Source of the DNA: Pseudomonadota bacterium
Lineage (GTDB): Bacteria; Desulfobacterota; Desulfobacteria; Desulfobacterales; RPRI01
Direction of reading: 5' to 3'
NCBI GenBank assembly: GCA_018901125.1
Contig: JAHIFE010000121.1
Span: 1-63,876 of the forward strand
Length of the DNA stretch: 63,876 nt
The translations under genes were made by a program, and so were the position numbers. Each line of letters begins with the position of its first letter. Within the stretch, counting starts at the first letter, position 1. Shown piece after piece: positions 1 to 63,876 of this stretch. The notes beneath the pieces are model-generated. The model was not told the origin of the DNA. It saw only the letters and a program-made list of their open reading frames with translations, and ran no database searches.

Positions 1-35
1 AATTTTGTACTGCAAATAATATTACGACACAGTCT

Positions 36-154
36 GGAAGGCCGGAAACCAGTAATTCCATTGGGTTCTGGATACCGGATCAAGTCCGGCATGACGGTTT
101 AGGTGTTTCACAAAATTATTAAATGGCATATTAATTCCAAATGCGGTTACCCTG
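36..154 (+). repeat. Dispersed repeat, second family, copy 1
   Basis: About 119 bp that recur in the same orientation at 4747-4863 with only a few differences. It contains the GGCCGGAAACCAGTAATT start, a TGGATACCGGATCAA core, a CCGGCATGACGG segment and the AATGCGGTTACCCT end. The second copy is bounded by the inverted ends AGGGTAACCGCATT and AATGCGGTTACCCT; here the matching left end is not seen before the window edge. It is non-coding. Confidence 0.75.
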
Positions 155-173
155 ATATCGTTATCCATTTAAC

Positions 174-202
174 TTGACATATCGCTTGACAATTTATAAT
201 AT
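174..202 (+). promoter_or_regulatory. Putative sigma-70 promoter for the DUF433/DUF5615 pair
   Basis: TTGACA at 174-179 is followed after 17 bases by TAATAT at 197-202. A second TTGACA (186-191) and a TATAAT (195-200) overlap it but are wrongly spaced for each other. The site lies about 85 bases before the antitoxin start. Confidence 0.5.
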
Positions 203-287
203 AAATCAAAAAGATACAAGTAAAAAGCCATGAGTCAGATTACTTTACAGAGACGCTATGGCTTACAGGAGAGTAAGGAGGTGTGCT

Positions 288-539
288 ATGAATGAAGACC
301 GGTTATTAGAAAAAATTACATATAACCCGAGGATTTTTAATGGCAAGCCAATTGTTAAAGGGAGACGACTTGCCGTTGAACATGTGCTTGGAATGCTGGC
401 ATCAGGTGATACAGCAGAAACTATTTTGGAAGGGTATCCATGGCTGGAAATGGAAGATATTCAAGCGTGTATAGCCTATGCACACAGAATTGTCGCCCAT
501 GAGAGGATTGAACCTATTTTCCAGGAAACCGGGACATGA
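288..539 (+). CDS. DUF433 antitoxin
   Basis: An 83-residue DUF433 protein, the usual antitoxin partner of DUF5615 PIN-like toxins. The family signature is visible: a NPRIFNGKPIVKGRRLAVEHV stretch near residues 12-32 followed by a winged-helix-like segment with YPWLEMEDIQACIAYA. The start at 288 is chosen because AAGGAGG sits at 275-281 with ideal spacing; an in-frame ATG at 258 would lack a ribosome site. Its stop overlaps the start of the toxin gene (ATGA), so the two are translationally coupled. In such pairs the antitoxin usually binds the toxin and represses the operon promoter, here probably the one at 174-202. Confidence 0.85.
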   Translation: MNEDRLLEKITYNPRIFNGKPIVKGRRLAVEHVLGMLASGDTAETILEGYPWLEMEDIQACIAYAHRIVAHERIEPIFQETGT

Positions 540-886
540 AGGTACTGCTCGATACCTGTGTCTGGGGCAAGGCAAAAGAAAAATTGCTCCAAAAGGGTCA
601 TGATACGATATGGGCCGGCGATTGGCCGGAAGATCCGGGTGATTTGGAAATTCTTGAGCTTGCACATAAACAAAATCGCGTACTTATTACTCTTGATAAA
701 GACTTCGGTGAATTGGCCATCGTACGAAAGATTCCCCATTCCGGAATAATCAGGTTGGTTAATGTTTCCGCAAAAAACCAAGCGGAACTTAGTATCTATG
801 CAATAGATCGGTACGCAAAACTACTCTGCAAAGGTGCCATTGTCACCGTTGAATCAAACAGAATTAGAATAAGAGCTGCGGATTGA
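536..886 (+). CDS. DUF5615 family PIN-like toxin
   Basis: A 116-residue protein of the DUF5615 (Mut7-C/PIN-like) family, predicted ribonuclease toxin. Seen: the N-terminal KVLLDTCVWG strand with the first acidic residue, the ITLDKDFGELA motif near residues 57-67 typical of the family, and a basic C-terminus. The usual DEN near the N-terminus is replaced by DTC, which could weaken metal binding. The ATG overlaps the antitoxin stop by four bases. Family identification is firm; toxicity of this copy is inferred. Confidence 0.85.
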   Translation: MKVLLDTCVWGKAKEKLLQKGHDTIWAGDWPEDPGDLEILELAHKQNRVLITLDKDFGELAIVRKIPHSGIIRLVNVSAKNQAELSIYAIDRYAKLLCKGAIVTVESNRIRIRAAD

Positions 887-1130
887 TTAACCTTTCAGGA
901 ATTTGTCAATAAATTTTATATGTTAGCATTTGTAAGCTTATATTATAAATATTCTCCTCCTGTCGCAGATCTTATCAGCTCCTTTTACCTTGTTCCTTGA
1001 ACCTTCTTTACAAGCCTGAGCTCTCTGTAAAAGACAAGCAAGTATAATACATTTAAAATCCAGCGAGTCTCTGACAAATTCATCCTAATTTTTAAACCCC
1101 GGATTTCATACAACAGGAAAGATGCCTACT

Positions 1131-2021
1131 ATGACTGAAAGCTACGTTAACAAAAGAAATTTATTGTTTTGCGGGTTTATTCTTATAGCTGTCTTAATGT
1201 GTTATATGCCTCTTAAGAACCTTCTTTCAACATCTTCCAACAGGGAATACTATTCTCACATACTACTTATTCCTTTTGTAAGCGTATATCTTCTTTATAT
1301 AAAAAGAAAAGAAATATATTCTGATAAATCCTATTCATTCGGAGCCGGAGGCGCTCTTATCCTTATAGGAATTATCTTATATATACTTGGTCAAATTCAT
1401 GGCATAAACCTCAACAGCAATGATTATTCGTCACTGATTACTTTTTCTGCTGTTGTACTGCTTTCGGGCGCTTTTATTTTTACTTATGGAATTTGTGCTT
1501 TCAGAAAGGCTCTTTTCCCTATCTTGTTTCTTCTTTTCATAGTACCGATTCCCAGTTTTTTAATGGAAAGATTAATTCACTTTATCCGGGTTGGATCTAC
1601 TGAATTGGCGAATCTTTTACTGATAGCAACCGGCGTTCCTTTTTTCAGAGACGGGTTTTTCTTTCATCTCTCAACCTTGAGCGTTGAAGTGGCAAAACAG
1701 TGCAGCGGAATAAGATCATGCCTTGCGCTTTTTATTACTGCCCTTCTTGCCGGACATCTTTTTCTTAATACAGGATGGAATAAAACCATATTGGCTGTTT
1801 GCGTCTTACCTATTGCAATGTTTAAAAACGGAATCAGAATTGTTACACTGACATTGCTGGGTGCATATGTTGATCCGAGAATTCTTAAAAGCTCTATTCA
1901 CAGGGAAGGAGGAATTCCGTTTTTTATTTTAGCACTGTTGCTACTTGTGCCTATTCTTTATTTTTTAAGAAAGATGGAAAAAAATAAAGAATCAAGGAAC
2001 AAGGTTAAAGGGACAAGGTAG
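1131..2021 (+). CDS. Exosortase (PEP-CTERM sorting transpeptidase)
   Basis: A polytopic membrane cysteine protease/transpeptidase that recognises the C-terminal PEP-CTERM signal of exported proteins. Seen: about eight hydrophobic segments and the three catalytic motifs in order: Cys in KQCSGIRS, Arg in KNGIRIVTL, and His in IHREGG. At about 297 residues it has the single-domain size, without a fused EpsI domain. The start at 1131 is preferred over 1122 because AGGAAAGA lies at the right distance only for the former. The prsK and prsR genes follow on the same strand, which in known genomes marks XrtA-type loci; the exact Xrt subtype cannot be fixed by eye. The only PEP-CTERM substrate in the window is at 19,073. 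Confidence 0.92.
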   Translation: MTESYVNKRNLLFCGFILIAVLMCYMPLKNLLSTSSNREYYSHILLIPFVSVYLLYIKRKEIYSDKSYSFGAGGALILIGIILYILGQIHGINLNSNDYSSLITFSAVVLLSGAFIFTYGICAFRKALFPILFLLFIVPIPSFLMERLIHFIRVGSTELANLLLIATGVPFFRDGFFFHLSTLSVEVAKQCSGIRSCLALFITALLAGHLFLNTGWNKTILAVCVLPIAMFKNGIRIVTLTLLGAYVDPRILKSSIHREGGIPFFILALLLLVPILYFLRKMEKNKESRNKVKGTR

Positions 2022-2046
2022 AAGGTGAAAGGCTAAAAGATATATT

Positions 2047-2394
2047 ATGAGATTTGAAGATCTTGAAGTATGGAAACGCGCAACAATTTTATGTGCAGAT
2101 ATATATTTAGAGCTATCAAATTTAAGGGATTATGGATTTAAGGATCAAATAACCCGATCTGGCCTATCAATACCAAGCAATATTGCTGAGGGTTTTGAAA
2201 GAATATCACATAAAGAGTCAGTGAATTTTTTATCATATGCAAAAGGATCATGCGGTGAGTTAAGAACTCAAATATACATTGGAATTCAAATTGGATATAT
2301 AAACAAAGATAAGGGGGAATATTGGTTGAAGGAAGCAAACGAGTTATCTTCAATGCTGAATGGCTTAATTAAAACCCGTCGCAACTTTACATAA
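2047..2394 (+). CDS. Four-helix-bundle protein (S23/IVP family)
   Basis: A 115-residue protein of the family first described as encoded in 23S rRNA intervening sequences. Signature segments are visible: FEDLEVWKRA at the start, a central RSGLSIPSNIAEGFER motif near residues 36-51, and a C-terminal helix. The function is unknown; members form pentameric four-helix bundles. It sits between the exosortase and prsK, flanked on both sides by AAGGTTC-type repeat tracts, which suggests it was inserted there. A distant paralogue lies at 44,438-44,809. Confidence 0.88.
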   Translation: MRFEDLEVWKRATILCADIYLELSNLRDYGFKDQITRSGLSIPSNIAEGFERISHKESVNFLSYAKGSCGELRTQIYIGIQIGYINKDKGEYWLKEANELSSMLNGLIKTRRNFT

Positions 2395-2460
2395 TCCTTC
2401 CTTAACCATGTTCCTTTAACCTTTCACCTTTAACCTTTAACCTTGAACCTATTTTTATAT

Positions 2461-4569
2461 ATGTTTAACATATTTCTATCATATATAGCTGCTGTTGTAA
2501 CGGCAGGAATTGCAGTTCTTGCACTTTGGCGTGACCCTCGCTCTTTTATTCACCGTGTTTTTGGAGCAGGCATAATTTTATGTTCTATTGATGCTGTACT
2601 TACCGGATTTATTTTTCAGTCATTATCTATAGATAATTTTCTGTTCTGGCAGCATATTCAGTTAATAGCCTCATCATTTCTGCCCGCAATCTGGCTGCTT
2701 TTCAGCGTAAGCTTTGCCAGGGCTAATTATATGGAACAGATATCAAGCTGGAAATGGGTAATTATTTCCTCATTTATTCTGCCTGTGTCAATAACTCTTT
2801 TTTCCAGGGACTCCTTTTTTTCCGAACAACCGGTCTTAACACAAACATCCGAACTTTTTATCGCTATCGGAAGATCGGGATATATCTGGCATCTTATCTG
2901 GATAATATCTGCGATCCTGATTCTGGTTAATTTTGAAAAAACATTTCGCCATGCCACCGGACATGTGCGCTGGCAGACTAAATTCATGTTTCTTGGTTTG
3001 GGAGCCATAATTGGAATAAGACTTTTTACTTACAGCTATGTACTGCTTTTTAAAGGCGTAACTACTGGTCTTTATCTGATTAATCAGGGAGCGATCCTTG
3101 TAGCCGCAATCCTCATTTTACGTTCTCTTTTACGCGGAAAACCTCTTTATGCAAGTATTCAGATTTCCCATCAGCTTCTTTATAATTCATTCACCATACT
3201 TATCGCAGGCATCTATTTTTTATCAGTTGGAACGCTCACATGGCTTTCCATCCATTTCGTGTGGATAAAAAATATTCATCTGGTAATATTTTTTCTATTT
3301 GTAGCAACAGTCGGAATAATCAGCCTGCTGCTTTCAGACCGCCTTCGGGTTAAGAGAAAACGCTTCATAAGCCGCCATTTCAAACGTCCCCAGTATGACT
3401 ACCGGAAAATCTGGGGAGATTTCACTAACAGGACAGCTTCTGTTACGCAAACAAAAGATCTTTGCAGTATTATTATAAATATGGTCTCTGAAACTATGGA
3501 GATTTTATCAGTAAGCATCTGGTTGGTTGACGATAAACAGGAAAGCCTGTCTTTAGGAGGTTCAACAGTATTTACGGATTCAAGAGCGGATTCAATGACT
3601 TTTTCAGGTTATAATATTGCCGATCTTATTTGCACAATGGAAAATCAAACCATTTTGCTCGATCTTAAGGGAAAGACAGACAGCTGGGTGGAATCTCTGA
3701 ACCAAACCTATGATGCGGAAACACGGGAATCACGTATAAGATACTGTGTGCCGCTAATTGCTGCCGGCCAGCTTATCGGAATTATGACATTAAGCGAAAA
3801 AGTATTTTATGAACCCCTTTCTTTTGAAGAAACCGAGCTTGTACGAACTGTTGCCGATCAGGCTGCCGCCATCCTGCAAAACCTTAGACTTTCAGAACAT
3901 CTTCGCAAGGTTAAAGAACTGGAAGCTTTCCAGACCATGTCCGCATTCTTTATGCATGATCTTAAAAATCTGGCAACAAAACTTTCTCTTGTAACACAGA
4001 ACCTACCTGTTTTTATGGATAATCCTGAGTTTCGCAACGATGCTATGAAAACAATTTCACAAAGCGTAACAAAGATCAACAGCATGAGCAGCCGCCTTTC
4101 TCTTTTAAGCCAGAAGCTGGAACTTTCTTTGATCAAGACCAATCTTAATGAGATGGTTACATCGGCAATATCTGATATAAAAAGATATTCCCAAATAACG
4201 GTTTTGCAAAACCTGAGCGATGTACCTTTACTTTTTATAGACCCTGAGCAGATGAATAAAGTACTTGAGAATCTTCTTATGAATGCCTGCGATGCAATGG
4301 GACAGAATGGAAAAATTATAGTTGAAACAGCCTTTAAAGAAAATTGGGCACAGATTTTTATTTTTGACAACGGCTGCGGAATGTCTGAAGAATTTATAGC
4401 AAAAGACCTTTTCCGGCCTTTCAGAACAACAAAAAAACAGGGAATGGGAATCGGTCTTTATCACAGCAAAACAATTATTGAAGCTCATGGTGGAAGAATA
4501 GAAGTTGAAAGCAAAGAAAATGATGGAACAATATTCAGAATTTATTTACCGATAAGCAGTAAAGAATAA
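2461..4569 (+). CDS. prsK: PEP-CTERM system sensor histidine kinase PrsK
   Basis: A membrane histidine kinase of about 702 residues that partners PrsR in exosortase systems. Seen in order: eight or so N-terminal transmembrane segments (first 290 residues), a GAF-like region (about 330-480), a phosphoacceptor helix with FFMHDLKNLATKLSLV where the HDLKN histidine is the phosphorylation site, and an HATPase domain with NLLMNACDA (N box), DNGCGMS (G1) and QGMGIGLYHSK (G2). The ATG at 2461 is preferred; a TTG at 2443 lies inside a repeat tract. The HDLKN box, rather than HELRxP, is typical of PrsK. It is followed by a repeat tract and then prsR. Confidence 0.9.
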   Translation: MFNIFLSYIAAVVTAGIAVLALWRDPRSFIHRVFGAGIILCSIDAVLTGFIFQSLSIDNFLFWQHIQLIASSFLPAIWLLFSVSFARANYMEQISSWKWVIISSFILPVSITLFSRDSFFSEQPVLTQTSELFIAIGRSGYIWHLIWIISAILILVNFEKTFRHATGHVRWQTKFMFLGLGAIIGIRLFTYSYVLLFKGVTTGLYLINQGAILVAAILILRSLLRGKPLYASIQISHQLLYNSFTILIAGIYFLSVGTLTWLSIHFVWIKNIHLVIFFLFVATVGIISLLLSDRLRVKRKRFISRHFKRPQYDYRKIWGDFTNRTASVTQTKDLCSIIINMVSETMEILSVSIWLVDDKQESLSLGGSTVFTDSRADSMTFSGYNIADLICTMENQTILLDLKGKTDSWVESLNQTYDAETRESRIRYCVPLIAAGQLIGIMTLSEKVFYEPLSFEETELVRTVADQAAAILQNLRLSEHLRKVKELEAFQTMSAFFMHDLKNLATKLSLVTQNLPVFMDNPEFRNDAMKTISQSVTKINSMSSRLSLLSQKLELSLIKTNLNEMVTSAISDIKRYSQITVLQNLSDVPLLFIDPEQMNKVLENLLMNACDAMGQNGKIIVETAFKENWAQIFIFDNGCGMSEEFIAKDLFRPFRTTKKQGMGIGLYHSKTIIEAHGGRIEVESKENDGTIFRIYLPISSKE

Positions 4570-4574
4570 AGTAT

Positions 4575-4643
4575 AAAGGTTTAAGGTACAAGGTTCAAGG
4601 TTCAAGGTTCAAGGTTCAAGGTTCAAGGTTCAAGGTTCAAGGA
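4575..4643 (+). repeat. AAGGTTC tandem heptamer tract
   Basis: About nine near-perfect tandem copies of the 7-mer AAGGTTC directly after the prsK stop codon. Related but more degenerate tracts occur near 1990-2035, 2396-2450, 6296-6424, 8985-9050 and 12,628-12,688. Confidence 0.85.
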
Positions 4644-4645
4644 AT

Positions 4646-4862
4646 AGGGTAACCGCATTGGGGTTTTATCTAAAATTTACTTCGATTAAATTATTATCTT
4701 TTGTATTCGTTTAAAACCGGGAAATCCCCCTTTTCGTCATTCCGGCGAAGGCCGGAAACCAGTAATTACGTTGGGTTCTGGATACCGGATCAATTCCGGC
4801 ATGACGGTTTGGGTGTTTCACAAACTATAAAATGGTATATTAATTCCAAATGCGGTTACCCT
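4646..4862. repeat. Dispersed repeat, second family, copy 2, with inverted ends
   Basis: A 217-bp segment bounded by perfect 14-bp inverted repeats: AGGGTAACCGCATT at 4646-4659 and AATGCGGTTACCCT at 4849-4862. Its right 120 bp match copy 1 at 36-154. It is embedded in the AAGGTTC tract (copies of the heptamer lie on both sides). No transposase is encoded; it looks like a small non-autonomous element or a nested repeat. Confidence 0.65.
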
Positions 4863-4934
4863 GTTCAAGGAAAAGATAGCTCATGAGTTGATAAGTTGGT
4901 GAGTTGGTAAGGTACGAGGAGCATAGGGAAAAGA

Positions 4935-6290
4935 ATGAAAAAACCAAAGTTATTGATAGTAGATGATGATGAAGACCTGCGAACACAGATGAAGTGGGCT
5001 TTGGCTGAGGAATACAAAGTTTTTCTGGCCGAAGACCGAAAGAGTGCCCTTGCAATGTTTAAAAAGGAACTCCCGCCTGTTATTACCCTTGATCTTGGTT
5101 TGCCTCCACATCCGGCAGGAGTGGAAGAGGGTTTTCTTACCTTATCTGAGATTCTTGCTGAAAACGGACAGGTCAAGGTAGTTATCATTACCGGACGCGG
5201 AGAAAAAGAGAACGCTTTACAGGCTGTTGCGCAGGGAGCATATGATTTTTTCTACAAGCCGATACAGCTGGATGAACTCAAGGTTGTGATAAAACGCGCG
5301 TTTTATTTATCCCAACTTGAACAGGAACAACGTAAATTACAAAACCGTTTGAGCGGAGACTCCTTCGAAGGCATGCTGGGCACCTGCCCGAAAATGCTGG
5401 AAGTGTTTTCAACTATAAAAAAAGTATCAGCAACAGATGCACCTGTTCTGATAACAGGAGAAAGCGGCACAGGCAAGGAACTGGTCGCCCATGCCATTCA
5501 CAGTATCAGCAGCCGCAAATCAAAATCTTTTATCCCTATAAATTGCGGTGCAATACCTGAAAATCTTCTTGAAGGCGAGCTTTTTGGCCATGAAAAGGGA
5601 TCTTTTACGGGCGCTCATGCACAACGCAAGGGACGTATTGAGATGGCTGAAGGAGGAACATTATTTTTAGACGAAATTGGCGAACTCCCACTATCTCTTC
5701 AGGTTAAGCTTCTGCGCTTCCTTCAGGAAAAAGTTATCGAACGAATAGGCGGAAGGGAAGAGATTGAAGTTGATACCCGTGTTGTTTCTGCCACCAACCG
5801 TGATCTTGAGGCGGCTATGAAAGATGGAAGCTTTAGAAATGATCTTTATTTTCGCCTTGGGGTAATTTCCATATCCCTTCCTCCCTTAAGAGAAAGAAAA
5901 GGAGATGTGTTGCTTCTGGCGAAAGCTTTCCTTGAACGATATGCAGAAGAAAACAGAAAAAACATAAAAGGTTTCACATCTCTGGCAATCAATGCCATCG
6001 AGCAGTACGAATGGCCGGGGAATGTAAGGGAGCTTGAAAACCGCATCAAACGAGCTATTATAATGGCTGAAGGCAGAAAAATAACTCCTGAAGATCTTGA
6101 GATAGCTTCCGTACATACCAGATTTGAAGGTTTTGGACTTAAGGAAGCCCGAGAAACATTAGAAAAAGAACTGATTATTAAAGCACTCTCACGCAATAGC
6201 GGTAATTTAACTAAAGCCGCTTTGGAACTCGGTATAAGCCGCCCGACTTTATATGATCTTATGGAGAGATCAGGAATCCCAAAAGAATAA
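4935..6290 (+). CDS. prsR: PEP-CTERM-box sigma-54 response regulator PrsR
   Basis: A 451-residue NtrC-type activator, cognate regulator of PrsK. Domains in order: receiver (1-125) with LLIVDDDEDLR acidic pocket and phospho-Asp in VITLDLGLPP; AAA+ sigma-54 interaction domain (about 143-375) with Walker A GESGTGKE, the sigma-54 contact loop GSFTGA and Walker B LFLDEIGEL; and a Fis-type helix-turn-helix at the C-terminus (LTKAALELGISRPTLYDLME). The receiver has an extended DLGLPPHPAGVEEG loop, as seen in this subfamily. Likely targets are sigma-54 promoters of PEP-CTERM genes, including the one at 18,986-19,001. Confidence 0.93.
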   Translation: MKKPKLLIVDDDEDLRTQMKWALAEEYKVFLAEDRKSALAMFKKELPPVITLDLGLPPHPAGVEEGFLTLSEILAENGQVKVVIITGRGEKENALQAVAQGAYDFFYKPIQLDELKVVIKRAFYLSQLEQEQRKLQNRLSGDSFEGMLGTCPKMLEVFSTIKKVSATDAPVLITGESGTGKELVAHAIHSISSRKSKSFIPINCGAIPENLLEGELFGHEKGSFTGAHAQRKGRIEMAEGGTLFLDEIGELPLSLQVKLLRFLQEKVIERIGGREEIEVDTRVVSATNRDLEAAMKDGSFRNDLYFRLGVISISLPPLRERKGDVLLLAKAFLERYAEENRKNIKGFTSLAINAIEQYEWPGNVRELENRIKRAIIMAEGRKITPEDLEIASVHTRFEGFGLKEARETLEKELIIKALSRNSGNLTKAALELGISRPTLYDLMERSGIPKE

Positions 6291-6295
6291 TAAAA

Positions 6296-6424
6296 AGGTA
6301 CAAGGACCAAGGCAAAAGGTGCAAGGCACAAAAGAAAAAAGCACCTTGAACCTTGCACCTTTATCCTTTAACCTTGCACCTTTATCCTTTAACCTTGCAC
6401 CTTTATCCTTTTCCCTTGAACCTT
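6296..6424. repeat. Heptamer-derived inverted tract between convergent genes
   Basis: AAGGTNCAAGG words in the first part and CCTTGCACCTTTATCC words (three tandem 23-bp units) in the second. The two halves are partly self-complementary, so transcripts from either prsR or gspN could fold here. It may act as a bidirectional terminator, but no classical U-tract is present. Confidence 0.55.
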
Positions 6425-7183
6425 TCATTTTATTACATAATACCCTGGTGAAACCTTGAATTTTTCAAGAACAGCAAGATATGACGGGTTTATATCGGAA
6501 GAAGAATTCACCATAACCTCTATATTTACATTTCGTTCATTTTTTCTTATGTAACCTTTTACCCTCGCATATATTCCATCCCCCTCCATTACCAGGGATT
6601 TTATTGTAATTAATCCATTCTCTTCAACCAACTCTCCACGTGCCTTTTTAAACATATCAAGCGGAATCAATCCGAAACCTATTATTTTTGCATCACTTAA
6701 AGAAAATTTGATTTCGCTTTGCTTATTTTTTTTTAAAAGATCAAAATCAATATCTCCCGTGCCGCCAATTCCGAATAATCTCCCGACTCCGGGCAAATCT
6801 CCTATATCAATAACACTTCCCTTGATTCGTGCAACCAGGCCCACTCCTTTTTTAAAACCAATATTTCCGTTGACCTTTCCTTTCTCTATGTTGCATTTAA
6901 AGTCTATACCTGGAGATAATTTTAAAAAAGAAGTAAAATTTATTCCTGCTTTTAAATTATGAATTATTAAAATCAGAGTGTTGTCCAGGTTGTTTATCTT
7001 GACATTTTTAATTCTGATACTATAAAATACCCCTTTTTCGAGGCCCTCCGAATCAATACTAATACTGTATTTTTTCAGGGAATCATTGATAAAATCAGAT
7101 ATAAATCTTTCGGGAATGGCAATTATCCATAGCCCCCAAAAAGTAAAGAAAACAATGGCAATAACAAGAGCTGCTTTTTTCAT
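6425..7183 (-). CDS. gspN: Type II secretion system protein GspN
   Basis: A 252-residue inner-membrane protein with one N-terminal transmembrane segment (residues 4-24) and a long beta-rich periplasmic part. The GspN family pattern is visible in LKLSPGIDFKCNIEKGKVNG and in the GGTGDIDFDLL segment. It is the last gene of the operon and its exact role in secretion is not known; many type II systems lack it. Assignment rests on family resemblance plus position after gspL and gspM. Confidence 0.75.
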   Translation of the reverse strand: MKKAALVIAIVFFTFWGLWIIAIPERFISDFINDSLKKYSISIDSEGLEKGVFYSIRIKNVKINNLDNTLILIIHNLKAGINFTSFLKLSPGIDFKCNIEKGKVNGNIGFKKGVGLVARIKGSVIDIGDLPGVGRLFGIGGTGDIDFDLLKKNKQSEIKFSLSDAKIIGFGLIPLDMFKKARGELVEENGLITIKSLVMEGDGIYARVKGYIRKNERNVNIEVMVNSSSDINPSYLAVLEKFKVSPGYYVIK

Positions 7184-7239
7184 TTAATATTATTTGAACC
7201 TGGCTTTGTTGTTTATTTTAGTTATTTGCCACCGTACGA

Positions 7240-7809
7240 CTAATGTGAGCTGTTTGGGGCTTTCTCGGTAAATAGCGATATACTCATGGAAATATCCAGA
7301 AGTTCAGGAAATGCAAATGATTTTTCTATCGACACTTTATTAATTTTAAGAAGCATGGGCACATTTTCTATTTTATAGAATATATTTACCAGTTCATTAA
7401 GGCTGACTTGTTCTAACATAACCTCAGCATTTTTTTCCTTCATCCGGCCTTCTATTTCTCTTTCCTCTAAATCTTTTATAGATTTTATCTTCCCTTTAAT
7501 CCCCAGCGGTAAGCACACTTCATCCAGGGCATGAATAATACTATCAATTTTTGATAATGATTTTTTGTTATCAATAGTGTTAATATGCACTTTCAGTTTA
7601 TTATATTCATTAGTTAAAGCATAAAACTCATTTAGTCTTTTATTTAGTACTGATAGTTCTTTTTCTGCTTTTTTATTATACAGATATAAAGGAATAAGGA
7701 GAAGGAAAAAGCATAGAAGAAGAATAAATATAACCTTACTACTGCGGGAATATTTTTTGGAGAAATTTTGTGATATATTTTCAGCGATATCTTTTAGGCT
7801 CATATTCAT
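7240..7809 (-). CDS. gspM: Type II secretion protein GspM-like
   Basis: A 189-residue bitopic protein with a short cytoplasmic N-terminus, one transmembrane helix near residues 24-44 (VIFILLLCFFLLLIPLYLY) and a periplasmic coiled-coil plus ferredoxin-like fold, as in GspM/PilO. It overlaps the upstream gspL by four bases. In the inner-membrane platform GspM binds GspL. Sequence conservation in this family is low, so the call depends on topology, length and operon position. Confidence 0.7.
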   Translation of the reverse strand: MNMSLKDIAENISQNFSKKYSRSSKVIFILLLCFFLLLIPLYLYNKKAEKELSVLNKRLNEFYALTNEYNKLKVHINTIDNKKSLSKIDSIIHALDEVCLPLGIKGKIKSIKDLEEREIEGRMKEKNAEVMLEQVSLNELVNIFYKIENVPMLLKINKVSIEKSFAFPELLDISMSISLFTEKAPNSSH

Positions 7810-8885
7810 TCAGCCCTTTCCTTGGCAACTACGGTAAAAAAGACCTTTCCGTCGGTTGCCGGCTTAATATCCGAAATCAAAACATCCGATAAGTATTGCT
7901 GAAACTTTGCCCTGGCATTGTCCACAGACTCCATTGAAGCCGCCTCAGCCTTCATTTTAATAAATCCTTTTTCAAACCTGATTTCATTATACTTAACACC
8001 CACTACCGGTTTTTGAGAAAGTTCAAGAATATAACGGAGGGGATTTACTCCCGTTAAAACATCACTCTTTTTTTCCATCTCTTTGATATGAGATTTCATC
8101 TGATATACTTCATCAATTATTTTCTTTTCATCGGGAAACAGCGCTGCATACATATTCCGCAAAGCCTTCTTTTGTGAAGAATTTTCTTTTTTTGTTATTA
8201 CCAGATTGAAAACGATATTTGCATTTATAAGAAATGCCAGTAAAAAAATCAGAACCGCTGTTTTTTTGAGAATATGCTTTCTTCTGGCAATATCTTTTGT
8301 GTATGCCAAAGGGCCGGATCTTAAATTGATGGTCGATATATATAACTCATCTGCTGCTGCACCGATTCTGTCGAATTCTTCCTCACTATCCTTACTTGCA
8401 AGGTGTTCGGCAAGATGGAGTGCTTCTTCACCGGCCTGAAGAATTTTACCAAGGGCAATCGATGTTATTATGCGCGGGTCAATATTTTTTAATGCAAGCT
8501 CTTCAAGCACAGCATCAAGGATTTTTCTGTCGGTATAAACCACAAGTATATCAAATCCACTGTCAGTCGCTTTAAGAACAACCGTATCAAAAATAATAAT
8601 AACTTCAGAATTATCTTCAATAAGACTTTCAAGTTCTAATGGTGTTGCTTTACCCAGTTTTTCCTTGTCGGAATATGGAAGATTAATTATCCTGAAATTT
8701 AACAGCTCAACTGGAATACTGAGATAAAATTCATTGATATCCTCAGGAATTTCATCAGATGAATACTCAAGTGTTTTCTCAAGTTCATTTTTCCCTGAAT
8801 TCTCTTTGAAAATATAAATAAGCGTTTTATCCTGCCATTGCTCATTTTCTCCGTGATGAATATCAATAAAGCCTGTTTTTTTCAT
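7806..8885 (-). CDS. gspL: Type II secretion protein GspL
   Basis: A protein of about 359 residues: a cytoplasmic actin-like N-terminal domain (MKKTGFIDIHHG onward), one transmembrane helix near residues 215-235 (TAVLIFLLAFLINANIVFNL) and a periplasmic ferredoxin-like domain. GspL recruits the ATPase GspE to the membrane and pairs with GspM. The start at 8885 is chosen over 8960 because residues upstream of it are encoded by intergenic repeat sequence and are not GspL-like. It overlaps gspM by four bases. Confidence 0.78.
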   Translation of the reverse strand: MKKTGFIDIHHGENEQWQDKTLIYIFKENSGKNELEKTLEYSSDEIPEDINEFYLSIPVELLNFRIINLPYSDKEKLGKATPLELESLIEDNSEVIIIFDTVVLKATDSGFDILVVYTDRKILDAVLEELALKNIDPRIITSIALGKILQAGEEALHLAEHLASKDSEEEFDRIGAAADELYISTINLRSGPLAYTKDIARRKHILKKTAVLIFLLAFLINANIVFNLVITKKENSSQKKALRNMYAALFPDEKKIIDEVYQMKSHIKEMEKKSDVLTGVNPLRYILELSQKPVVGVKYNEIRFEKGFIKMKAEAASMESVDNARAKFQQYLSDVLISDIKPATDGKVFFTVVAKERAE

Positions 8886-9056
8886 AATTATTCTTAACCG
8901 TCCTCTCGTCCTTTCTTTCCAACACACGCTTAACCGAATTCCGGTTTCTACTCGGCCCACCGAATCCCAGATCCCTTCTTCTTACCCTTGAACCTAAATT
9001 CCTTTCACCTTGAACCTAATCCGCTTTCACCTTGAGCCTGGGGCATTGATTCCTTG

Positions 9057-9998
9057 TCACCTTTCACGCCAGTATTTAGTTATAAACATTCCACCGTAAT
9101 TTTCCACAACACATTCTATGATTCTCTTAATTTTATCATCCTCTGCTAATGATGTTATCCTTAAGTTTACAGCTTTTACTACAATCATACCCATAAGGGA
9201 CTGCCCCAGAGAACCTTCAAATCCTGCGATTTTCACCAGATCACTTGCACGCTCGAGAGGTTCAAGATCCCGGTACTTTATAATTCTTTCTGCAAGCTGC
9301 TCCGTTATTTCGGCATTAAAGGCCAGAATTACCGGAAGAGATGCGCTATTAATATTTATAAGATGAGATGAAATGCCGTCCACACCATATACTGTAACAA
9401 AAGGCTTTAATGCTTCATATGTTCTAAAATCCACTCCATACATAAGTGTAAGCTCATCAATACTGTCCATATAGGCGTTTTTAGCACCCTTCTCAGATCC
9501 GCCCATCCTTGATTCACTGTCACTGTCTATCCAGTCGGCAACCCTGTATGCAATTTGTTCATCAAGCCCAATATTTTTCAAAAGCCTCTTAAATAAATCA
9601 ATTGAGGCCTCATTCGTTGTTCCATTAGGCCAGACAGTACTGTTTAAATTAAATTTTCCGTTCTCATCTTCCACACGTATAAGAACTTTACCGCCAGATC
9701 CATCAGCAGCTTCAGCAGCTTCGGCAAATATGTTTCCTAACGGAAGCTCATATTTGCCCGGATAGGTATATGCATAACGGGACTGATTATCCGAAATTAT
9801 TTTTTTGGCAATAGTAATTCCTGATTTGGCCGCCAGCGACAACTGACGGCTGACTCTCCAATTATTAAGACTTGCATTGGTTGAATATACCTCATGTATA
9901 AACTCAACAACCATTGTTGTCATAATCGCAAGGATCATTATTGTGAGTACAAGAGCCATTCCTTTATTAGAACTCATTAAGAGCTTTGAATAACTCAT
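9057..9998 (-). CDS. gspK: Minor pseudopilin GspK
   Basis: A 313-residue pseudopilin, the largest of the tip complex (GspI-J-K). After a short leader the NKGMALVLTIMILAIMTTMV helix is visible, with the GMALV form in place of GFTLIE; GspK characteristically lacks Glu at position 5. The body contains the helix-hairpin-helix-like segment (ININSASLPVILAFNAEITE) typical of GspK/ComEA-like parts and the VEDENGKFNLNS motif. It lies 22 bases after gspJ. Confidence 0.9.
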   Translation of the reverse strand: MSYSKLLMSSNKGMALVLTIMILAIMTTMVVEFIHEVYSTNASLNNWRVSRQLSLAAKSGITIAKKIISDNQSRYAYTYPGKYELPLGNIFAEAAEAADGSGGKVLIRVEDENGKFNLNSTVWPNGTTNEASIDLFKRLLKNIGLDEQIAYRVADWIDSDSESRMGGSEKGAKNAYMDSIDELTLMYGVDFRTYEALKPFVTVYGVDGISSHLININSASLPVILAFNAEITEQLAERIIKYRDLEPLERASDLVKIAGFEGSLGQSLMGMIVVKAVNLRITSLAEDDKIKRIIECVVENYGGMFITKYWRER

Positions 9999-10020
9999 AT
10001 TATTAACGCAGAACTCCCGT

Positions 10021-10740
10021 TTATAAGTACTTTCCTATTCTTGGTTTTGCTATATCGGAAATTATAAACAGCCTTCCCGCTTTATCCTTTATATCTTCGT
10101 TTGCAATAAAAAAAGTAACGGATATTTTTACCTCGTCCGGAACATCTTTTGTTAAGGTGCTATCCCAGGTTTTTACCCATTTATTTCCGTACCTGCACTC
10201 CAAAGCAAAAGATTCCATATCTTCCAGCATATCAACCTTATAATTACCGGATGGTTGAGACAAATCCGGTTGAGAAAAAGCAGATATTATTTCCTTGGTT
10301 ATGATCAGCCTGCCATCTCTTTCTTCCGCATTATAGTTTATTTTAGCAACACCATCTATTGAAGAAGAAAATGAAGTTATAGTCAGCCGGGAGGCCTGCC
10401 GACCAAAAAAATCCCTGTCTTCCGTACTGAATACTGTGAAACTGTTATCAGGAGAATAAAATACGGATTCTATCTCTCTTTTTAATATATCAACAAAAGC
10501 GCGGGATTCCTGAAGTTTAAGCAGTGTGCCATCCACGGCTGCAAGCGCTTTGTGAGATAGAAAAAAAGTATTATAAAGTGCGGTTAGAACCACAGACAAT
10601 ATAGCTATTGATATAAGAATTTCCAATAAGGTGAAACCATTAAGACTCGAATATCGAATGCCGAATAGCGAATAGCGAGGTTTGGTGTCAGCTTTATGCT
10701 GTTTATTGTATGATCTATTGTTTACCAACCCGGTAACCAT
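10021..10740 (-). CDS. gspJ: Minor pseudopilin GspJ
   Basis: A 239-residue pseudopilin with the prepilin peptidase site NG|FTLLEILISIAIL. The first Met gives an unusually long 35-residue leader, and residues about 22-32 (PRYSLFGIRYS) are encoded by the CGAATAGCGAATA-type intergenic repeat. No ATG, GTG or TTG closer to the cleavage site is obvious, so either the leader is long or translation starts at a non-standard codon. The body shows the GspJ pattern (SFALECRYGNKWVKTWDS near residue 175). It acts in the pseudopilus tip with GspI and GspK. Confidence 0.85.
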   Translation of the reverse strand: MVTGLVNNRSYNKQHKADTKPRYSLFGIRYSSLNGFTLLEILISIAILSVVLTALYNTFFLSHKALAAVDGTLLKLQESRAFVDILKREIESVFYSPDNSFTVFSTEDRDFFGRQASRLTITSFSSSIDGVAKINYNAEERDGRLIITKEIISAFSQPDLSQPSGNYKVDMLEDMESFALECRYGNKWVKTWDSTLTKDVPDEVKISVTFFIANEDIKDKAGRLFIISDIAKPRIGKYL

Positions 10741-10842
10741 TCTTTACTGATCCCTTCTTTTCCTCTTGAACCTTAACCCAGCCTATCCTTACTAACTTAC
10801 AAACTTACGAGCTTATGAGCTGTCTTTAATCTTGAGACACAT

Positions 10843-10867
10843 GGGCGGGTTATGAATCCGCCCCTAC
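10843..10867. repeat. GGGCGGGTT-ATGAA-CCGCCC palindromic repeat
   Basis: A 25-bp near-palindrome (GCGGGTT/AATCCGC arms) followed by CCTAC, between gspJ and gspI. Near-identical copies lie at 10,935-10,957 and 18,658-18,682. Confidence 0.75.
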
Positions 10868-10934
10868 TCCTGAATCTGAACCCCGATCCCTGACACCTTC
10901 TTCCCATAGCCCTTGATTTTGTTTTTCCACCTAT

Positions 10935-10957
10935 GCGGGTTATGAACCCGCCCCTAC
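10935..10957. repeat. GCGGGTTATGAACCCGCCCC palindromic repeat, copy 2
   Basis: Second copy of the same palindrome, 68 bases downstream of the first, in the 246-base gspJ-gspI gap. The rest of that gap is CCTGATCC- and TTACNAACTTA-type words; no gene is seen in it. Confidence 0.75.
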
Positions 10958-10986
10958 TGCTGAATCTGCACCCCGGAACCTGATCC

Positions 10987-11325
10987 CTAATTCCCGCTTT
11001 TCTCTATAATTTCCGAAAGCATTACTTTCTCTTTCCCGTCAGTTATTGTAACTCCGATATTCAACATACCAGGAAACGTTGAATCTGAAACCCTTGTTTC
11101 ATATTGAATGTCTGAATTAGGTTCGGGGAATTTTCCACTACTTTCGGAAGGATTCTTTTCCATCTCATATATTTTCTCATGAGCTAATATGTCGATATTA
11201 GTTAAAACAATTTGCTTCTCAGCAATACCCAGATGATAGTTCAGTGAAGAAATCAGAGTAAAAAGAAGCCCTCCCAGAATTGCGAGACTTATCATGATTT
11301 CAAGGAGTGTAAAACCTTTATTCAT
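10987..11325 (-). CDS. gspI: Minor pseudopilin GspI
   Basis: A 112-residue pseudopilin. The leader is only MNKG, followed by FTLLEIMISLAILGGLLFTL, the standard prepilin peptidase site and hydrophobic helix. The C-terminal half fits GspI (YETRVSDSTFPGMLNIGVTI). GspI nucleates the tip complex with GspJ and GspK. It starts two bases after the gspH stop codon, so the two are probably co-translated. Confidence 0.9.
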   Translation of the reverse strand: MNKGFTLLEIMISLAILGGLLFTLISSLNYHLGIAEKQIVLTNIDILAHEKIYEMEKNPSESSGKFPEPNSDIQYETRVSDSTFPGMLNIGVTITDGKEKVMLSEIIEKSGN

Positions 11326-11327
11326 TA

Positions 11328-11783
11328 TTAAGCCTTATCCTGTTTTACTATTCGTATTCGACCACTTAGAGAATTTGAACTGACAGCAATATTATAATCA
11401 TCACTCTTTAAATTAATTACAAAGCTTTCCGAAACACCCATCGGAGTATAAAATATATTTACTTCTCCATCGGAAACAACGCCTTTGGTTTGCAAGATAA
11501 TATTCGACAGATTATTGATCCTCTCTGTTTTTTCACCCTCGGGACCTTTGTAACTGAGGGTTTTCTGGCCAAGATCAAATTTAACCACATAAGTCTCTTT
11601 CATAGTTACTGCACTATCATTAAGATAACGCAAAACCGACGCTAAGGATGCCGCTTCGGATTTCAACTTGCCGCTTTCACGAAAGCCAATATTGGGAAAA
11701 GATACCATAAGCATTATAGAGATGATAAAAATCACAACAATCAATTCAATAAGAGTAAAACCCCTATTCTCTGCCTGATTCAC
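11328..11783 (-). CDS. gspH: Minor pseudopilin GspH
   Basis: A 151-residue pseudopilin with leader MNQAENRG followed by FTLIELIVVIFIISIMLMV. The globular part shows the GspH/FimT beta pattern (YVVKFDLGQKTLSY near residue 60-75). It connects the major pseudopilin GspG to the tip complex. Confidence 0.9.
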   Translation of the reverse strand: MNQAENRGFTLIELIVVIFIISIMLMVSFPNIGFRESGKLKSEAASLASVLRYLNDSAVTMKETYVVKFDLGQKTLSYKGPEGEKTERINNLSNIILQTKGVVSDGEVNIFYTPMGVSESFVINLKSDDYNIAVSSNSLSGRIRIVKQDKA

Positions 11784-11932
11784 TTATCCCCCCAAAAAAT
11801 CGAATGTCGAATAGCGAATATCGAGAATCGATATACACTGATAGCTGTCAGATCTGTTGCTCAAGAACTCATGAGCTATATCTTTTCTTACCTCTTATCC
11901 CTGATCCCTGACACCCGATCCCCGACTCCTGC

Positions 11933-12526
11933 TTATTCCATATCACCCCAATTGTTAATATCTGCATCTTTATCTTCTCCGCCCTCTTTGCCATCGCCTC
12001 CAAAACTCATGATATCACAATCTCCCTTTATGCCGGGAGATATATATATGTAAGGATTCCCCCACGGATCAAGCGGTATCTTTTTTTGTTCCAGATACCC
12101 GCCCGCCCTGTATTTCTTGGGTATTCGCCCTGTCTCAGGTTTTGTTGTAAGAGCATCGAGACCCTGTTGAGTATCCGGATAAAAGCCATTGTCAATTTTA
12201 TACAGTTTCAGGGCGGTCTCAAAATTTTTTATCTGAACTTTTGCTTCTGTAATTCGGGCATCGTCGGTTCTGCCGATGATCTTAGGTGCCACAATTGCAA
12301 CTAAAAGGCTTAAAATAAAAACTACAACAACAAGTTCAATTAAAGTAAAACCTCTTGAACCAGTTTCAAAACTTCCCATTTTGGCCAACCTCTGCGTTTG
12401 GCGAAAAATTTTAATCCTCGAAATACTCCATGTATTCCTGCGGTTAATATTTTCACCCGCCTTGACCTTGACCAAACTGAAACGTTTTGAAAGTGGCTCT
12501 CCTGTTAAAATATATTTTTTTTGCAT
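11933..12526 (-). CDS. gspG: Major pseudopilin GspG with element-encoded leader insertion
   Basis: The major pseudopilin of the type II pseudopilus. The mature part is normal: RG|FTLIELVVVVFILSLL, then the ALKLYKIDNGFYPDTQQGL motif and the calcium-site region with LDPWGNPYIY. The leader is not normal. From the Met at 12,526 it is 59 residues long, of which 49 are encoded by a 143-bp copy of the dispersed 142-bp element (12,357-12,499) plus a 4-bp target duplication. Removing 147 bp restores MQKKYILTRG before FTLIE. The insertion is in frame only because this copy has one extra A (run at 12,404-12,408). An alternative start is the ATG at 12,379, which lies in the element behind an AGAGG and gives a 10-residue leader ending in SRG. 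Confidence 0.9.
   Translation of the reverse strand: MQKKYILTGEPLSKRFSLVKVKAGENINRRNTWSISRIKIFRQTQRLAKMGSFETGSRGFTLIELVVVVFILSLLVAIVAPKIIGRTDDARITEAKVQIKNFETALKLYKIDNGFYPDTQQGLDALTTKPETGRIPKKYRAGGYLEQKKIPLDPWGNPYIYISPGIKGDCDIMSFGGDGKEGGEDKDADINNWGDME
12357..12499 (+). mobile_element. 142-bp MITE-like element, copy A (143 bp), inside gspG
   Basis: Same ends as the other copies (here GAACCAGTTTCAAAAC at the left instead of GAGCC; GAAAGTGGCTC at the right). One extra A makes it 143 bp. Flanks TCTT (12,353-12,356) and TCCT (12,500-12,503) are probably a decayed 4-bp target duplication. Several further point differences mark it as the most diverged full copy. Confidence 0.88.
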
Positions 12527-12603
12527 TTCTCACCCCCACCCGTATATCGAATGCCGAATAGTGTATAGCAAAGTATCTTATTAGCTGTCCTGTCTCTTTT
12601 GCT

Positions 12604-12688
12604 TAAGAACTTACCAACTCATCAACTGAACCTTGATCCTTGAACCTTGAACCTTGAACCTTTAACCTTGATCCTTGAATCTTGAACC
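12604..12688. repeat. CTTGAACC/CTTGATCC word tract between gspF and gspG
   Basis: An ACTTACCAACTCATCAACT word is followed by about eight copies of CTTGAACCTT-type heptamers, filling most of the space between the gspF stop and the gspG start. CGAATGCCGAATAG words lie at about 12,546-12,563. No gene or terminator is seen. Confidence 0.75.
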
Positions 12689-13864
12689 TCATTTTACCAG
12701 TTGATTCATCTGAAATATTGGAAGTAAAACTGCAAGAACAATAATACAAACCACAAAACCCATTAAAAGTATCATTATAGGCTCAAAAAGAGACAGGGCT
12801 CTTTCGATTTTTCTGCTGAATTGCTCTTCATATGATGAGGCTGCCCTGTTTAATGTCTGAGCAAGATTGCCGCTTTTCTCACCGGTTGATATAAGTCGTA
12901 ATATAATCGGCGGGAATCCGGGCAGGGAGGAGGACATCTGCTGTCCGGCTGCTACCTTTTCTACTGAATTGAGGACAGATATTTCCAGCTTTCTGTTGCC
13001 GATGGATTTTGCGGAAAGTTTGAGCGCTTTTAATAAAGGAATGCCCCCACCAAGAAGAGCGCCCATGGTTCTTGCAAATCTCGCGTAATATAAGCACTGA
13101 ATTACATTGCCAGGCAGCTTTAGAATAATAGCATCAACTTGCGTTCTGTGCTTAAAAAACATCTTTCTTAATGAAACGGCTACCGCCACGCATACTGCAA
13201 TTATTGCCCACCAGTATTTCGAAACAATATTGCTCACCGCTACAATTGCTACAGTAAGAAAAGGCAACGCCCCCCCTGTTTCTGTAAATATTCTTACGAT
13301 TTTCGGCATTACAAAAGAAAAAAGAAAGAAGAGAATCAGTGCGCTTACTCCCGCCATTAAAAGAGGGTACACAGTTGCAGATCGTATTTTTGCTTTTATG
13401 GAAGCCTGTGTTTCGAGAAAATCGGCAATCTTTACAAGAACCATATCCAAAGAACCGCTTGCCTCACCGGCCTGAACCATATTAACATAATACTCAGGGA
13501 AAACATGGCCATAGCTTTCCAATGCTTTATGCAGGCTCATACCGGAAGAAACACTTTCCCGTATTTGAGTCAGCAGATCCCCATAAAATCCCGGGTATTC
13601 ATCAGAAAGCGATTGCAGAGCATCCATCAACTGAACTCCTGATGCAAGAAGCATCGAAAGATTTCTTGTAATATCCGGCAAAAAAGTTTCATCTTTTTTT
13701 TGAAATATACTTCTTCCCGACTTTTTGGTTACTTCCAGAATGTCTGTGGGAGAGATCAGTTTAGCCTTTAAAGCAGAAATGGCGTCAGTATGCCCCTGGG
13801 CCTCTATTGTGCCTTTTGTTTCGGCTCCTTTTGCATTATACCCTTTGAATTTATATTTCGGCAT
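12689..13864 (-). CDS. gspF: Type II secretion inner-membrane protein GspF
   Basis: A 391-residue polytopic platform protein with two T2SSF domains. It begins MPKYKFKGYNAKGAETKGTI, and each domain has the amphipathic bundle followed by a transmembrane segment; the GEASGSLDMVL motif (domain 1) and its repeat GEKSGNLAQTL (domain 2) are both visible. The C-terminal helix FEPIMILLMGFVVCIIVLAV is typical. It converts GspE motor movement into pseudopilus growth. It overlaps gspE by 14 bases. Confidence 0.95.
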   Translation of the reverse strand: MPKYKFKGYNAKGAETKGTIEAQGHTDAISALKAKLISPTDILEVTKKSGRSIFQKKDETFLPDITRNLSMLLASGVQLMDALQSLSDEYPGFYGDLLTQIRESVSSGMSLHKALESYGHVFPEYYVNMVQAGEASGSLDMVLVKIADFLETQASIKAKIRSATVYPLLMAGVSALILFFLFSFVMPKIVRIFTETGGALPFLTVAIVAVSNIVSKYWWAIIAVCVAVAVSLRKMFFKHRTQVDAIILKLPGNVIQCLYYARFARTMGALLGGGIPLLKALKLSAKSIGNRKLEISVLNSVEKVAAGQQMSSSLPGFPPIILRLISTGEKSGNLAQTLNRAASSYEEQFSRKIERALSLFEPIMILLMGFVVCIIVLAVLLPIFQMNQLVK

Positions 13865-15365
13865 AATCTTTCTGCGTTACTCTCAAGATTTCCTGCAATG
13901 ATGTAATGCCACTTATAACCTTCTCAATGCCTTCTGCATATAGGGTTCTCATCCCATTAGAAATAGCGTAATCCTTGATAGCCTGCGCATCAACCCGCTG
14001 CGAAATCATCTGTCTTAATTTGTTGTCTATAGGAAGTATTTCAAAGATTCCCGTTCTTCCGAGATAACCGCTTTCCCTGCATTCCCTGCATCCTTTCCCT
14101 CTGTATAATTCCTTTACCGGGAAAGGGAAATACGCTTTTTCCGAAGATGCAGGCTCAAACGCCTCCCTGCAATATGGGCAAATAGTCCTGACAAGACGCT
14201 GTGCAACAACAGCTACAAGGGAAGAAGCAACAAGAAAAGGTTCCATCCCCATATCGGCAAGCCTTACAAGCGAGGATACCGCGTCATTGGTATGAAGCGT
14301 GCTCAAAACAAGATGCCCTGTCAGGGAAGCTTGAATTGCAATTTCAGCGGTTTCGAAATCACGTATTTCACCGACCATTATAATATCAGGATCCTGCCTT
14401 AATATTGATCTTAATCCGGATGCGAATGTAAGACCTATTTTAGGATTTACCTGCACCTGCCCTATACCCTTTAATTGGTACTCCACAGGATCTTCTACGG
14501 TGATGATGTTTCTTCCTTCTGTATGAATTCTGTTTAATGCCGCATAAAGGGTTGTAGTTTTACCGCTTCCTGTGGGGCCGGTAACAAGGATAATACCGCT
14601 TGTACTCTCGAGCAGCTTTTCAGCTTTCTCCCCATCTTTTTTATCAAGACCTACTTCATAAAGACCGATAAGCCCCTGTTTTCTATTAAGCAGCCTCAGT
14701 ACTGCTCTCTCTCCGAAAGAAGTAGGAATAATAGATACTCTGAGATCGATATCCTGCCCTCCGATAAGAAGCCTTATGCGGCCATCCTGCGGAAGCCTCT
14801 TTTCGGCAATATCGAGATTAGCCATAATCTTTACCCTGCTTATCAGGGCTTCCTGTATTATTTTTGGAGGATGCAGAACCTTGTGCAGTATTCCGTCAAT
14901 TCTCATTCTCACTTCAAGATCTTTTTCGTAAGGCTCTATATGAATATCGCTTGCTCTTTCCTTGAATGCCTGCTGGAAAAGAGCATTAAGGAGCCGTATG
15001 ATAGGGGCATCTTCCGTAAGCTCCAGGATATCTCGCGGTTTTTCAAACTCCGTAGCCACGGAAGACAGATCTTCTGCGGCCATATTGTCCATAACTTCTT
15101 CGGCATTACTTATCTGACCGTAATATTTACTGATAGCTTCAGTAATAATGCCTGGTTCCGCTTTTAAAGGATTAGCCTTTACTCCAAGTTTTCTCGCCAG
15201 CTCAGCAGCAGCCAAAAGCCCATTATTACCCGAGACTGCTGCAATCAATGAATTATCTTCAATTCTAAGCGGCATGATGAGATTGTTTTTTGAATAGAAA
15301 TATTGAACCTTCCTCAGCAGAGCATCATCTACATCATTATCTTTTATATGCTTTATAGTTTCCAT
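13851..15365 (-). CDS. gspE: Type II secretion ATPase GspE
   Basis: A 504-residue cytoplasmic ATPase. Seen: N-terminal MshEN/GspE-N domain (1-150), the Arg-rich linker, Walker A GPTGSGKTTTLY, Asp box VEDPVEYQ, Walker B DIIMVGEIRD, His box LSTLHTNDA and the tetra-cysteine zinc site CPYC ... CREC near residues 395-430. All catalytic elements are intact. It powers pseudopilus assembly through GspF and GspL. Confidence 0.96.
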   Translation of the reverse strand: METIKHIKDNDVDDALLRKVQYFYSKNNLIMPLRIEDNSLIAAVSGNNGLLAAAELARKLGVKANPLKAEPGIITEAISKYYGQISNAEEVMDNMAAEDLSSVATEFEKPRDILELTEDAPIIRLLNALFQQAFKERASDIHIEPYEKDLEVRMRIDGILHKVLHPPKIIQEALISRVKIMANLDIAEKRLPQDGRIRLLIGGQDIDLRVSIIPTSFGERAVLRLLNRKQGLIGLYEVGLDKKDGEKAEKLLESTSGIILVTGPTGSGKTTTLYAALNRIHTEGRNIITVEDPVEYQLKGIGQVQVNPKIGLTFASGLRSILRQDPDIIMVGEIRDFETAEIAIQASLTGHLVLSTLHTNDAVSSLVRLADMGMEPFLVASSLVAVVAQRLVRTICPYCREAFEPASSEKAYFPFPVKELYRGKGCRECRESGYLGRTGIFEILPIDNKLRQMISQRVDAQAIKDYAISNGMRTLYAEGIEKVISGITSLQEILRVTQKDYAEI

Positions 15366-15451
15366 TCAGATTTCCATTATCGAATAGCGAAGTACGCTGA
15401 GCGGTATTTGGCTTATCAGCTAATTAACTTTCTTCTCCCTGAACTTTTCTC

Positions 15452-17602
15452 TTATCTTTCACCTGACATCCTGATTCTCGGAACAGGCTCAACCTTTTGC
15501 ACTTCAGGAATTGATGAGAAAATATTTATCGCTTTCTTATAATTTATGCTTTTATCAAGCTTAAGATGATAAACTCCGCTTTGAATAATTTTAAATTCTG
15601 ATATCTTTTGTCCTGACAGTATCTTTCGAATAGCCTCAGCAGTAACACCCTCTTTGAATGCAACTATTAATTCATCCTCCACATACTGTTTTTCTTTATG
15701 CACATAATCGTTTAGTTTATTATGAGTAATCATGGAAAGATCGGAAAAATCATCAATAATATATGGGGTAAGAAATACCAATAGATTTTTCTTTGCCCTT
15801 GAAGTACTTCTGTATTTAAACAGCCAGCCCAAAACAGGAATATCTCCTAAAAGAGGAATCTTTGTGATCGACTCTTCGTCCCTTTCCTCTATGAGTCCAC
15901 CAATCACAACCGTCTGTTTATCCTTTACCACTACCGATGTTTTCGTAGATCTTTTTGTCATAGTAGGGCCTATGGATGTTATAACATTTTCAGAACCGGC
16001 CTTCTGCGCCGAAATTTCCTGATATATATCAAGTTTTACATATTCCCCTTCGTTTATCTGTGGTGTAATCTTTAAAAGTATACCAACATCTTTACGTTCT
16101 ATGGAAGTCAGAACGGTTGAGGTGGTTGTGACATCCCTTTCTCTGTTTAAGATCAAAGGGATATTTTCACCTACCAGTATTTCAGCTTCCATATTATCTG
16201 AAGTAAGAATCTGAGGCGTCGAGAGGACATTTACAGCATCCTTGAAATCACTCATGCTAAATAGTGCGCTAATTCCCGGAATTTTAACATCAGAAGTTCC
16301 TCCGGGCACAAAAGTCTGCGGAACTGTGAAGTAATTGGACATGCCGCCCAATGTAAGACCTGTCATACCGGAAAGTATGGAATCAACTGTAGTAGCATCA
16401 ACCGTTCCGACTCCCCCCACAAAAATAGGCTCGCCATTCCTTGTAACCGCAGCGCGCCATTTTGATCCCAGCTCAAGCAGTTTATCAATGGAAACTTCGG
16501 CAATCATTGCCTCCACAAAAACCTGCTTTCTTCTCTTGTCAAGCTGTTTTATGATTCGCTGCAGATTCTGGTAATCCGCCGGAGAAGCAACAACTACCAG
16601 TGCGTTTGACGCCTTATCGGCAGTAATAGATATACCTCCGGCAGTCTCAAACACAGACATGACAGGAACATCCGGTATCTGCTGCTTTGCCTGACCGGCT
16701 TTTACAAGATCTTGCAGTACTTTTGCAAGTTCAACAGCATCTGCGTTTTCCATGAAATAAACATTTATCATTCCCTGGGTCTCAGGAGAATGCACATCAA
16801 GCAGGGAAATAAATGAACGCATTAAATCTTTTTTAGATTTATCCCCAAACAGAAGAACTGCGTTTAGCCTCTGGTCTGCAACAGCCTTTCCGGCACCGCC
16901 CGGCAAAGCCTGTGCTAATGCTCCCCGCTGCCACCGGCTCACATTATCATTTATTGTCTTGGCAACGGTTTCGGCACTGGCATATTTAAGATATACAATT
17001 TCCGGTATCTCTTCCATAGACGGCTGGTCTATTGACTCTATAATGGAGGCTATCTTTCTCACATTAACCCCCGAATCTATAATCAGCAACATATTACCGG
17101 GCCCGAATACGGATGCGAAACCGTCTTTTGACACCATTGGCAAAATAAAATTAAGCGCTTCGGTGGAAGAAGCATTTTTTAAGGTTATAAGCCTGGCGAC
17201 ATAACTTTCATTGGTTGGAATCCTTTCTCCCGATACTTCCATTCCACCATGTTTTGCATCCGAAGTAGGAATAATCTTATAAACACCTGTTATAGTGGGT
17301 ATAACAGTAAAGCCTTTTAATGCAAGTACTGAGGTAAAAAGACTAAAAGCATCATTTACACTAATTTTTGATGGAGCAATAATTGTAATTTTACCAACGA
17401 AATTATCATCAAAAATAAAATTCTTCCCGGTAATTTCACTCACAAACTTCGCAACAACAGGAAGGTCGATATCCACAAAATTAAAGCTTATTTTCTCCGT
17501 ATCTTTATCTTTTGAAGCCGCAAAAGCATTTGGCGCAATATACGGAGTGAATATAAAAGATACAGCCAATAACAGAATCCAAATATATTTTTTACCGATC
17601 AT
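15452..17602 (-). CDS. gspD: Secretin GspD with unusual C-terminal domain
   Basis: A 716-residue outer-membrane secretin. A signal peptide (about 1-29, cleavage after AFA) is followed by the N0 domain (ISFNFVDIDLPVVAKFV), N1-N3 domains and the secretin core (about 385-625), which contains the VPLLGDIPVLGWLF-like signature as KIPLLGDIPVLGWLF and ends LLVFLTPYII. Instead of the short S-domain, about 77 residues follow (640-716): they start with DELIVAFKEGVTAEAI and end with IFSSIPEVQKVEP, the pattern of fervidolysin/subtilisin N-terminal prodomains. That assignment is by pattern only. Confidence 0.93.
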   Translation of the reverse strand: MIGKKYIWILLLAVSFIFTPYIAPNAFAASKDKDTEKISFNFVDIDLPVVAKFVSEITGKNFIFDDNFVGKITIIAPSKISVNDAFSLFTSVLALKGFTVIPTITGVYKIIPTSDAKHGGMEVSGERIPTNESYVARLITLKNASSTEALNFILPMVSKDGFASVFGPGNMLLIIDSGVNVRKIASIIESIDQPSMEEIPEIVYLKYASAETVAKTINDNVSRWQRGALAQALPGGAGKAVADQRLNAVLLFGDKSKKDLMRSFISLLDVHSPETQGMINVYFMENADAVELAKVLQDLVKAGQAKQQIPDVPVMSVFETAGGISITADKASNALVVVASPADYQNLQRIIKQLDKRRKQVFVEAMIAEVSIDKLLELGSKWRAAVTRNGEPIFVGGVGTVDATTVDSILSGMTGLTLGGMSNYFTVPQTFVPGGTSDVKIPGISALFSMSDFKDAVNVLSTPQILTSDNMEAEILVGENIPLILNRERDVTTTSTVLTSIERKDVGILLKITPQINEGEYVKLDIYQEISAQKAGSENVITSIGPTMTKRSTKTSVVVKDKQTVVIGGLIEERDEESITKIPLLGDIPVLGWLFKYRSTSRAKKNLLVFLTPYIIDDFSDLSMITHNKLNDYVHKEKQYVEDELIVAFKEGVTAEAIRKILSGQKISEFKIIQSGVYHLKLDKSINYKKAINIFSSIPEVQKVEPVPRIRMSGER

Positions 17603-17619
17603 GCTCGCCTGCCTTATTT

Positions 17620-18510
17620 TTACCTGATTTGATAGGTCATTGTTGTTCTTTTACCGGATCTTATGATATCAAGCCGCACCCTGTTCGTCCCCTTTAAGGC
17701 TGTAAATGCCCTGAGGGCATTTTCGGGGTTTGTAATGTCGTAATCGTTTACTCTCATAAGAATGTCATCGTTTTTCAATCCAAGGAGATCATGTATTCCG
17801 CCATTCTTAACTTCTCTTAAAACAAACCCCTCTTGCCGGTTATTTTTCATATTAGGAATTAATCTTGCCTTGGAAAGGAACTGGCCGGGATTATCCAGCG
17901 CTTCCTTGACCATATTCTGATTAATAACATACTCCCCTTTATCAAGTTTCTTTATATCATAAGGCATTTCATTATTTAAGGGAGCTGCATTCTGATCCAT
18001 AGCCAAAGCTTCCACTATTGGAATTTCCGAGACGATATCTTCATTTTCTATATAGACTTTATTCTTATCCACTTGTTTAAGCAAACCGGTTCCCGGTATA
18101 AATTCACCAGACTTAAATATCTCCTGTTTGCCGTCACTGCCAACAAATACGGCATAACTGAACATATCATCACCTGAAATAGTACCAATCAATTTCATGT
18201 CTGAGGCTGGAAGCGACTTGTCGGTAGAGCCGCCCAAGGGTTTTAAAGAGCCGGCTGTAAAGCCAAAAGGATTATTAATAAGAATGGATTCATATTCCAT
18301 CAGGCCCTTTTTTACATATTCCGGGCCCAAAGCCTGAAAAGGAGCCGGAGTTTTTTTGTCTTTTGAATCATAACCTCTTGTAATTAAACCCCGGACGCAA
18401 ATCAGCACAAAAACAATCAGTACAATTAAAATCATCGTATTAAGAATGCTTAATACGTCAAGATGCCGGACCTTCCGGCCTATTGACTCCATTGCTTTTC
18501 TGTAAAACAT
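17620..18510 (-). CDS. gspC: Type II secretion protein GspC
   Basis: A bitopic protein of about 296 residues that links the inner-membrane platform to the secretin. One transmembrane helix (ILNTMILIVLIVFVLICV) is followed by the HR domain (about 95-175, LIGTISGDDMFSYAVFVG) and a C-terminal PDZ domain (LREVKNGGIHDLLGLKNDDI, then RVNDYDITNPENAL). The ATG at 18,510 is preferred because GGGGA precedes it; an in-frame ATG at 18,531 has no ribosome site. It is the first gene of the operon. Confidence 0.9.
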   Translation of the reverse strand: MFYRKAMESIGRKVRHLDVLSILNTMILIVLIVFVLICVRGLITRGYDSKDKKTPAPFQALGPEYVKKGLMEYESILINNPFGFTAGSLKPLGGSTDKSLPASDMKLIGTISGDDMFSYAVFVGSDGKQEIFKSGEFIPGTGLLKQVDKNKVYIENEDIVSEIPIVEALAMDQNAAPLNNEMPYDIKKLDKGEYVINQNMVKEALDNPGQFLSKARLIPNMKNNRQEGFVLREVKNGGIHDLLGLKNDDILMRVNDYDITNPENALRAFTALKGTNRVRLDIIRSGKRTTMTYQIR

Positions 18511-18657
18511 ATTTTTCCCCAGGGTAAGCATACTAAATAATTCTCTATAACTTTATCATGTTATCTAAATAAGTCAATAATTATATCGAATAGCGAAATA
18601 CGAATAGCGAATAGCGTTTTCCTCACCATAAAATTTATACAGACAAGACTACAGACC

Positions 18658-18682
18658 GGGCGGGTTATGAACCCGCCCCTAC
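18658..18682. repeat. GGGCGGGTTATGAACCCGCC palindromic repeat, copy 3
   Basis: Perfect palindromic arms GGGCGGGTT/AACCCGCCC with a 3-base centre, followed by CCTAC. It lies between divergent gspC and the PEP-CTERM gene. CGAATAGCGAA words precede it (18,583-18,616). Confidence 0.8.
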
Positions 18683-18750
18683 TCTTTTTTTGCTTTCCTG
18701 ACCCCCGATCCCCGTCAACTGTAAACAGTCTTTCGCTTTGCTCCTTTCAC

Positions 18751-18766
18751 CGTCGGAATATTTTAC
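18751..18766 (+). promoter_or_regulatory. Putative PrsR-binding (PEP-CTERM) box 1
   Basis: CGTCGGAATATTTTAC. It differs at only two of 16 positions from the second box at 18,862-18,877 and lies 220 bases before the -12 element. The position and repetition suit an upstream activator site for the sigma-54 regulator PrsR. Binding is inference. Confidence 0.6.
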
Positions 18767-18861
18767 AAAATCAATTTATCAATATATGATCATTAATTTA
18801 TTGATATTATAATATATTTTATGTTTTTGTTTAAATTATGCGTTTTTGTTTTTAAAAAAAC

Positions 18862-18877
18862 TGTCGGAATACTTTAC
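18862..18877 (+). promoter_or_regulatory. Putative PrsR-binding (PEP-CTERM) box 2
   Basis: TGTCGGAATACTTTAC, 111 bases downstream of box 1 and about 110 bases upstream of the -24 element, the usual distance for an enhancer-type site. Confidence 0.65.
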
Positions 18878-18985
18878 GATATTAATCAGATCACGGTTGA
18901 GGCGAGAAATAACAAGAATTTATTAGAATAATTATTTATCATATTATTAATATGTTATTACCATATATGCTATTATTTTTACAAC

Positions 18986-19001
18986 AGGCACGCAATTTGC
19001 T
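18986..19001 (+). promoter_or_regulatory. Sigma-54 promoter of the PEP-CTERM gene
   Basis: AGGCACGCAATTTGCT matches the -24/-12 consensus (YTGGCAC-N5-TTGCW), with exactly ten bases between the GG and GC dinucleotides. The start codon of the PEP-CTERM protein is 72 bases downstream. Confidence 0.88.
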
Positions 19002-19072
19002 TTACCTGTTATCAAAGTTAAGATTATTGTAATAAATAGATAAACAAACAAAAAAAAGGGGGGGTAATTATT

Positions 19073-19765
19073 ATGAAAAGATTAATTACAATTTTATTGG
19101 CATTAACATTTTTAATTGCAATTGTACCGGCAGCTCAGGCATATCAGATCAAAACCTACCGCATTGATGGGTATTCTTTTGACAGGGCCGGTGAATTCTC
19201 CGTTCTACCTATTGACTTTGCTTCTGTTCTCGATAATTATAGCAGTAATGCTATATATCAGGGAGCGAAGTATCAGTATTTTCAGTCATTTTGTGTACAA
19301 AAAGGTGAGAGCATCACTACTAACGTATTGTATAACGCCAGTATTTCTGATGCAACTATAGCTGGTGATGAACAGCTTTCTTTAGGTGCAGCATTTCTTT
19401 ATAATCGGTTTGCACGCGGCATCCTTGCTGGCTATGACTATGCCGATATTGACCCAACTGCTGCTATTGGTGGCCGTGAAGCTTCAGCTGGAGCTCTTCA
19501 GAATGCACTCTGGTATCTTATGGGACAGGGGGCTCTTTCTACCGGAGCAGGATTTGTTGCTTTGGCAGATTCTATGATAGAAGAAGATATTTTTGCTGCC
19601 AGTGAAGGAAAATATGGCGTTCATATCTTAAATATTTTTGGTTTAGATGGATCTAATAAACAGGATATGTTAATTTATGACCCTGTTCCGGAACCGGCTA
19701 CAATGCTTCTTCTTGGATTTGGTTTAATTGGCTTAGCAGGAATAAGAAGAAAAACATCTAAATAA
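19073..19765 (+). CDS. PEP-CTERM sorted surface protein
   Basis: A 230-residue exported protein. Seen: signal peptide (1-23, cleaved after AQA), a body without an obvious enzyme signature and with a single cysteine, and the C-terminal sorting signal VPEPATMLLLGFGLIGLAG followed by IRRKTSK. This tripartite tail (PEP motif, hydrophobic helix, basic tail) is what exosortase recognises. A GGGGGGG run precedes the start. The gene is monocistronic: it has its own sigma-54 promoter, two upstream boxes and a strong terminator. It may be an extracellular-matrix component; its specific role is not apparent from sequence. Confidence 0.92.
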   Translation: MKRLITILLALTFLIAIVPAAQAYQIKTYRIDGYSFDRAGEFSVLPIDFASVLDNYSSNAIYQGAKYQYFQSFCVQKGESITTNVLYNASISDATIAGDEQLSLGAAFLYNRFARGILAGYDYADIDPTAAIGGREASAGALQNALWYLMGQGALSTGAGFVALADSMIEEDIFAASEGKYGVHILNIFGLDGSNKQDMLIYDPVPEPATMLLLGFGLIGLAGIRRKTSK

Positions 19766-19799
19766 TAGTGTCATATCAACTTTAGATAAATTTATATAA

Positions 19800-19835
19800 A
19801 AAATGCAGAGCCACAAAAAGGCTCTGCATTTTTTA
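19800..19835 (+). terminator. Rho-independent terminator of the PEP-CTERM gene
   Basis: A perfect 12-bp stem, AAATGCAGAGCC / GGCTCTGCATTT (19,801-19,812 and 19,820-19,831), with a 7-base loop and a T run following. Confidence 0.93.
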
Positions 19836-19904
19836 TTGTCTTATTTAATGCTACTACGATATTTCCGATCTTGTCATTCCGAACGGATCAAATTTTGATT
19901 TATG

Positions 19905-21041
19905 CTATTTATTATTCGCTTTAAGGAAGAAACGAAGCTTATTAATCAGGAAGGCAATGTGGTAAAGGCAGCTTAACAGTAGGCTTGGAATGTAAACAGC
20001 GGGTTCCGGCAAATAAACAATATTACCTCCAAAACCCATTTTAAAGAAGGTAGATGTTTGCATTATTTCCTGGGGCAGCGCCTTATTTTGCTTTATATAT
20101 AAGGCGGTATTTCGATCTATAGAAACAAAGTCTATATACCTATAACCTCTTGTATTTGCATATTTTATCAGATTCCAATAAATTGCATCATTCGGCCTGA
20201 TCTCATTGTATTTTCCTGACCAGCCGGTTTTCCAAAAGATAAACCGGTCACCAACAGTAATGGCAAGCCCACCGGAAACGGGTTCACCCTTATACTTAAT
20301 AAAAAATAGTTTTAGATATCCCTTAGAATTAAAAAGCCGCCAAATGATTTTTAAATGATTTTCATCAGGTGGATTAGGTAAAACTCCCTGACGCTTGCAT
20401 GTTTCAGACATAAGATTAAAAAATACATCCAGTTCCGTTTCACAACCTTCCCTAAACTCGATACCGGCAGCTTCGGACTTTCTTATATTCCGCCTTTTCA
20501 TTCTATTCATTACTGTCATCTGTTTCAACAGTTCATCCTCATCTTTGCCAAGATCGATCTGCAACGTGGTATTTATTATCTTTTTATAGAGGATATTAGG
20601 AAGAAATCCCTTTTTAAGCAGTTGAACAGAAATATTATCTGAATGACAGGCAGGTTGTACTATAACTGCCCTTATCTTATGCTTTTTTACTAAAGCCTTA
20701 AGTTGCTCAATAACAAATTTTATGGCAGACTGATTATTATCTATTATTACCGGGCCCTGGCTTACATATGCGATACGTCCAAAGAAGCGTTTGGGAATCC
20801 AGAGAAGTTGAAATCCGCCAATAATCCGGATTTGATCGGTTATTACAACACGGATATAATTCCAGCCATCCATTGATTTAACTTGTGACCACAGACTTAA
20901 CTGTTCGTGCCGTCCTTCGGACGCAGATTCCACAAAAGAATCCCACTGGGAATCTATGGAATCAGGCGAAATCCATGCAGTCAGTATAGATCCGTCAATC
21001 TCGATTTCTGTAATTTTTTTATAATTTTCTATTTCAACCAT
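19905..21041 (-). CDS. FemAB-like acyltransferase, PEP-CTERM/exosortase associated
   Basis: A 378-residue double-GNAT protein of the FemAB/peptidoglycan-bridge family. Motifs include FRIAYVSQGPVI-like sequence (GRIAYVSQGPVIID), the KQMTVMNRMKRRNIRKSEAAG linker and PVSGGLAITVGDRFIFWKTG before a second GNAT core with NDAIYWNLIKYANTRGYRYID. Family members near exosortases are thought to act in EPS or envelope modification; the substrate is unknown. It lies on the opposite strand to, and converges with, the PEP-CTERM gene, with the shared terminator between them. Confidence 0.82.
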   Translation of the reverse strand: MVEIENYKKITEIEIDGSILTAWISPDSIDSQWDSFVESASEGRHEQLSLWSQVKSMDGWNYIRVVITDQIRIIGGFQLLWIPKRFFGRIAYVSQGPVIIDNNQSAIKFVIEQLKALVKKHKIRAVIVQPACHSDNISVQLLKKGFLPNILYKKIINTTLQIDLGKDEDELLKQMTVMNRMKRRNIRKSEAAGIEFREGCETELDVFFNLMSETCKRQGVLPNPPDENHLKIIWRLFNSKGYLKLFFIKYKGEPVSGGLAITVGDRFIFWKTGWSGKYNEIRPNDAIYWNLIKYANTRGYRYIDFVSIDRNTALYIKQNKALPQEIMQTSTFFKMGFGGNIVYLPEPAVYIPSLLLSCLYHIAFLINKLRFFLKANNK

Positions 21042-21180
21042 AGCAATATACTATATACAATTAATGGAATTTTTCAGGTTAATCATGCTCGCGCACACTT
21101 AAGAATAGCAAAGGTATGCCAATAATGCAATTTGATATATACTCCTATATGCATATCGGATCTTTCACCTTTTAGCTTTA

Positions 21181-21322
21181 GAGCCAGTTTCAAAACGTCC
21201 CATTTTGGCCAATCTCTGCGTTGGGTGAAAATTTTAATCCTCGAAATACTCCATGTATTCCTGCGGTTAAAATTTTCACCCGCCTTGACCTTGACCAAAC
21301 TGAAACGTTTTGAAAGTGGCTC
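21181..21322 (+). mobile_element. 142-bp MITE-like element, copy B
   Basis: Begins GAGCCAGTTTCAAAACGT and ends GTTTTGAAAGTGGCTC; these ends are an 18-bp inverted repeat with one mismatch. Flanked by a perfect 4-bp duplication TTTA (21,177-21,180 and 21,323-21,326). An internal inverted repeat (GTGAAAATTTTAAT / TTAAAATTTTCAC) means the whole unit can fold into a long hairpin. It is intergenic, between the FemAB-like and VanZ/LamG genes. Confidence 0.92.
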
Positions 21323-21404
21323 TTTAACCTTATGAACTAAAGAACTTACCAACTTATCAGCCATTCTTTACTCCCCCTGGCCCCCGATCCCTGATCCCTG
21401 TTTT

Positions 21405-22577
21405 TTAGCCTTTTACCTTGAACCTCATAAACGCATGAGCCATAAAAACACCCGCTGCCGTTCCAAATGTATTTAATATAAGATCTGAGAGCTGGGAAAA
21501 TCTTGTGGGAAGATAGGCCTGGATAAATTCGATTGAGAGACTGAAAGCAAAACCGACTATAATGATGATAAAATAAATTATATTTATATTTGCATTTAAA
21601 CCAAGTCGTCTTTTCTTTACAAAGAAAGCCGACATAAAAAATCCAAACGGGATAAAACCGAAAAAATTTATTATCACATCCTGGATAAAAGACAAATTCC
21701 ATTTATTTTCCCGCCAGGGCGGTTCTAAAAATATTCTTTTGATTGGTTTAAATATTTCAGGAATCATAAGAGGATAGCCGGAATCTACATAGTTGTGAAT
21801 AATACTTCCTTTTTTTTCACTAAATGGATAAAAACAAATAATTCCTGGATTTCGTTTCAGCAACTCATATTTTCCCTGCATCCACGATTGATAATTTTTA
21901 GCAATCTGTTCCGGCTTTAAAGCTGTATTATAGATAGCCAGCCCCATAAATTCACCATTCCAAAAACTTTGCCCTTCAGGAGAATTGCCAATAATAATAT
22001 AGAATGATTCATCTATATATTCAGATAACAACTGGAAACCGGGATAAAACTTTGCCGGTATGCCATTTACATAAATAGCAGATCCTTTTTTATCCGAAAC
22101 TATTGTGATAAAAACATCCTGATTTTTCAACAGAACATTTCTTAAGCCTATTTCCTTGTAAGGCTTACCGTGCTCAAATTGAGCCGGGTAATTAGTCCTG
22201 CATAATATAATCAGATGAGATCTCCACTGTCCAACAACTACAACTCCGGGTAATTTCCCATCGTAAAGATTAACAATATGTGGAAGATATCCTGATTCAT
22301 TTAGTGGTTTAAGCCTAAGTTCCATGCTGATTGATCTATCCGGAAAAAGTGATTCGTTTTTTCCTTTAAACTGGCCGGAGCTTATAACCATACCCTGACC
22401 GTAAAAAGATATTCCGCTTATATTTTGCACCCATTTTACTTTATTTTTCGGGAAAAAGTTAAAAGGCCAAAGCCCTGCTAATACTATGGCAAGTATAACA
22501 GCAAGACAGATATTTCTTAATAACTTGTAATTGATATCATTTAATGGTTGAAGAATATATTTTATAAAATATTTCAT
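21405..22577 (-). CDS. VanZ-family membrane protein with LamG-like domain
   Basis: A protein of about 390 residues. One N-terminal transmembrane helix (about 25-42) is followed by a concanavalin/LamG-like beta domain (about 60-230, with MELRLKPLNESGYLPHIVNL and NGEFMGLAIYNTALKPEQI) and then a four-helix VanZ domain (about 285-385, NFFGFIPFGFFMSAFF, SIEFIQAYLPTRFSQLSDLI, NTFGTAAGVFMA). The function is unknown; VanZ proteins near exosortase/EPS genes are common. The start at 22,577 has AAGG upstream; the longer TTG start at 22,601 lies in repeat sequence. Confidence 0.85.
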   Translation of the reverse strand: MKYFIKYILQPLNDINYKLLRNICLAVILAIVLAGLWPFNFFPKNKVKWVQNISGISFYGQGMVISSGQFKGKNESLFPDRSISMELRLKPLNESGYLPHIVNLYDGKLPGVVVVGQWRSHLIILCRTNYPAQFEHGKPYKEIGLRNVLLKNQDVFITIVSDKKGSAIYVNGIPAKFYPGFQLLSEYIDESFYIIIGNSPEGQSFWNGEFMGLAIYNTALKPEQIAKNYQSWMQGKYELLKRNPGIICFYPFSEKKGSIIHNYVDSGYPLMIPEIFKPIKRIFLEPPWRENKWNLSFIQDVIINFFGFIPFGFFMSAFFVKKRRLGLNANINIIYFIIIIVGFAFSLSIEFIQAYLPTRFSQLSDLILNTFGTAAGVFMAHAFMRFKVKG

Positions 22578-22800
22578 TAGTTTTACCTTATCGAATAGCA
22601 AACACAGAAGTTGGCTGACCGCTATCCGTTGATAGACCTTTTGCTTACCAACTTATCAACTTATGAGCTTATGAATTTTCTATTATTATCAAAGAAATAA
22701 TATCTTGACAAACAATTACAATACCAATAAGTTATAGCAATTTTAAATATCTGCTATTCTTATAAGTTCTTAATATATATTAATCCATGGAGCTAAATAT

Positions 22801-24123
22801 ATGAATTCAACACGCAAAACAAAGAAGCAGCTTATTGAGGAATTGGCCGCTTTAAAGGAACGGGTTTTAGAACTTGAAGCTCTTGAAAAAGCCTCAGGAG
22901 ACTCTAAAAAAGAATTAGGCGAAAGAATCGGTCGGTACTTTCCGCAGGTTGAACATATGGATGAGGCAATTTATGTGCTTTTTGATAGAAAATACGAATT
23001 CGTAAACAATAAATTCGCAGAACTGTTTGGTGTAACACCAGATGAGATATGCAATCCGGAATATGATCCGATGACACTGGTCGCTCCGGAAAGTCGAAAA
23101 TTTGTTAAAAACAAATACAGACTAAGCTCGAGCGGCGAATTTATGACCCAGCAGTATGAATTCACCGGCATGACAAAAGATGGAATAAAAATTGAATGCG
23201 AAACCTTTATTCTGCTTATTCCTTACAAATGGGGGGTTGCCATTCATGGAATGCTTCGTAATATCAACGTTCGCAAACGGATTGACGAGGAACTGCAACG
23301 GAACCGGAGTGATCTGCAGATAGTATTAAATTCCATACCTACAAGCATTTACTATCTGGATAATAATCACCATTTTATACGGGTAAACAGAGCTTTTTGC
23401 AAATCCATAGGACTTCCCATGGAAAGTATAATAGGAAAAACATTGGCTGAAATTTTTCCTAATCTGCCTGAAGCACAACTCTCTCATTTCTTTGAAACAA
23501 ACGATGAAGTGATAAATACGGGTAATCCAAAGCGTGGGTTTATTGAAATTTTACCTTCGATTCGAGGCAAAAGATGGTTTCAAAACGATCGCATACCTTA
23601 CATAGACGAAAATGGAAACATTGTCGGAATTATATGCATCTCTATCGATATAAGCGATTTAAGAGAAACGGAGGAAAAGCTGTGGTATCTCAGTTTCCAT
23701 GATGTTTTGACAGGCCTGTATAACCGCACCTATTTTGAAGAAGAGTTGTTACGGCTTGAATATGGCAGGCAATTTCCTATAAGCGTTGTTTCTATAAAAA
23801 TTGACAACTTACAGGAAATCAATAGTCGTGAGGGCATTGCTGCAGGAAACGACCTGCTGCGAAGAACAGCCAAGGTCCTGAAAATATTCCGCACAGAAGA
23901 TGTTACTGCCAGAATCAGCGGTGATAAATTCGCAATTCTTCTGCCAACAGCAGATAAATCAATTGGAGAAAATGCTATAGCGAGACTCAAAAATGCTCTT
24001 GAATCACAAAACAAGCATCATAATAAGGCACCATTAAATCTCTCTTTTGGAGTTGCTACTGTAGGGAAAAAAGGCTGTTCATTAATTACTGTTCTAAAAC
24101 AGGCGGAAGCCGCTATGTCCTGA
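22801..24123 (+). CDS. PAS-PAS sensor protein with degenerate GGDEF domain
   Basis: A 440-residue cytoplasmic protein: N-terminal coiled coil (1-40), PAS 1 (about 50-155), PAS 2 (about 168-290) and a GGDEF-type domain from about 298 (FHDVLTGLYNRTYFEEEL). The active-site signature is SGDKF (in ARISGDKFAILL) instead of GGDEF, losing the catalytic fourth-position acid, and the domain stops at KQAEAAMS, shorter than usual. It is therefore probably not an active cyclase but a c-di-GMP or GTP binding or purely regulatory module. No transmembrane segment is seen. Confidence 0.88.
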   Translation: MNSTRKTKKQLIEELAALKERVLELEALEKASGDSKKELGERIGRYFPQVEHMDEAIYVLFDRKYEFVNNKFAELFGVTPDEICNPEYDPMTLVAPESRKFVKNKYRLSSSGEFMTQQYEFTGMTKDGIKIECETFILLIPYKWGVAIHGMLRNINVRKRIDEELQRNRSDLQIVLNSIPTSIYYLDNNHHFIRVNRAFCKSIGLPMESIIGKTLAEIFPNLPEAQLSHFFETNDEVINTGNPKRGFIEILPSIRGKRWFQNDRIPYIDENGNIVGIICISIDISDLRETEEKLWYLSFHDVLTGLYNRTYFEEELLRLEYGRQFPISVVSIKIDNLQEINSREGIAAGNDLLRRTAKVLKIFRTEDVTARISGDKFAILLPTADKSIGENAIARLKNALESQNKHHNKAPLNLSFGVATVGKKGCSLITVLKQAEAAMS

Positions 24124-24175
24124 CAAGAATAGCAAACAGCATACAACGCTCGTCGCCGCTATTTGCTATTCTTTT

Positions 24176-24236
24176 GAGCCAATTGCAAAACATCCCATGT
24201 TAGCTGATCTCTGCGTTGGGCAAAAATTTTAATCGA
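24176..24236 (+). mobile_element. Truncated copy G of the 142-bp element (left half only)
   Basis: GAGCCAATTGCAAAACATCCC up to AAAATTTTAATCG matches the first 60 or so bases of the element, then the match stops inside the VanZ coding region. Its TTA (24,229-24,231) provides the stop codon of the minus-strand VanZ gene, so the truncation probably also trimmed or replaced the end of that gene. Confidence 0.8.
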
Positions 24237-24591
24237 TGGTTTCAAAGCGTCTTAAATAACCTCCACTATAAATCCCAAGAACAACACCAAGAGTATTCAT
24301 CATAATATCTGCCACAGAGAAGGTTCTTCCGGGAACAAACATTTGAAGTATTTCTAGCAATACTCCCAAGAGAATCATGGAAAGAGAAGCGGTTAAAGAT
24401 ATTTTTCTATCTGAATAAGCAACCATAGGCAAAGCGGACAACCAGCTGTATGAAATAAAATGATAGAGCTTGTCCGCCTGCCAGAAGTCGACCGGAAATT
24501 CCACACGAGGCACAAGCGAATAGTAAATAACTACTCCTATAGAACTTATCCACACCACTGAAATCAACCCCACCCGGATTTTATTTCCCAT
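24229..24591 (-). CDS. VanZ family protein (small)
   Basis: A 120-residue membrane protein with three or four helices and the VanZ pattern: KLYHFISYSWLSALPMV, then ILLGVLLEILQMFVPGRTFS and MMNTLGVVLGIYSGGYL. It resembles the C-terminal VanZ domain of the protein at 21,405-22,577. Its stop codon falls within a truncated copy of the dispersed element, so the C-terminus may be altered, although the conserved core is complete. The role is unknown; context suggests an envelope or EPS function. Confidence 0.85.
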   Translation of the reverse strand: MGNKIRVGLISVVWISSIGVVIYYSLVPRVEFPVDFWQADKLYHFISYSWLSALPMVAYSDRKISLTASLSMILLGVLLEILQMFVPGRTFSVADIMMNTLGVVLGIYSGGYLRRFETID

Positions 24592-24736
24592 TATAGAAAC
24601 TTGCCCGCCAATCTCTTATTCGTTAAGCGAAGATCGTTTTTCATTCTCCGCCATTCGCACCCCTTTCCCCTGAACCCTGATCCCCGACTCCTGATCCCTG
24701 AACCCTGATCCCTTCTTCCCCCTTTGATCCCTTTTA

Positions 24737-26257
24737 TTAATAGGCTTTGGCAAACAAAACACGTCCATCACTTGGCCTGCCGCAACAAACACACTTACCT
24801 TTTTCAGATTCCTGATTAAGAGGAATACATCTTATTGTTACACTCAAATCTTCTTTTATTTTAGCTTCACATTCAGTTGTGCCGCACCAGTGAGAAAAAG
24901 CAAAACCACCGTGAATTTCCGGTTTATCCTGGTTAAGAGGTGTGAAATATTCATAGAACTCAATGCCGCCATCTATTGGCACAGTATTTTTCTCCTTAAA
25001 AGAAAGAGCATTTTCATAAAGATTTTTTTGAATATCATCGAGAATGTTTATAATTGCATTTAAAAACTGGTCCCGCTTCATAGAGATTTTTTCCCTGTGC
25101 GGTTTATCTCTTCTTCCGATAAAAACTGAATCTTTGGCAATATCTCTCGGCCCTATTTCAACTCTTAAAGGTATTCCTTTTTTGATCCATTCCCAGCCTC
25201 TTGCGCCTCCGATATCTCTGTCGTCAATTTCTACACGTATTTTGCGGTGATGGTAGTAAAGATTTTTCAATTCAAGACCAAGTTTTTCGACATATTCCAT
25301 TACTTTTGGTTTATCATCAGGGGATCGGTAAATTGGAATCAACACAACATGGGATGAAGCCACCCTTGGGGGAAGAATTACTCCGTTGTCATCCCCATGT
25401 GTCATTATTATTCCGCCTATAAGACGTGTTGAAACACCCCATGATGTTGTCCATGCATATTCTTCCTTTTCCTCAAAAGACTGAAATTTTATTTCCGATG
25501 CTTTTGCAAAATTCTGTCCTAGAAAATGTGAAGTTCCAGCCTGAAGCCCCTTTTTGTCCTGCATCATGGCTTCTATGCTAAAGGTTTCAACAGCTCCTGG
25601 GAATTTCTCAGATTCCGTCTTTCTTCCTTTTATTACAGGCATTGCAAGGTATTCTTCGGAAAGCTTTGCATATATATCAAGCATCAATCTTGTTCGTTCC
25701 ATAGCTTCCTTTTCCTTAGCATGGGCGGTATGGCCTTCCTGCCACAAAAACTCGCTTGTTCTCAAGAAAATACGTGTTCTCATCTCCCATCTTACAACGT
25801 TTGCCCACTGGTTTATAAGAAGCGGAAGATCTCTGTAACTGCTTACCCAGTTTGAAAAGGCATCACCTATAATAGTTTCCGAAGTCGGACGCACAACCAA
25901 GGGCTCGGCTAAAGGTCCTGCAGGGACAAGCCTGCCCTCATTGTTCTTTTCAAGTCTGTGATGAGTCACAACAGCGCATTCTTTTGCAAAACCCTCGACA
26001 TGAGCTGCCTCTTTCTCAAGAAAACCAAGAGGAATAAAAAGAGGAAAATAGGCGTTTTTTACACCCGTATCCTTAAACATATCATCAAGTTCACGTACTA
26101 TATTTTCCCAAAGCGAATAACCCCATGGCTTTATGACCATGCATCCTCTCACAGGAGACCTTTCGGCCATATCGGATACTTTAACCGCCTGCTGGTACCA
26201 CTCTGAATAGTCTTCCTCTCTTGTAGGAGTTATTGCAGTTTTTTCCTCTTTTTCCAT
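24737..26257 (-). CDS. proS: Prolyl-tRNA synthetase (archaeal/eukaryal type)
   Basis: A 506-residue class II synthetase that charges tRNA-Pro. It is the short type-3 form without the bacterial editing insertion: motif 2 region with WEMRTRIFLRTSEFLWQEGH, the RPTSETIIGDAFSNW segment, anticodon-binding domain (about 300-410), and the C-terminal zinc domain with WCGTTECE and CVCCGR ending in the characteristic Tyr (LFAKAY). All landmarks are present. It is followed by a 39-base gap after ispG on the same strand. Confidence 0.96.
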   Translation of the reverse strand: MEKEEKTAITPTREEDYSEWYQQAVKVSDMAERSPVRGCMVIKPWGYSLWENIVRELDDMFKDTGVKNAYFPLFIPLGFLEKEAAHVEGFAKECAVVTHHRLEKNNEGRLVPAGPLAEPLVVRPTSETIIGDAFSNWVSSYRDLPLLINQWANVVRWEMRTRIFLRTSEFLWQEGHTAHAKEKEAMERTRLMLDIYAKLSEEYLAMPVIKGRKTESEKFPGAVETFSIEAMMQDKKGLQAGTSHFLGQNFAKASEIKFQSFEEKEEYAWTTSWGVSTRLIGGIIMTHGDDNGVILPPRVASSHVVLIPIYRSPDDKPKVMEYVEKLGLELKNLYYHHRKIRVEIDDRDIGGARGWEWIKKGIPLRVEIGPRDIAKDSVFIGRRDKPHREKISMKRDQFLNAIINILDDIQKNLYENALSFKEKNTVPIDGGIEFYEYFTPLNQDKPEIHGGFAFSHWCGTTECEAKIKEDLSVTIRCIPLNQESEKGKCVCCGRPSDGRVLFAKAY

Positions 26258-26296
26258 GTTGCCCTTTCTGTTTATTTATATTCGATGTTCGATATT

Positions 26297-27394
26297 CTAT
26301 GCTATAGATTCTGCATTCTTGATTATTCTTTCCGATAGTTTTGCTACTTCTTCGAGAAGAACATCCACAAGCATTTCCTGCGGAAATTTCTTTACTACCC
26401 TACCCTTTTTAAAAAGAATGCCTGTTCCGTTACCTCCGGCAACCCCGATATCAGCCTCTTTAGCCTCTCCTGGGCCATTAACAACGCATCCCATAACAGC
26501 AAGCTTTATACTGACAGGGCATAATAAAAGTTCTTTTTCAACACGTTCGACAATTTCAAAAAGGTTTATATTGCATCGGCCGCAGGTCGGGCATGAAATA
26601 ATCTCCGGCCCTCGTTTTCTTATCTCAAGAGCCTTTAAAATTTCATACCCTGCTCTTATCTCTTCAACGGGATCCCTTGTTAAAGAAACCCTGATTGTAT
26701 CTCCGATACCTTCGGCAAGAAGCATCCCTATTCCAAGCGTTGATTTAACAAGGCCGGGAAAAAGAGCTCCGGCTTCTGTCACCCCCACATGAAGAGGAAG
26801 ATCTGTTCTTTGTGATAGAAGTCTGTATGCTTCTACAGTTCGGAATACGTCCGATGCCTTGATTGAAATCTTTATCTCATGAAAATCCAGCGATCTTAAT
26901 ATATCAATATTACGGATTGCGCTTTCAACCATTGCCCCGGGAGTTGCGCCATTGTGTTTTTTCAGCAGATCCTTTTCAAGAGATCCTGCGTTTACTCCGA
27001 TTCTGATCGGTATATTATATTGTTTTGCACAGTCAACAACCTTTTGTATCTTTTTCTTTCCTCCGATATTTCCCGGGTTCAATCTCAAGCCGTCTGCCCC
27101 GGCTTTTGCAGAAGCGATAGCAAGTTGATAATCAAAATGTATGTCGGCTATTAAAGGAATTGAAATACACTTTTTAATTGATGAAATTGCCGCAGCAGAT
27201 TCCTTGTCCGGAACCGCAACTCTTACTATCTCACAGCCGGCCTGTTCAAGACGCTTTATCTGAGCAACCGTTGCTTCGATATCGGATGTGAATGTATTTG
27301 TCATGGACTGCACCGTAATCGGCGACATTCCTCCTACCTTAACACCACCCACAGATACCTGTCGCGTTTCTTTTCGTTGAATCAGAAATGGCAT
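26297..27394 (-). CDS. ispG: 4-hydroxy-3-methylbut-2-enyl diphosphate synthase (IspG/GcpE)
   Basis: A 365-residue [4Fe-4S] enzyme of the MEP isoprenoid pathway, reducing MEcPP to HMBPP. It has the TIM-barrel N-terminus (GVKVGGMSPITVQSMTNT) and the cluster-binding cysteines in SCPTCGRCN plus the C-terminal VMGCVVNGPGEAKEADIGVAG. Length and order match the bacterial two-domain form. Confidence 0.97.
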   Translation of the reverse strand: MPFLIQRKETRQVSVGGVKVGGMSPITVQSMTNTFTSDIEATVAQIKRLEQAGCEIVRVAVPDKESAAAISSIKKCISIPLIADIHFDYQLAIASAKAGADGLRLNPGNIGGKKKIQKVVDCAKQYNIPIRIGVNAGSLEKDLLKKHNGATPGAMVESAIRNIDILRSLDFHEIKISIKASDVFRTVEAYRLLSQRTDLPLHVGVTEAGALFPGLVKSTLGIGMLLAEGIGDTIRVSLTRDPVEEIRAGYEILKALEIRKRGPEIISCPTCGRCNINLFEIVERVEKELLLCPVSIKLAVMGCVVNGPGEAKEADIGVAGGNGTGILFKKGRVVKKFPQEMLVDVLLEEVAKLSERIIKNAESIA

Positions 27395-27438
27395 ATACTA
27401 TCACTGGATATAAATTGTTTCGAATTCATCAAACATTA

Positions 27439-27580
27439 GAGCCAGTTTCAAAACGTCCCATTTTGGCCAATCTCTGCGTTGGGTGAAAATTTTAATCCTC
27501 GAAATACTACATGTATTCCTGCGGTTAAAATTTTCACCCGCCTTGACCTTGACCAAACTGAAACGTTTTGAAAGTGGCTC
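27439..27580 (+). mobile_element. 142-bp MITE-like element, copy C
   Basis: Full copy with GAGCCAGTTTCAAAACGT at the left and GTTTTGAAAGTGGCTC at the right, flanked by a perfect 4-bp duplication ATTA (27,435-27,438 and 27,581-27,584). It ends ten bases from the stop codon of the PHP gene. Confidence 0.92.
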
Positions 27581-27589
27581 ATTAGATAA

Positions 27590-28225
27590 TTATAGAAATA
27601 CCGATGCGTTTTGCTGCATTATGTTAAAATCATCCTCGGTCAAACCTGCGCCACAAACAATTTTTATAGCCTGATTTCTGCCTATCAAATCCGAAGGCTC
27701 ATGAGTATCAGTATTTATTACAAGCTTTGCGCCCGTTTGCAGAGCAAGTTTAGCAACATGCCCATTTGTGAGGCTGTGCCCCTTGCGAGCAGATATTTCA
27801 AGAAGTATTCCTCTTTCTTTTGCCATCAGAACTTCTTCTTCAGTTATCAGTCCCGGATGTGCAAGAATGTTTATGTCCGAATCAAGAGCAGCCCTGTTCG
27901 TACCCGGAGCAACCGGCTCAACTATCGTTTCCCCGTGAACGATTATTATTCTGGCTCCAAGACTGCGTGCTCTTCTTGCGCATTCCGATATAAGCGGCGG
28001 AGGCACATGAGTAAGCTCAATTCCCGGAATAACCTTAATACTCATGAATCTGTTCAGGTCGATTGCAACAGAAACAATTCTTGGAATTATATAATCTATG
28101 TTTGAAGAGTCCCCGTGATCGGTAATTGCTATGCCTTTTAGCCCTGCATCTTCGGCCCTTCGGGCAAGTTCGGAAGGAATTAAAACACCGTCGCTGAAAA
28201 ATGTATGGGTATGAAGATCTATCAC
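27590..28225 (-). CDS. PHP-domain phosphoesterase (histidinol-phosphatase-like)
   Basis: A 211-residue PHP-fold metal-dependent hydrolase. Seen: IDLHTHTFFSDG (motif I, two His), GIAITDHGD (motif II), IPGIELTH (motif III) and the late motif INTDTHEP. The metal ligands are complete. Stand-alone PHP proteins of this size act as histidinol phosphatases or on nucleotide phosphates; the substrate cannot be told. It is in a minus-strand run with the bifunctional nuclease gene 34 bases upstream. Confidence 0.88.
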   Translation of the reverse strand: MIDLHTHTFFSDGVLIPSELARRAEDAGLKGIAITDHGDSSNIDYIIPRIVSVAIDLNRFMSIKVIPGIELTHVPPPLISECARRARSLGARIIIVHGETIVEPVAPGTNRAALDSDINILAHPGLITEEEVLMAKERGILLEISARKGHSLTNGHVAKLALQTGAKLVINTDTHEPSDLIGRNQAIKIVCGAGLTEDDFNIMQQNASVFL

Positions 28226-28259
28226 TTATTTTCTCCTTATATTCCTTTTAGCCCAGCCA

Positions 28260-28757
28260 TCAAACCTTGAATTTACCAAAATCATCTGGAGATAGATTTT
28301 CAAGATAATCGGCCCAAATTTTTCCTTCCTCGCTCGTATCAACCATTTCCGGTTTATCTTCAATTCCCTTCGATTTTTCAATAACCTTGTCATCCAGAAA
28401 AATCGGAGCATCAAAGCGAAGAGCTATTGCAATAGCATCGCTTGGGCGGGAATCCATATCAAAATGACCTGCCTCGGAAACAAAATGTATCCTGGCATAA
28501 TATGTGTTTCCTACCAAATCATATACTTCTATTCTGGATACTTTCACATTCACAAGCTCGACAAAATTTTTAAAAAGATCATGCGTCATAGGACGCTCAA
28601 ACTTGATTTTCTGAAGTGCTGAAGCAATTGATGTTGCTTCAAGCAGTCCAATCCAGATGGGAACTGCATGCTCCCCATCATCTGATTTCAATATTATTAT
28701 CGGCGTATTTGATGCCGGATCCATAGCCAGTCCTGCAATACTTACTTTAAGCAGCAT
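28260..28757 (-). CDS. Bifunctional nuclease family protein (BFN/DUF151)
   Basis: A 165-residue DUF151 protein. The family core is clear: DGEHAVPIWIGLLEATSIA near residues 27-45, RPMTHDLFKN, and the nuclease-associated DSRPSDAIAIALRFDAPIF. Members in plants and bacteria have RNase/DNase activity; here the role is unknown. The C-terminus (about 135-165) holds extra acidic residues. The start overlaps the miaB stop by 11 bases, indicating co-transcription. Confidence 0.92.
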   Translation of the reverse strand: MLLKVSIAGLAMDPASNTPIIILKSDDGEHAVPIWIGLLEATSIASALQKIKFERPMTHDLFKNFVELVNVKVSRIEVYDLVGNTYYARIHFVSEAGHFDMDSRPSDAIAIALRFDAPIFLDDKVIEKSKGIEDKPEMVDTSEEGKIWADYLENLSPDDFGKFKV

Positions 28758-30165
28758 GAGTTTCCTCCTTTTGCGCCTCGAATGGCTTTGGTTTTGTTTT
28801 TACCGGTTTTCCCAGTAGAGAATGTAAAAGTGCTTTTTCAATCTTAACATCAATTATTTTACCTATGGAAATATCATCTTCATGGAAAGAGTTCCCAAAT
28901 GTAAAATTTACAACTTTATTTGTTGATGTTCTTCCTGACCAGTAGATACCTTCGAATTCCTCCTGCCCGCTACCAACATCCTGTTTTTTGCTGAATCCGT
29001 CAACAAGTATAAGCTCATTCGATCCAATAAGAGCCCGGTGTTTCTTTTTAGTATAATATTCCTGAATTTCCAGCAGTTCCCTGAGTCTTATGTTTTTTAT
29101 ATCATCAGTAATTTTATCCGAAAATTTTGCAGCAGGCGCTTTTATCCTGTCTGAATACTGAAAGGTAAAGAGGCTGTCAAATTCCACTTCTTTCACAAGA
29201 TCAATAGTGGCTTTAAAATCATCTTCCGTTTCTCCCGGAAAACCGACAATAACATCTGATGTGATTGCCATATCAGGAGATATTTTTCTAAGTTTATCGA
29301 TCTTCTCAAGATAAAGTTCTCTTGTATATTTCCTGTTCATTCTCTTTAAGATATTATTGGAACCTGATTGAACCGGCAGATGTATATGATTGCACAATTT
29401 TTCAAGATCCCTGAAAGCAAATATGAGCTCTTCTGAAAGATCCTTAGGATGAGAAGTAGTAAAACGAACTCTATAAAGGCCGTCTATTTCACTTACAAGC
29501 TTAAGAAGTTTGGGGAAAGAGCAAAGGCCTTCTTTCGTTCCGTAACTATTCACATTCTGGCCCAGAAGAGTTACCTCCTGCATTCCTGTATCAACAAGCC
29601 CCCTGATTTCATTTATAATATTATCCGGTTTCCTGCTCATTTCAGGGCCTCTCACATGGGGGACCACACAGTAAGTACAGTAATTGTCACATCCGCGCAT
29701 AATAGTTACAAATCCTGTAGCCCCGCCGTTAGTAATCGGTGAGCCAGCGGATGGAAACTCCAGGATCTCATTATCCATCTCAACATCTGATATTCTGCGT
29801 CTTTTTGTTGAAATGTTCAGGATATGTTCCGGTAACCTTTTTAAGGCATGAGTACCAAAAACAAGGTCAATATATGAAAAGCGTTCAAGAATTTTTCTGC
29901 CTTCCTGCTGTGCTACACAACCTCCTACACAAATGATAAGACCTGGCTTTTTTCTTTTCAGAACAGCAAGGCGGCCGAAAAAGCTGAAGGCTTTCTGCTC
30001 TGCTTTTTCTCTTATAGCACAAGTATTTACGATAATAAGATCTGCTGCATCCAAAGACTCGGATAACTCATATCCTAAAGGAGTTAACTGACTAATTATC
30101 TGCTGCGAATCATAAACATTCATCTGGCAGCCGAAAGTGTTAATATATAGGTATTTTTTATCCAT
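28747..30165 (-). CDS. miaB: tRNA-2-methylthio-N6-dimethylallyladenosine synthase MiaB
   Basis: A 472-residue radical-SAM methylthiotransferase modifying A37 of tRNAs. Seen: the N-terminal UPF0004 domain (YINTFGCQMNVYDS), the radical SAM site CDNYCTYCVVPHVRGPE, VTLLGQNVNSYG, and the C-terminal TRAM domain. The three N-terminal cysteines of the second cluster are present (C in GCQMN, NTCAIR, GGCVAQQ). The start at 30,165 is the one that begins MDKKYLYINTFG; longer readings run through an SPLIPLWQRG-type repeat. Confidence 0.96.
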   Translation of the reverse strand: MDKKYLYINTFGCQMNVYDSQQIISQLTPLGYELSESLDAADLIIVNTCAIREKAEQKAFSFFGRLAVLKRKKPGLIICVGGCVAQQEGRKILERFSYIDLVFGTHALKRLPEHILNISTKRRRISDVEMDNEILEFPSAGSPITNGGATGFVTIMRGCDNYCTYCVVPHVRGPEMSRKPDNIINEIRGLVDTGMQEVTLLGQNVNSYGTKEGLCSFPKLLKLVSEIDGLYRVRFTTSHPKDLSEELIFAFRDLEKLCNHIHLPVQSGSNNILKRMNRKYTRELYLEKIDKLRKISPDMAITSDVIVGFPGETEDDFKATIDLVKEVEFDSLFTFQYSDRIKAPAAKFSDKITDDIKNIRLRELLEIQEYYTKKKHRALIGSNELILVDGFSKKQDVGSGQEEFEGIYWSGRTSTNKVVNFTFGNSFHEDDISIGKIIDVKIEKALLHSLLGKPVKTKPKPFEAQKEETHAA

Positions 30166-30172
30166 TCTTATC

Positions 30173-30430
30173 TTAATTTTCTTTAATTTCCCCCTTTGCC
30201 AAAGGGGAATTAATGGGGATTTTATATTCTTCAATCCAAATATTTTTCCCAAGATCCTGCAAAACCGCATCGACTTCATTTTCACAGCCGGGAGGAATAC
30301 GAAACATTACGATTCCATTAAACCGGTCCACAGTAGTAATAATGGCAATCCCGTCGTATGCCTCAAAAATAAATCTCAGAAAAGATATATTTTTTCTTTC
30401 AATCCGATAATATCTCTTTGTAATTTCCAA
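30173..30430 (-). CDS. DUF4911 domain protein
   Basis: An 85-residue protein of the DUF4911 family, usually found just upstream of miaB in deltaproteobacteria, as here (7 bases). Seen: FLRFIFEAYDGIAIITTVDR and the FRIPPGCENEVDAVLQDL motif. The start codon is TTG. The last dozen residues (INSPLAKGEIKEN) are encoded by an intergenic repeat (CCCCTTTGCCAAAGGGG). Function is unknown. Confidence 0.75.
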   Translation of the reverse strand: MEITKRYYRIERKNISFLRFIFEAYDGIAIITTVDRFNGIVMFRIPPGCENEVDAVLQDLGKNIWIEEYKIPINSPLAKGEIKEN

Positions 30431-30526
30431 TATAATTCTCTAAATAATTCTGATATAAAATAATATGTATTATACATGCAAAAAACCCGAATTGCACCAA
30501 ATAAATGTTACCCAAGTGAGCATGGC

Positions 30527-33500
30527 CTATCGGCTTTCTACGCTTTTAATCAGCTCATTAGCGATATTAGGACTTTCAATGCGCATGATGCTTTCCTGAG
30601 CGCTGCCGTAACTCAAAAGATTGATACTTCCATACCATACGATTTTTTGATCCATGATTGCAAATTTTTGATGAATATTGGATTTAAGGACAATACTTAT
30701 GTCATTTCTTTTCAACAGATCCAGTATCCTTCTTAAGACATTCCGATCTTTTTCTTTAAAATCCTCAACCGGTCTGGTTATTACAATTACCCTGATTTTT
30801 TTATCAAACGCAATTTTAAGATATTGTATCATTTGCAAAGTGCGTCTTTCCCTGACAAACGGGCTCACTATTATAATTTCTTTTTTCACACAGTTCATAT
30901 CATTGCCAAAAACAGGTAAAAAATTATCCTTGTCAAAAATAATATCCAATGATGCGGATTCGATGTCCTCGCCTTTTGCTTTATATCCCATTAAAGCATA
31001 ACCGGAAAGCCGTTTTTGATACATTCTTTCGAGCATTTTTACATGGATATCTACATAATCATAGATCATCACCTCCCTTTTATTTTCATACAGGCGATGA
31101 AGCCTTCCGGCATATTGCTGCAGAGTGCCCTTCCATGATATAGGCATGGCTAAGAATAACGTATCAAGACGCGGTTCGTCAAAACCTTCGCCGATAAAAG
31201 AACCGGTTGCTACTATAATTATATTCTTATCTGCAGAAATATCGGCAATAGACTTAAAGATCTCCCTGGTCGTCTTTGTGCCCATTCCTCCCATCAGGGT
31301 AATAGCATCCGGAATTTCTTCTCTTATTTTTTTAGAAAGCATTTCAACGTGAGCCGTTCTTAAAGATAGAATAATACAGTTTCTGCCTTGCCTATAGTTG
31401 TTTAGCACGTCTTCAACAATTTGTTGATTCCGAAAATCATTATCAACAATTCCCGAATATAATTCCTGAATAGAAATATCTTTTCCATTACTATCCAAAG
31501 GCATTCTCATAGATGTAAATCGTGGGATGATATAATGATCAAAAGGTCTTTTCTCCGCCTGTATTTTAGGATTATCGCGATATCGTATCGGGCCGCAATG
31601 CATAAGAAGTATCGGGTGATGCCCATCTTTTCGTGTAGGTGTTGCCGTAAGGCCATAAACATATTTAGCATCCGTTGTTTTTAAAATATTTTCATAGTTG
31701 AAAGCCGGAGCATGATGACACTCATCGGCAATGATCATACCATAGTTTTTGACACAATCCTTGACTTCTCCCAGTCGGCTTAATGATTGCATAACAGCGA
31801 TATCCACAATACCGCTCATGGTATTTCTTCCCGCACCCAGCTGACCGATCATACTTATTTTTTTCTTTCTGCCCTTTTTCTTGCCGGTTATATTACTCAT
31901 TTCCGGCACGGTTTCATTTATGAGCCAATTGCAAAACGTCCCATTTTGGCCGATCTCTGCGTTGGGCTCAAATTTTAATCCTCGAAATACTCCATGTATT
32001 CCTGTGGTTAAAATTTTCGCCCGCCTTGACCTTGACCAAACTGAAACGTTTTGAAACTGGCTCTTATGATTAAAAATTGTGCTAATCTATCATTCCATTG
32101 TGACAGCAAACTGATCTTATCCACAAGTATTAGCGTATTTACTTTTCTTTCGGCTATCAACTTAATGGCCACAACTGTTTTTCCAAAGGCTGTTGTACCG
32201 GACAGTATTCCTGTATCATGCTGCAGAAGTTGCTCAAGGGCAAGGGATTGCTCATCTCGCAGTTGACCGTTGAATTCTACAGATATTGTTTTGCCGTGAT
32301 TAGTTTTATCAATAAAATGAACATCAACTCCGAATTGTTCAAATTCGGAAATAAGATCAATTTCACATCCTCTTGGTAAGCACAGATAATTTGTTGTTTC
32401 ATCTGCACAAGAAATCACTCTTGGATGTCCATAGGTTGATAATCGCATAGCCTGTTGCCTGAAAAACATTGGATTCTTAAAAGAAGCTAACCTCTTTAAA
32501 TGATTCAAAGCCCTTTGTGAGATAGCAGCTTTTGGAACAAACAGCATATTTGCTTTAACGATTTCGATTTGTTTCGGGAAATCAGCTTGTTGCAGGTTGG
32601 CTTTTTGTGCTTCCCAAGGTTTTTGCGTTTCCTCTTCATCAATTTTTAACATACCCAGTTCATGTCCACGGCAAAGCTTTGAAATGAGATTTTCAATTGT
32701 ATTTTCAGAAATCTTTTGAATTGATGACAAAAATGCCCATTGATCGGAATAGGATTCAAACCTTTCATTTACAAATTCGCTATTGTTGTTTCCCCTTGCC
32801 ACCTTCTGGAATGGAAGAGCTATCAGATTTCCAAAACCGCCTTTGGGCATTGTGTCCTGGTTGGGAAACAATCTATCATATGATTTGAAACGGATTTCAT
32901 ACCTTTTACTCATGGAATAGGTCAGAAGGGATGTGCCGAACTTTCTGGCCATGGCAGCCGACAACCGATTTTCGAAGAAGAGCCATACATGTCCGCCATT
33001 ACCGGATTGTGATCGCTCCACAGCTATATGAATATTAAACTCGGTACAAACCTCTCTTAAAATCGAGATATCCTTTTGCCAATCTGCTTCATCAAAATCC
33101 ATTGCCAGAAAGTGGCATGTTTCATCAGGTAGCATTGGATAGATGCCTGCAACGATATTTCCTCTTAAATGATCTTCTATGACATGTTCATCCAAATTGG
33201 CATATGATTTATTGACGCATTTATCACACGAAACCTTTGGCTTGCCGCATAACCCTGCCTGCCATTGATTCAGGCAAACCGGCGAATATCCAGATGTTGC
33301 CTTCTTTTTGTTTTCCCACCGGGTAGCATAAACATCATCACGGCCTTTAAAAAGTAACATGAAGAGTTTGATTTTGGAAATAGAATCAGACGCGTTGTTT
33401 ACATTAAAGAATGAGGTTTCGTCATGTAATTTGTCGTCGGGTATAGTATTTTCTTCTGAGACATATTTTGTAATATTTACTTTGGCGTGCTCGAAATCGG

Positions 33501-33600
33501 TTACACCAAGCTGTGCTTTCAAACTTTTATTTTCTTCTGTTAAATGTTTATGTTCATTTAATAAAAGATTATACTTTTCAAACAACTCATCATAATTCAT
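30527..33600 (-). pseudogene. TOTE-type primase-helicase-PLD nuclease, split by a 142-bp element
   Basis: One reading frame of about 975 codons broken by an insertion at 31,918-32,067. N-terminal part (33,600-32,064): coiled coil, archaeo-eukaryotic primase domain as in TOTE conflict systems with catalytic FLAMDFDEADW and SQSGNGGHVWLFF, a CxxC zinc region (CLNQWQAGLCGKPKVSC), then helicase Walker A SGTTAFGKTVVA. C-terminal part (31,917-30,527): Walker B IIADECHHAP, VYGLTATPTRKDG, the QQYAGRLHR motif VI, and a PLD nuclease with HQKFAIMD ... GSINLLSYGS. Joining at the duplicated ATAA gives FLIINETVPEM in frame. As it stands, the first part ends in the element after SFKTFQFGQGQGGRKF, so the helicase lacks motifs II-VI and the protein is inactive. 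Confidence 0.9.
31922..32063 (+). mobile_element. 142-bp MITE-like element, copy D, disrupting the TOTE gene
   Basis: Full copy beginning GAGCCAATTGCAAAACGTCC and ending GTTTTGAAACTGGCTC, flanked by a perfect 4-bp duplication TTAT (31,918-31,921 and 32,064-32,067). Insertion adds 146 bp, shifting the frame and placing a stop inside the element. Confidence 0.95.
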
Positions 33601-33645
33601 ATTATTCTGGAAACATATCATGTGATTGAAATCATTTTATTTATC

Positions 33646-33714
33646 CCGCTATTTTTATAATTTAAGTGCCGCTATTTTACAAGATTTATTACCGCTATAT
33701 TTATAAAATTGCTG
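33646..33714. repeat. Three 23-bp direct repeats upstream of the TOTE gene
   Basis: CCGCTATTTTTATAA, CCGCTATTTTACAAG and CCGCTATATTTATAA begin at 33,646, 33,669 and 33,692, exactly 23 bp apart. The array lies 46 bases before the start of the TOTE gene. Regular spacing near two helical turns suggests a protein-binding array (operator); its function is inferred. Confidence 0.7.
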
Positions 33715-33841
33715 CTCATCCGGATGTATTTGAATGATCTGGGATCTGGCCTCCGGTTATAGCTTTAGCCCGGATTGTGCATTTAAAGAAAGTTTGAAGT
33801 TAGAATAGGTATATACGTCATACTCCTATGTAATCATACGA

Positions 33842-33976
33842 TTACTTTCTCATTGGTATTGCAATTTCGTTCCAGGTTAATCCGGAATAAACCGATTGAC
33901 AACTAAGCGAATTACCATATAATTTAAGCTGGTCTGGATGAATGCATAATAAGCACGTCTGGCATAAATAATTCAT
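33842..33976 (-). CDS. Possible small cysteine-rich ORF between fic and the TOTE gene
   Basis: A 44-residue reading frame, MNYLCQTCLLCIHPDQLKLY at its start, with a CxxCxxC cluster. The same frame stays open upstream to about 34,079, just after the fic stop, where ATG-CTC-TGA occurs. It could be a short gene, or the tail of a longer gene lost by a stop at the start. No family is recognised and there is no clear ribosome site. An inverted repeat, GTAATC-ATAC-GATTAC, covers its stop codon (33,830-33,845). The rest of the 33,601-34,083 gap holds only the 23-bp repeats. Confidence 0.3.
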   Translation of the reverse strand: MNYLCQTCLLCIHPDQLKLYGNSLSCQSVYSGLTWNEIAIPMRK

Positions 33977-34083
33977 AAACGATACGCGTGGATTTGCCTC
34001 CGTTGCCCGACCTGCTAAAAATGGTTCTTGAAGGTAGTCCAGATTACCAGTAACTTCGAGTATTCTATCCCGAAATCAGAGCA

Positions 34084-35616
34084 TTATCCGTTGCCTTCGC
34101 TGGTGTTTCCGTAAGCAAATTTCACGGCTTTTTCCATTTTATCAATTTCTTCATCCGATAGAAAATCAAAGTGGCTTAAGCGTTTTCGTGCGGAGAGCCG
34201 CCCATTGTTTTGAAGACAAGCGCGAATGAAGAGATCGATTTGCCGGTCTGGTATATCTACGATTTCCTGGATGGCTTTTTTTGTTTTGTCATAGTTAGCC
34301 AAAAATGCCAATTCTCCGGCAAGTTCCGTATCAATGGTTTTATTTATGAAACGGAAAAGCGCTTCTACCTGTGGGGTCATATCGATATAGCGGTACAATA
34401 TGCCGGTGTCATTATGAACTGTCATACGGCCATCTTCGTCGATTGAGTATTCCACAAGGGGCATGATCTGTTGAGAGAATGCTTCTAAAGAAGCGTCGTA
34501 GTCGGCCGGATTATTCAGCATGGATGCTGAGATGGGGAATATAATGCCCTCTGGTGTAAAGCCTCGTCGGGAAAGAATATTGTGAATCAGGAAGCGGTGG
34601 ATGCGCCCATTGCCATCTTCGAACGGGTGCATAAAAACGAATCCATATGCGATGGCTGCGGCATGAATCACCGGCGGCACATCTCCGCTGCCCATACGAT
34701 CGTGGGCAGCTGTGAGACCTTCCATAAGGTTGGCCAGATCTTCAGGTTTAGGGCATACAAAGTGGATTATTTCTTTATGCCAGGCGACTGTCTCACCGAC
34801 GTAAGTTTGATCTAAGCGGTAATCAGAATCGTAAAATCGCTCATCGACAATGCTGTTTTGAATCCTGATTAATTGCGCTTTCTCACAAAAGTCTTCTTGT
34901 CCGGCCAGTTGAAGCAGCATCACAAACCGCTCGGCACGTGTCGATTTAGGTTTGATATGCTCTATTTCAAAGGATGATTTCGTCTCCTTGCTGTAAAGAT
35001 ACCCAAGCGCACGCTTCAATAATTCCGGCGAATAACCTGACATTACTATCCGGCATCGTTCTGGTAAGTCGGCCGCTTCGAAGACGAGAAGTGTATCGGT
35101 GCGGCGAATCATCGGACAAAATCGTTTGTCCCCCAGTAAATTGTCGTTGATACGTTGACGTCGAATTTGACGGACTTTGCTAACCGTGTAATATTCACCC
35201 GGTTCGAGCAGATCGATATAGTTTCCCTGCTTCAGGTCACCGAGCGGGAGTGTTGTCCCTGTCAGGAACTCATACAAGAACCATATTCGTCTGGCGTACT
35301 TGCCGGTAGGCTTGGAACGGATATATTCAAGGAGTTCATCCTTCACCGCCTTTTGAAATAACTCTGCAAGAATCAAAAGATTTGTCCCGTCATATTTGAG
35401 CGCGAATTCAAGATAATCTCCCAGTGTATCCCCAGGCCAGTATCTGAATGGGTAGATCTCCTCGACTATACCTCTGCTTGAGTCTGTCCGGTGGATTCCA
35501 CTGGTTGTTACCAGTGATTTATGCCAGTTTGGAATGACATCGAGATCATAACGCTCTACGAGCGCCGCATACCCTACGACTTTGTATGTCGATTTTTCCT
35601 GCTCATTTTCAGCCAT
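34084..35616 (-). CDS. Fic family protein
   Basis: A 510-residue Fic protein, expected to transfer AMP or another phosphate-containing group to target proteins. The Fic core motif is intact: HPFEDGNGRIHRFLIHNIL near residue 355. The N-terminal 150 residues (YKVVGYAALVERYDLDVIPN) and the C-terminal winged-helix-like part match the long, stand-alone Fic class, not the short toxin class. The ATG at 35,616 is chosen because GGAGGA precedes it directly (35,621-35,626); an upstream ATG at 35,670 has no such site. Targets are unknown. Confidence 0.9.
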   Translation of the reverse strand: MAENEQEKSTYKVVGYAALVERYDLDVIPNWHKSLVTTSGIHRTDSSRGIVEEIYPFRYWPGDTLGDYLEFALKYDGTNLLILAELFQKAVKDELLEYIRSKPTGKYARRIWFLYEFLTGTTLPLGDLKQGNYIDLLEPGEYYTVSKVRQIRRQRINDNLLGDKRFCPMIRRTDTLLVFEAADLPERCRIVMSGYSPELLKRALGYLYSKETKSSFEIEHIKPKSTRAERFVMLLQLAGQEDFCEKAQLIRIQNSIVDERFYDSDYRLDQTYVGETVAWHKEIIHFVCPKPEDLANLMEGLTAAHDRMGSGDVPPVIHAAAIAYGFVFMHPFEDGNGRIHRFLIHNILSRRGFTPEGIIFPISASMLNNPADYDASLEAFSQQIMPLVEYSIDEDGRMTVHNDTGILYRYIDMTPQVEALFRFINKTIDTELAGELAFLANYDKTKKAIQEIVDIPDRQIDLFIRACLQNNGRLSARKRLSHFDFLSDEEIDKMEKAVKFAYGNTSEGNG

Positions 35617-36173
35617 GACTTCCTCCGGAAAAATGATTACGATACGAGAATTATCGTTATATTCCGACATAAGTCAAGAAATATTATTACAGAATTAAAA
35701 TGAATTTCAACCCCCGCGTTATTGAAACGGGGTTTGAAGTTCTATGGTTCTGATCATTCAATGCTATAAGAATCTATACTTGCTTCCTGTAAGTGATAAA
35801 TTGGTATTTTTCGTTTCTATAGTAGATTTCAAACACAAATCATGATAATGAATTACAAAATTAAAAAGGTTTGATAATAAATTTAGTTCCATTTTGAATA
35901 ACACCAGTCCATAAATTTCAAAAAATGTATAGATGAACTTCTTGATGTGGGACATAAGAGCCAAAAGTGGGCTTGACCCCATGTTCTTTACACTAATATC
36001 CATATTTGCATATTAGTCCCTGAGTGGGATGTGAATATTTTCAACAAATACGGCAAGTTAGTTTGTTGTTGGCTACAAGAAGGCCTTATGGTAGCCATCG
36101 CAATATCCGTTCAGATAATAACTGGTTATGGTAAGTGAAACATTACCTGGTAGCTAAGATTGGAGAAATGATA
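35617..36173. other. Gene-poor stretch with small hairpins
   Basis: No convincing gene. A minus-strand 79-codon frame (35,764-36,003) has no recognisable family and no ribosome site. Two hairpins stand out: AACCCC / GGGGTT arms at about 35,710-35,736 and CAACAAA / TTTGTTG at about 36,040-36,067. Both have AAC ... GTT ends. Confidence 0.4.
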
Positions 36174-36713
36174 ATGACACCTGATGAAATCAAATCAATT
36201 TTAGAAACAGTAATTTCAAATAAAATAAGGTACTATTGGATATACATTTTGTTATCCGTCATTTTAGCATTGGCGAGTGTATTTTTAGTAGAATATTTTA
36301 TGAATAAGGCCAAGAATATCGCAACAAAACAGGATATAGAAGTACTAACAAAAAAGGTTGAAGAAATCAAATCGGAGTACATAAAACAAATAGAAGTTTT
36401 TAAAGCAAATCAGCTTCTTAAAAACCCAAAGAAAAAGGATCTATACGATAAAGTAGAAGAGCTGAGAGTTCTCATAATTAAAGGGAAAAATGAAAATGTT
36501 TTTAATAATTGGGAACAATTATCGTCGAAAATGAAGGATGTTATGATTTCGATTAGCACAAATGCGATCTTTAATGATCTATATCATGAAAGGGATCTTA
36601 TTGAAAATGATCATAATATTATGGCGAGAAATATTAATGAAGGCCATCCAATAGCTAACTTTGATAGCACTGTAGAAGCACTTGAATCTATTCAAATTAA
36701 GCTAATGCAGTAA
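36174..36713 (+). CDS. Membrane-anchored coiled-coil protein of unknown function
   Basis: A 179-residue protein. One transmembrane helix (about residues 21-43, YWIYILLSVILALASVFLVE) is followed by a lysine/glutamate-rich coiled coil (about 55-85) and a helical C-terminal domain. No catalytic motif is recognised. The start at 36,174 is chosen because GGAG lies eight bases before it; upstream in-frame ATGs are worse placed. Such single-helix anchored proteins are frequent in defence islands and integron cassettes, but no specific function can be assigned. Confidence 0.7.
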   Translation: MTPDEIKSILETVISNKIRYYWIYILLSVILALASVFLVEYFMNKAKNIATKQDIEVLTKKVEEIKSEYIKQIEVFKANQLLKNPKKKDLYDKVEELRVLIIKGKNENVFNNWEQLSSKMKDVMISISTNAIFNDLYHERDLIENDHNIMARNINEGHPIANFDSTVEALESIQIKLMQ

Positions 36714-36762
36714 TATGTTACTTTAATTATTCTATACAAACAAAAAAGCACATAACCCTTCA

Positions 36763-36812
36763 CTGGTGCCGACCCGAAAAGCCGGGCGGCACAGTTCAAC
36801 CGTTGAAGCTGG
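36763..36812 (+). other. Imperfect hairpin with attC-like ends
   Basis: GTGCCG-A-CCCG pairs with CGGG-CGGCAC around an AAAAGC loop, leaving one bulged A. It is bracketed by ATAAC on the left and GTTGAAG on the right. The layout recalls an integron attC site, but the outer boxes do not pair well. It lies just before the AP2-like gene. Confidence 0.3.
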
Positions 36813-36836
36813 AAATCAAAGGTGAATCAATGTCAA

Positions 36837-37625
36837 ATGAGTCTCAGCATGATGCGAAAACTACCCACTAAAACAAAGAGCACCAACAAGACCGGAGTGA
36901 CTGGAGTATCTGCCTTAGACAGCTTTTGCTACAGTTATATTGCAATTGGTTCAGGCAAGAGAAAATCTAAGAAATTTTCCGTGAAAAAATATGGGAAAGC
37001 TGAGGCACTACGGTTGGCTATCAAGTGGCGAAGAGACAGTGAATTAAGAATACACGGATATTCTATTATTCCCGTAGAGCTTGCGCGAAGGAATTTCAAA
37101 CACAAACAGAGTGTTCTTAAGGCTAACCTTGCGGCACGAACAAAAAAGAAGGCCACTCTAGAAAATCGTCAAAAAGCGCAGCAAGCATTTGAACAAAGAA
37201 AAAAGGAATATCAGAGCATTGCTGTGAAATATATCTATCGCGTCGATGATCTATATTCAGGGCATGGTTGGCAACTGAAAATACAAATTGGCGATGAAGT
37301 AGTATGCGATAGAGTGTTTCGTGATAACCGTTATGGAACAGCTTCTAATGCTCTTAAGCTCGCTAAAGAAGAAAAGAAGCGGCAACTTGAACTTCACAAT
37401 ATGCCCTATGCCGAAGGGCGCCGGTTCAGAAAAAAACTGCATGTTGCAAATACTTCGGGTGTCAACGGAGTTGCCCTGTCAGGTGGGTATTATTATAGTT
37501 ATATTCCTGTAGAGCCAAACAAGACAAAGAGTCGGAAATTCTCTATTAATAAATATGGTGAAAAGCTTGCGTTTCAGTTAGCTGTGGAGTGGCGGAAAGA
37601 AATGGAAATTGAGGTTTATAATTAA
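36837..37625 (+). CDS. Protein with repeated AP2-like domains
   Basis: About 262 residues. Two clear AP2/ERF-like units: residues about 10-55 (KTGVTGVSALDSFCYSYIAI, KSKKFSVKKYGKAEALRLA) and about 215-260 (TSGVNGVALSGGYYYSYIPV, KSRKFSINKYGEKLAFQLA); a diverged central unit (WQLKIQIGDEVVCDRVFRDN) may be a third. Bacterial AP2 domains usually bind DNA and occur in homing endonucleases or phage-related proteins; here no nuclease domain is attached. The start is uncertain (GTG at 36,822 is an alternative). Genomic context is an accessory stretch. Confidence 0.75.
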   Translation: MSLSMMRKLPTKTKSTNKTGVTGVSALDSFCYSYIAIGSGKRKSKKFSVKKYGKAEALRLAIKWRRDSELRIHGYSIIPVELARRNFKHKQSVLKANLAARTKKKATLENRQKAQQAFEQRKKEYQSIAVKYIYRVDDLYSGHGWQLKIQIGDEVVCDRVFRDNRYGTASNALKLAKEEKKRQLELHNMPYAEGRRFRKKLHVANTSGVNGVALSGGYYYSYIPVEPNKTKSRKFSINKYGEKLAFQLAVEWRKEMEIEVYN

Positions 37626-37831
37626 CGCCACGGACAGGTCTTGCATTTTGCACAACAAATAAATTCACCGGATAAACCGCTGGTTTTCGTGTTACTTTCT
37701 TTCCAACCGTAATCCTCAATTCTGGCAACTACCCATCACCGAACAGTAGTAGTGGTGAAATTGAGAAACAAATCCTAACCAGGATTACTGCAAAGATATA
37801 TTCTAATTTTTTTCCTGAAAGGTAAAATCCA

Positions 37832-38986
37832 ATGAGTGAATACCAATATTACGAGTTTTTAGCAATAGACAGACCGTTGACACCGGAGGAGATGTCGGAA
37901 TTGCGTGATCTTTCAACCCGTGCTCATATCACGCCGGTAAGTTTTACAAACGAATATAATTGGGGCAGTTTCAGGGGTGATCCGGATAAAATGATGCAGC
38001 AGTATTTCGATGCTCATGTTTATGTGGCAAACTGGATGACGGCTGTTTTCATGGTGCGTGTACCTATAGAGACGTTATCCAAGATGATAGTAGAAGTAAT
38101 GTCTGAGTCATATATTCCGGATTTCAAGGCCACCGAAACCCATTGGATCATCACCTGGAGTCTTGATGAATCCGAAAATTATGATCGTTTTGGGGAGGAT
38201 GACGGCAGAGACTGGATGGTTCGCCTTGCTCCGGTGCGGGATGAGTTGCTGCGCGGGGATATCCGCAGTCTGTATATCGGATGGCTGGTGGCTGTAGCGA
38301 GAGAAATGGCGGAAGACGATGATTTGGAACCCTTGTTCTTAGAAGGTCTGGGGGAATTAACCGCAGCTCAACAGGCACTTGCCGAATTTCTGGAGGTGGA
38401 TAAGGATCTGCTGGAAGGAGCCGGTTTGGGCAGCCCGGCACTTAAGGCCCAAGAGACTTCGCAAGATAAGATAAATGAATGGATTGGCAGATTAGCTCAG
38501 GATGAGGTGACGGATATCCTTAGACAACTTCTGGCCGGTAAAGGGCAGCAAGTCGAAAAGGCGCTAAAGAATCGATTTGCGGCATGGCGGCGAGGTTTGC
38601 GGGGAGATATGACCGAAGCGCCCCGGCGTACAGTAGAAGAACTCCTGAAAAATGCTGAAACGGCAAAAAAGATCCGTCTTGAAAAGAAAGAACTCGAACA
38701 GAAAAAGAGAGAGAGCAAGCGCCGCAAGGAAAGAGAAGCGTATCTAAAAATCCTGTCCGAAAATTTTCCTAAGGCATGGGATACTGTTCGACAACATATT
38801 GAGAGGGGATCGGGCTTAGCCTACGATGATGCCTGCAGAGCTCTTTTTGACCTTTCTGAAGCCTATTCTCTTTATTCAAACAGGAAGCTTTTCCAACAAG
38901 AATTGAGATCGTTAATGGCTGAATATAATCGGCGTAAAGCGCTCATTCAACGCATTGTTAAAGCCGGAATCCGGCATGAAAAGTGA
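37832..38986 (+). CDS. Conserved protein of unknown function (MSEYQYYEF family)
   Basis: A 384-residue soluble protein beginning MSEYQYYEFLAIDRPLTPEE, a conserved family in many bacteria without an assigned role. It is acidic in the N-terminal 200 residues and has a strongly charged coiled-coil (about 285-325, RLEKKELEQKKRESKRRKER) and a helical C-terminus. In other genomes relatives often stand beside SWIM zinc-finger genes; none is seen here. GAAAGG precedes the start. Confidence 0.8.
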   Translation: MSEYQYYEFLAIDRPLTPEEMSELRDLSTRAHITPVSFTNEYNWGSFRGDPDKMMQQYFDAHVYVANWMTAVFMVRVPIETLSKMIVEVMSESYIPDFKATETHWIITWSLDESENYDRFGEDDGRDWMVRLAPVRDELLRGDIRSLYIGWLVAVAREMAEDDDLEPLFLEGLGELTAAQQALAEFLEVDKDLLEGAGLGSPALKAQETSQDKINEWIGRLAQDEVTDILRQLLAGKGQQVEKALKNRFAAWRRGLRGDMTEAPRRTVEELLKNAETAKKIRLEKKELEQKKRESKRRKEREAYLKILSENFPKAWDTVRQHIERGSGLAYDDACRALFDLSEAYSLYSNRKLFQQELRSLMAEYNRRKALIQRIVKAGIRHEK

Positions 38987-39127
38987 CCGGCCGATTTGAG
39001 TGGTTATATCAATTGATATTGCACCACGTATTTATCATCCTGAATCAACACTAAAAATCCGGTTGCGGCTGCCTTAAATAAAAAAGGCTTTTCCTGTTGT
39101 TAGATTTACCATAATAGAGTATGGGTT

Positions 39128-40846
39128 ATGCCAATGGAAAAAAAATGGCATATTCACCAACCTGATAAAAAGCTTGTCGACAAAATCTCAAGGGCTATAA
39201 AATGCAGACCTGTTATTGCATCAATACTGGTAAACCGCGGGATTTTCTCTGTCAAAGAAGCTCATGCTTTTCTAAATATTTCCATTGATGACCTCAGACC
39301 ACCTTTTTCCATAAAAGACATAGAGATAGCCGCAAACCGGATATATGATGCAATTCTACGCCGCGAAAAAATACTTATTTTCGGCGATTATGATGCGGAC
39401 GGTGTAACCTCAACCGCACTTCTTATGGAATTTTTCCGGTATACTAAAGCTGATGTTTCATATTACATTCCGGACAGACTAAAAGAAGGATACGGCCTTC
39501 AGAAAAAACATATAAGCGAAATCGCATTACCCAACAATATAAACCTGATTATTACGGTTGACTGCGGCTCAAGCAGCAATGAAGCTGTTATAGCCGCTAA
39601 TGATGCCGATATAGATATAATAATAACGGACCATCATATAGTTCCGGAAAAGCTTCCTGAAGCATTGGCAATAATAAGCCCCAAGCGTTCCGACTGCAGC
39701 TCGGGTCTTTCCAATCTTGCCGGGGTTGGTGTTGCTTTTTATCTTGTTATTTATCTTAGAAAATATCTCCGCGACTTACATTTTTGGGATACTCACCCTG
39801 AGCCTAACCTTAAGAATCTGTGCGATCTGATTGCGCTTGGTACTGTTGCAGACATGGTTCCGCTTTTGGGAGAAAACCGGGTTTTCACCAAAATCGGTCT
39901 TGACCTGATCAATTCCGGTAGCAGAATTGGAATAAGCGCACTTTTGAAAGCAGGCAATTACAGAGACCGTCTTGATTCTGAAGATATCGCATTCAGGCTT
40001 GCCCCCCGCATAAACGCAATGGGAAGAATCGATAACGCAAAAGAAGCTGTCGAACTTCTTCTTACCGACAATCCTCATACTGCGGATAATATCGCCAGAC
40101 AAATGAATTTGATGAATACAAAAAGGCAAAAAATAGAAAAAATAATTTTTGACGACATTATTGATTATATAAACAAAAATCCGGATATACTTCTATGCAA
40201 ATCTATTATTCTTTCCCATCATAGCTGGCATGAAGGAGTTCTGGGCATAGTTGCTTCAAAAATTGTCGAAAAATTTCAACGCCCCGTTGTGCTTTTTGCA
40301 CAAAAAGATGACATCGCCAAAGGTTCAGGGAGAAGTACTCCTTATTTTAATTTATACGAAGGTCTTGCAGCATGTTCAAATGTTCTTGAAGCTTTCGGTG
40401 GCCATTCCATGGCAGCAGGTGTAAAAATAAAAATTCAAAACATAAGCTTATTCAAACAAGTCTTTGAAAATATTGTTTTAAAAATATCACAGCCTGAAGA
40501 TCTATTGTCTGAGAGATATGTCGATCACGAGCTTTTATTTGATGATATAAGCACAGATTTTCTTGATGAGATAGAATCTTTAAAGCCTTTTGGGACGGGC
40601 AATCCGGAACCAATTTTTCTTGCACGAAACATAAGAGTAATATCTTCAAGTATTGTTGGAGAAAATCACAGACGCATGCTTTTATGCAGCTCATCAGATA
40701 AAAAAGAATATTTTTACAACGCCATACATTTTAATATAGATAAAAACTTGCCGGAAAAAACCTTTTATGAGCACATTGCATTCAGGCTTCGCTGGAATCG
40801 ATGGAACGGAAATAAATCTATTCAACTTGTTATAGAAAATATATAA
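39128..40846 (+). CDS. recJ: Single-stranded-DNA-specific exonuclease RecJ
   Basis: A 572-residue DHH-family 5'-3' ssDNA exonuclease for recombination and mismatch repair. Motifs in order: FGDYDADGVTSTALL, TVDCGSS, IITDHH, LGTVADMVPL, RLAPRINAMGRI, and DHHA1 motif GGHSMAAGVKI, followed by the OB domain. All metal-binding acids are present. A second ATG at 39,134 is an alternative start. Confidence 0.96.
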   Translation: MPMEKKWHIHQPDKKLVDKISRAIKCRPVIASILVNRGIFSVKEAHAFLNISIDDLRPPFSIKDIEIAANRIYDAILRREKILIFGDYDADGVTSTALLMEFFRYTKADVSYYIPDRLKEGYGLQKKHISEIALPNNINLIITVDCGSSSNEAVIAANDADIDIIITDHHIVPEKLPEALAIISPKRSDCSSGLSNLAGVGVAFYLVIYLRKYLRDLHFWDTHPEPNLKNLCDLIALGTVADMVPLLGENRVFTKIGLDLINSGSRIGISALLKAGNYRDRLDSEDIAFRLAPRINAMGRIDNAKEAVELLLTDNPHTADNIARQMNLMNTKRQKIEKIIFDDIIDYINKNPDILLCKSIILSHHSWHEGVLGIVASKIVEKFQRPVVLFAQKDDIAKGSGRSTPYFNLYEGLAACSNVLEAFGGHSMAAGVKIKIQNISLFKQVFENIVLKISQPEDLLSERYVDHELLFDDISTDFLDEIESLKPFGTGNPEPIFLARNIRVISSSIVGENHRRMLLCSSSDKKEYFYNAIHFNIDKNLPEKTFYEHIAFRLRWNRWNGNKSIQLVIENI

Positions 40847-41106
40847 ATTTTCCTTGCATTCCTGTCTGTGCGCCATTATTATATAATTTTTTCAGTTGGC
40901 AGTTATATATATTTTTTGTTGGCTCTTCAGGATAAGTCATAATTTGAATGACAAAGTAAAAAGCTTAATATGCAAGACATTCGGATCATATGGAACGAAG
41001 AGGACTTATTCGTAAATTGCAATAGCGAAAGATAAAGAGTAACTTAAACAAAGGTATTTTTTTACGAAGTCGTCAATATAAATTAACAAGATAAGGATAA
41101 ATGCAA

Positions 41107-41529
41107 ATGGCTAAGGTATTCCGGCCAAGTAATAGAGAGTCAAATATTTTATCAAAAATTGAATCTTCAAAAGAATATGCTCGAAAACAGGCAATAAACA
41201 CCATTAAAGAATGTTACGAGCCTCTTTCCAATGCAATTACCACAAAGCTCATAGAAGATAATCTCATAGAAACAACTAGCAAAAACAGCTCTGAAGAACA
41301 AATTCGCATGTGTCTTGAGAAATTAACCCGATCGGAAGATTTTGATATCGATTTTGTTATAGCTCCCTATAGAAATCTGGTTTCTCAACCAAATATTGTA
41401 TCGCTTTACGTAACATCTTTTGTAATTGAACAACTTATTAAACATAAAGATATAATCGAAATTTTCGGTTCTGATGAAGATTTATATACTTGTATTAACA
41501 AACAGGTTGTTAAATTTCTATCGGCATAA
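41107..41529 (+). CDS. Conserved protein of unknown function, coupled to MBL hydrolase gene
   Basis: About 140 residues, mostly helical, no recognised domain. The stop codon overlaps the start of the next gene (TAATG), so the two are probably translated together and may act together. AAGGA lies nine bases before the ATG at 41,107; the ATG at 41,101 is too close. No catalytic motif is seen. Confidence 0.7.
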   Translation: MAKVFRPSNRESNILSKIESSKEYARKQAINTIKECYEPLSNAITTKLIEDNLIETTSKNSSEEQIRMCLEKLTRSEDFDIDFVIAPYRNLVSQPNIVSLYVTSFVIEQLIKHKDIIEIFGSDEDLYTCINKQVVKFLSA

Positions 41530-42545
41530 TGCGTCCTCTCTTTCATCCAAGGACAGTAAACGGCCCTTTCGGTGATCCCGTATTATTTATTTCTTTTCTA
41601 TTTGTTAAGCGGGCTGTATTATTCGATCTTGGAGACATTCATTCCCTTTCATCCAGAGACATACTTAAAATAAGCCATGTTTTTGTATCACATACCCACA
41701 TGGATCATTTTTCTGGTTTTGACAGACTGCTACGCCTTTTTCTGGGACGAAACAAAGAAATTTTCCTTTATGGACCGGAAGGTTTTTTACATAATATAGA
41801 GGGCAAACTCGCAGGGTATTCATGGAATCTCGTCCAAAACTACAAAAATTCCTTAATTCTGCATGCAACAGAGGTTAGCACTGATCAACAATCAACAAAA
41901 ACATTTCGCTGTATTAACAAATTCGCTCCAGACCCTGAAATAAAAATAAACAGTTTTAACGGCATCCTGCACAAAGAACCCGCTTTTATTGTTTCAACTC
42001 TTATACTCGACCACGAGATACCGTGTTTGGGCTTTTCAATTAAAGAGCAATTTCACGTTAATATAATAAAGGAACGTCTTGAACCACTTGGTCTTAAAAT
42101 CGGACCCTGGCTTAAAAATTTAAAAGACGCACTATACAAGCAACAAGATCCTGATTCGGAATTTGAGATTTATTCAGATGAAAACAAAACGGTAAAGAAG
42201 ATATTTAATCTTGGAGAACTTTCTGAAAAAATAGTTTCAATCACTCGAGGTCAAAAAATAACATATATCGTAGATGTAGCATTTAATAAATCCAATACAG
42301 ATAAAATAATTGAATTTGCTCAAAATTCCGACTATCTTTATATAGAAGCCAGTTTCCTTCACAAAGACATAGTGCTTGCAGAAAAAAAATCCCATATCAC
42401 AGCAAGGCAGGCAGGCTATATAGCAGCCATGGCAAAAGCCAGACTATTTACAATTTTTCATTTCTCGCCCAGGAACATCGGATATGAAAAACTTTTATAC
42501 CAGGAAGCAATGCAGGAATATGAAAAATATATATCAGCAAGTTGA
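41529..42545 (+). CDS. MBL-fold metallohydrolase, RNase Z-like
   Basis: A 338-residue metallo-beta-lactamase-fold protein. The metal site begins with VSHTHMDHFSGFDRLLR (HxHxDH) and later ligands are in STLILDHEIPCLGFS and KSHITARQAG. The layout and the GPEGFLHNIEGKL segment resemble RNase Z/ElaC, but the C-terminal part is diverged and the exosite is not recognisable. tRNA 3' processing is therefore plausible, not proven. A rho-independent terminator follows. Confidence 0.85.
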   Translation: MRPLFHPRTVNGPFGDPVLFISFLFVKRAVLFDLGDIHSLSSRDILKISHVFVSHTHMDHFSGFDRLLRLFLGRNKEIFLYGPEGFLHNIEGKLAGYSWNLVQNYKNSLILHATEVSTDQQSTKTFRCINKFAPDPEIKINSFNGILHKEPAFIVSTLILDHEIPCLGFSIKEQFHVNIIKERLEPLGLKIGPWLKNLKDALYKQQDPDSEFEIYSDENKTVKKIFNLGELSEKIVSITRGQKITYIVDVAFNKSNTDKIIEFAQNSDYLYIEASFLHKDIVLAEKKSHITARQAGYIAAMAKARLFTIFHFSPRNIGYEKLLYQEAMQEYEKYISAS

Positions 42546-42659
42546 GTTTTATTGTATTTGACTAAAATCGGATATTCTTAAAAGGTCTCAATTTGTAGAA
42601 AGATATTTATAAAGATACCAGCGGGTGGGCAATAATAATCGTACAGCTTTAAAATATCA

Positions 42660-42716
42660 AATCCCAATAATCAAATATAAACTTTTAAATTCGATTATTG
42701 GGATTTTGTTTTTTAT
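42660..42716 (+). terminator. Rho-independent terminator after the MBL gene
   Basis: A perfect 13-bp stem, AATCCCAATAATC / GATTATTGGGATT (42,660-42,672 and 42,693-42,705), followed by TTGTTTTTTATT. The 20-base loop is long. It lies between convergent operons and may also serve rpsI. Confidence 0.8.
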
Positions 42717-42822
42717 TAACACAGAAACGGATCTACAGCTACAAAACAAGATCCGATCAAATTTCCATTGGTTTTAGATGGCTTAAATGCAAAAGTTACC
42801 GTAAACAATAGCAACTGATATT

Positions 42823-43218
42823 CTAACGCTTCGAGAACTGGAATCTTGCTCTTGCACCTTTTTGGCCATATTTCTTTCTTTCTTTTATCCTTGGATCTCT
42901 TCTTACAAAACCTGCTTTTTTCAAAACCTGCCTTAAATCAGGATTTGATTGCATAAGAGCTCTTGTTATTCCAAGCCTTACAGCTCCTGACTGTCCGGAA
43001 ATCCCACCACCCAAAACACGTACTTTAACATCAAATGTTCCAAGCGTATTGGTTATTACAAAAGGCTTAATTAAATCAATTCGTGCCGATTCGATTGTAA
43101 AATATTTTTCAATTGGCAGATCGTTAATTATAACCTGTCCAGTTCCTGGCTTTAACCATGCTTTGGCAATAGCTTTTTTCCGTCTTCCGGTGGCATAAAA
43201 TACGTTTTGTTTCTCCAT
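42823..43218 (-). CDS. rpsI: 30S ribosomal protein S9
   Basis: A 131-residue ribosomal protein of the small-subunit head. It shows the signature GGGISGQSGAVRLGITRAL and the basic tail ending RARFQFSKR, whose last residues reach the P-site tRNA. It follows rplM at 25 bases, the universal rplM-rpsI order. Confidence 0.98.
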   Translation of the reverse strand: MEKQNVFYATGRRKKAIAKAWLKPGTGQVIINDLPIEKYFTIESARIDLIKPFVITNTLGTFDVKVRVLGGGISGQSGAVRLGITRALMQSNPDLRQVLKKAGFVRRDPRIKERKKYGQKGARARFQFSKR

Positions 43219-43243
43219 TTATTTCCTCAATAAAAAAATATTA

Positions 43244-43678
43244 TCAGAGTTCAATTATCTCAGGTTCCTGAGCAACATGCGGGTGCTTATCGCCGGCATA
43301 AACTTTAAGTTTTTTATAAAGTTTAGCTCCCAACTTATTCTTGGGCAACATACCCTTCACAGCAAACCGGATAACATCTTCAGGCTTTTTCTCAAGAAGT
43401 TTTTTTGCGGTAATCTCTTTAAGTCCGCCTACATATCCGCTATGTCTATAATAGCGTTTCTGTTCCAGTTTGTTTCCGGTAAGAGAAATTTTATCAGCGT
43501 TAATTATAATAACGCTTTCACCCATATCTACGTGAGGCGTAAATAATGGATTGTTTTTGCCTCTAAGACGTGAAGCTACATTCGATGCAAGCCTTCCAAG
43601 TATAGCCCCGTTTGCATCAATTAGCACCCATTTGTCTTCGTTATCTGTATTCTTTGCACTGTATGTATATTTTTTCAC
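43244..43678 (-). CDS. rplM: 50S ribosomal protein L13
   Basis: A 144-residue large-subunit protein with [16 protein letters not shown], the [19 protein letters not shown] signature and [12 protein letters not shown] end. It is the first gene of the rplM-rpsI pair, with a good promoter upstream. Confidence 0.98.
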
Positions 43679-43710
43679 AACAAAAACTCCTGTTAATTTA
43701 GAATCTGATA

Positions 43711-43739
43711 GTTTTAAATAAATTAACCGACTGTGTCAA
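43711..43739 (-). promoter_or_regulatory. Sigma-70 promoter for rplM-rpsI
   Basis: On the minus strand TTGACA (43,739-43,734) is followed after 17 bases by TAAAAC (43,716-43,711), about 33 bases before the rplM start. The -35 is perfect, the -10 weaker. Confidence 0.55.
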
Positions 43740-43943
43740 GAAAAAAGTATTTATTTTGAATAATTAAATTGTCTCAGTTTAACTACCCTTTCTTAGAATA
43801 ATTGACAAATGTCATCCAACAACTTTTCCATTACCTTGAGCTCGCCCTCCATTGTCATTTTTATTAGATTGAGACGACTCATAGGTTGCTTACTTTCTTA
43901 TTTGCTTGAAGTAAATAAATATTCCACAAACTGGCTCTAATAG

Positions 43944-44411
43944 CTATGTGTGGGATTTTTTATGAAGACAAATAAGGCTGGTTTTACTCCATCCAATATG
44001 ATCGTAAAAATCAAGGGCGGCAGTATTGTCTTTATCGGTAAGAAGCGAAAGCCTTACTGCATTTCGGTTTTGTGCCCATTGAGTAATATTTTCAAGTAAT
44101 CTTTTTCCAACCCCCCTGCCCTGCCAATCAAGGCTCACAGCCATATCCTCTACAACAACAGATATACCACCTTCGGCTGTGGAAATCAGAGTCTGGGCGG
44201 TTGCCATCCCAACAACCAGTCCATTTATATCGGCTACTTTTACACAACGATGTTTGCCACAACCGTCCAGCATCATATTTAGACCATGGCTTTGCCGGGT
44301 AATATCAAATTTAAAATCCTTTTCGATTGAAAACAAAAGTTTTAAAAGTTTCAAAAGCACATTGACATCTTTCTGATTTGCATCACGTATAATAAGGGAT
44401 GATATGTCCAA
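43944..44411 (-). CDS. GNAT family N-acetyltransferase
   Basis: A 155-residue GNAT. The acetyl-CoA binding motif is visible in VVVEDMAVSLDWQGRGVGKRLL, followed by NAVRLSLLTDKDNTAALDFY and YDHIGW. The start codon is TTG, supported by GGAGGA at ideal distance. The substrate is unknown. It lies between ribosomal genes and the nif cluster with no clear link to either. Confidence 0.88.
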   Translation of the reverse strand: MDISSLIIRDANQKDVNVLLKLLKLLFSIEKDFKFDITRQSHGLNMMLDGCGKHRCVKVADINGLVVGMATAQTLISTAEGGISVVVEDMAVSLDWQGRGVGKRLLENITQWAQNRNAVRLSLLTDKDNTAALDFYDHIGWSKTSLICLHKKSHT

Positions 44412-44437
44412 AAATTTATCCTCCGGATTACAAGTGA

Positions 44438-44809
44438 TTAAGTATCCAATTGTTTATTTTCTATTGATTTTATCTCGGCTCTTAACATCTTCTCAACCTC
44501 ACAGATATCACCGTGAAGTATTGATAAGATTCGCTGATTGAGATAGCCCAGATCCCCGGATAATATTATTTGCATCTCTAATTCACATGTCGAGCGATAT
44601 GCAACATATAATGATCTTAAATATTCGGAGGTTGTTTTTCTCCGGTAACCTTTTGCAATATTGCTAGTAATAGATTGGGCCGCCTTTATCATTTGGGAGG
44701 TCAAGCCAAATCCATCCTTTTCAGGAAATGTTTTTGTTACCTTATCGAGGTCCATATATAGTTGATAAGACTTTTGCCAAACCTTTAATTCTTTATAATT
44801 TCTTGGCAT
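44438..44809 (-). CDS. Four-helix-bundle protein (S23/IVP family), second copy
   Basis: About 123 residues of the same family as the protein at 2047-2394, recognisable by YKELKVWQKSYQLYMDLD, GLTSQMIKAAQSITSNIAKG and SLYVAYRSTCELEMQIILS. The ATG at 44,809 is preferred, with AAGGA upstream. The two copies are only distantly alike, so this is not a recent duplication. Function is unknown. Confidence 0.88.
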   Translation of the reverse strand: MPRNYKELKVWQKSYQLYMDLDKVTKTFPEKDGFGLTSQMIKAAQSITSNIAKGYRRKTTSEYLRSLYVAYRSTCELEMQIILSGDLGYLNQRILSILHGDICEVEKMLRAEIKSIENKQLDT

Positions 44810-44910
44810 TTCGCTTAAATCCTTGAACCTTTGAATTGGCGCATGGATCACCGGGGCTTTGGTGATCCATGCGATTTTATCCAATAACATAATAAAAGAG
44901 AAGGAAAATG

Positions 44911-45231
44911 TTATTGGCCAGATATTTCTTTAATCAGTCCATTAAAGACAATGGGTTCAATTCCCATCTCTTTAAGCTTTGCAGCAGGCACTTCACCGAT
45001 CCTGCTCATATAGATCTTTTTGCAGTCTGCTATAAGTGATGAAATGCGATTAAATTTATCGGGATCGAATTCATGGTTCGGATCATTTACTGAAAGATTT
45101 TCCGTAGGTCTCTCTTCAATAAAGTCAATCTCGCCCTTTAAATCATATATTAAAAACCGCTTAGCCTTTCCGAAATGCTCATCCACATAAATTACATCGG
45201 TTGAAACAACTGCAATACGGGTTTTGTTCAT
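44911..45231 (-). CDS. NifX/NifB-type dinitrogenase cofactor-binding protein
   Basis: A 106-residue stand-alone NifX/NafY-like domain (Fe-Mo cofactor carrier or storage family). Seen: RIAVVSTDVIYVDEHFGKAK, the ligand-type His in DEHFG and the ISSLIADCKKIYMSRIGEVP segment. It resembles the C-terminal domain of the adjacent NifB. The ATG at 45,231 has GGAGG upstream. It lies 309 bases downstream of nifB and may be co-transcribed with the nif genes. Confidence 0.85.
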   Translation of the reverse strand: MNKTRIAVVSTDVIYVDEHFGKAKRFLIYDLKGEIDFIEERPTENLSVNDPNHEFDPDKFNRISSLIADCKKIYMSRIGEVPAAKLKEMGIEPIVFNGLIKEISGQ

Positions 45232-45372
45232 TGTATTCTCCTCCATTTTTTAAGAACTGTTTGTGTTAATTGTGCCTACCATTGATATTAGCGCAATGGA
45301 TGATCTGTGGTAAAAACTTATGCTGTTTGAGCAAGTTAGGAGTCGTAAGGCAAGCGCCTAATCCAACAATTC

Positions 45373-45438
45373 TTAGGATTGAATTTTTTTTCTGTATTCC
45401 GACTTAATGATATCATATTCTTTAGCTGCGCTTGCCAT
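45373..45438 (-). CDS. Possible 21-residue peptide between nifB and the NifX-like gene
   Basis: MASAAKEYDIIKSEYRKKIQ is preceded by AAGGA five bases before its ATG; the frame is also open from an ATG at 45,462. Nothing else is seen in the 309-base gap except a weak AATCC/GGATT hairpin next to an A-rich run. No family is recognised, and chance is possible. Confidence 0.3.
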   Translation of the reverse strand: MASAAKEYDIIKSEYRKKIQS

Positions 45439-45540
45439 ACGAATCCTTAAGTGCGAGTTCATAAGGTTTTACAACGGATTATCCATGAAGCGGATAGAAA
45501 AAACATATCCCGACTCTTAAATTTATATGCGATATAAAAT

Positions 45541-46794
45541 TTATCCGCACCCCATCCCGGTTCCACCGCAACCTTTGGAACTGAAGTTACGACTTTTAAA
45601 CTTGCTGAGATCTCCGCCTTCAAAAACAGCATCAAGCCCATCGTCAATAAAGCCCTGCATTTCAACCGGAAGTATTCCTGCCAGTTCAAGAATCTGTTTT
45701 GGCCGGTTTCCAAGAGCACTTATGAGAATGGCACGGCAATCCTTAATAGTATCCTTTAACCGATTCCACCTGTCGTCTCCTCCTCCGATATCCGGAGCAT
45801 TCCTGATATCTATAAGCTTATAGCCTTCTTCGTTTTTCTCGTAGATCATAAAGCGATCGGCTTCTCCCAGGTGAAGATTGACAAGAGTCCCTTCCATGGA
45901 AGCAACTGCTACATAAGGTTTATTTTCATTATCATTTTTACTGATTGAGCTGCATGCAGAAAGGCATCCGCTAAACTCACCTATACGGTCTTCACCCAAA
46001 AGCCCGACAGCATCTGCACGGCACCTGGTACAATGCTTCATCTGTGAAACGTATTTGCCGGCCTCTTCTCTGATCCGCGATACAAAATCTTTATCTGGCT
46101 CTTTCATTGTTTCAAATTCAGAGCCCGGACTTGGAAACATGGCGATGGCATTCATCATATCGACTTTTAAATGCCCCATCTCCTTTGCGATTTCGATGAT
46201 GTGCTCATCATTTATTCCCGGAACTATTATTGAGTTAATCTTAACCGTTATATTTTTTTCCTTTAACTTCTTAATTGACTCAAGCTGGCGTTCAATGAGC
46301 TTTGCAGCGGCCTTTTCTTTTCTATACAGTACTTTCCCATCCCTTGCCCAGGAATATATTTTCCCGCCAATCACCGGATCGAGCGCATTGACCGTAATGG
46401 TTATATGGGTCAGGTTGAGACCGCTCAGTTCATCGATATAGGGTAATAGACCCATTCCATTTGTGGCAAGACAAAGTATAATATTCGGAAACTGTTTGTT
46501 AATAAGACGCAATGTTTCCATTGTTTCTTCCGGATTGGCAAAAGGATCACCCGGTCCGGCAATGCCGGCTACTGTTATACGTGGTTCTTTTATAAGAACC
46601 TTTTCAAGATAATCGACAGCCTGTAAAGGTGAAAGAACAGCACTGGTAACTCCGGGCCTGCTTTCGTTCAGACAATCGTATTTCCGGTTACAGTAATTGC
46701 ACTTGATATTACACTTTGGGGCCACCGGAAGGTGGACCCGTCCGAATTTATGTTTTACTTCTTTATTAAAACAGGGGTGTGCGTCCAGGTTCAT
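45541..46794 (-). CDS. nifB: Nitrogenase cofactor biosynthesis protein NifB
   Basis: A radical-SAM enzyme of about 417 residues making NifB-co, the [8Fe-9S-C] precursor. Seen: the SAM cluster motif CNIKCNYCNRKYDC, GPGDPFAN, further cluster cysteines HCTRCRADAVGLLGED, and a C-terminal NifX domain (about 290-410, NKPYVAVASMEGTLVNLHLG). It ends in a Cys/Gly tail, GCGGTGMGCG. The start at 46,794 has AAGGAG upstream; the longer start at 46,851 overlaps nifN. Confidence 0.96.
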   Translation of the reverse strand: MNLDAHPCFNKEVKHKFGRVHLPVAPKCNIKCNYCNRKYDCLNESRPGVTSAVLSPLQAVDYLEKVLIKEPRITVAGIAGPGDPFANPEETMETLRLINKQFPNIILCLATNGMGLLPYIDELSGLNLTHITITVNALDPVIGGKIYSWARDGKVLYRKEKAAAKLIERQLESIKKLKEKNITVKINSIIVPGINDEHIIEIAKEMGHLKVDMMNAIAMFPSPGSEFETMKEPDKDFVSRIREEAGKYVSQMKHCTRCRADAVGLLGEDRIGEFSGCLSACSSISKNDNENKPYVAVASMEGTLVNLHLGEADRFMIYEKNEEGYKLIDIRNAPDIGGGDDRWNRLKDTIKDCRAILISALGNRPKQILELAGILPVEMQGFIDDGLDAVFEGGDLSKFKSRNFSSKGCGGTGMGCG

Positions 46795-46819
46795 TAGCTG
46801 CTCCTTTATCGTAAATCTC

Positions 46820-48178
46820 TCACATATAAGAGTATCCAACCGGTGAATCATTCTGCTTCTTTTCGATTACTAAATTAACAAGATCATCAAGCAGGGCCTG
46901 CGCCCCGCGATAACCGAGGTGGAGAACACGCTGACCGCCTATACGATCATGAATAGGAAATCCTACCCGCATCAAGGGAATCCCATATTTTTTAGCCAGA
47001 CTATATCCCTTGCTGTGTCCGATAAGAAGATCGGGTTTCAATTCTGCAACCTCTTCTCCAATATCATAAAAATCAACGCCGTCACGGACTATCGGCAGAT
47101 CGACAAGCCCTTTTGTAACTGCCGTAATTTCTTTATTCAGCTTTTTGCTTTTCCCACCCGAGGCGCACAGAACCGGCTGAACCCCCATCTCCGCCAGAAA
47201 TGAGGTCAGACCAACCACCAGATCCTCTTCTCCATAGACAACAGCCTTGCAGCCAAAGATATATTTATGAGAATCCACAAAGGAATCTATAAGTCTGCCG
47301 CGTTCAAGAACATGCTTTTCAGGTGATTTGCATCCTGATATTTCTTCCAGAACCGAGAAAAATTCATCACTTTCCCTAAGTCCGACCGGCATCCCGAGAG
47401 AATAGTTTTTAACGCCGAAACGTGAATCCAAAAGTTTTCCGGCGGTTAAATTTCCAAAAATCGTACGCCCGAATTCGATAGTTGCCCGGGCCTTTCCCAT
47501 GCTTCTTATTTTTGATAGCGGAGTTCCGCCTTCGGATATCTTCTGGTAATCAAGAAGGGCCGGGCCATCCAAAGATTCCGAGATATCAGGCAGTACTACT
47601 CCTTCAAGGTTAAAATCAGATAGAAGTTCTTTCAGATAACGTATGTCTGCTGGAGAAACAAACCCCGGCAACAGGTTTATGGATTCATCTTTCCCATATT
47701 CCGTTGCAATCTGGTCAACAAGCACCTTTACGGCATCATGGAATCCTTCCATATGCGTGCCGCCATAGCTTGGTGTGGAAACATTTACCAGAAGCGGAGA
47801 GTTATCGGATTCAAAAAGAGCTTTTTCCTCATCACGAAACTGTTTAATAATGGATGGAACATCATCACCGATTGTTTCGGTTAAGCAGGTTGTGGCGATA
47901 CCGATCATCTTTGCCCCATACTTTGTGGTTACATTTTTGATCCCCTGCTTCAGATTTGCGCCTCCTCCGAATATAGCATTTTTTTCTCCCAGCGAAGAAG
48001 AAGCTATATCCATCGGTTCCCTGAAATGGCTTATAATATAGCGGCGCATATATGTTGCGCATCCCTGTGATCCGTGCAGAAACGGCACAGCCCCTTCAAC
48101 ACCCTTGAAAGCAAGACATGCCCCGATAGGTTTGCATAGTTTGCATGCGTTTGTTGTTGACGTATAATCATCAGACAT
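46820..48178 (-). CDS. nifN: Nitrogenase FeMo-cofactor scaffold NifN
   Basis: A 452-residue NifK-like scaffold subunit; with NifE it matures NifB-co into FeMo-co. Seen: CKLCKPIGACLAFKGVEGA, HGSQGCATYMRRY, ATTCLTETIGDD and a C-terminal HDRIGGQRVLHLGYRGAQ. The NifN-type AFKGVEGAVPFLHGSQG separates it from NifK. It overlaps nifE by eight bases. Confidence 0.93.
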   Translation of the reverse strand: MSDDYTSTTNACKLCKPIGACLAFKGVEGAVPFLHGSQGCATYMRRYIISHFREPMDIASSSLGEKNAIFGGGANLKQGIKNVTTKYGAKMIGIATTCLTETIGDDVPSIIKQFRDEEKALFESDNSPLLVNVSTPSYGGTHMEGFHDAVKVLVDQIATEYGKDESINLLPGFVSPADIRYLKELLSDFNLEGVVLPDISESLDGPALLDYQKISEGGTPLSKIRSMGKARATIEFGRTIFGNLTAGKLLDSRFGVKNYSLGMPVGLRESDEFFSVLEEISGCKSPEKHVLERGRLIDSFVDSHKYIFGCKAVVYGEEDLVVGLTSFLAEMGVQPVLCASGGKSKKLNKEITAVTKGLVDLPIVRDGVDFYDIGEEVAELKPDLLIGHSKGYSLAKKYGIPLMRVGFPIHDRIGGQRVLHLGYRGAQALLDDLVNLVIEKKQNDSPVGYSYM

Positions 48179-49541
48179 TTTTCACATCTCCTGTAGTATT
48201 GCGGGGAACAAAGCGCCATACCGGGCTCATTACAGTGTTATATACTTCTTTGGCAAAATTGAGCATGCCTTCAAAGCCTTCCAGCCCGATTTTTCTTTCA
48301 TGGTTATGATCACAAAATCCCACTCCAAGCTTATAGGCAATCGGGCGTTCCTTGACTCCTCCGATAAACAGATCCACTCCTTTTTCCTTGATAAACTGCG
48401 AAAGCTCTAAAGGATTGGTGTCATCGACTATTATGGTGCCTGGATCTGTTATCTGCTCAAGCTCGGCATAGTCTTCTTTGGTACCGGTCTGAGATCCTAC
48501 CATTACTACTTTCATTCCCAGATGCCTGAGCGCCTTTACCAGAGAAAAAGCCTTGAATGACCCGCCGACGTATATGGCTGCTTTTTTTCCTTCGAGGGCT
48601 TTTTTATATTTTTTCAATTCAGGATAAAGAACTTTCAGCTCGTCTTTAACCAGTTCTTTGGTTTTTTCTATCATTTGGCTATCACCGAAATAATTTGCAA
48701 CATCATATAGAGCCTGGGCCATATCTTCCACACCGAAATAGGAAACTCTTATGTGGGGGATACCGTAGGTTTCCTCCATCATATTTGCCAAATCCATGGT
48801 AGATCCGGAACACTGTACAACATTGAGTTTTGCTCCATGGGCTCTTTTTATATCTGCTATTCGCCCATCCCCGGTGATATTGGCAACAACCTCAACTCCC
48901 ATACGTTTGAAATAATCTCTGATTAACCAGATTTCGCCTGCAAGATTAAAATCGCCAAGAATATTAAGGCTGTATGGAGATATATTATCAGTTTCGCCTG
49001 TTCCCACCAGCCTGAAAAGGGCTTTGCACGCGGCGTTATATCCTTCACGCTTATTGCCTTTAAGTCCTTCCGACTGAACCGGAATAACCGGAATTTTCTT
49101 TTCCGCGCTGACTTTGCGGCAGACGGCTTCCAGATCATCTCCGATAATTCCGACTATACAAGTGGAATAAACAAATGCTGCCTTAGGTCCGTGAAGGTCG
49201 ATAAGCTCATTTAATGCTTTGTACAGTTTTTTTTCACCACCGAAAATGACATCTTTTTCCTGCAGGTCAGTACTAAAACTAAGCCGGTGGAGTTCGGGGC
49301 CTGATGACAGCGCACCCCTGATATCCCAGGTATAGACTGCGCAACCTATGGGGCCATGTACCAGATGCAGAGCATCTGCAATCGGGTACAATACCACTCT
49401 GGAGCCGCAAAAAACACACGCCCTCTGGCTTATCGCTCCGGCCAGGCTGTCGCGGTTACAATCGATATTAAATGGTGATTCACCTTTCCGGTGGATCTGA
49501 TTTTCTCTCTCTTCAAAAATTACAGGTGTAGATGTTTCCAT
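48171..49541 (-). CDS. nifE: Nitrogenase FeMo-cofactor scaffold NifE
   Basis: A 456-residue NifD-like scaffold. Seen: RACVFCGSRVVLYPI, LVHGPIGCAVYTWD, YSTCIVGIIGDD and QCSGSTMDLANMMEETYGIP, where the Cys corresponds to the cofactor-ligand Cys of NifD. The region equivalent to the NifD cofactor His reads FCDHNHERKIGLEGFEG, as expected for NifE. It forms an alpha2-beta2 complex with NifN. Confidence 0.95.
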   Translation of the reverse strand: METSTPVIFEERENQIHRKGESPFNIDCNRDSLAGAISQRACVFCGSRVVLYPIADALHLVHGPIGCAVYTWDIRGALSSGPELHRLSFSTDLQEKDVIFGGEKKLYKALNELIDLHGPKAAFVYSTCIVGIIGDDLEAVCRKVSAEKKIPVIPVQSEGLKGNKREGYNAACKALFRLVGTGETDNISPYSLNILGDFNLAGEIWLIRDYFKRMGVEVVANITGDGRIADIKRAHGAKLNVVQCSGSTMDLANMMEETYGIPHIRVSYFGVEDMAQALYDVANYFGDSQMIEKTKELVKDELKVLYPELKKYKKALEGKKAAIYVGGSFKAFSLVKALRHLGMKVVMVGSQTGTKEDYAELEQITDPGTIIVDDTNPLELSQFIKEKGVDLFIGGVKERPIAYKLGVGFCDHNHERKIGLEGFEGMLNFAKEVYNTVMSPVWRFVPRNTTGDVKNV

Positions 49542-49569
49542 TTTTTCACCTCATGACATCATAATACCA

Positions 49570-49872
49570 TTATGTAATCAGGTATTTTTCCGCTACTACT
49601 CCCTCTTCAAGGGCATCCAGTATTTCATCAACTTCAGCTTCCCCGTTAATATTTCCGTACCATATTCCTTGAGGATATATGACCATAGCCGGACCATCGT
49701 CACACCGGTTCAGGCAACCCGAACTGGCGACCATAGCATTTAAACCCCGGTCCACCAATTCCTCCTGAAGATAGGGAATAAGATTGGGAGACTCTTTACG
49801 CAGGCATTTGCCTTTCGCTTCCGTACCTCTAAAACTACAACATACAAATATATGATAATCAGGTTTTTCCAT
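49570..49872 (-). CDS. Thioredoxin-like [2Fe-2S] ferredoxin
   Basis: A 100-residue ferredoxin of the Shethna/TRX-like type. The four-cysteine pattern is visible: HIFVCCSFRGTEAKGKCLRK and SSGCLNRCDDGPAMVIYP. Such proteins often accompany nitrogenase genes in anaerobes and can interact with nitrogenase (Shethna protein in Azotobacter protects it from oxygen). Whether it donates electrons or acts protectively here is not known. It sits between nifK and nifE, apparently in the operon. Confidence 0.87.
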   Translation of the reverse strand: MEKPDYHIFVCCSFRGTEAKGKCLRKESPNLIPYLQEELVDRGLNAMVASSGCLNRCDDGPAMVIYPQGIWYGNINGEAEVDEILDALEEGVVAEKYLIT

Positions 49873-49910
49873 TTTTATAACTCCCTTATGTAGACTTTCA
49901 AATTCAGATC

Positions 49911-51290
49911 TTACATTACAAGTTCAAATTCGATATCGGTAGCATCTCTATCTTTTCTATCCAATAACGCGTTTAAGATTTTTTCCAGAAGCCGCATACC
50001 TCCTCTGTAACCCACTGTAGGAAAGTAACTATGCCCTACCCGATCCAGGATTGGAAAACCATGCCTTATAAAAGGTATGTCTTCATCCCGTGCAATATAT
50101 TTTACATAAGTGTTTCCAATGAGCAGATCTACCGGCTCATTTTTAATCCACTGGTGAAAGAGAAACATATCTCCGGGTACTTTAATTTTTACTTCACCCG
50201 GAACTTCTGCTGTTATCTCCCGTAAATCCTGTTCAAACTTCTTTCCTGCCGGAGTCCCTGTAACCATGTAAACAGGCTGCATATCAATTGATACCAAAAA
50301 TTTTGCAAGCGCCAGAATCTGGTCCGGATCTCCCACAAGACCAACCCTCTTGCCGTAAAAATACTGGTGCATATCAGCGATAATATCCAGCATCTGACCT
50401 CTTTCAAAGTTAATGGAATCCGGCACATTAACATTAGCCATGCATCTGAGCTGATCTATGAATGCGTCAGTTGCATGTAAGCCGATCGGCAAATCAAGTA
50501 TTTCACATCTCACTTTACATTTCACATCCAAAGCTTTTGCTGCCGCTCCTGAGGCAAATGGCCCCAAGGCTATGGTTCCTATGCTGCTTCCTGTCATTTT
50601 AAGTTCTTCAATTGTAACTCCCCCATCAGGAAACATCTTATACTTTCCTGTCATTGGGCCGTTTAACACCTTGGATGTGTCCGGAAACATTATTGTCTTA
50701 ATCCCCATTGCAGCAGCAAGCCTTTTCATCTCTTCCATATCCGAGGGTTCCACAAATCCTGGTATAAGGTTTACGATTTTGTTTTTAGATCCATTATATT
50801 CCGAAAAATAATCTACCATTGCCCGTGTCATATTCGAAAATCCGGTAACATGCGAACCAACATAACTCGGGGTATTTGTGTGAATAACGTATTTTCCCTC
50901 AGGAATTTTACCCTCGGTCCTTGCCTTATTGATTATCTGCGGCAAGTCGTCTCCGATAGTTTCGGAAAGACATGTTGTATGAACGGCAATCACAGCAGGA
51001 TTATAAACCGTAAAAATGTTGTCAATGGACTGGAGCAGGTTCGCCTGACCACCGAAAACAGAGGCTCCCTCTGTAAACGCGCTGGTTGCGGCTATAACCG
51101 GTTCCTTGTAATGACGTGTCAGCGCGCTACGATGATATGCATAGCAGCCCTGGGAACCGTGACTATGGGGTAAACATCCGTGAATCCCAAGAGCGGCATA
51201 CATGGCTCCTATCGGCTGACAGGTCTTTGCCGGATTCACTGACAGCGCATTTCGTTCTTTTATTTCATCGGTTGTATGTTTTAGAAGCAT
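49911..51290 (-). CDS. nifK: Nitrogenase MoFe protein beta chain NifK
   Basis: A 459-residue beta subunit holding half of the P-cluster. The ligand cysteines are in NPAKTCQPIGAMYAALGIHG, HSHGSQGCYAYHR and HTTCLSETIGDDLP. It is the short form without the N-terminal extension of proteobacterial NifK, as found in clostridia, methanogens and other anaerobes. It follows nifD by 74 bases. Confidence 0.97.
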   Translation of the reverse strand: MLLKHTTDEIKERNALSVNPAKTCQPIGAMYAALGIHGCLPHSHGSQGCYAYHRSALTRHYKEPVIAATSAFTEGASVFGGQANLLQSIDNIFTVYNPAVIAVHTTCLSETIGDDLPQIINKARTEGKIPEGKYVIHTNTPSYVGSHVTGFSNMTRAMVDYFSEYNGSKNKIVNLIPGFVEPSDMEEMKRLAAAMGIKTIMFPDTSKVLNGPMTGKYKMFPDGGVTIEELKMTGSSIGTIALGPFASGAAAKALDVKCKVRCEILDLPIGLHATDAFIDQLRCMANVNVPDSINFERGQMLDIIADMHQYFYGKRVGLVGDPDQILALAKFLVSIDMQPVYMVTGTPAGKKFEQDLREITAEVPGEVKIKVPGDMFLFHQWIKNEPVDLLIGNTYVKYIARDEDIPFIRHGFPILDRVGHSYFPTVGYRGGMRLLEKILNALLDRKDRDATDIEFELVM

Positions 51291-51364
51291 TTCTCTGTCC
51301 TCATATTATATTTAATTCTTAAAATGGTTTCAGGCCAATGGTTGAGCATAATCAAAACTTGCAT

Positions 51365-53020
51365 TTAATCGGATGCATAAGCGGCTGCCAGTTCCGGGTG
51401 AGCCTGCCAGGGTGCCTTCAAATATTTCCATATTTTGCTGTTAACCATACGATCAATTTCATTGTAAAAGTTTACAGCGCCCTTAAACCCGGCGTATGGT
51501 CCTCCATAGTCATAACTATGGAGCTGTTTCATTGGAATTCCGTTTTTCTGTACCGTATACTTCTCCTTAATCCCGGCACAGTAGATATCAGGTTTGAAAG
51601 ACTCTATAAGCAGTTCGGATTCACGCTGACTTATATCGTCTATAACCATGGAACCGCTGTCCATATCCGGCATCATGCCCTCGTATTCTGACATTTTCAG
51701 TCCTGCCTCCGCAAGCTTTGCAATCTCAGCTTCACTTTTTCTGGGATTATATTTAAGCGGGTCAGGTTTGACATCAAGCTCTTCGATGTTTCTGCTGTCA
51801 GCATCCACTTTAATGTCGGGAAGTACTCTCCTGCCTTCATAGTCATCTCTATGGGCAAATTCATATCCTGCCGACAGAGTTTTCATGCCAAGTTCCGCAA
51901 AGAGTTCCTGATAGTGATGCGCACGGGAACCTCCTACAAAAAGCATCGCCCTCTTGCCTTCAGTTCGGGGCCTGACTTCTTCAATTGACTGTTTTACCGC
52001 GGGCATTTCTTCGGCAATAACTTCTTCAACCTTTGCAATCAGTTCTTCATCGCCAAAATACTGAGCAATTTTTCTTAACGATTTTGCCGTGGCATTTGCT
52101 CCGATAAAGTTGATCTTGATCCAGGGCAGGCCGTATTTTGTTTCCATCATCTCGGCAACATAATTAATTGATCTATGACACATTATAAGGTTAAGATCAG
52201 CAACATGAGCGTTGGCGAATTTATCAATGCTGGAATTGCCGCTGAAACTTGAAACCTGGGTAATGCCGCATTTGTTAAAGATCCGCTCTATTTCAAATGC
52301 GTCCCCGCCAATATTATATTCTCCCAGCAGGTTAATTTTATATTTTCCGTCATGCTCGGTATCATCAGTGCCTACCACATGGGTAAAGATACCGTTATTT
52401 GCGATATGATGGCCTGCTGACTGGCTTACTCCCTTATAACCTTCACAACTGAAGCCAAAAACGTTTATTCCAAGTTTTTCCTTCATATTACGGCAAACAG
52501 TATGAATATCGTCCCCAATCAAACCCACAGGGCAGGTAGAAAAAACCGCTATAGCCTTCGGATGAAAATTATCATATGCTTCCTGTATGGCCAGAGCGAG
52601 TTTTTTTTCTCCTCCGAATATGATCTGTTCGTCCTGCATGTCGGTAGAAAAGCAGTAAGTCATGAAGTTGTGATTATCCGGTGTAGTACTGGCATCAGTC
52701 TGGTTTCTGCGGGTTAACCAGCTATAGAATCCACATCCTATCGGCCCGTGGGTGATGTTTATAATGTCTCTTGTCGGCCCCAAAACCACACCCTTGCAAC
52801 CGGCATAGCAGCATCCTCTCTGGCCGATCAATCCAGGAACCGTCCGAACGTTTGGGCTGATATCACCCACTTCACCGTCGCTTCCAAACTTATTGATTAC
52901 GATCTGTTTTGCCCTCTTTCTTGCAACTTTAGGAGGATACTGCAGCAACATTTCTTCTTTCATTTCTTCAGGATTGTATTCATCAGGCTCAAATTTATTA
53001 TTTTCTTCAGGTAGCGCCAT
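51365..53020 (-). CDS. nifD: Nitrogenase MoFe protein alpha chain NifD
   Basis: An alpha subunit of about 551 residues with all active-site ligands: P-cluster cysteines in RGCCYAGCKGV, HGPIGCGFYSW and FSTCPVGLIGDD; the FeMo-co Cys in LIMCHRSINYVAEMM; the cofactor His in LHSYDYGGPYAGFKG. It has an insertion of roughly 50 residues (about 385-440, DIKVDADSRNIEELDVKPDP onward) as in the clostridial-type enzyme. The ATG at 53,020 has AGGAG nine bases before it. Confidence 0.97.
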   Translation of the reverse strand: MALPEENNKFEPDEYNPEEMKEEMLLQYPPKVARKRAKQIVINKFGSDGEVGDISPNVRTVPGLIGQRGCCYAGCKGVVLGPTRDIINITHGPIGCGFYSWLTRRNQTDASTTPDNHNFMTYCFSTDMQDEQIIFGGEKKLALAIQEAYDNFHPKAIAVFSTCPVGLIGDDIHTVCRNMKEKLGINVFGFSCEGYKGVSQSAGHHIANNGIFTHVVGTDDTEHDGKYKINLLGEYNIGGDAFEIERIFNKCGITQVSSFSGNSSIDKFANAHVADLNLIMCHRSINYVAEMMETKYGLPWIKINFIGANATAKSLRKIAQYFGDEELIAKVEEVIAEEMPAVKQSIEEVRPRTEGKRAMLFVGGSRAHHYQELFAELGMKTLSAGYEFAHRDDYEGRRVLPDIKVDADSRNIEELDVKPDPLKYNPRKSEAEIAKLAEAGLKMSEYEGMMPDMDSGSMVIDDISQRESELLIESFKPDIYCAGIKEKYTVQKNGIPMKQLHSYDYGGPYAGFKGAVNFYNEIDRMVNSKIWKYLKAPWQAHPELAAAYASD

Positions 53021-53088
53021 TTTTAGCATCTCCTCTTTCAAACAGTATTTGATTGTTCTTTAATTCGCACGTCATCTCAAATATAATC

Positions 53089-53469
53089 TTAAACATCATC
53101 TAATACTTCATCACCGCTTTCACCGGTTCTTACCCGCACAGCATCAAGGCATGGCATTACACAAATAATACCATCTCCCTGTTTTCCGGTTTTGTTGACC
53201 TTCATTATTGTTTTTACGGTTTTTTTCACCAATTTATTCGGAACTACTATAATTAAGATGCGTTTGGGTATAAGTCTGTTGCTCTGCCCCAATTGCGAGA
53301 TGGCCTCTTCATAACCCTTTTCGGCACCTTTGAGCAGTTGAAGATCTACCAGGCCTTTACCACGTCCAAGAACGCTGCCGGCTGTTATGGAGGAAATGCC
53401 CGCTTCGGAAAGAGCCGTTTTTGTCCGGTTCATCATGTTCATTCGGATAATAGCCAATATTTCCTTCAT
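53089..53469 (-). CDS. nifI2: PII-like nitrogenase regulator NifI2
   Basis: A 126-residue PII-family protein. With NifI1 it binds dinitrogenase and switches off activity when ammonium is available, relieved by 2-oxoglutarate. Seen: EILAIIRMNMMNRTKTALSE, ITAGSVLGRGKG and IICVMPCLDAVRVRTGESG; the T-loop is longer than in NifI1. It overlaps nifI1 by four bases. Confidence 0.94.
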   Translation of the reverse strand: MKEILAIIRMNMMNRTKTALSEAGISSITAGSVLGRGKGLVDLQLLKGAEKGYEEAISQLGQSNRLIPKRILIIVVPNKLVKKTVKTIMKVNKTGKQGDGIICVMPCLDAVRVRTGESGDEVLDDV

Positions 53470-53822
53470 ATCTTCACCTCTTCAATATTACCTCCGGCAT
53501 CCTCTTTTATACCTGAACTAATGGTATAAACTTCCTCCACAGGCACGGCAAAAATTTTTCCATCGCCATAAGCGCCCTTTTCACCGGTACGCGCCGCTTT
53601 TATTATTGTTTTAATGGCAAAGTCCTTGTCCTTATCCTTTATTAGTGTTAGCAACATTTCTTTAGGGATTTCGTCATAAGTAATTTCGCCGATCTTAATT
53701 CCCCTTTGCTTCCCGCGACCTACAACCGATATCTTAGTTACACCAGGGAATCCTGCTTCCATTAATGCTGCCAGTACTGCGTCAACTTTTTCCGGCCTTA
53801 CAACTGATCTGAGCATAATCAT
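53466..53822 (-). CDS. nifI1: PII-like nitrogenase regulator NifI1
   Basis: A 118-residue PII-family protein with MIMLRSVVRPEKVDAVLAAL, TKISVVGRGKQRGI and AARTGEKGAYGDGKIFAVPV. It forms hetero-oligomers with NifI2. Its position between nifH and nifI2-nifD is the one seen in methanogens, clostridia and sulfate reducers. Confidence 0.95.
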   Translation of the reverse strand: MIMLRSVVRPEKVDAVLAALMEAGFPGVTKISVVGRGKQRGIKIGEITYDEIPKEMLLTLIKDKDKDFAIKTIIKAARTGEKGAYGDGKIFAVPVEEVYTISSGIKEDAGGNIEEVKI

Positions 53823-53849
53823 GATATTTTCCTTTCTTATGAGCCTTAT

Positions 53850-54725
<876 letters not shown>

Positions 54726-54875
54726 TTATTACAATAGTTATGCCATAAGAAATCATAACAGGATTTATTTTTATATCTTATTTATATAATGACATATAAT
54801 AGATGTTAATAAGGTAATAAGAGCTACTTTTTTATACGAATAGTAACGACAATATTGTAATTTTTTATATATTGC

Positions 54876-54932
54876 ATTACATTACTGTAATTATATAATT
54901 GTTATTAAAGATTTGATGCGAGCACCTCGCAT
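54876..54932. promoter_or_regulatory. Two palindromes upstream of nifH, possible operators
   Basis: ATTACA-TTAC-TGTAAT (54,876-54,891) is a perfect 6-bp dyad; a further TGTAAT lies at 54,856-54,861. ATGCGAG-CAC-CTCGCAT (54,916-54,932) is a perfect 7-bp dyad. Both lie 200-260 bases before the nifH start. No sigma-54 -24/-12 site is visible here. The rest of 54,675-55,227 is AT-rich and shows no convincing gene. Confidence 0.45.
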
Positions 54933-55227
54933 TAAAAACAAGGAATAGTAAGTTCATAATATAATGATTGCGATGATAATGTTCCGGTTGCAGCTCATTC
55001 AATTGGCAGGGTATTGGTACGTAAGCAAACCGCATACGCACCAATATTCAAAAGGTAATGTTATAGAAACACTATTGCCACTTTGTCGGGTATCGGCCGA
55101 AAATTATACGGACAGGAATGAATCGAATTTATGTCTTGATGATATATCAGAATAAACAAGGCAAATTAGGTTTTCTTTTTTTACAAAAATCTGGTTATGT
55201 ATCAAAATAGTCTCAAGCAAATAATAG

Positions 55228-55369
55228 GAGCCAGTTTCAAAACGTCCCATTTTGGCCGATCTCTGCGTTGGATGAAAATTTTAATCCTCGAAATACTCCA
55301 TGTATTCCTGCGGTTAAAATTTTCATCCGCCTTGACCTTTACCAAACTGAAACGTTTTGAAAGTGGCTC
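55228..55369 (+). mobile_element. 142-bp MITE-like element, copy E
   Basis: Full copy, GAGCCAGTTTCAAAACGTCC to GTTTTGAAAGTGGCTC. Flanks ATAG (left) and ATGT (right) are at best a decayed duplication. It ends 15 bases from the stop codon of the CHAT gene. Confidence 0.9.
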
Positions 55370-55384
55370 ATGTGTTTAAGCTTT

Positions 55385-58300
55385 TTAGCCCATCATTTCC
55401 AATAAGAGCTTTTTTTGTTTTTCAGAGCAGAATGGGTCCAGCACGGAAATGATTTTTTCCCGCTGATCCGGCAATCTTTGGAGCAGAGTGGAAGGCAGTC
55501 TAATGGCAGCCGGATCATCTTCGTCTTTTAGCAGGATGCTTAAGCCCTTTAGAACAAGATCAAGTTCTGAGTGCAGCAATTCATCGGAACCGGCTAAAAT
55601 AATTGCCGCAGCTTCGTCCAGCAGCACGTTTTGAAGCTCTTCGGGAACCGGGCGTGAAAGCTCTTCTTGTATTATAATCCGTCCGTTTGGTTCGGTATAA
55701 TCTTGCAGTATATTCTCAATGTCTTCAGCTATCCTCTTCACCAAAGCCTTAAAGCCGGCAAGCCTGGGTTTTAAATCCTTAATCTGTTCAGACGGCATAT
55801 TTTTAGGCATTTCAAGCGCAGTAGGGTCTTCAAGTTCCAGACCGGGTTTGCCCATCACGACAGCCAATTGAGTAAGAATTCCTTGTGTGGAAATTGATAA
55901 TGCCATGCGCTGAGCCAGGTGGACAAACACCACCCTGGAAACAGAGGAAATACCGTGAAGAAGTACATGCGTCCAGTCTTTAAGCATATCTGCTGTTACC
56001 TGCGACCTTTGATTTTTATGCTCGGAATCAGGTTCGGGTTTAGGTTCAGGCTTAAGCCCTCCTTTCAACCTTGAGATCAATGCCTGCACACCCTGCAATG
56101 TGGGGTGCGATGCTTCGAATACCTGCTTTAGCATAAAGTCAGCTTCTATGGCCATATCCATAGCTTTTTGTGTGTTGCGGGCAGATTCAAGCTGCGCATA
56201 TAAAAACAGGACGTTGCCGGTATGAAAAGGATGCCCCATAATTCTGGCAATAGCTAAAGCCTGATCCATTTCTCTGCACGCCTGATTGATTTGCCCCATC
56301 TTTGCCAATGTCATTGACAGGTTTGTCCGGGTGGGAAGTGAGCTGGGATGTTCATCACTGCCATAAATTTCTTTTTTGATATTAAGTGATTTATTATAAG
56401 CTTCAACGGCTTCTTCATTTCGGCCCAGGTGAACAAGAGTGTTGGCAAAGCCTGCAAGTGAGGATGCATATTCTGGGTGTGTCACGGTCCCGTAAACCTG
56501 CCTTGTGATAGCTAATGATTTATTAAAAGACTCAACGGCTTCTTCGTGTCGGCCAAGATGAACAAGAGCAACTGCAAGACCATGAAGCGATGCGGCGTAT
56601 TCCGGACGTACTTCGGTTGTGTATACCTGTTTTTTGAGAACAAGTGATTTATTAAATGCTTCAACGGCTTCTTCGTATCGACCTATATGATCAAGAGCAT
56701 CAGCAAGGCCATGAAGCGATGCACTGTATTCAGGATGTACTTCCGTTCCATAAATCTGCTTTATTAAAACAAGTGATTTGTTATAAGCCTCAACTGCTTC
56801 TTCGTGTCGACCTAAGCTGATAAGAGTGTTGGCAAGACCTTGAAGAGATGAGACGTATTCAGGGTGTACTTCCGTTCCATAAACCTGCTTTATGATAACA
56901 AGTGATTTGTTATAAGCCTCAGCTGCTTCTTTGTATCGGCTCATGTGAACAAGAGCGTCTGCAAGAGCGTGAATCGATACGGCGTATTCAGGACGCATTT
57001 CTGTTTCATAAACCTGCTTTATGATGAGGAGTGATTTATTATAAGCTTCAACGGCTTCTTTGTGTCGTCCAAGGTGATCAAGAACGCTGGCAAGACCGTG
57101 CATTGATGCGGCGTATGAAGGATGAGCTTCTGTTTTATAAACCTGCTTTGTAATAGATAGTGATTTATTATAAGCTTCAACGGCTTCTTCGTATCTGCCC
57201 AGGTTATAAAGGGTGCCTGCAAGACCGTGAAGTCCTATAGCCTCGGTAATGCCTGATGCCTCGCGTTTACGGGCGGATTCAATTACTTCCTGAAAATCTG
57301 CGGTGGAAAGCTCATACCGGCCAAGAGCATTATGAAGATTGCCTCTTATTGTCAAAAGATTTTCCGCTAAATCGCTTGCCGGGCAAAGGGCGATAACTGA
57401 ATCCAGCACCTGCCCGCATTCGGCATAACGATGAGTAGCATAATAATGGCTTGCCAGATCGGCAGCTGTAGGAGCTGCTATATCAGCTTTTTTGGCTTTT
57501 ATCAGATGATAAAGTGCTTCTTCTGCAAAAACCAAACGCTTTTCAGTTTTGAAGGTGTCTTTGTACCATAGCCCGATACATAAATGGTCTTTGGGCAGGG
57601 CAGGGCCACAAAGTGTTTTCACACAGCTATTCACACTATCGTGCATTCCGTAAAATCTGCCGGAAAACTTTTTAATCAGACCCAGACTTTCAAGCCTTTG
57701 GGTTTGGTCTCCGAAAGTTTTTACCGCATCTAAGGGAGCAGGACATCTTAAGGCTGTTAAGATCCGCAACTGATCTTTTGCCGTATCATCAAGCCTTTTC
57801 AAGATGTGTGATAACATAAGATCTTCGTTAGCCGGTTTTGCATCTGTTTTGTACATGGCATCTTTAATCGCAGCTTTCCATCTTGCTTCTGAAATCTCAT
57901 CTTCCGGTTTAAGAGGATCAAGAATTTCTTTAAACAGGCCTTCAAGGTAGATCAATGTTTGTGCATGGCCGTTTAGCCATTCTACAATTTTCTTTTTATG
58001 CGAACAGGGAATTTGCCGCAGGTATGGAAACCAGCGCATCATGCGTGCGATTTCATCTGCCCGCAGCAGGCCAACCTGAAAGCTGTTTTTTCTTTCAAGT
58101 TCTTTTAACAAATAGCGGGTTGTAGCAATAAGCGTGAGCGAGCCGCCATGAACAGCACCCGATGCTAAGATTTGCCACCAAGTTGCAATTTCGGAAGATC
58201 CCCAGGCGACAGAGTCGCTGTTTTCGGAATCCGGTTTTAACTGAAGCGATTCGGCATTATCCAGATAGATAAGCCAGGGCTCTTTAACATTAGCAATCAT

Positions 58301-59926
58301 TGCGCCAAGCAATATATCAGAATTCTGATTGCGCTTGTGCGTTTCAAGTAAGCTTGCCAGGATATCGGGGAATCCATCCTGAAGCTGGTCTGTCATTTGC
58401 TCCCAAAGATCCTGAGCCGGATTTGCGGCTTTAACCGCACGAGCCGCATCAAGTACTATTATTTTGTCCTGATCTATTCTCAGTTTAGGGATCAGGTTAA
58501 CTGCAAGAGCGGTTTTGCCTATACCGTTAATGCCATAAAGCACAAACATTCGCTGGCCTTTGACGTGGCTTTGCCTGAGCATCGCCAGATCCTTGCGCCT
58601 TCCGATAAAACCGCCTATGCCGGAATGCAGCATATCAAGAGAATGAACAGGCGATTTGCTTCGATACAGCTCCTGCCCCAGAGCGTAAATATCATCCGCA
58701 ATAACTTTTACCGCAGTTTTTCCTTTAGTTATCGGGATATCGTTACCCCGCAGGTAAAGCGCCAGTTGCGCCCATCCGAGCGGGTAGCGATAATTATGAT
58801 CTTTTTCTCCCAGCACCCCGGCCATAACGAGGCGGGCGCTTCGCACAGATTCGGTGAGCCGCTTACCCGAAGCCAATCCGCTATAAAAAGCTGTTTCCGC
58901 GCGGGTGGACAATTGATCTCCTGCCGGGCCAAAATAGGCCACAATGGCCGGGCACCCCTCCCTTTGCAGAGTGGTTGCAGTAGAAGGCCCTTTGCCTTTA
59001 ACCGCGCTCAATTCGCTGTTTAGCCTATATCCTTGAGCTATTGGTGTAGAGGTTGGCGTGCCGGAAGCACCGTAACAGGATGCCAGATAAATAACCTGGG
59101 GCAAAACCGGCTGTTTGTCAACTGCCGCAGACCGCATTTCCGTTAGAAAATCTGATATAAGGATTTCGGCAATTTCGCCATTTTCATTTTCAAACAACAG
59201 AGTGCCGGGGCTACCGTGTCCGGCAAAATGAACCACAGTAGGGTTGATGTGCCGTACAGCCCGAACAAGGTCTCTTACAGTGCCAAGATCGGAAAAGGCA
59301 ACCGCATCTTTTGTGGCTTGCTGCATGGAAAGAACAAGGCGGTAAGCTTCTTCTTCATATGCCAATGAATTTTGCCCCTCGTCATCCTCCGGAGCGGCGA
59401 TATGTAATAACACTCTGAAGGCTGTAGTTTGAGGCTCAAAGCCAGGCACATTAGCAACATTGACTTCACGAACCACATCCAGACGGGCTTCTTTTACCGG
59501 AAAGCGGCCGTCTATGTATAGAAGCTCCCAGGGCAAAGACAGGATAGAATCCGCCCAATCGCTGCCAGCTACGATGCGCAGTAATGGTATGGTGTTGCGA
59601 TTCATCGCATCCGCAAGGGTTTGCCGCCCTGTATCATCGAGAATGGAGGCAAGGCCGGTTCCGATGGTAACAGCGTGTTCATAAACAGCCATTTCCAAAT
59701 CATTTTGTTTGGAACTCATGATTCCCTTGGCATCACAGGGCAAGGGCAGCCGGATCATTTTTTCCAACTGCTCAAGCGTTTGTATAAATTTTTCATCTTT
59801 AAATGCAAAAGCCGGTTCTGAAATTTCACGACCGTTTAAAGTAACTGTCATGTTTTCAGGAGATGTCTTGTCTTTTGAATGAATATTAAGGATTAATTCA
59901 TCCGGCAGAGTATCAAGCTCGGTCAT
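55385..59926 (-). CDS. CHAT protease - STAND NTPase - TPR protein
   Basis: A 1513-residue protein. Residues about 110-395 form a CHAT (caspase-like) peptidase with SLPWELLYID, catalytic His237 in VVHFAGHGSPG and Cys284 in VIYLASCYGASG. A STAND/NB-ARC-like NTPase follows, with Walker A GINGIGKT (465-472) and a Walker B-like LIYLDNAESLQL. Residues about 905-1205 are TPRs, including seven units of 42 residues with the pattern GRxEEAVEAYNKSLxIxKQVY. The C-terminal 250 residues have no recognised family. This is the architecture of signal-dependent conflict or death proteins: TPR senses, STAND oligomerises, CHAT cleaves. Substrate and trigger are unknown; no partner gene lies beside it. Confidence 0.9.
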   Translation of the reverse strand: MTELDTLPDELILNIHSKDKTSPENMTVTLNGREISEPAFAFKDEKFIQTLEQLEKMIRLPLPCDAKGIMSSKQNDLEMAVYEHAVTIGTGLASILDDTGRQTLADAMNRNTIPLLRIVAGSDWADSILSLPWELLYIDGRFPVKEARLDVVREVNVANVPGFEPQTTAFRVLLHIAAPEDDEGQNSLAYEEEAYRLVLSMQQATKDAVAFSDLGTVRDLVRAVRHINPTVVHFAGHGSPGTLLFENENGEIAEILISDFLTEMRSAAVDKQPVLPQVIYLASCYGASGTPTSTPIAQGYRLNSELSAVKGKGPSTATTLQREGCPAIVAYFGPAGDQLSTRAETAFYSGLASGKRLTESVRSARLVMAGVLGEKDHNYRYPLGWAQLALYLRGNDIPITKGKTAVKVIADDIYALGQELYRSKSPVHSLDMLHSGIGGFIGRRKDLAMLRQSHVKGQRMFVLYGINGIGKTALAVNLIPKLRIDQDKIIVLDAARAVKAANPAQDLWEQMTDQLQDGFPDILASLLETHKRNQNSDILLGAMIANVKEPWLIYLDNAESLQLKPDSENSDSVAWGSSEIATWWQILASGAVHGGSLTLIATTRYLLKELERKNSFQVGLLRADEIARMMRWFPYLRQIPCSHKKKIVEWLNGHAQTLIYLEGLFKEILDPLKPEDEISEARWKAAIKDAMYKTDAKPANEDLMLSHILKRLDDTAKDQLRILTALRCPAPLDAVKTFGDQTQRLESLGLIKKFSGRFYGMHDSVNSCVKTLCGPALPKDHLCIGLWYKDTFKTEKRLVFAEEALYHLIKAKKADIAAPTAADLASHYYATHRYAECGQVLDSVIALCPASDLAENLLTIRGNLHNALGRYELSTADFQEVIESARKREASGITEAIGLHGLAGTLYNLGRYEEAVEAYNKSLSITKQVYKTEAHPSYAASMHGLASVLDHLGRHKEAVEAYNKSLLIIKQVYETEMRPEYAVSIHALADALVHMSRYKEAAEAYNKSLVIIKQVYGTEVHPEYVSSLQGLANTLISLGRHEEAVEAYNKSLVLIKQIYGTEVHPEYSASLHGLADALDHIGRYEEAVEAFNKSLVLKKQVYTTEVRPEYAASLHGLAVALVHLGRHEEAVESFNKSLAITRQVYGTVTHPEYASSLAGFANTLVHLGRNEEAVEAYNKSLNIKKEIYGSDEHPSSLPTRTNLSMTLAKMGQINQACREMDQALAIARIMGHPFHTGNVLFLYAQLESARNTQKAMDMAIEADFMLKQVFEASHPTLQGVQALISRLKGGLKPEPKPEPDSEHKNQRSQVTADMLKDWTHVLLHGISSVSRVVFVHLAQRMALSISTQGILTQLAVVMGKPGLELEDPTALEMPKNMPSEQIKDLKPRLAGFKALVKRIAEDIENILQDYTEPNGRIIIQEELSRPVPEELQNVLLDEAAAIILAGSDELLHSELDLVLKGLSILLKDEDDPAAIRLPSTLLQRLPDQREKIISVLDPFCSEKQKKLLLEMMG

Positions 59927-60165
59927 TTATATTTCCTTTGTAAAAAATCAATTTTGTAATTTTCCAGAGCACCGGTATTGTTAATACAGAGTATGTAAAC
60001 CCAAGTAAACAATCTTTTAATATTTCAGAAGAGAAAATGGTCAAATTAGAACGTACATCCCCTTTTCTTGCTGAATTCGGGTTATTGTGTTAAGAAAGTC
60101 TTGTTTCTAAATTCAGAGATTATCAACCAGCAGTATCCATACGAATAATAATCAGTTTATTTCAT

Positions 60166-60924
60166 ATGATTGAACTTTTAAACGTTTCAAAAACATTTGA
60201 CGGTGGCCACACCTATGCAGTCAGAGAACTGACCCTGCATGTTGATGAAGGGGAAACTCTCGTTCTTTTGGGCTCTTCCGGCTGTGGCAAAACTACAACT
60301 CTTAAAATGATTAACCGTTTAATTGAATCATCTTCCGGAATAATCAAGTTAAACGGAAAAGACATTAAAGGGATGAACCCTGTTAATTTACGCCGTAGCA
60401 TTGGATATGTGTTTCAGGGTGTCGGGCTTTTTCCTCACATGACCGTCAAACAAAATGTGGATCTGGTTCCCCGCTTTCTTGGCTGGTCTGCCGAAGAAAG
60501 ACAAAATCGGACAAATGAACTTCTTGCACTAGTGGGTTTGCCTGCCGAAGAATATGCAGAAAGGTTTCCCGCAGAACTTAGCGGAGGACAACAGCAAAGA
60601 GTGGGGGTTGCCCGCGCTTTGGCTGCAAATCCTGATTATCTGCTTATGGACGAGCCCTTTGGGGCCCTTGATGCTCTTACTCGTGAGACATTACAAAACG
60701 AGTTGTTGAATTTAAAAAAACATCTTAAAAAAACTATTATTTTTGTCACACACGACATTTTTGAAGCCTTATTGCTTGGAGACCGTATCGCTGTTCTGCA
60801 CCAGGGAAACCTGGAACAGATTGGTGGAAAAAGAGAAATACTTGGTTCGCCAGCTACCAAATTCGTTCATGATCTTTTTTCAAAGCCTGCCAGACAACTT
60901 GCCGATATAAAGGATATACTATGA
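60166..60924 (+). CDS. Osmoprotectant ABC transporter ATP-binding protein
   Basis: A 252-residue ABC ATPase of the OpuC/OsmV type (glycine betaine, choline). All motifs are intact: Walker A GSSGCGKTT, Q-loop GYVFQGVGLFPHM, signature ELSGGQQQRVGVARAL, Walker B YLLMDEPFGALD, and H-loop FVTHD. CBS domains, present in longer relatives, are missing. It overlaps the permease gene by four bases. Its partner solute-binding domain is broken, so the transporter may no longer work. Confidence 0.9.
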   Translation: MIELLNVSKTFDGGHTYAVRELTLHVDEGETLVLLGSSGCGKTTTLKMINRLIESSSGIIKLNGKDIKGMNPVNLRRSIGYVFQGVGLFPHMTVKQNVDLVPRFLGWSAEERQNRTNELLALVGLPAEEYAERFPAELSGGQQQRVGVARALAANPDYLLMDEPFGALDALTRETLQNELLNLKKHLKKTIIFVTHDIFEALLLGDRIAVLHQGNLEQIGGKREILGSPATKFVHDLFSKPARQLADIKDIL

Positions 60925-62517
60925 CAGGTTCCGGACTTATTTGCAGCTTTGTGTCTGATCGAATGCCTGAGTTGTGGTTGCGCATCGGCGAGCATCTTAT
61001 GCTTACAGGATTGTCCACTTTATTTGCTATCTTAATTGGCGTACCTTTAGGAATATTTATTTTCCGTTATGCAATTCTTCGTTCTCCGTTAATGGGTGTT
61101 ATAGGTATTCTTCAAACAATACCCAGTCTTGCCATGCTTGTTTTTTTGCTTGCCATATTAAAAAAAATAGGAGCTGCGCCTGCACTTATTGCTTTAACTA
61201 TTTATGCCCTTTTACCAATTGTAAGAAACACTCTTACCGGACTTGAAGGCGTACCTTCAAACTTGACAGAAGCTGCAAAAGGTATCGGGATGACCGCATA
61301 TCAGGTGCTGAAACTGGTTCGGTTTCCACTTGCTGTTCCTGTTATAGTAGCCGGAATCAGAACAGCAGCGGTTGTTGGAGTTGGAATTGCCACTCTTTCC
61401 GCTTTTATCGGCGCCGGGGGTCTTGGCCAATTCATAAATCGCGGCCTTGCTCTTTCCGATACAAATCTTATCCTTCTTGGTGCTATACCGGCTGCAATTC
61501 TGGCAATGATTGTGGATTTTTCAATCGGAGGATTAGAGTGGGCTTTAAAGCCGGAAAGAAAAAGAGATAAAAATGGATCTTTTAGCGCAATTATCAGGCC
61601 CATAGTCTTTACGATGCCTTTTATTTTAATCCTTACAGGCATTTTGCCCAAATTCACAGCTTCTTTGCCTTTCTTTAATCAGGCTTCGTCTTATCTAAAT
61701 AAAGATAAAACAATCAGAATAGGAACAAAAAATTATACCGAACAGATTATACTCGGCGAGATAATGGCTCACCGAAATTATTGTTGATCGCAGATTTAAT
61801 CTTGGCGGCACCATGATATGTCATGGAGCACTGGAAAGCGGAGAAATTGATCTTTATGCCGAATACACCGGTACTGCTTTAACTGCAATACTCAATGCCC
61901 CGGTCATAGCAGATCCGGAAGATGTATTACAATTTGTGTCTGATAAGTATATGAAGCAATATGATCTGATGTGGCTCAAACCTTTCGGATTTAACAACAC
62001 TTACGCCATTACTGTACGGGCAGCTGATGCAAAAAAGAACAAATGGAAACGGATATCGGATATTGCAGGATTTGCCCACAAGCTTGATGCAGGTTTTACA
62101 TCCGAATTTGCTGAAAGGCCGGACGGATATCCGGGGATACAAAAAGCCTACAATCTATCATTTAAAACCATACGTGATCTTGATCCGTCTTTAATGTATG
62201 AGGCTATACACAACAAAAAAGTTGATGTAATTTGCGCATTCACAACAGACGGACGCATATAAGCTTACAAACTCATGCCTCTGCAAGATGACCGGAATTT
62301 CTTTCCCCCCTACAATGCCGTTCCTGTGATACGAATTGAAACATTGCAGAAGTTTCCGGAACTTAAAGAAACACTCGAACTCCTTTATAATACGATTGAT
62401 AGCACTAGTATGCAACAGCTTAATTATGCAGTAGACGGAAAAGGACAAAGTCCCGCTAAGGTAGCAAATGATTTTTTAAAATCGGCAGGATTATTGGGAA
62501 ATAAAACCACTCAATAA
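60921..62517 (+). pseudogene. Osmoprotectant permease/substrate-binding fusion, decayed
   Basis: A permease domain (about 1-215) with EAAKGIGMTAYQVLKLVRFP and SAFIGAGGLGQFI, fused to an OpuBC/ProX-like solute-binding domain that begins KTIRIGTKNYTEQIILGEIM. After GEIMAH (about 61,770) the frame breaks: the expected seven or so residues before IIVDRRFNLGGTMICHGAL are missing, consistent with a short deletion. The binding domain continues in another frame to DGRI, where an in-frame TAA (62,260-62,262) interrupts, then resumes AYKLMPLQDDRNFFPPYNA up to 62,517. The permease part could still be made; the binding domain is lost. Confidence 0.85.
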
Positions 62518-62653
62518 ACCAGGCTGACTGTTTCACAAAAGCCGTATAGGCTTGTTATTTTATGTCAATACGCAATAACTTTAAATATAAATGGCATCCA
62601 CCAAAACCCCCCAGAAGAAGCGCGGACACCTGCATCACTGTAGTTGAACCAAG

Positions 62654-62795
62654 GAGCCAGTTTCAAAACGTCCCATTTTGGCCGATCTCTGCGTTGGGCG
62701 AAAATTTAAATCCTCGAAATACTCCATGTATTCCTGCGGTTAAAATTTTCACCCGCCTTGACCTTGACCAAACTGAAACGTTTTGAAAGTGGCTC
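62654..62795 (+). mobile_element. 142-bp MITE-like element, copy F
   Basis: Full copy with standard ends, flanked by a perfect 4-bp duplication CAAG (62,650-62,653 and 62,796-62,799). Confidence 0.93.
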
Positions 62796-62800
62796 CAAGA

Positions 62801-62837
62801 TAAAAAAAGCGGTTAAAGAAATAAATCTCCAACCGCT
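62801..62837 (-). terminator. Possible minus-strand terminator
   Basis: On the minus strand AGCGGTT pairs with AACCGCT (62,837-62,831 with 62,814-62,808), followed by TTTTTTT. No minus-strand gene clearly reads into it, so it may be a repeat remnant: a similar sequence lies at about 63,663-63,700. The stretch 62,838-63,001 shows no gene. Confidence 0.4.
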
Positions 62838-63001
62838 GTGTTATGATAAATAAGTTTAGTACATCACCTATATTCCCATATTGAAGCTTATTAGCCTAAT
62901 ATTTCAAGCCATATTATCATATCAAGGCTAAAAAAGTTTTTATATTTATTAAATTGTGCTATTTTACTTTAATAATAATAATTCAGGGAGGAACGATAAA
63001 G

Positions 63002-63081
63002 ATGAGTCTTTCAAAAAACTTAAAAATATTGAGAAAAAAAGAGGACGGTCCCAAACCCAGCTTGCTGAGCATGCAGCATAA
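63002..63081 (+). pseudogene. Fragment of an XRE-type HTH protein
   Basis: GGGAGGA precedes an ATG that reads MSLSKNLKILRKK; adding one A to the A7 run restores RGRSQTQLAEHAA, the first half of an XRE helix-turn-helix, before a TAA. Only about 26 codons remain. It is probably the remnant of an antitoxin or phage-type regulator. Confidence 0.55.
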
Positions 63082-63095
63082 AAAGGGGTAAACTT

Positions 63096-63352
63096 ATGAG
63101 AGCAATAGCATATAGCAATGCAAAAAAAATCTACGTGAGCTGATTCAGGATGTCTGCAAAAACTCGGAACCGACAATCATTGTCGGCAGCCAGTCTGAAG
63201 AACAGGCGGTTCTTGTTTCTCTGGATGATTTTCAGGCTATGGAAGAAACAGCCTATCTGTTAAGTTCACCTGCTAACCGGGCACATCTTGATAAATCTCT
63301 AAAGGAAGTAAAAGAAGTTAAATTTGTTGAGTTTTCTATAGAGGACTTATGA
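63096..63352 (+). pseudogene. YefM/Phd-type antitoxin with frameshift
   Basis: MRAIAYSNAKK is followed by a frameshift in an A8 run; with nine A the frame continues NLRELIQDVCKNSEPTIIVG, then VLVSLDDFQAMEETAYLLSS and ends VEFSIEDL. The shape matches a YefM antitoxin of about 85 residues. Its stop overlaps the toxin start (ATGA). One missing A in a homopolymer could be real decay or a sequencing error. Confidence 0.75.
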
Positions 63353-63606
63353 AGATTCTTTTTACGCAGGAAGCCTGGAAGGATTTTGAATGGTTTCTGA
63401 ATAAGGATAAACGTTTGGCAAAACGGATCAAACAGCTTTTAAAAGACATCCTGCGCGATCCAGAAAATGGCATCGGCAAACCTGAAAGATTAAGCTTTCA
63501 ATTATCCGGCTACTGATCAAGACGAATCAGCAAAGAACACCGGCTCGTATATAAAGTCGAAAAAGAAACCATTACCGTCATCAGTTCCCGGTATCCCTAT
63601 GAATAA
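63349..63606 (+). pseudogene. YoeB-type toxin with internal TGA
   Basis: MKILFTQEAWKDFEWFLNKD, then KRIKQLLKDILRDPENGIGK. At 63,514-63,516 a TGA stands where the family has Trp (LSGY-W-SRRI), after which the frame continues SRRISKEHRLVYKVEKETIT to SSRYPYE and a TAA. Total length, 85 codons, is that of YoeB. The truncated product lacks the catalytic Arg and the C-terminal His/Tyr, so it should be inactive. Confidence 0.8.
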
Positions 63607-63876
63607 AATAAGGATGTTGATCTGATTGATATATCTATTCCCGCCCACCGACCCCAAAAAGGAAAAGCGTTTAAAGAAGAATTCTCCAACCGCCGTACGT
63701 TTGCGCTTCTCAATCACAATGTCGAGTAAACCGGCTCCTTCAATGATGACAATGCGCTCACGACTGGTCTTTTATTGACGCCTTGCCGCACGCGGCTACT
63801 ACGTACCTGCCGTTTGCACCTTGTCTTCACTGTTGTCACCGGCCCCTCCAGAACCGTGCTCGCGCTATTTACGCAC
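63607..63876. other. Unassigned right edge, GC-rich at the end
   Basis: No convincing gene. From about 63,730 the sequence becomes clearly GC-richer than the rest of the window. On the minus strand the last 40 bases resemble the GCACGGTTCTGGAGGGG stretch found near the 3' end of some group II introns, but the window stops before this can be judged. 63,663-63,700 resembles 62,804-62,842. Confidence 0.3.

Follow-up and report, generated by a model that had tools for sequence, protein, structure and literature searches.

A MITE in the leader of the pseudopilin gene gspG as a likely source of its translation start

In the stretch of DNA analysed here (the window, 63,876 nucleotides), the leader of the type II secretion pseudopilin gene gspG is interrupted by a copy of a short palindromic repeat, and this raises the question of where translation of GspG begins. 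The initial annotation had described a mobile element of 143 bp, one extra A included, that leaves gspG in frame with its original ATG. It took this as a hint of selection for translation through the element and named a start supplied by the element itself as the alternative.

The gspG leader and its empty alleles

GspG matches TIGR01710 with 170.9 bits (cut-off 88.85) and its prepilin motif matches TIGR02532 with 26.9 (cut-off 16.3). Among the six operon proteins scanned, only those of gspG and gspE pass NCBIfam equivalog cut-offs; the names given to the remaining genes are putative, from their order in the operon and from weaker matches. In named genomes, most of the best matches to gspG carry the label Thermodesulfovibrionales or Nitrospirae, which makes Nitrospirota the probable affiliation of the host. 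GspG and GspH resemble known type II pseudopilins in their G/FTLIE cleavage motif (the slash marks the cut), T2SSG domain and operon order, and differ from them in a leader built from transposon sequence. The features of the locus are as follows.

7806-18531, minus strand: type II secretion operon, gspC to gspL, open frames (open reading frames and profile scan)
11328-11783, minus strand: gspH, without the MITE in the window; its orthologue in the related genome G005 has the MITE in its leader (operon comparison)
11933-12526, minus strand: gspG open frame, 197 aa (open reading frame; TIGR01710)
12353-12356, no strand: target duplication TCTT on the gene-body side (flank comparison)
12357-12499, minus strand: MITE copy of 143 bp in the gspG leader (consensus comparison)
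12377-12379, minus strand: element-supplied ATG, giving MGSFETGSRG/FTLIE (sequence and open frame reading)
12389-12393, minus strand: AGAGG before the inner ATG (copy comparison and predicted pairing)
12404-12408, plus strand: A5 run (A4 in the consensus), bringing the original ATG into the gspG frame (copy comparison)
12500-12503, no strand: target duplication TCCT on the start-codon side, 3/4 match (flank comparison)
12524-12526, minus strand: original gspG ATG, still there (open reading frame and relatives)
12529-12537, minus strand: strong Shine-Dalgarno-like sequence GGGGGTGAG of the original start (predicted pairing)

The element, its length and its extra A were thus all found as first described, and FTLIE begins at residue 60 of the open frame, which leaves a leader of 59 residues from the original ATG with the frame kept. 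The 4-bp duplication reported for this site is present and imperfect, with one mismatch between its two copies. Cleavage is expected between 12350 and 12349.

The proposed comparison with gspG of close relatives yielded element-free alleles in two genomes of the same genus. In G005, the closest relative (87% over GspG residues 57-193), the leader is empty (ATGCAAAAAAAATATATTTCGATAAATGGTTTTACT, that is MQKKYISING/FTLIEL), as it is in G006 (MQKHFIPIRG/FTLLEL); the leader in G008 is also MITE-free yet different (MKKKPVFNKIAGQNFDRG/FTLLE). The old leader that had been reconstructed for the window, MQKKYILTRG, is therefore right in kind, judged by the empty leaders of G005 and G006, and its end would read LTRG or LTGG according to which copy of the duplication is kept. 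Because the same-genus relatives carry empty leaders, the insertion is derived and followed the split from G005, from which the window's genome (G000) is separated by a gspG dS of 0.65. Based on this comparison of sequences, the gspG leader is real, derived and transposon-made.

A family of palindromic 142-bp repeats

The host assembly is a 4.45 Mb draft of 241 contigs, in which the window is contig 175. A 39-base core of the repeat, allowing up to 3 mismatches, has 213 matches in these 4.45 Mb (94 forward and 119 reverse), and a reversed control of the core has none. We compiled 68 full copies with flanks out of the 213 from the window, the best-scoring DNA matches, about 100 listed core matches and protein-level matches, a way of picking that biases the sample to well conserved copies. 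The dispersed, palindromic consensus is 142 bp long (63/68 copies), has terminal inverted repeats (GAGCCAGTTTCAAAAC / GTTTTGAAAGTGGCTC) and matches itself on the opposite strand at approximately 67-69%. A 4-bp target duplication is exact in 57/68 copies. It is flanked by C at -5 in 37, by G at +5 in 36, by both in 11 and by at least one of them in 62 of the 68, a C/G pattern that the gspG site (C/TCTT...TCCT/G) fits, with its one duplication mismatch. Short, dispersed, near-identical copies with terminal inverted repeats and a target duplication mark the family as a MITE, and the element is too short to encode a transposase.

No autonomous partner with the same ends was recognised in two pattern searches with the terminal inverted repeats, of which some resulting places were inspected. 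Besides scattered ends, the searches returned a 43-bp palindrome (C10:16218-16260) that consists of two MITE ends face to face, the middle being absent. No transposase was recognised among the open reading frames around one of the places returned (C167:8798). In G009, two MITE copies 1.4 kb apart flank what is presumably a glutamate-dehydrogenase-like gene, with no transposase between them. A scan of window positions 12200-12700 against Rfam at E-values up to 1 gave no match. Elsewhere in the window, positions 24176-24234 hold a partial 59-bp copy that is more diverged (82% identity). Contigs C39, C56, C57, C106, C145, C172 and C186, among others, begin or end within the MITE, which therefore probably breaks the assembly.

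The gspG copy has 7 differences and is tied among the six most diverged of the 68. Its substitutions at 12389 and 12399 are absent from the other 67 sampled copies; the former changes AGAGA to AGAGG and is private to this copy (1/68). A length of 143 bp is not unique to gspG, since it occurs in three of the 68; the other two came via the protein-level search. Among the 43 copies chosen at the DNA level (the window and DNA-pattern loci), 40 are 142 bp, one is 139 bp, one is 137 bp and only the gspG copy is 143 bp. That the extra A is a trait common to a subfamily was ruled out, since the exact string beginning GAAAAATTTTAATCC is found a single time in the genome, within gspG.

Sampled copies lie mostly outside recognisable genes. 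Sixty-six of the 68 had at least 250 bp on either side, and for these the filled or empty site was tested for open reading frames. One of at least 120 aa crosses the site in 10/66 cases, and only two of these were recognised as real genes, gspG and a primase-helicase gene. The remaining eight were judged by eye from strand, start position and neighbouring frames; L144, the only one of them run against Pfam, had no match. The primase-helicase gene, of the TOTE type (30530 to at least 33498, minus strand), is split out of frame by a more diverged copy at 31922-32063 in the window; by Pfam, AEP-TOTE and part of ResIII lie on one side, and what remains of ResIII lies on the other together with Helicase_C and PLDc_2. 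gspG is accordingly the one recognised in-frame gene insertion among the 66 copies, a frequency that ruled out a family adapted to coding insertion in the manner of the palindromic elements of Rickettsia (RPEs). The likeness to RPEs drawn in the initial annotation holds only loosely, in view of where most copies lie and of the gene that another copy breaks.

The start codon of gspG

We consider it reasonably likely that a MITE moved into the 10-residue gspG leader after the split from G005 and that GspG is now made mainly from the element-supplied start. By this account, a non-autonomous MITE transposed into the leader. The sequence shows that its end toward the gene carries an AGAG-type ribosome-binding sequence, an ATG and codons for MGxFETG. 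Followed by the target duplication and the retained Gly(-1), these form a new 10-residue leader, MGSFETGSRG/FTLIE. The main product would begin at the inner ATG (12379) and prepilin peptidase would cut as before. Ribosomes from the old ATG, in frame via the extra A, would unwind the MITE hairpin in which the inner start is hidden, and their product would be a minor long-leader GspG instead of an out-of-frame one. Pseudopilin leaders may tolerate insertions because little but the cleavage site appears to be constrained there.

Leader lengths in relatives favour the inner start. From the nearest in-frame ATG they range from 2 to 37 residues with a median of 11, and the 10 residues of the inner-ATG leader are the mode (19/108). 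These figures cover 108 of 109 loci (80 from named genomes and 29 others, some possibly from the same organism); L120, with no in-frame ATG and no alignable sequence where the site is expected, was left out.

Further support comes from the adjacent gene in the sister species. The gspH leader of G005 holds a 142-bp copy of the same MITE family in the same orientation (L234:7068-7209, minus strand), whereas gspH is MITE-free in G000 and G006. The copy is flanked as C/TAAG...TAGC/G, a duplication matching at 2/4 positions, and differs from the consensus at 10 bases; against the gspG copy it shows 16 base differences and one gap. The probable old start is still visible upstream (MRILKIGKCKPK; compare MRTSKAGIYSKG/FTLLE in G006), and its frame meets a stop inside the MITE. 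In the gspH frame, a stop lies 11 codons ahead of the inner ATG, and therefore all in-frame ATG, GTG and TTG codons of G005 gspH lie within the MITE. The options are a TTG or an ATG that gives MGRFETGYSG/FTLIEL, of which the inner ATG appears the better. GspH of G005 is nevertheless still conserved: it is 79.6% identical to that of G000, with a dN/dS of 0.18 and 8 lineage-unique residue changes in G005 against 6 in G000. We strongly infer that a MITE end can serve as start and leader in nature. The two insertions appear to be independent, and G005 gspH is the strongest support for a start supplied by the element. At 84 distinct sites among the loci examined, the inner ATG opens at least 100 aa in only three: gspG, G005 gspH and one that is antisense to a longer open reading frame without a Pfam match.

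Other observations bear on both gspG starts. The change at 12389 moves the predicted pairing of the inner start with an assumed anti-Shine-Dalgarno tail from -3.1 to -7.0 kcal/mol, and the original start is predicted to pair more strongly (-14.3 kcal/mol). The gain amounts to one mutation and counts as a limit on the inner-start reading. In the predicted fold, the mean unpaired fraction is 0.28 for the inner AUG region and 0.40 for the old start region; as both are largely paired, the fold favours neither strongly. The extra A would be purposeless if the inner start alone were used, which is also a point against the inner start.

A read-through fusion, in which the main GspG starts at the old ATG (12526), its 59-residue leader is cleaved and the extra A was selected to keep the frame, seems to us rather unlikely. 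The frame is open and stop-free, and the old ATG keeps its strong Shine-Dalgarno sequence. A MITE with its duplication usually adds 146 bp and is out of frame; here the extra A brings the original ATG into frame, and lengths that restore the frame are rare: 1/42 other DNA-chosen copies (137 bp; none of 143 bp) and 3/67 others in the whole sample (two of 143 bp and one of 137 bp). These counts put the chance of a frame-keeping copy very roughly at 2 to 5%, which is suggestive only. Long repeat leaders may also be translated elsewhere, because both in-frame ATGs of the gspG locus L068 precede its repeat-derived leader stretch, with no later GTG or TTG. However, a leader of 59 residues exceeds that from the furthest in-frame ATG in any of the 108 relatives (55; a few GTG or TTG codons are located beyond it), and G005 gspH could not be produced by reading through its MITE. 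Selection for translation through the element, as first suggested, is hinted at by the rarity of such lengths, while the element-supplied start is better supported by G005 gspH and by leader lengths in relatives.

That the insertion disabled a gspG now dying, its frame open by chance, is very unlikely. In its favour, the insertion is absent from the sister species, but GspG is 87.5% identical between G000 and G005 with a dN/dS of 0.09 and no surplus of lineage-unique residue changes in G000 (5 vs 5). We computed dN/dS for gspG, gspH, gspI and gspJ, gspF and gspK being lost to an anchor pattern that missed an orthologue; in comparisons with G006, several of the values approach saturation. The adjacent gsp genes have open frames whose alignment to G005 and G006 covers most of their length. 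Moreover, the insertion is probably not brand new, because the copy is among the most diverged and its duplication is already mismatched. An assembly or sequencing artefact, with a wrong copy collapsed into gspG or a wrong count of A, is the least credible explanation, for although the assembly is a draft with many contigs ending in the MITE, cross-mapping would pull the copy toward the consensus and not give it two private substitutions, and its flanks agree with the empty site of G005.

If the inner start is used, gspG is a natural case in which a transposon apparently supplies a translation start and cleavable leader while the mature secretion protein is unaltered. Together with gspH of the sister species, the survival of such insertions makes sequence tolerance of cleaved leaders a testable idea. 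It is also a warning for annotation, as choosing the first ATG may misplace the start of genes of this kind.

Known elements and pseudopilin leaders as landing sites

This MITE and the RPEs are both short palindromic repeats of about 150 bp found in frame in a conserved gene (PMC10969869). According to that review, nearly half of the RPEs of R. conorii lie inside open reading frames as possible fusions (PMC10969869), a location rarely seen for the present family. The gspG MITE also ends at the cleavage site, so that its residues would be removed. Bacterial MITEs such as QMITE2 in Coxiella are likewise non-autonomous repeats with terminal inverted repeats and duplications, and in-frame fusions are reported to be not unusual (PMC10969869, PMC5896051). 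Fusions and small open reading frames are what the passages cited describe for known MITEs; the gspG and gspH copies would add a start with a cleavable leader and parallel use in adjacent genes of two sister species. Fusions of MITEs with host genes are thus already known, and the gspG case is most likely one of a MITE end that supplies a start.

By a uniform estimate, made post hoc and ignoring target preference, about 0.006 MITE copies would be expected in the four 30-nt leaders of the gsp operon. Two leader insertions in two species therefore suggest tolerance or targeting. Tentatively, pseudopilin leaders may in general be places where small mobile repeats land. The MITE end would in this reading be a movable cassette of start and leader (ribosome site, ATG and MGxFETG) that twice independently replaced the leader of a prepilin gene, in neighbouring genes of two sister species, with unrelated repeats acting similarly in GspG of other lineages; we find this conceivable but hold it with some reserve. 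In the literature searched, which covered matching papers in part, nothing was found on small repeats in pseudopilin leaders.

A wider occurrence of repeats in these leaders is so far a lead. In two relatives, chosen by inspection because their leaders looked unusual and long, the GspG leader is largely composed of dispersed repeats. With some places counted on both strands, the leader DNA of L068 (L068:1276-1378) has 61 matches and that of L075 (L075:3035-3135) has 34 matches in its own genome, query included. In the window, a short repeat of the ATATTCG/CGAAT type lies within the gspJ leader and has four other matches in the genome, three of them within the gsp operon. Repeats of this type were placed as follows.

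10640-10740, minus strand: ATATTCG/CGAAT-type repeat in the gspJ leader
11796-11825, 12538-12569 and 18586-18616: ATATTCG/CGAAT-type repeats located 5' of gspH, gspG and gspC, respectively
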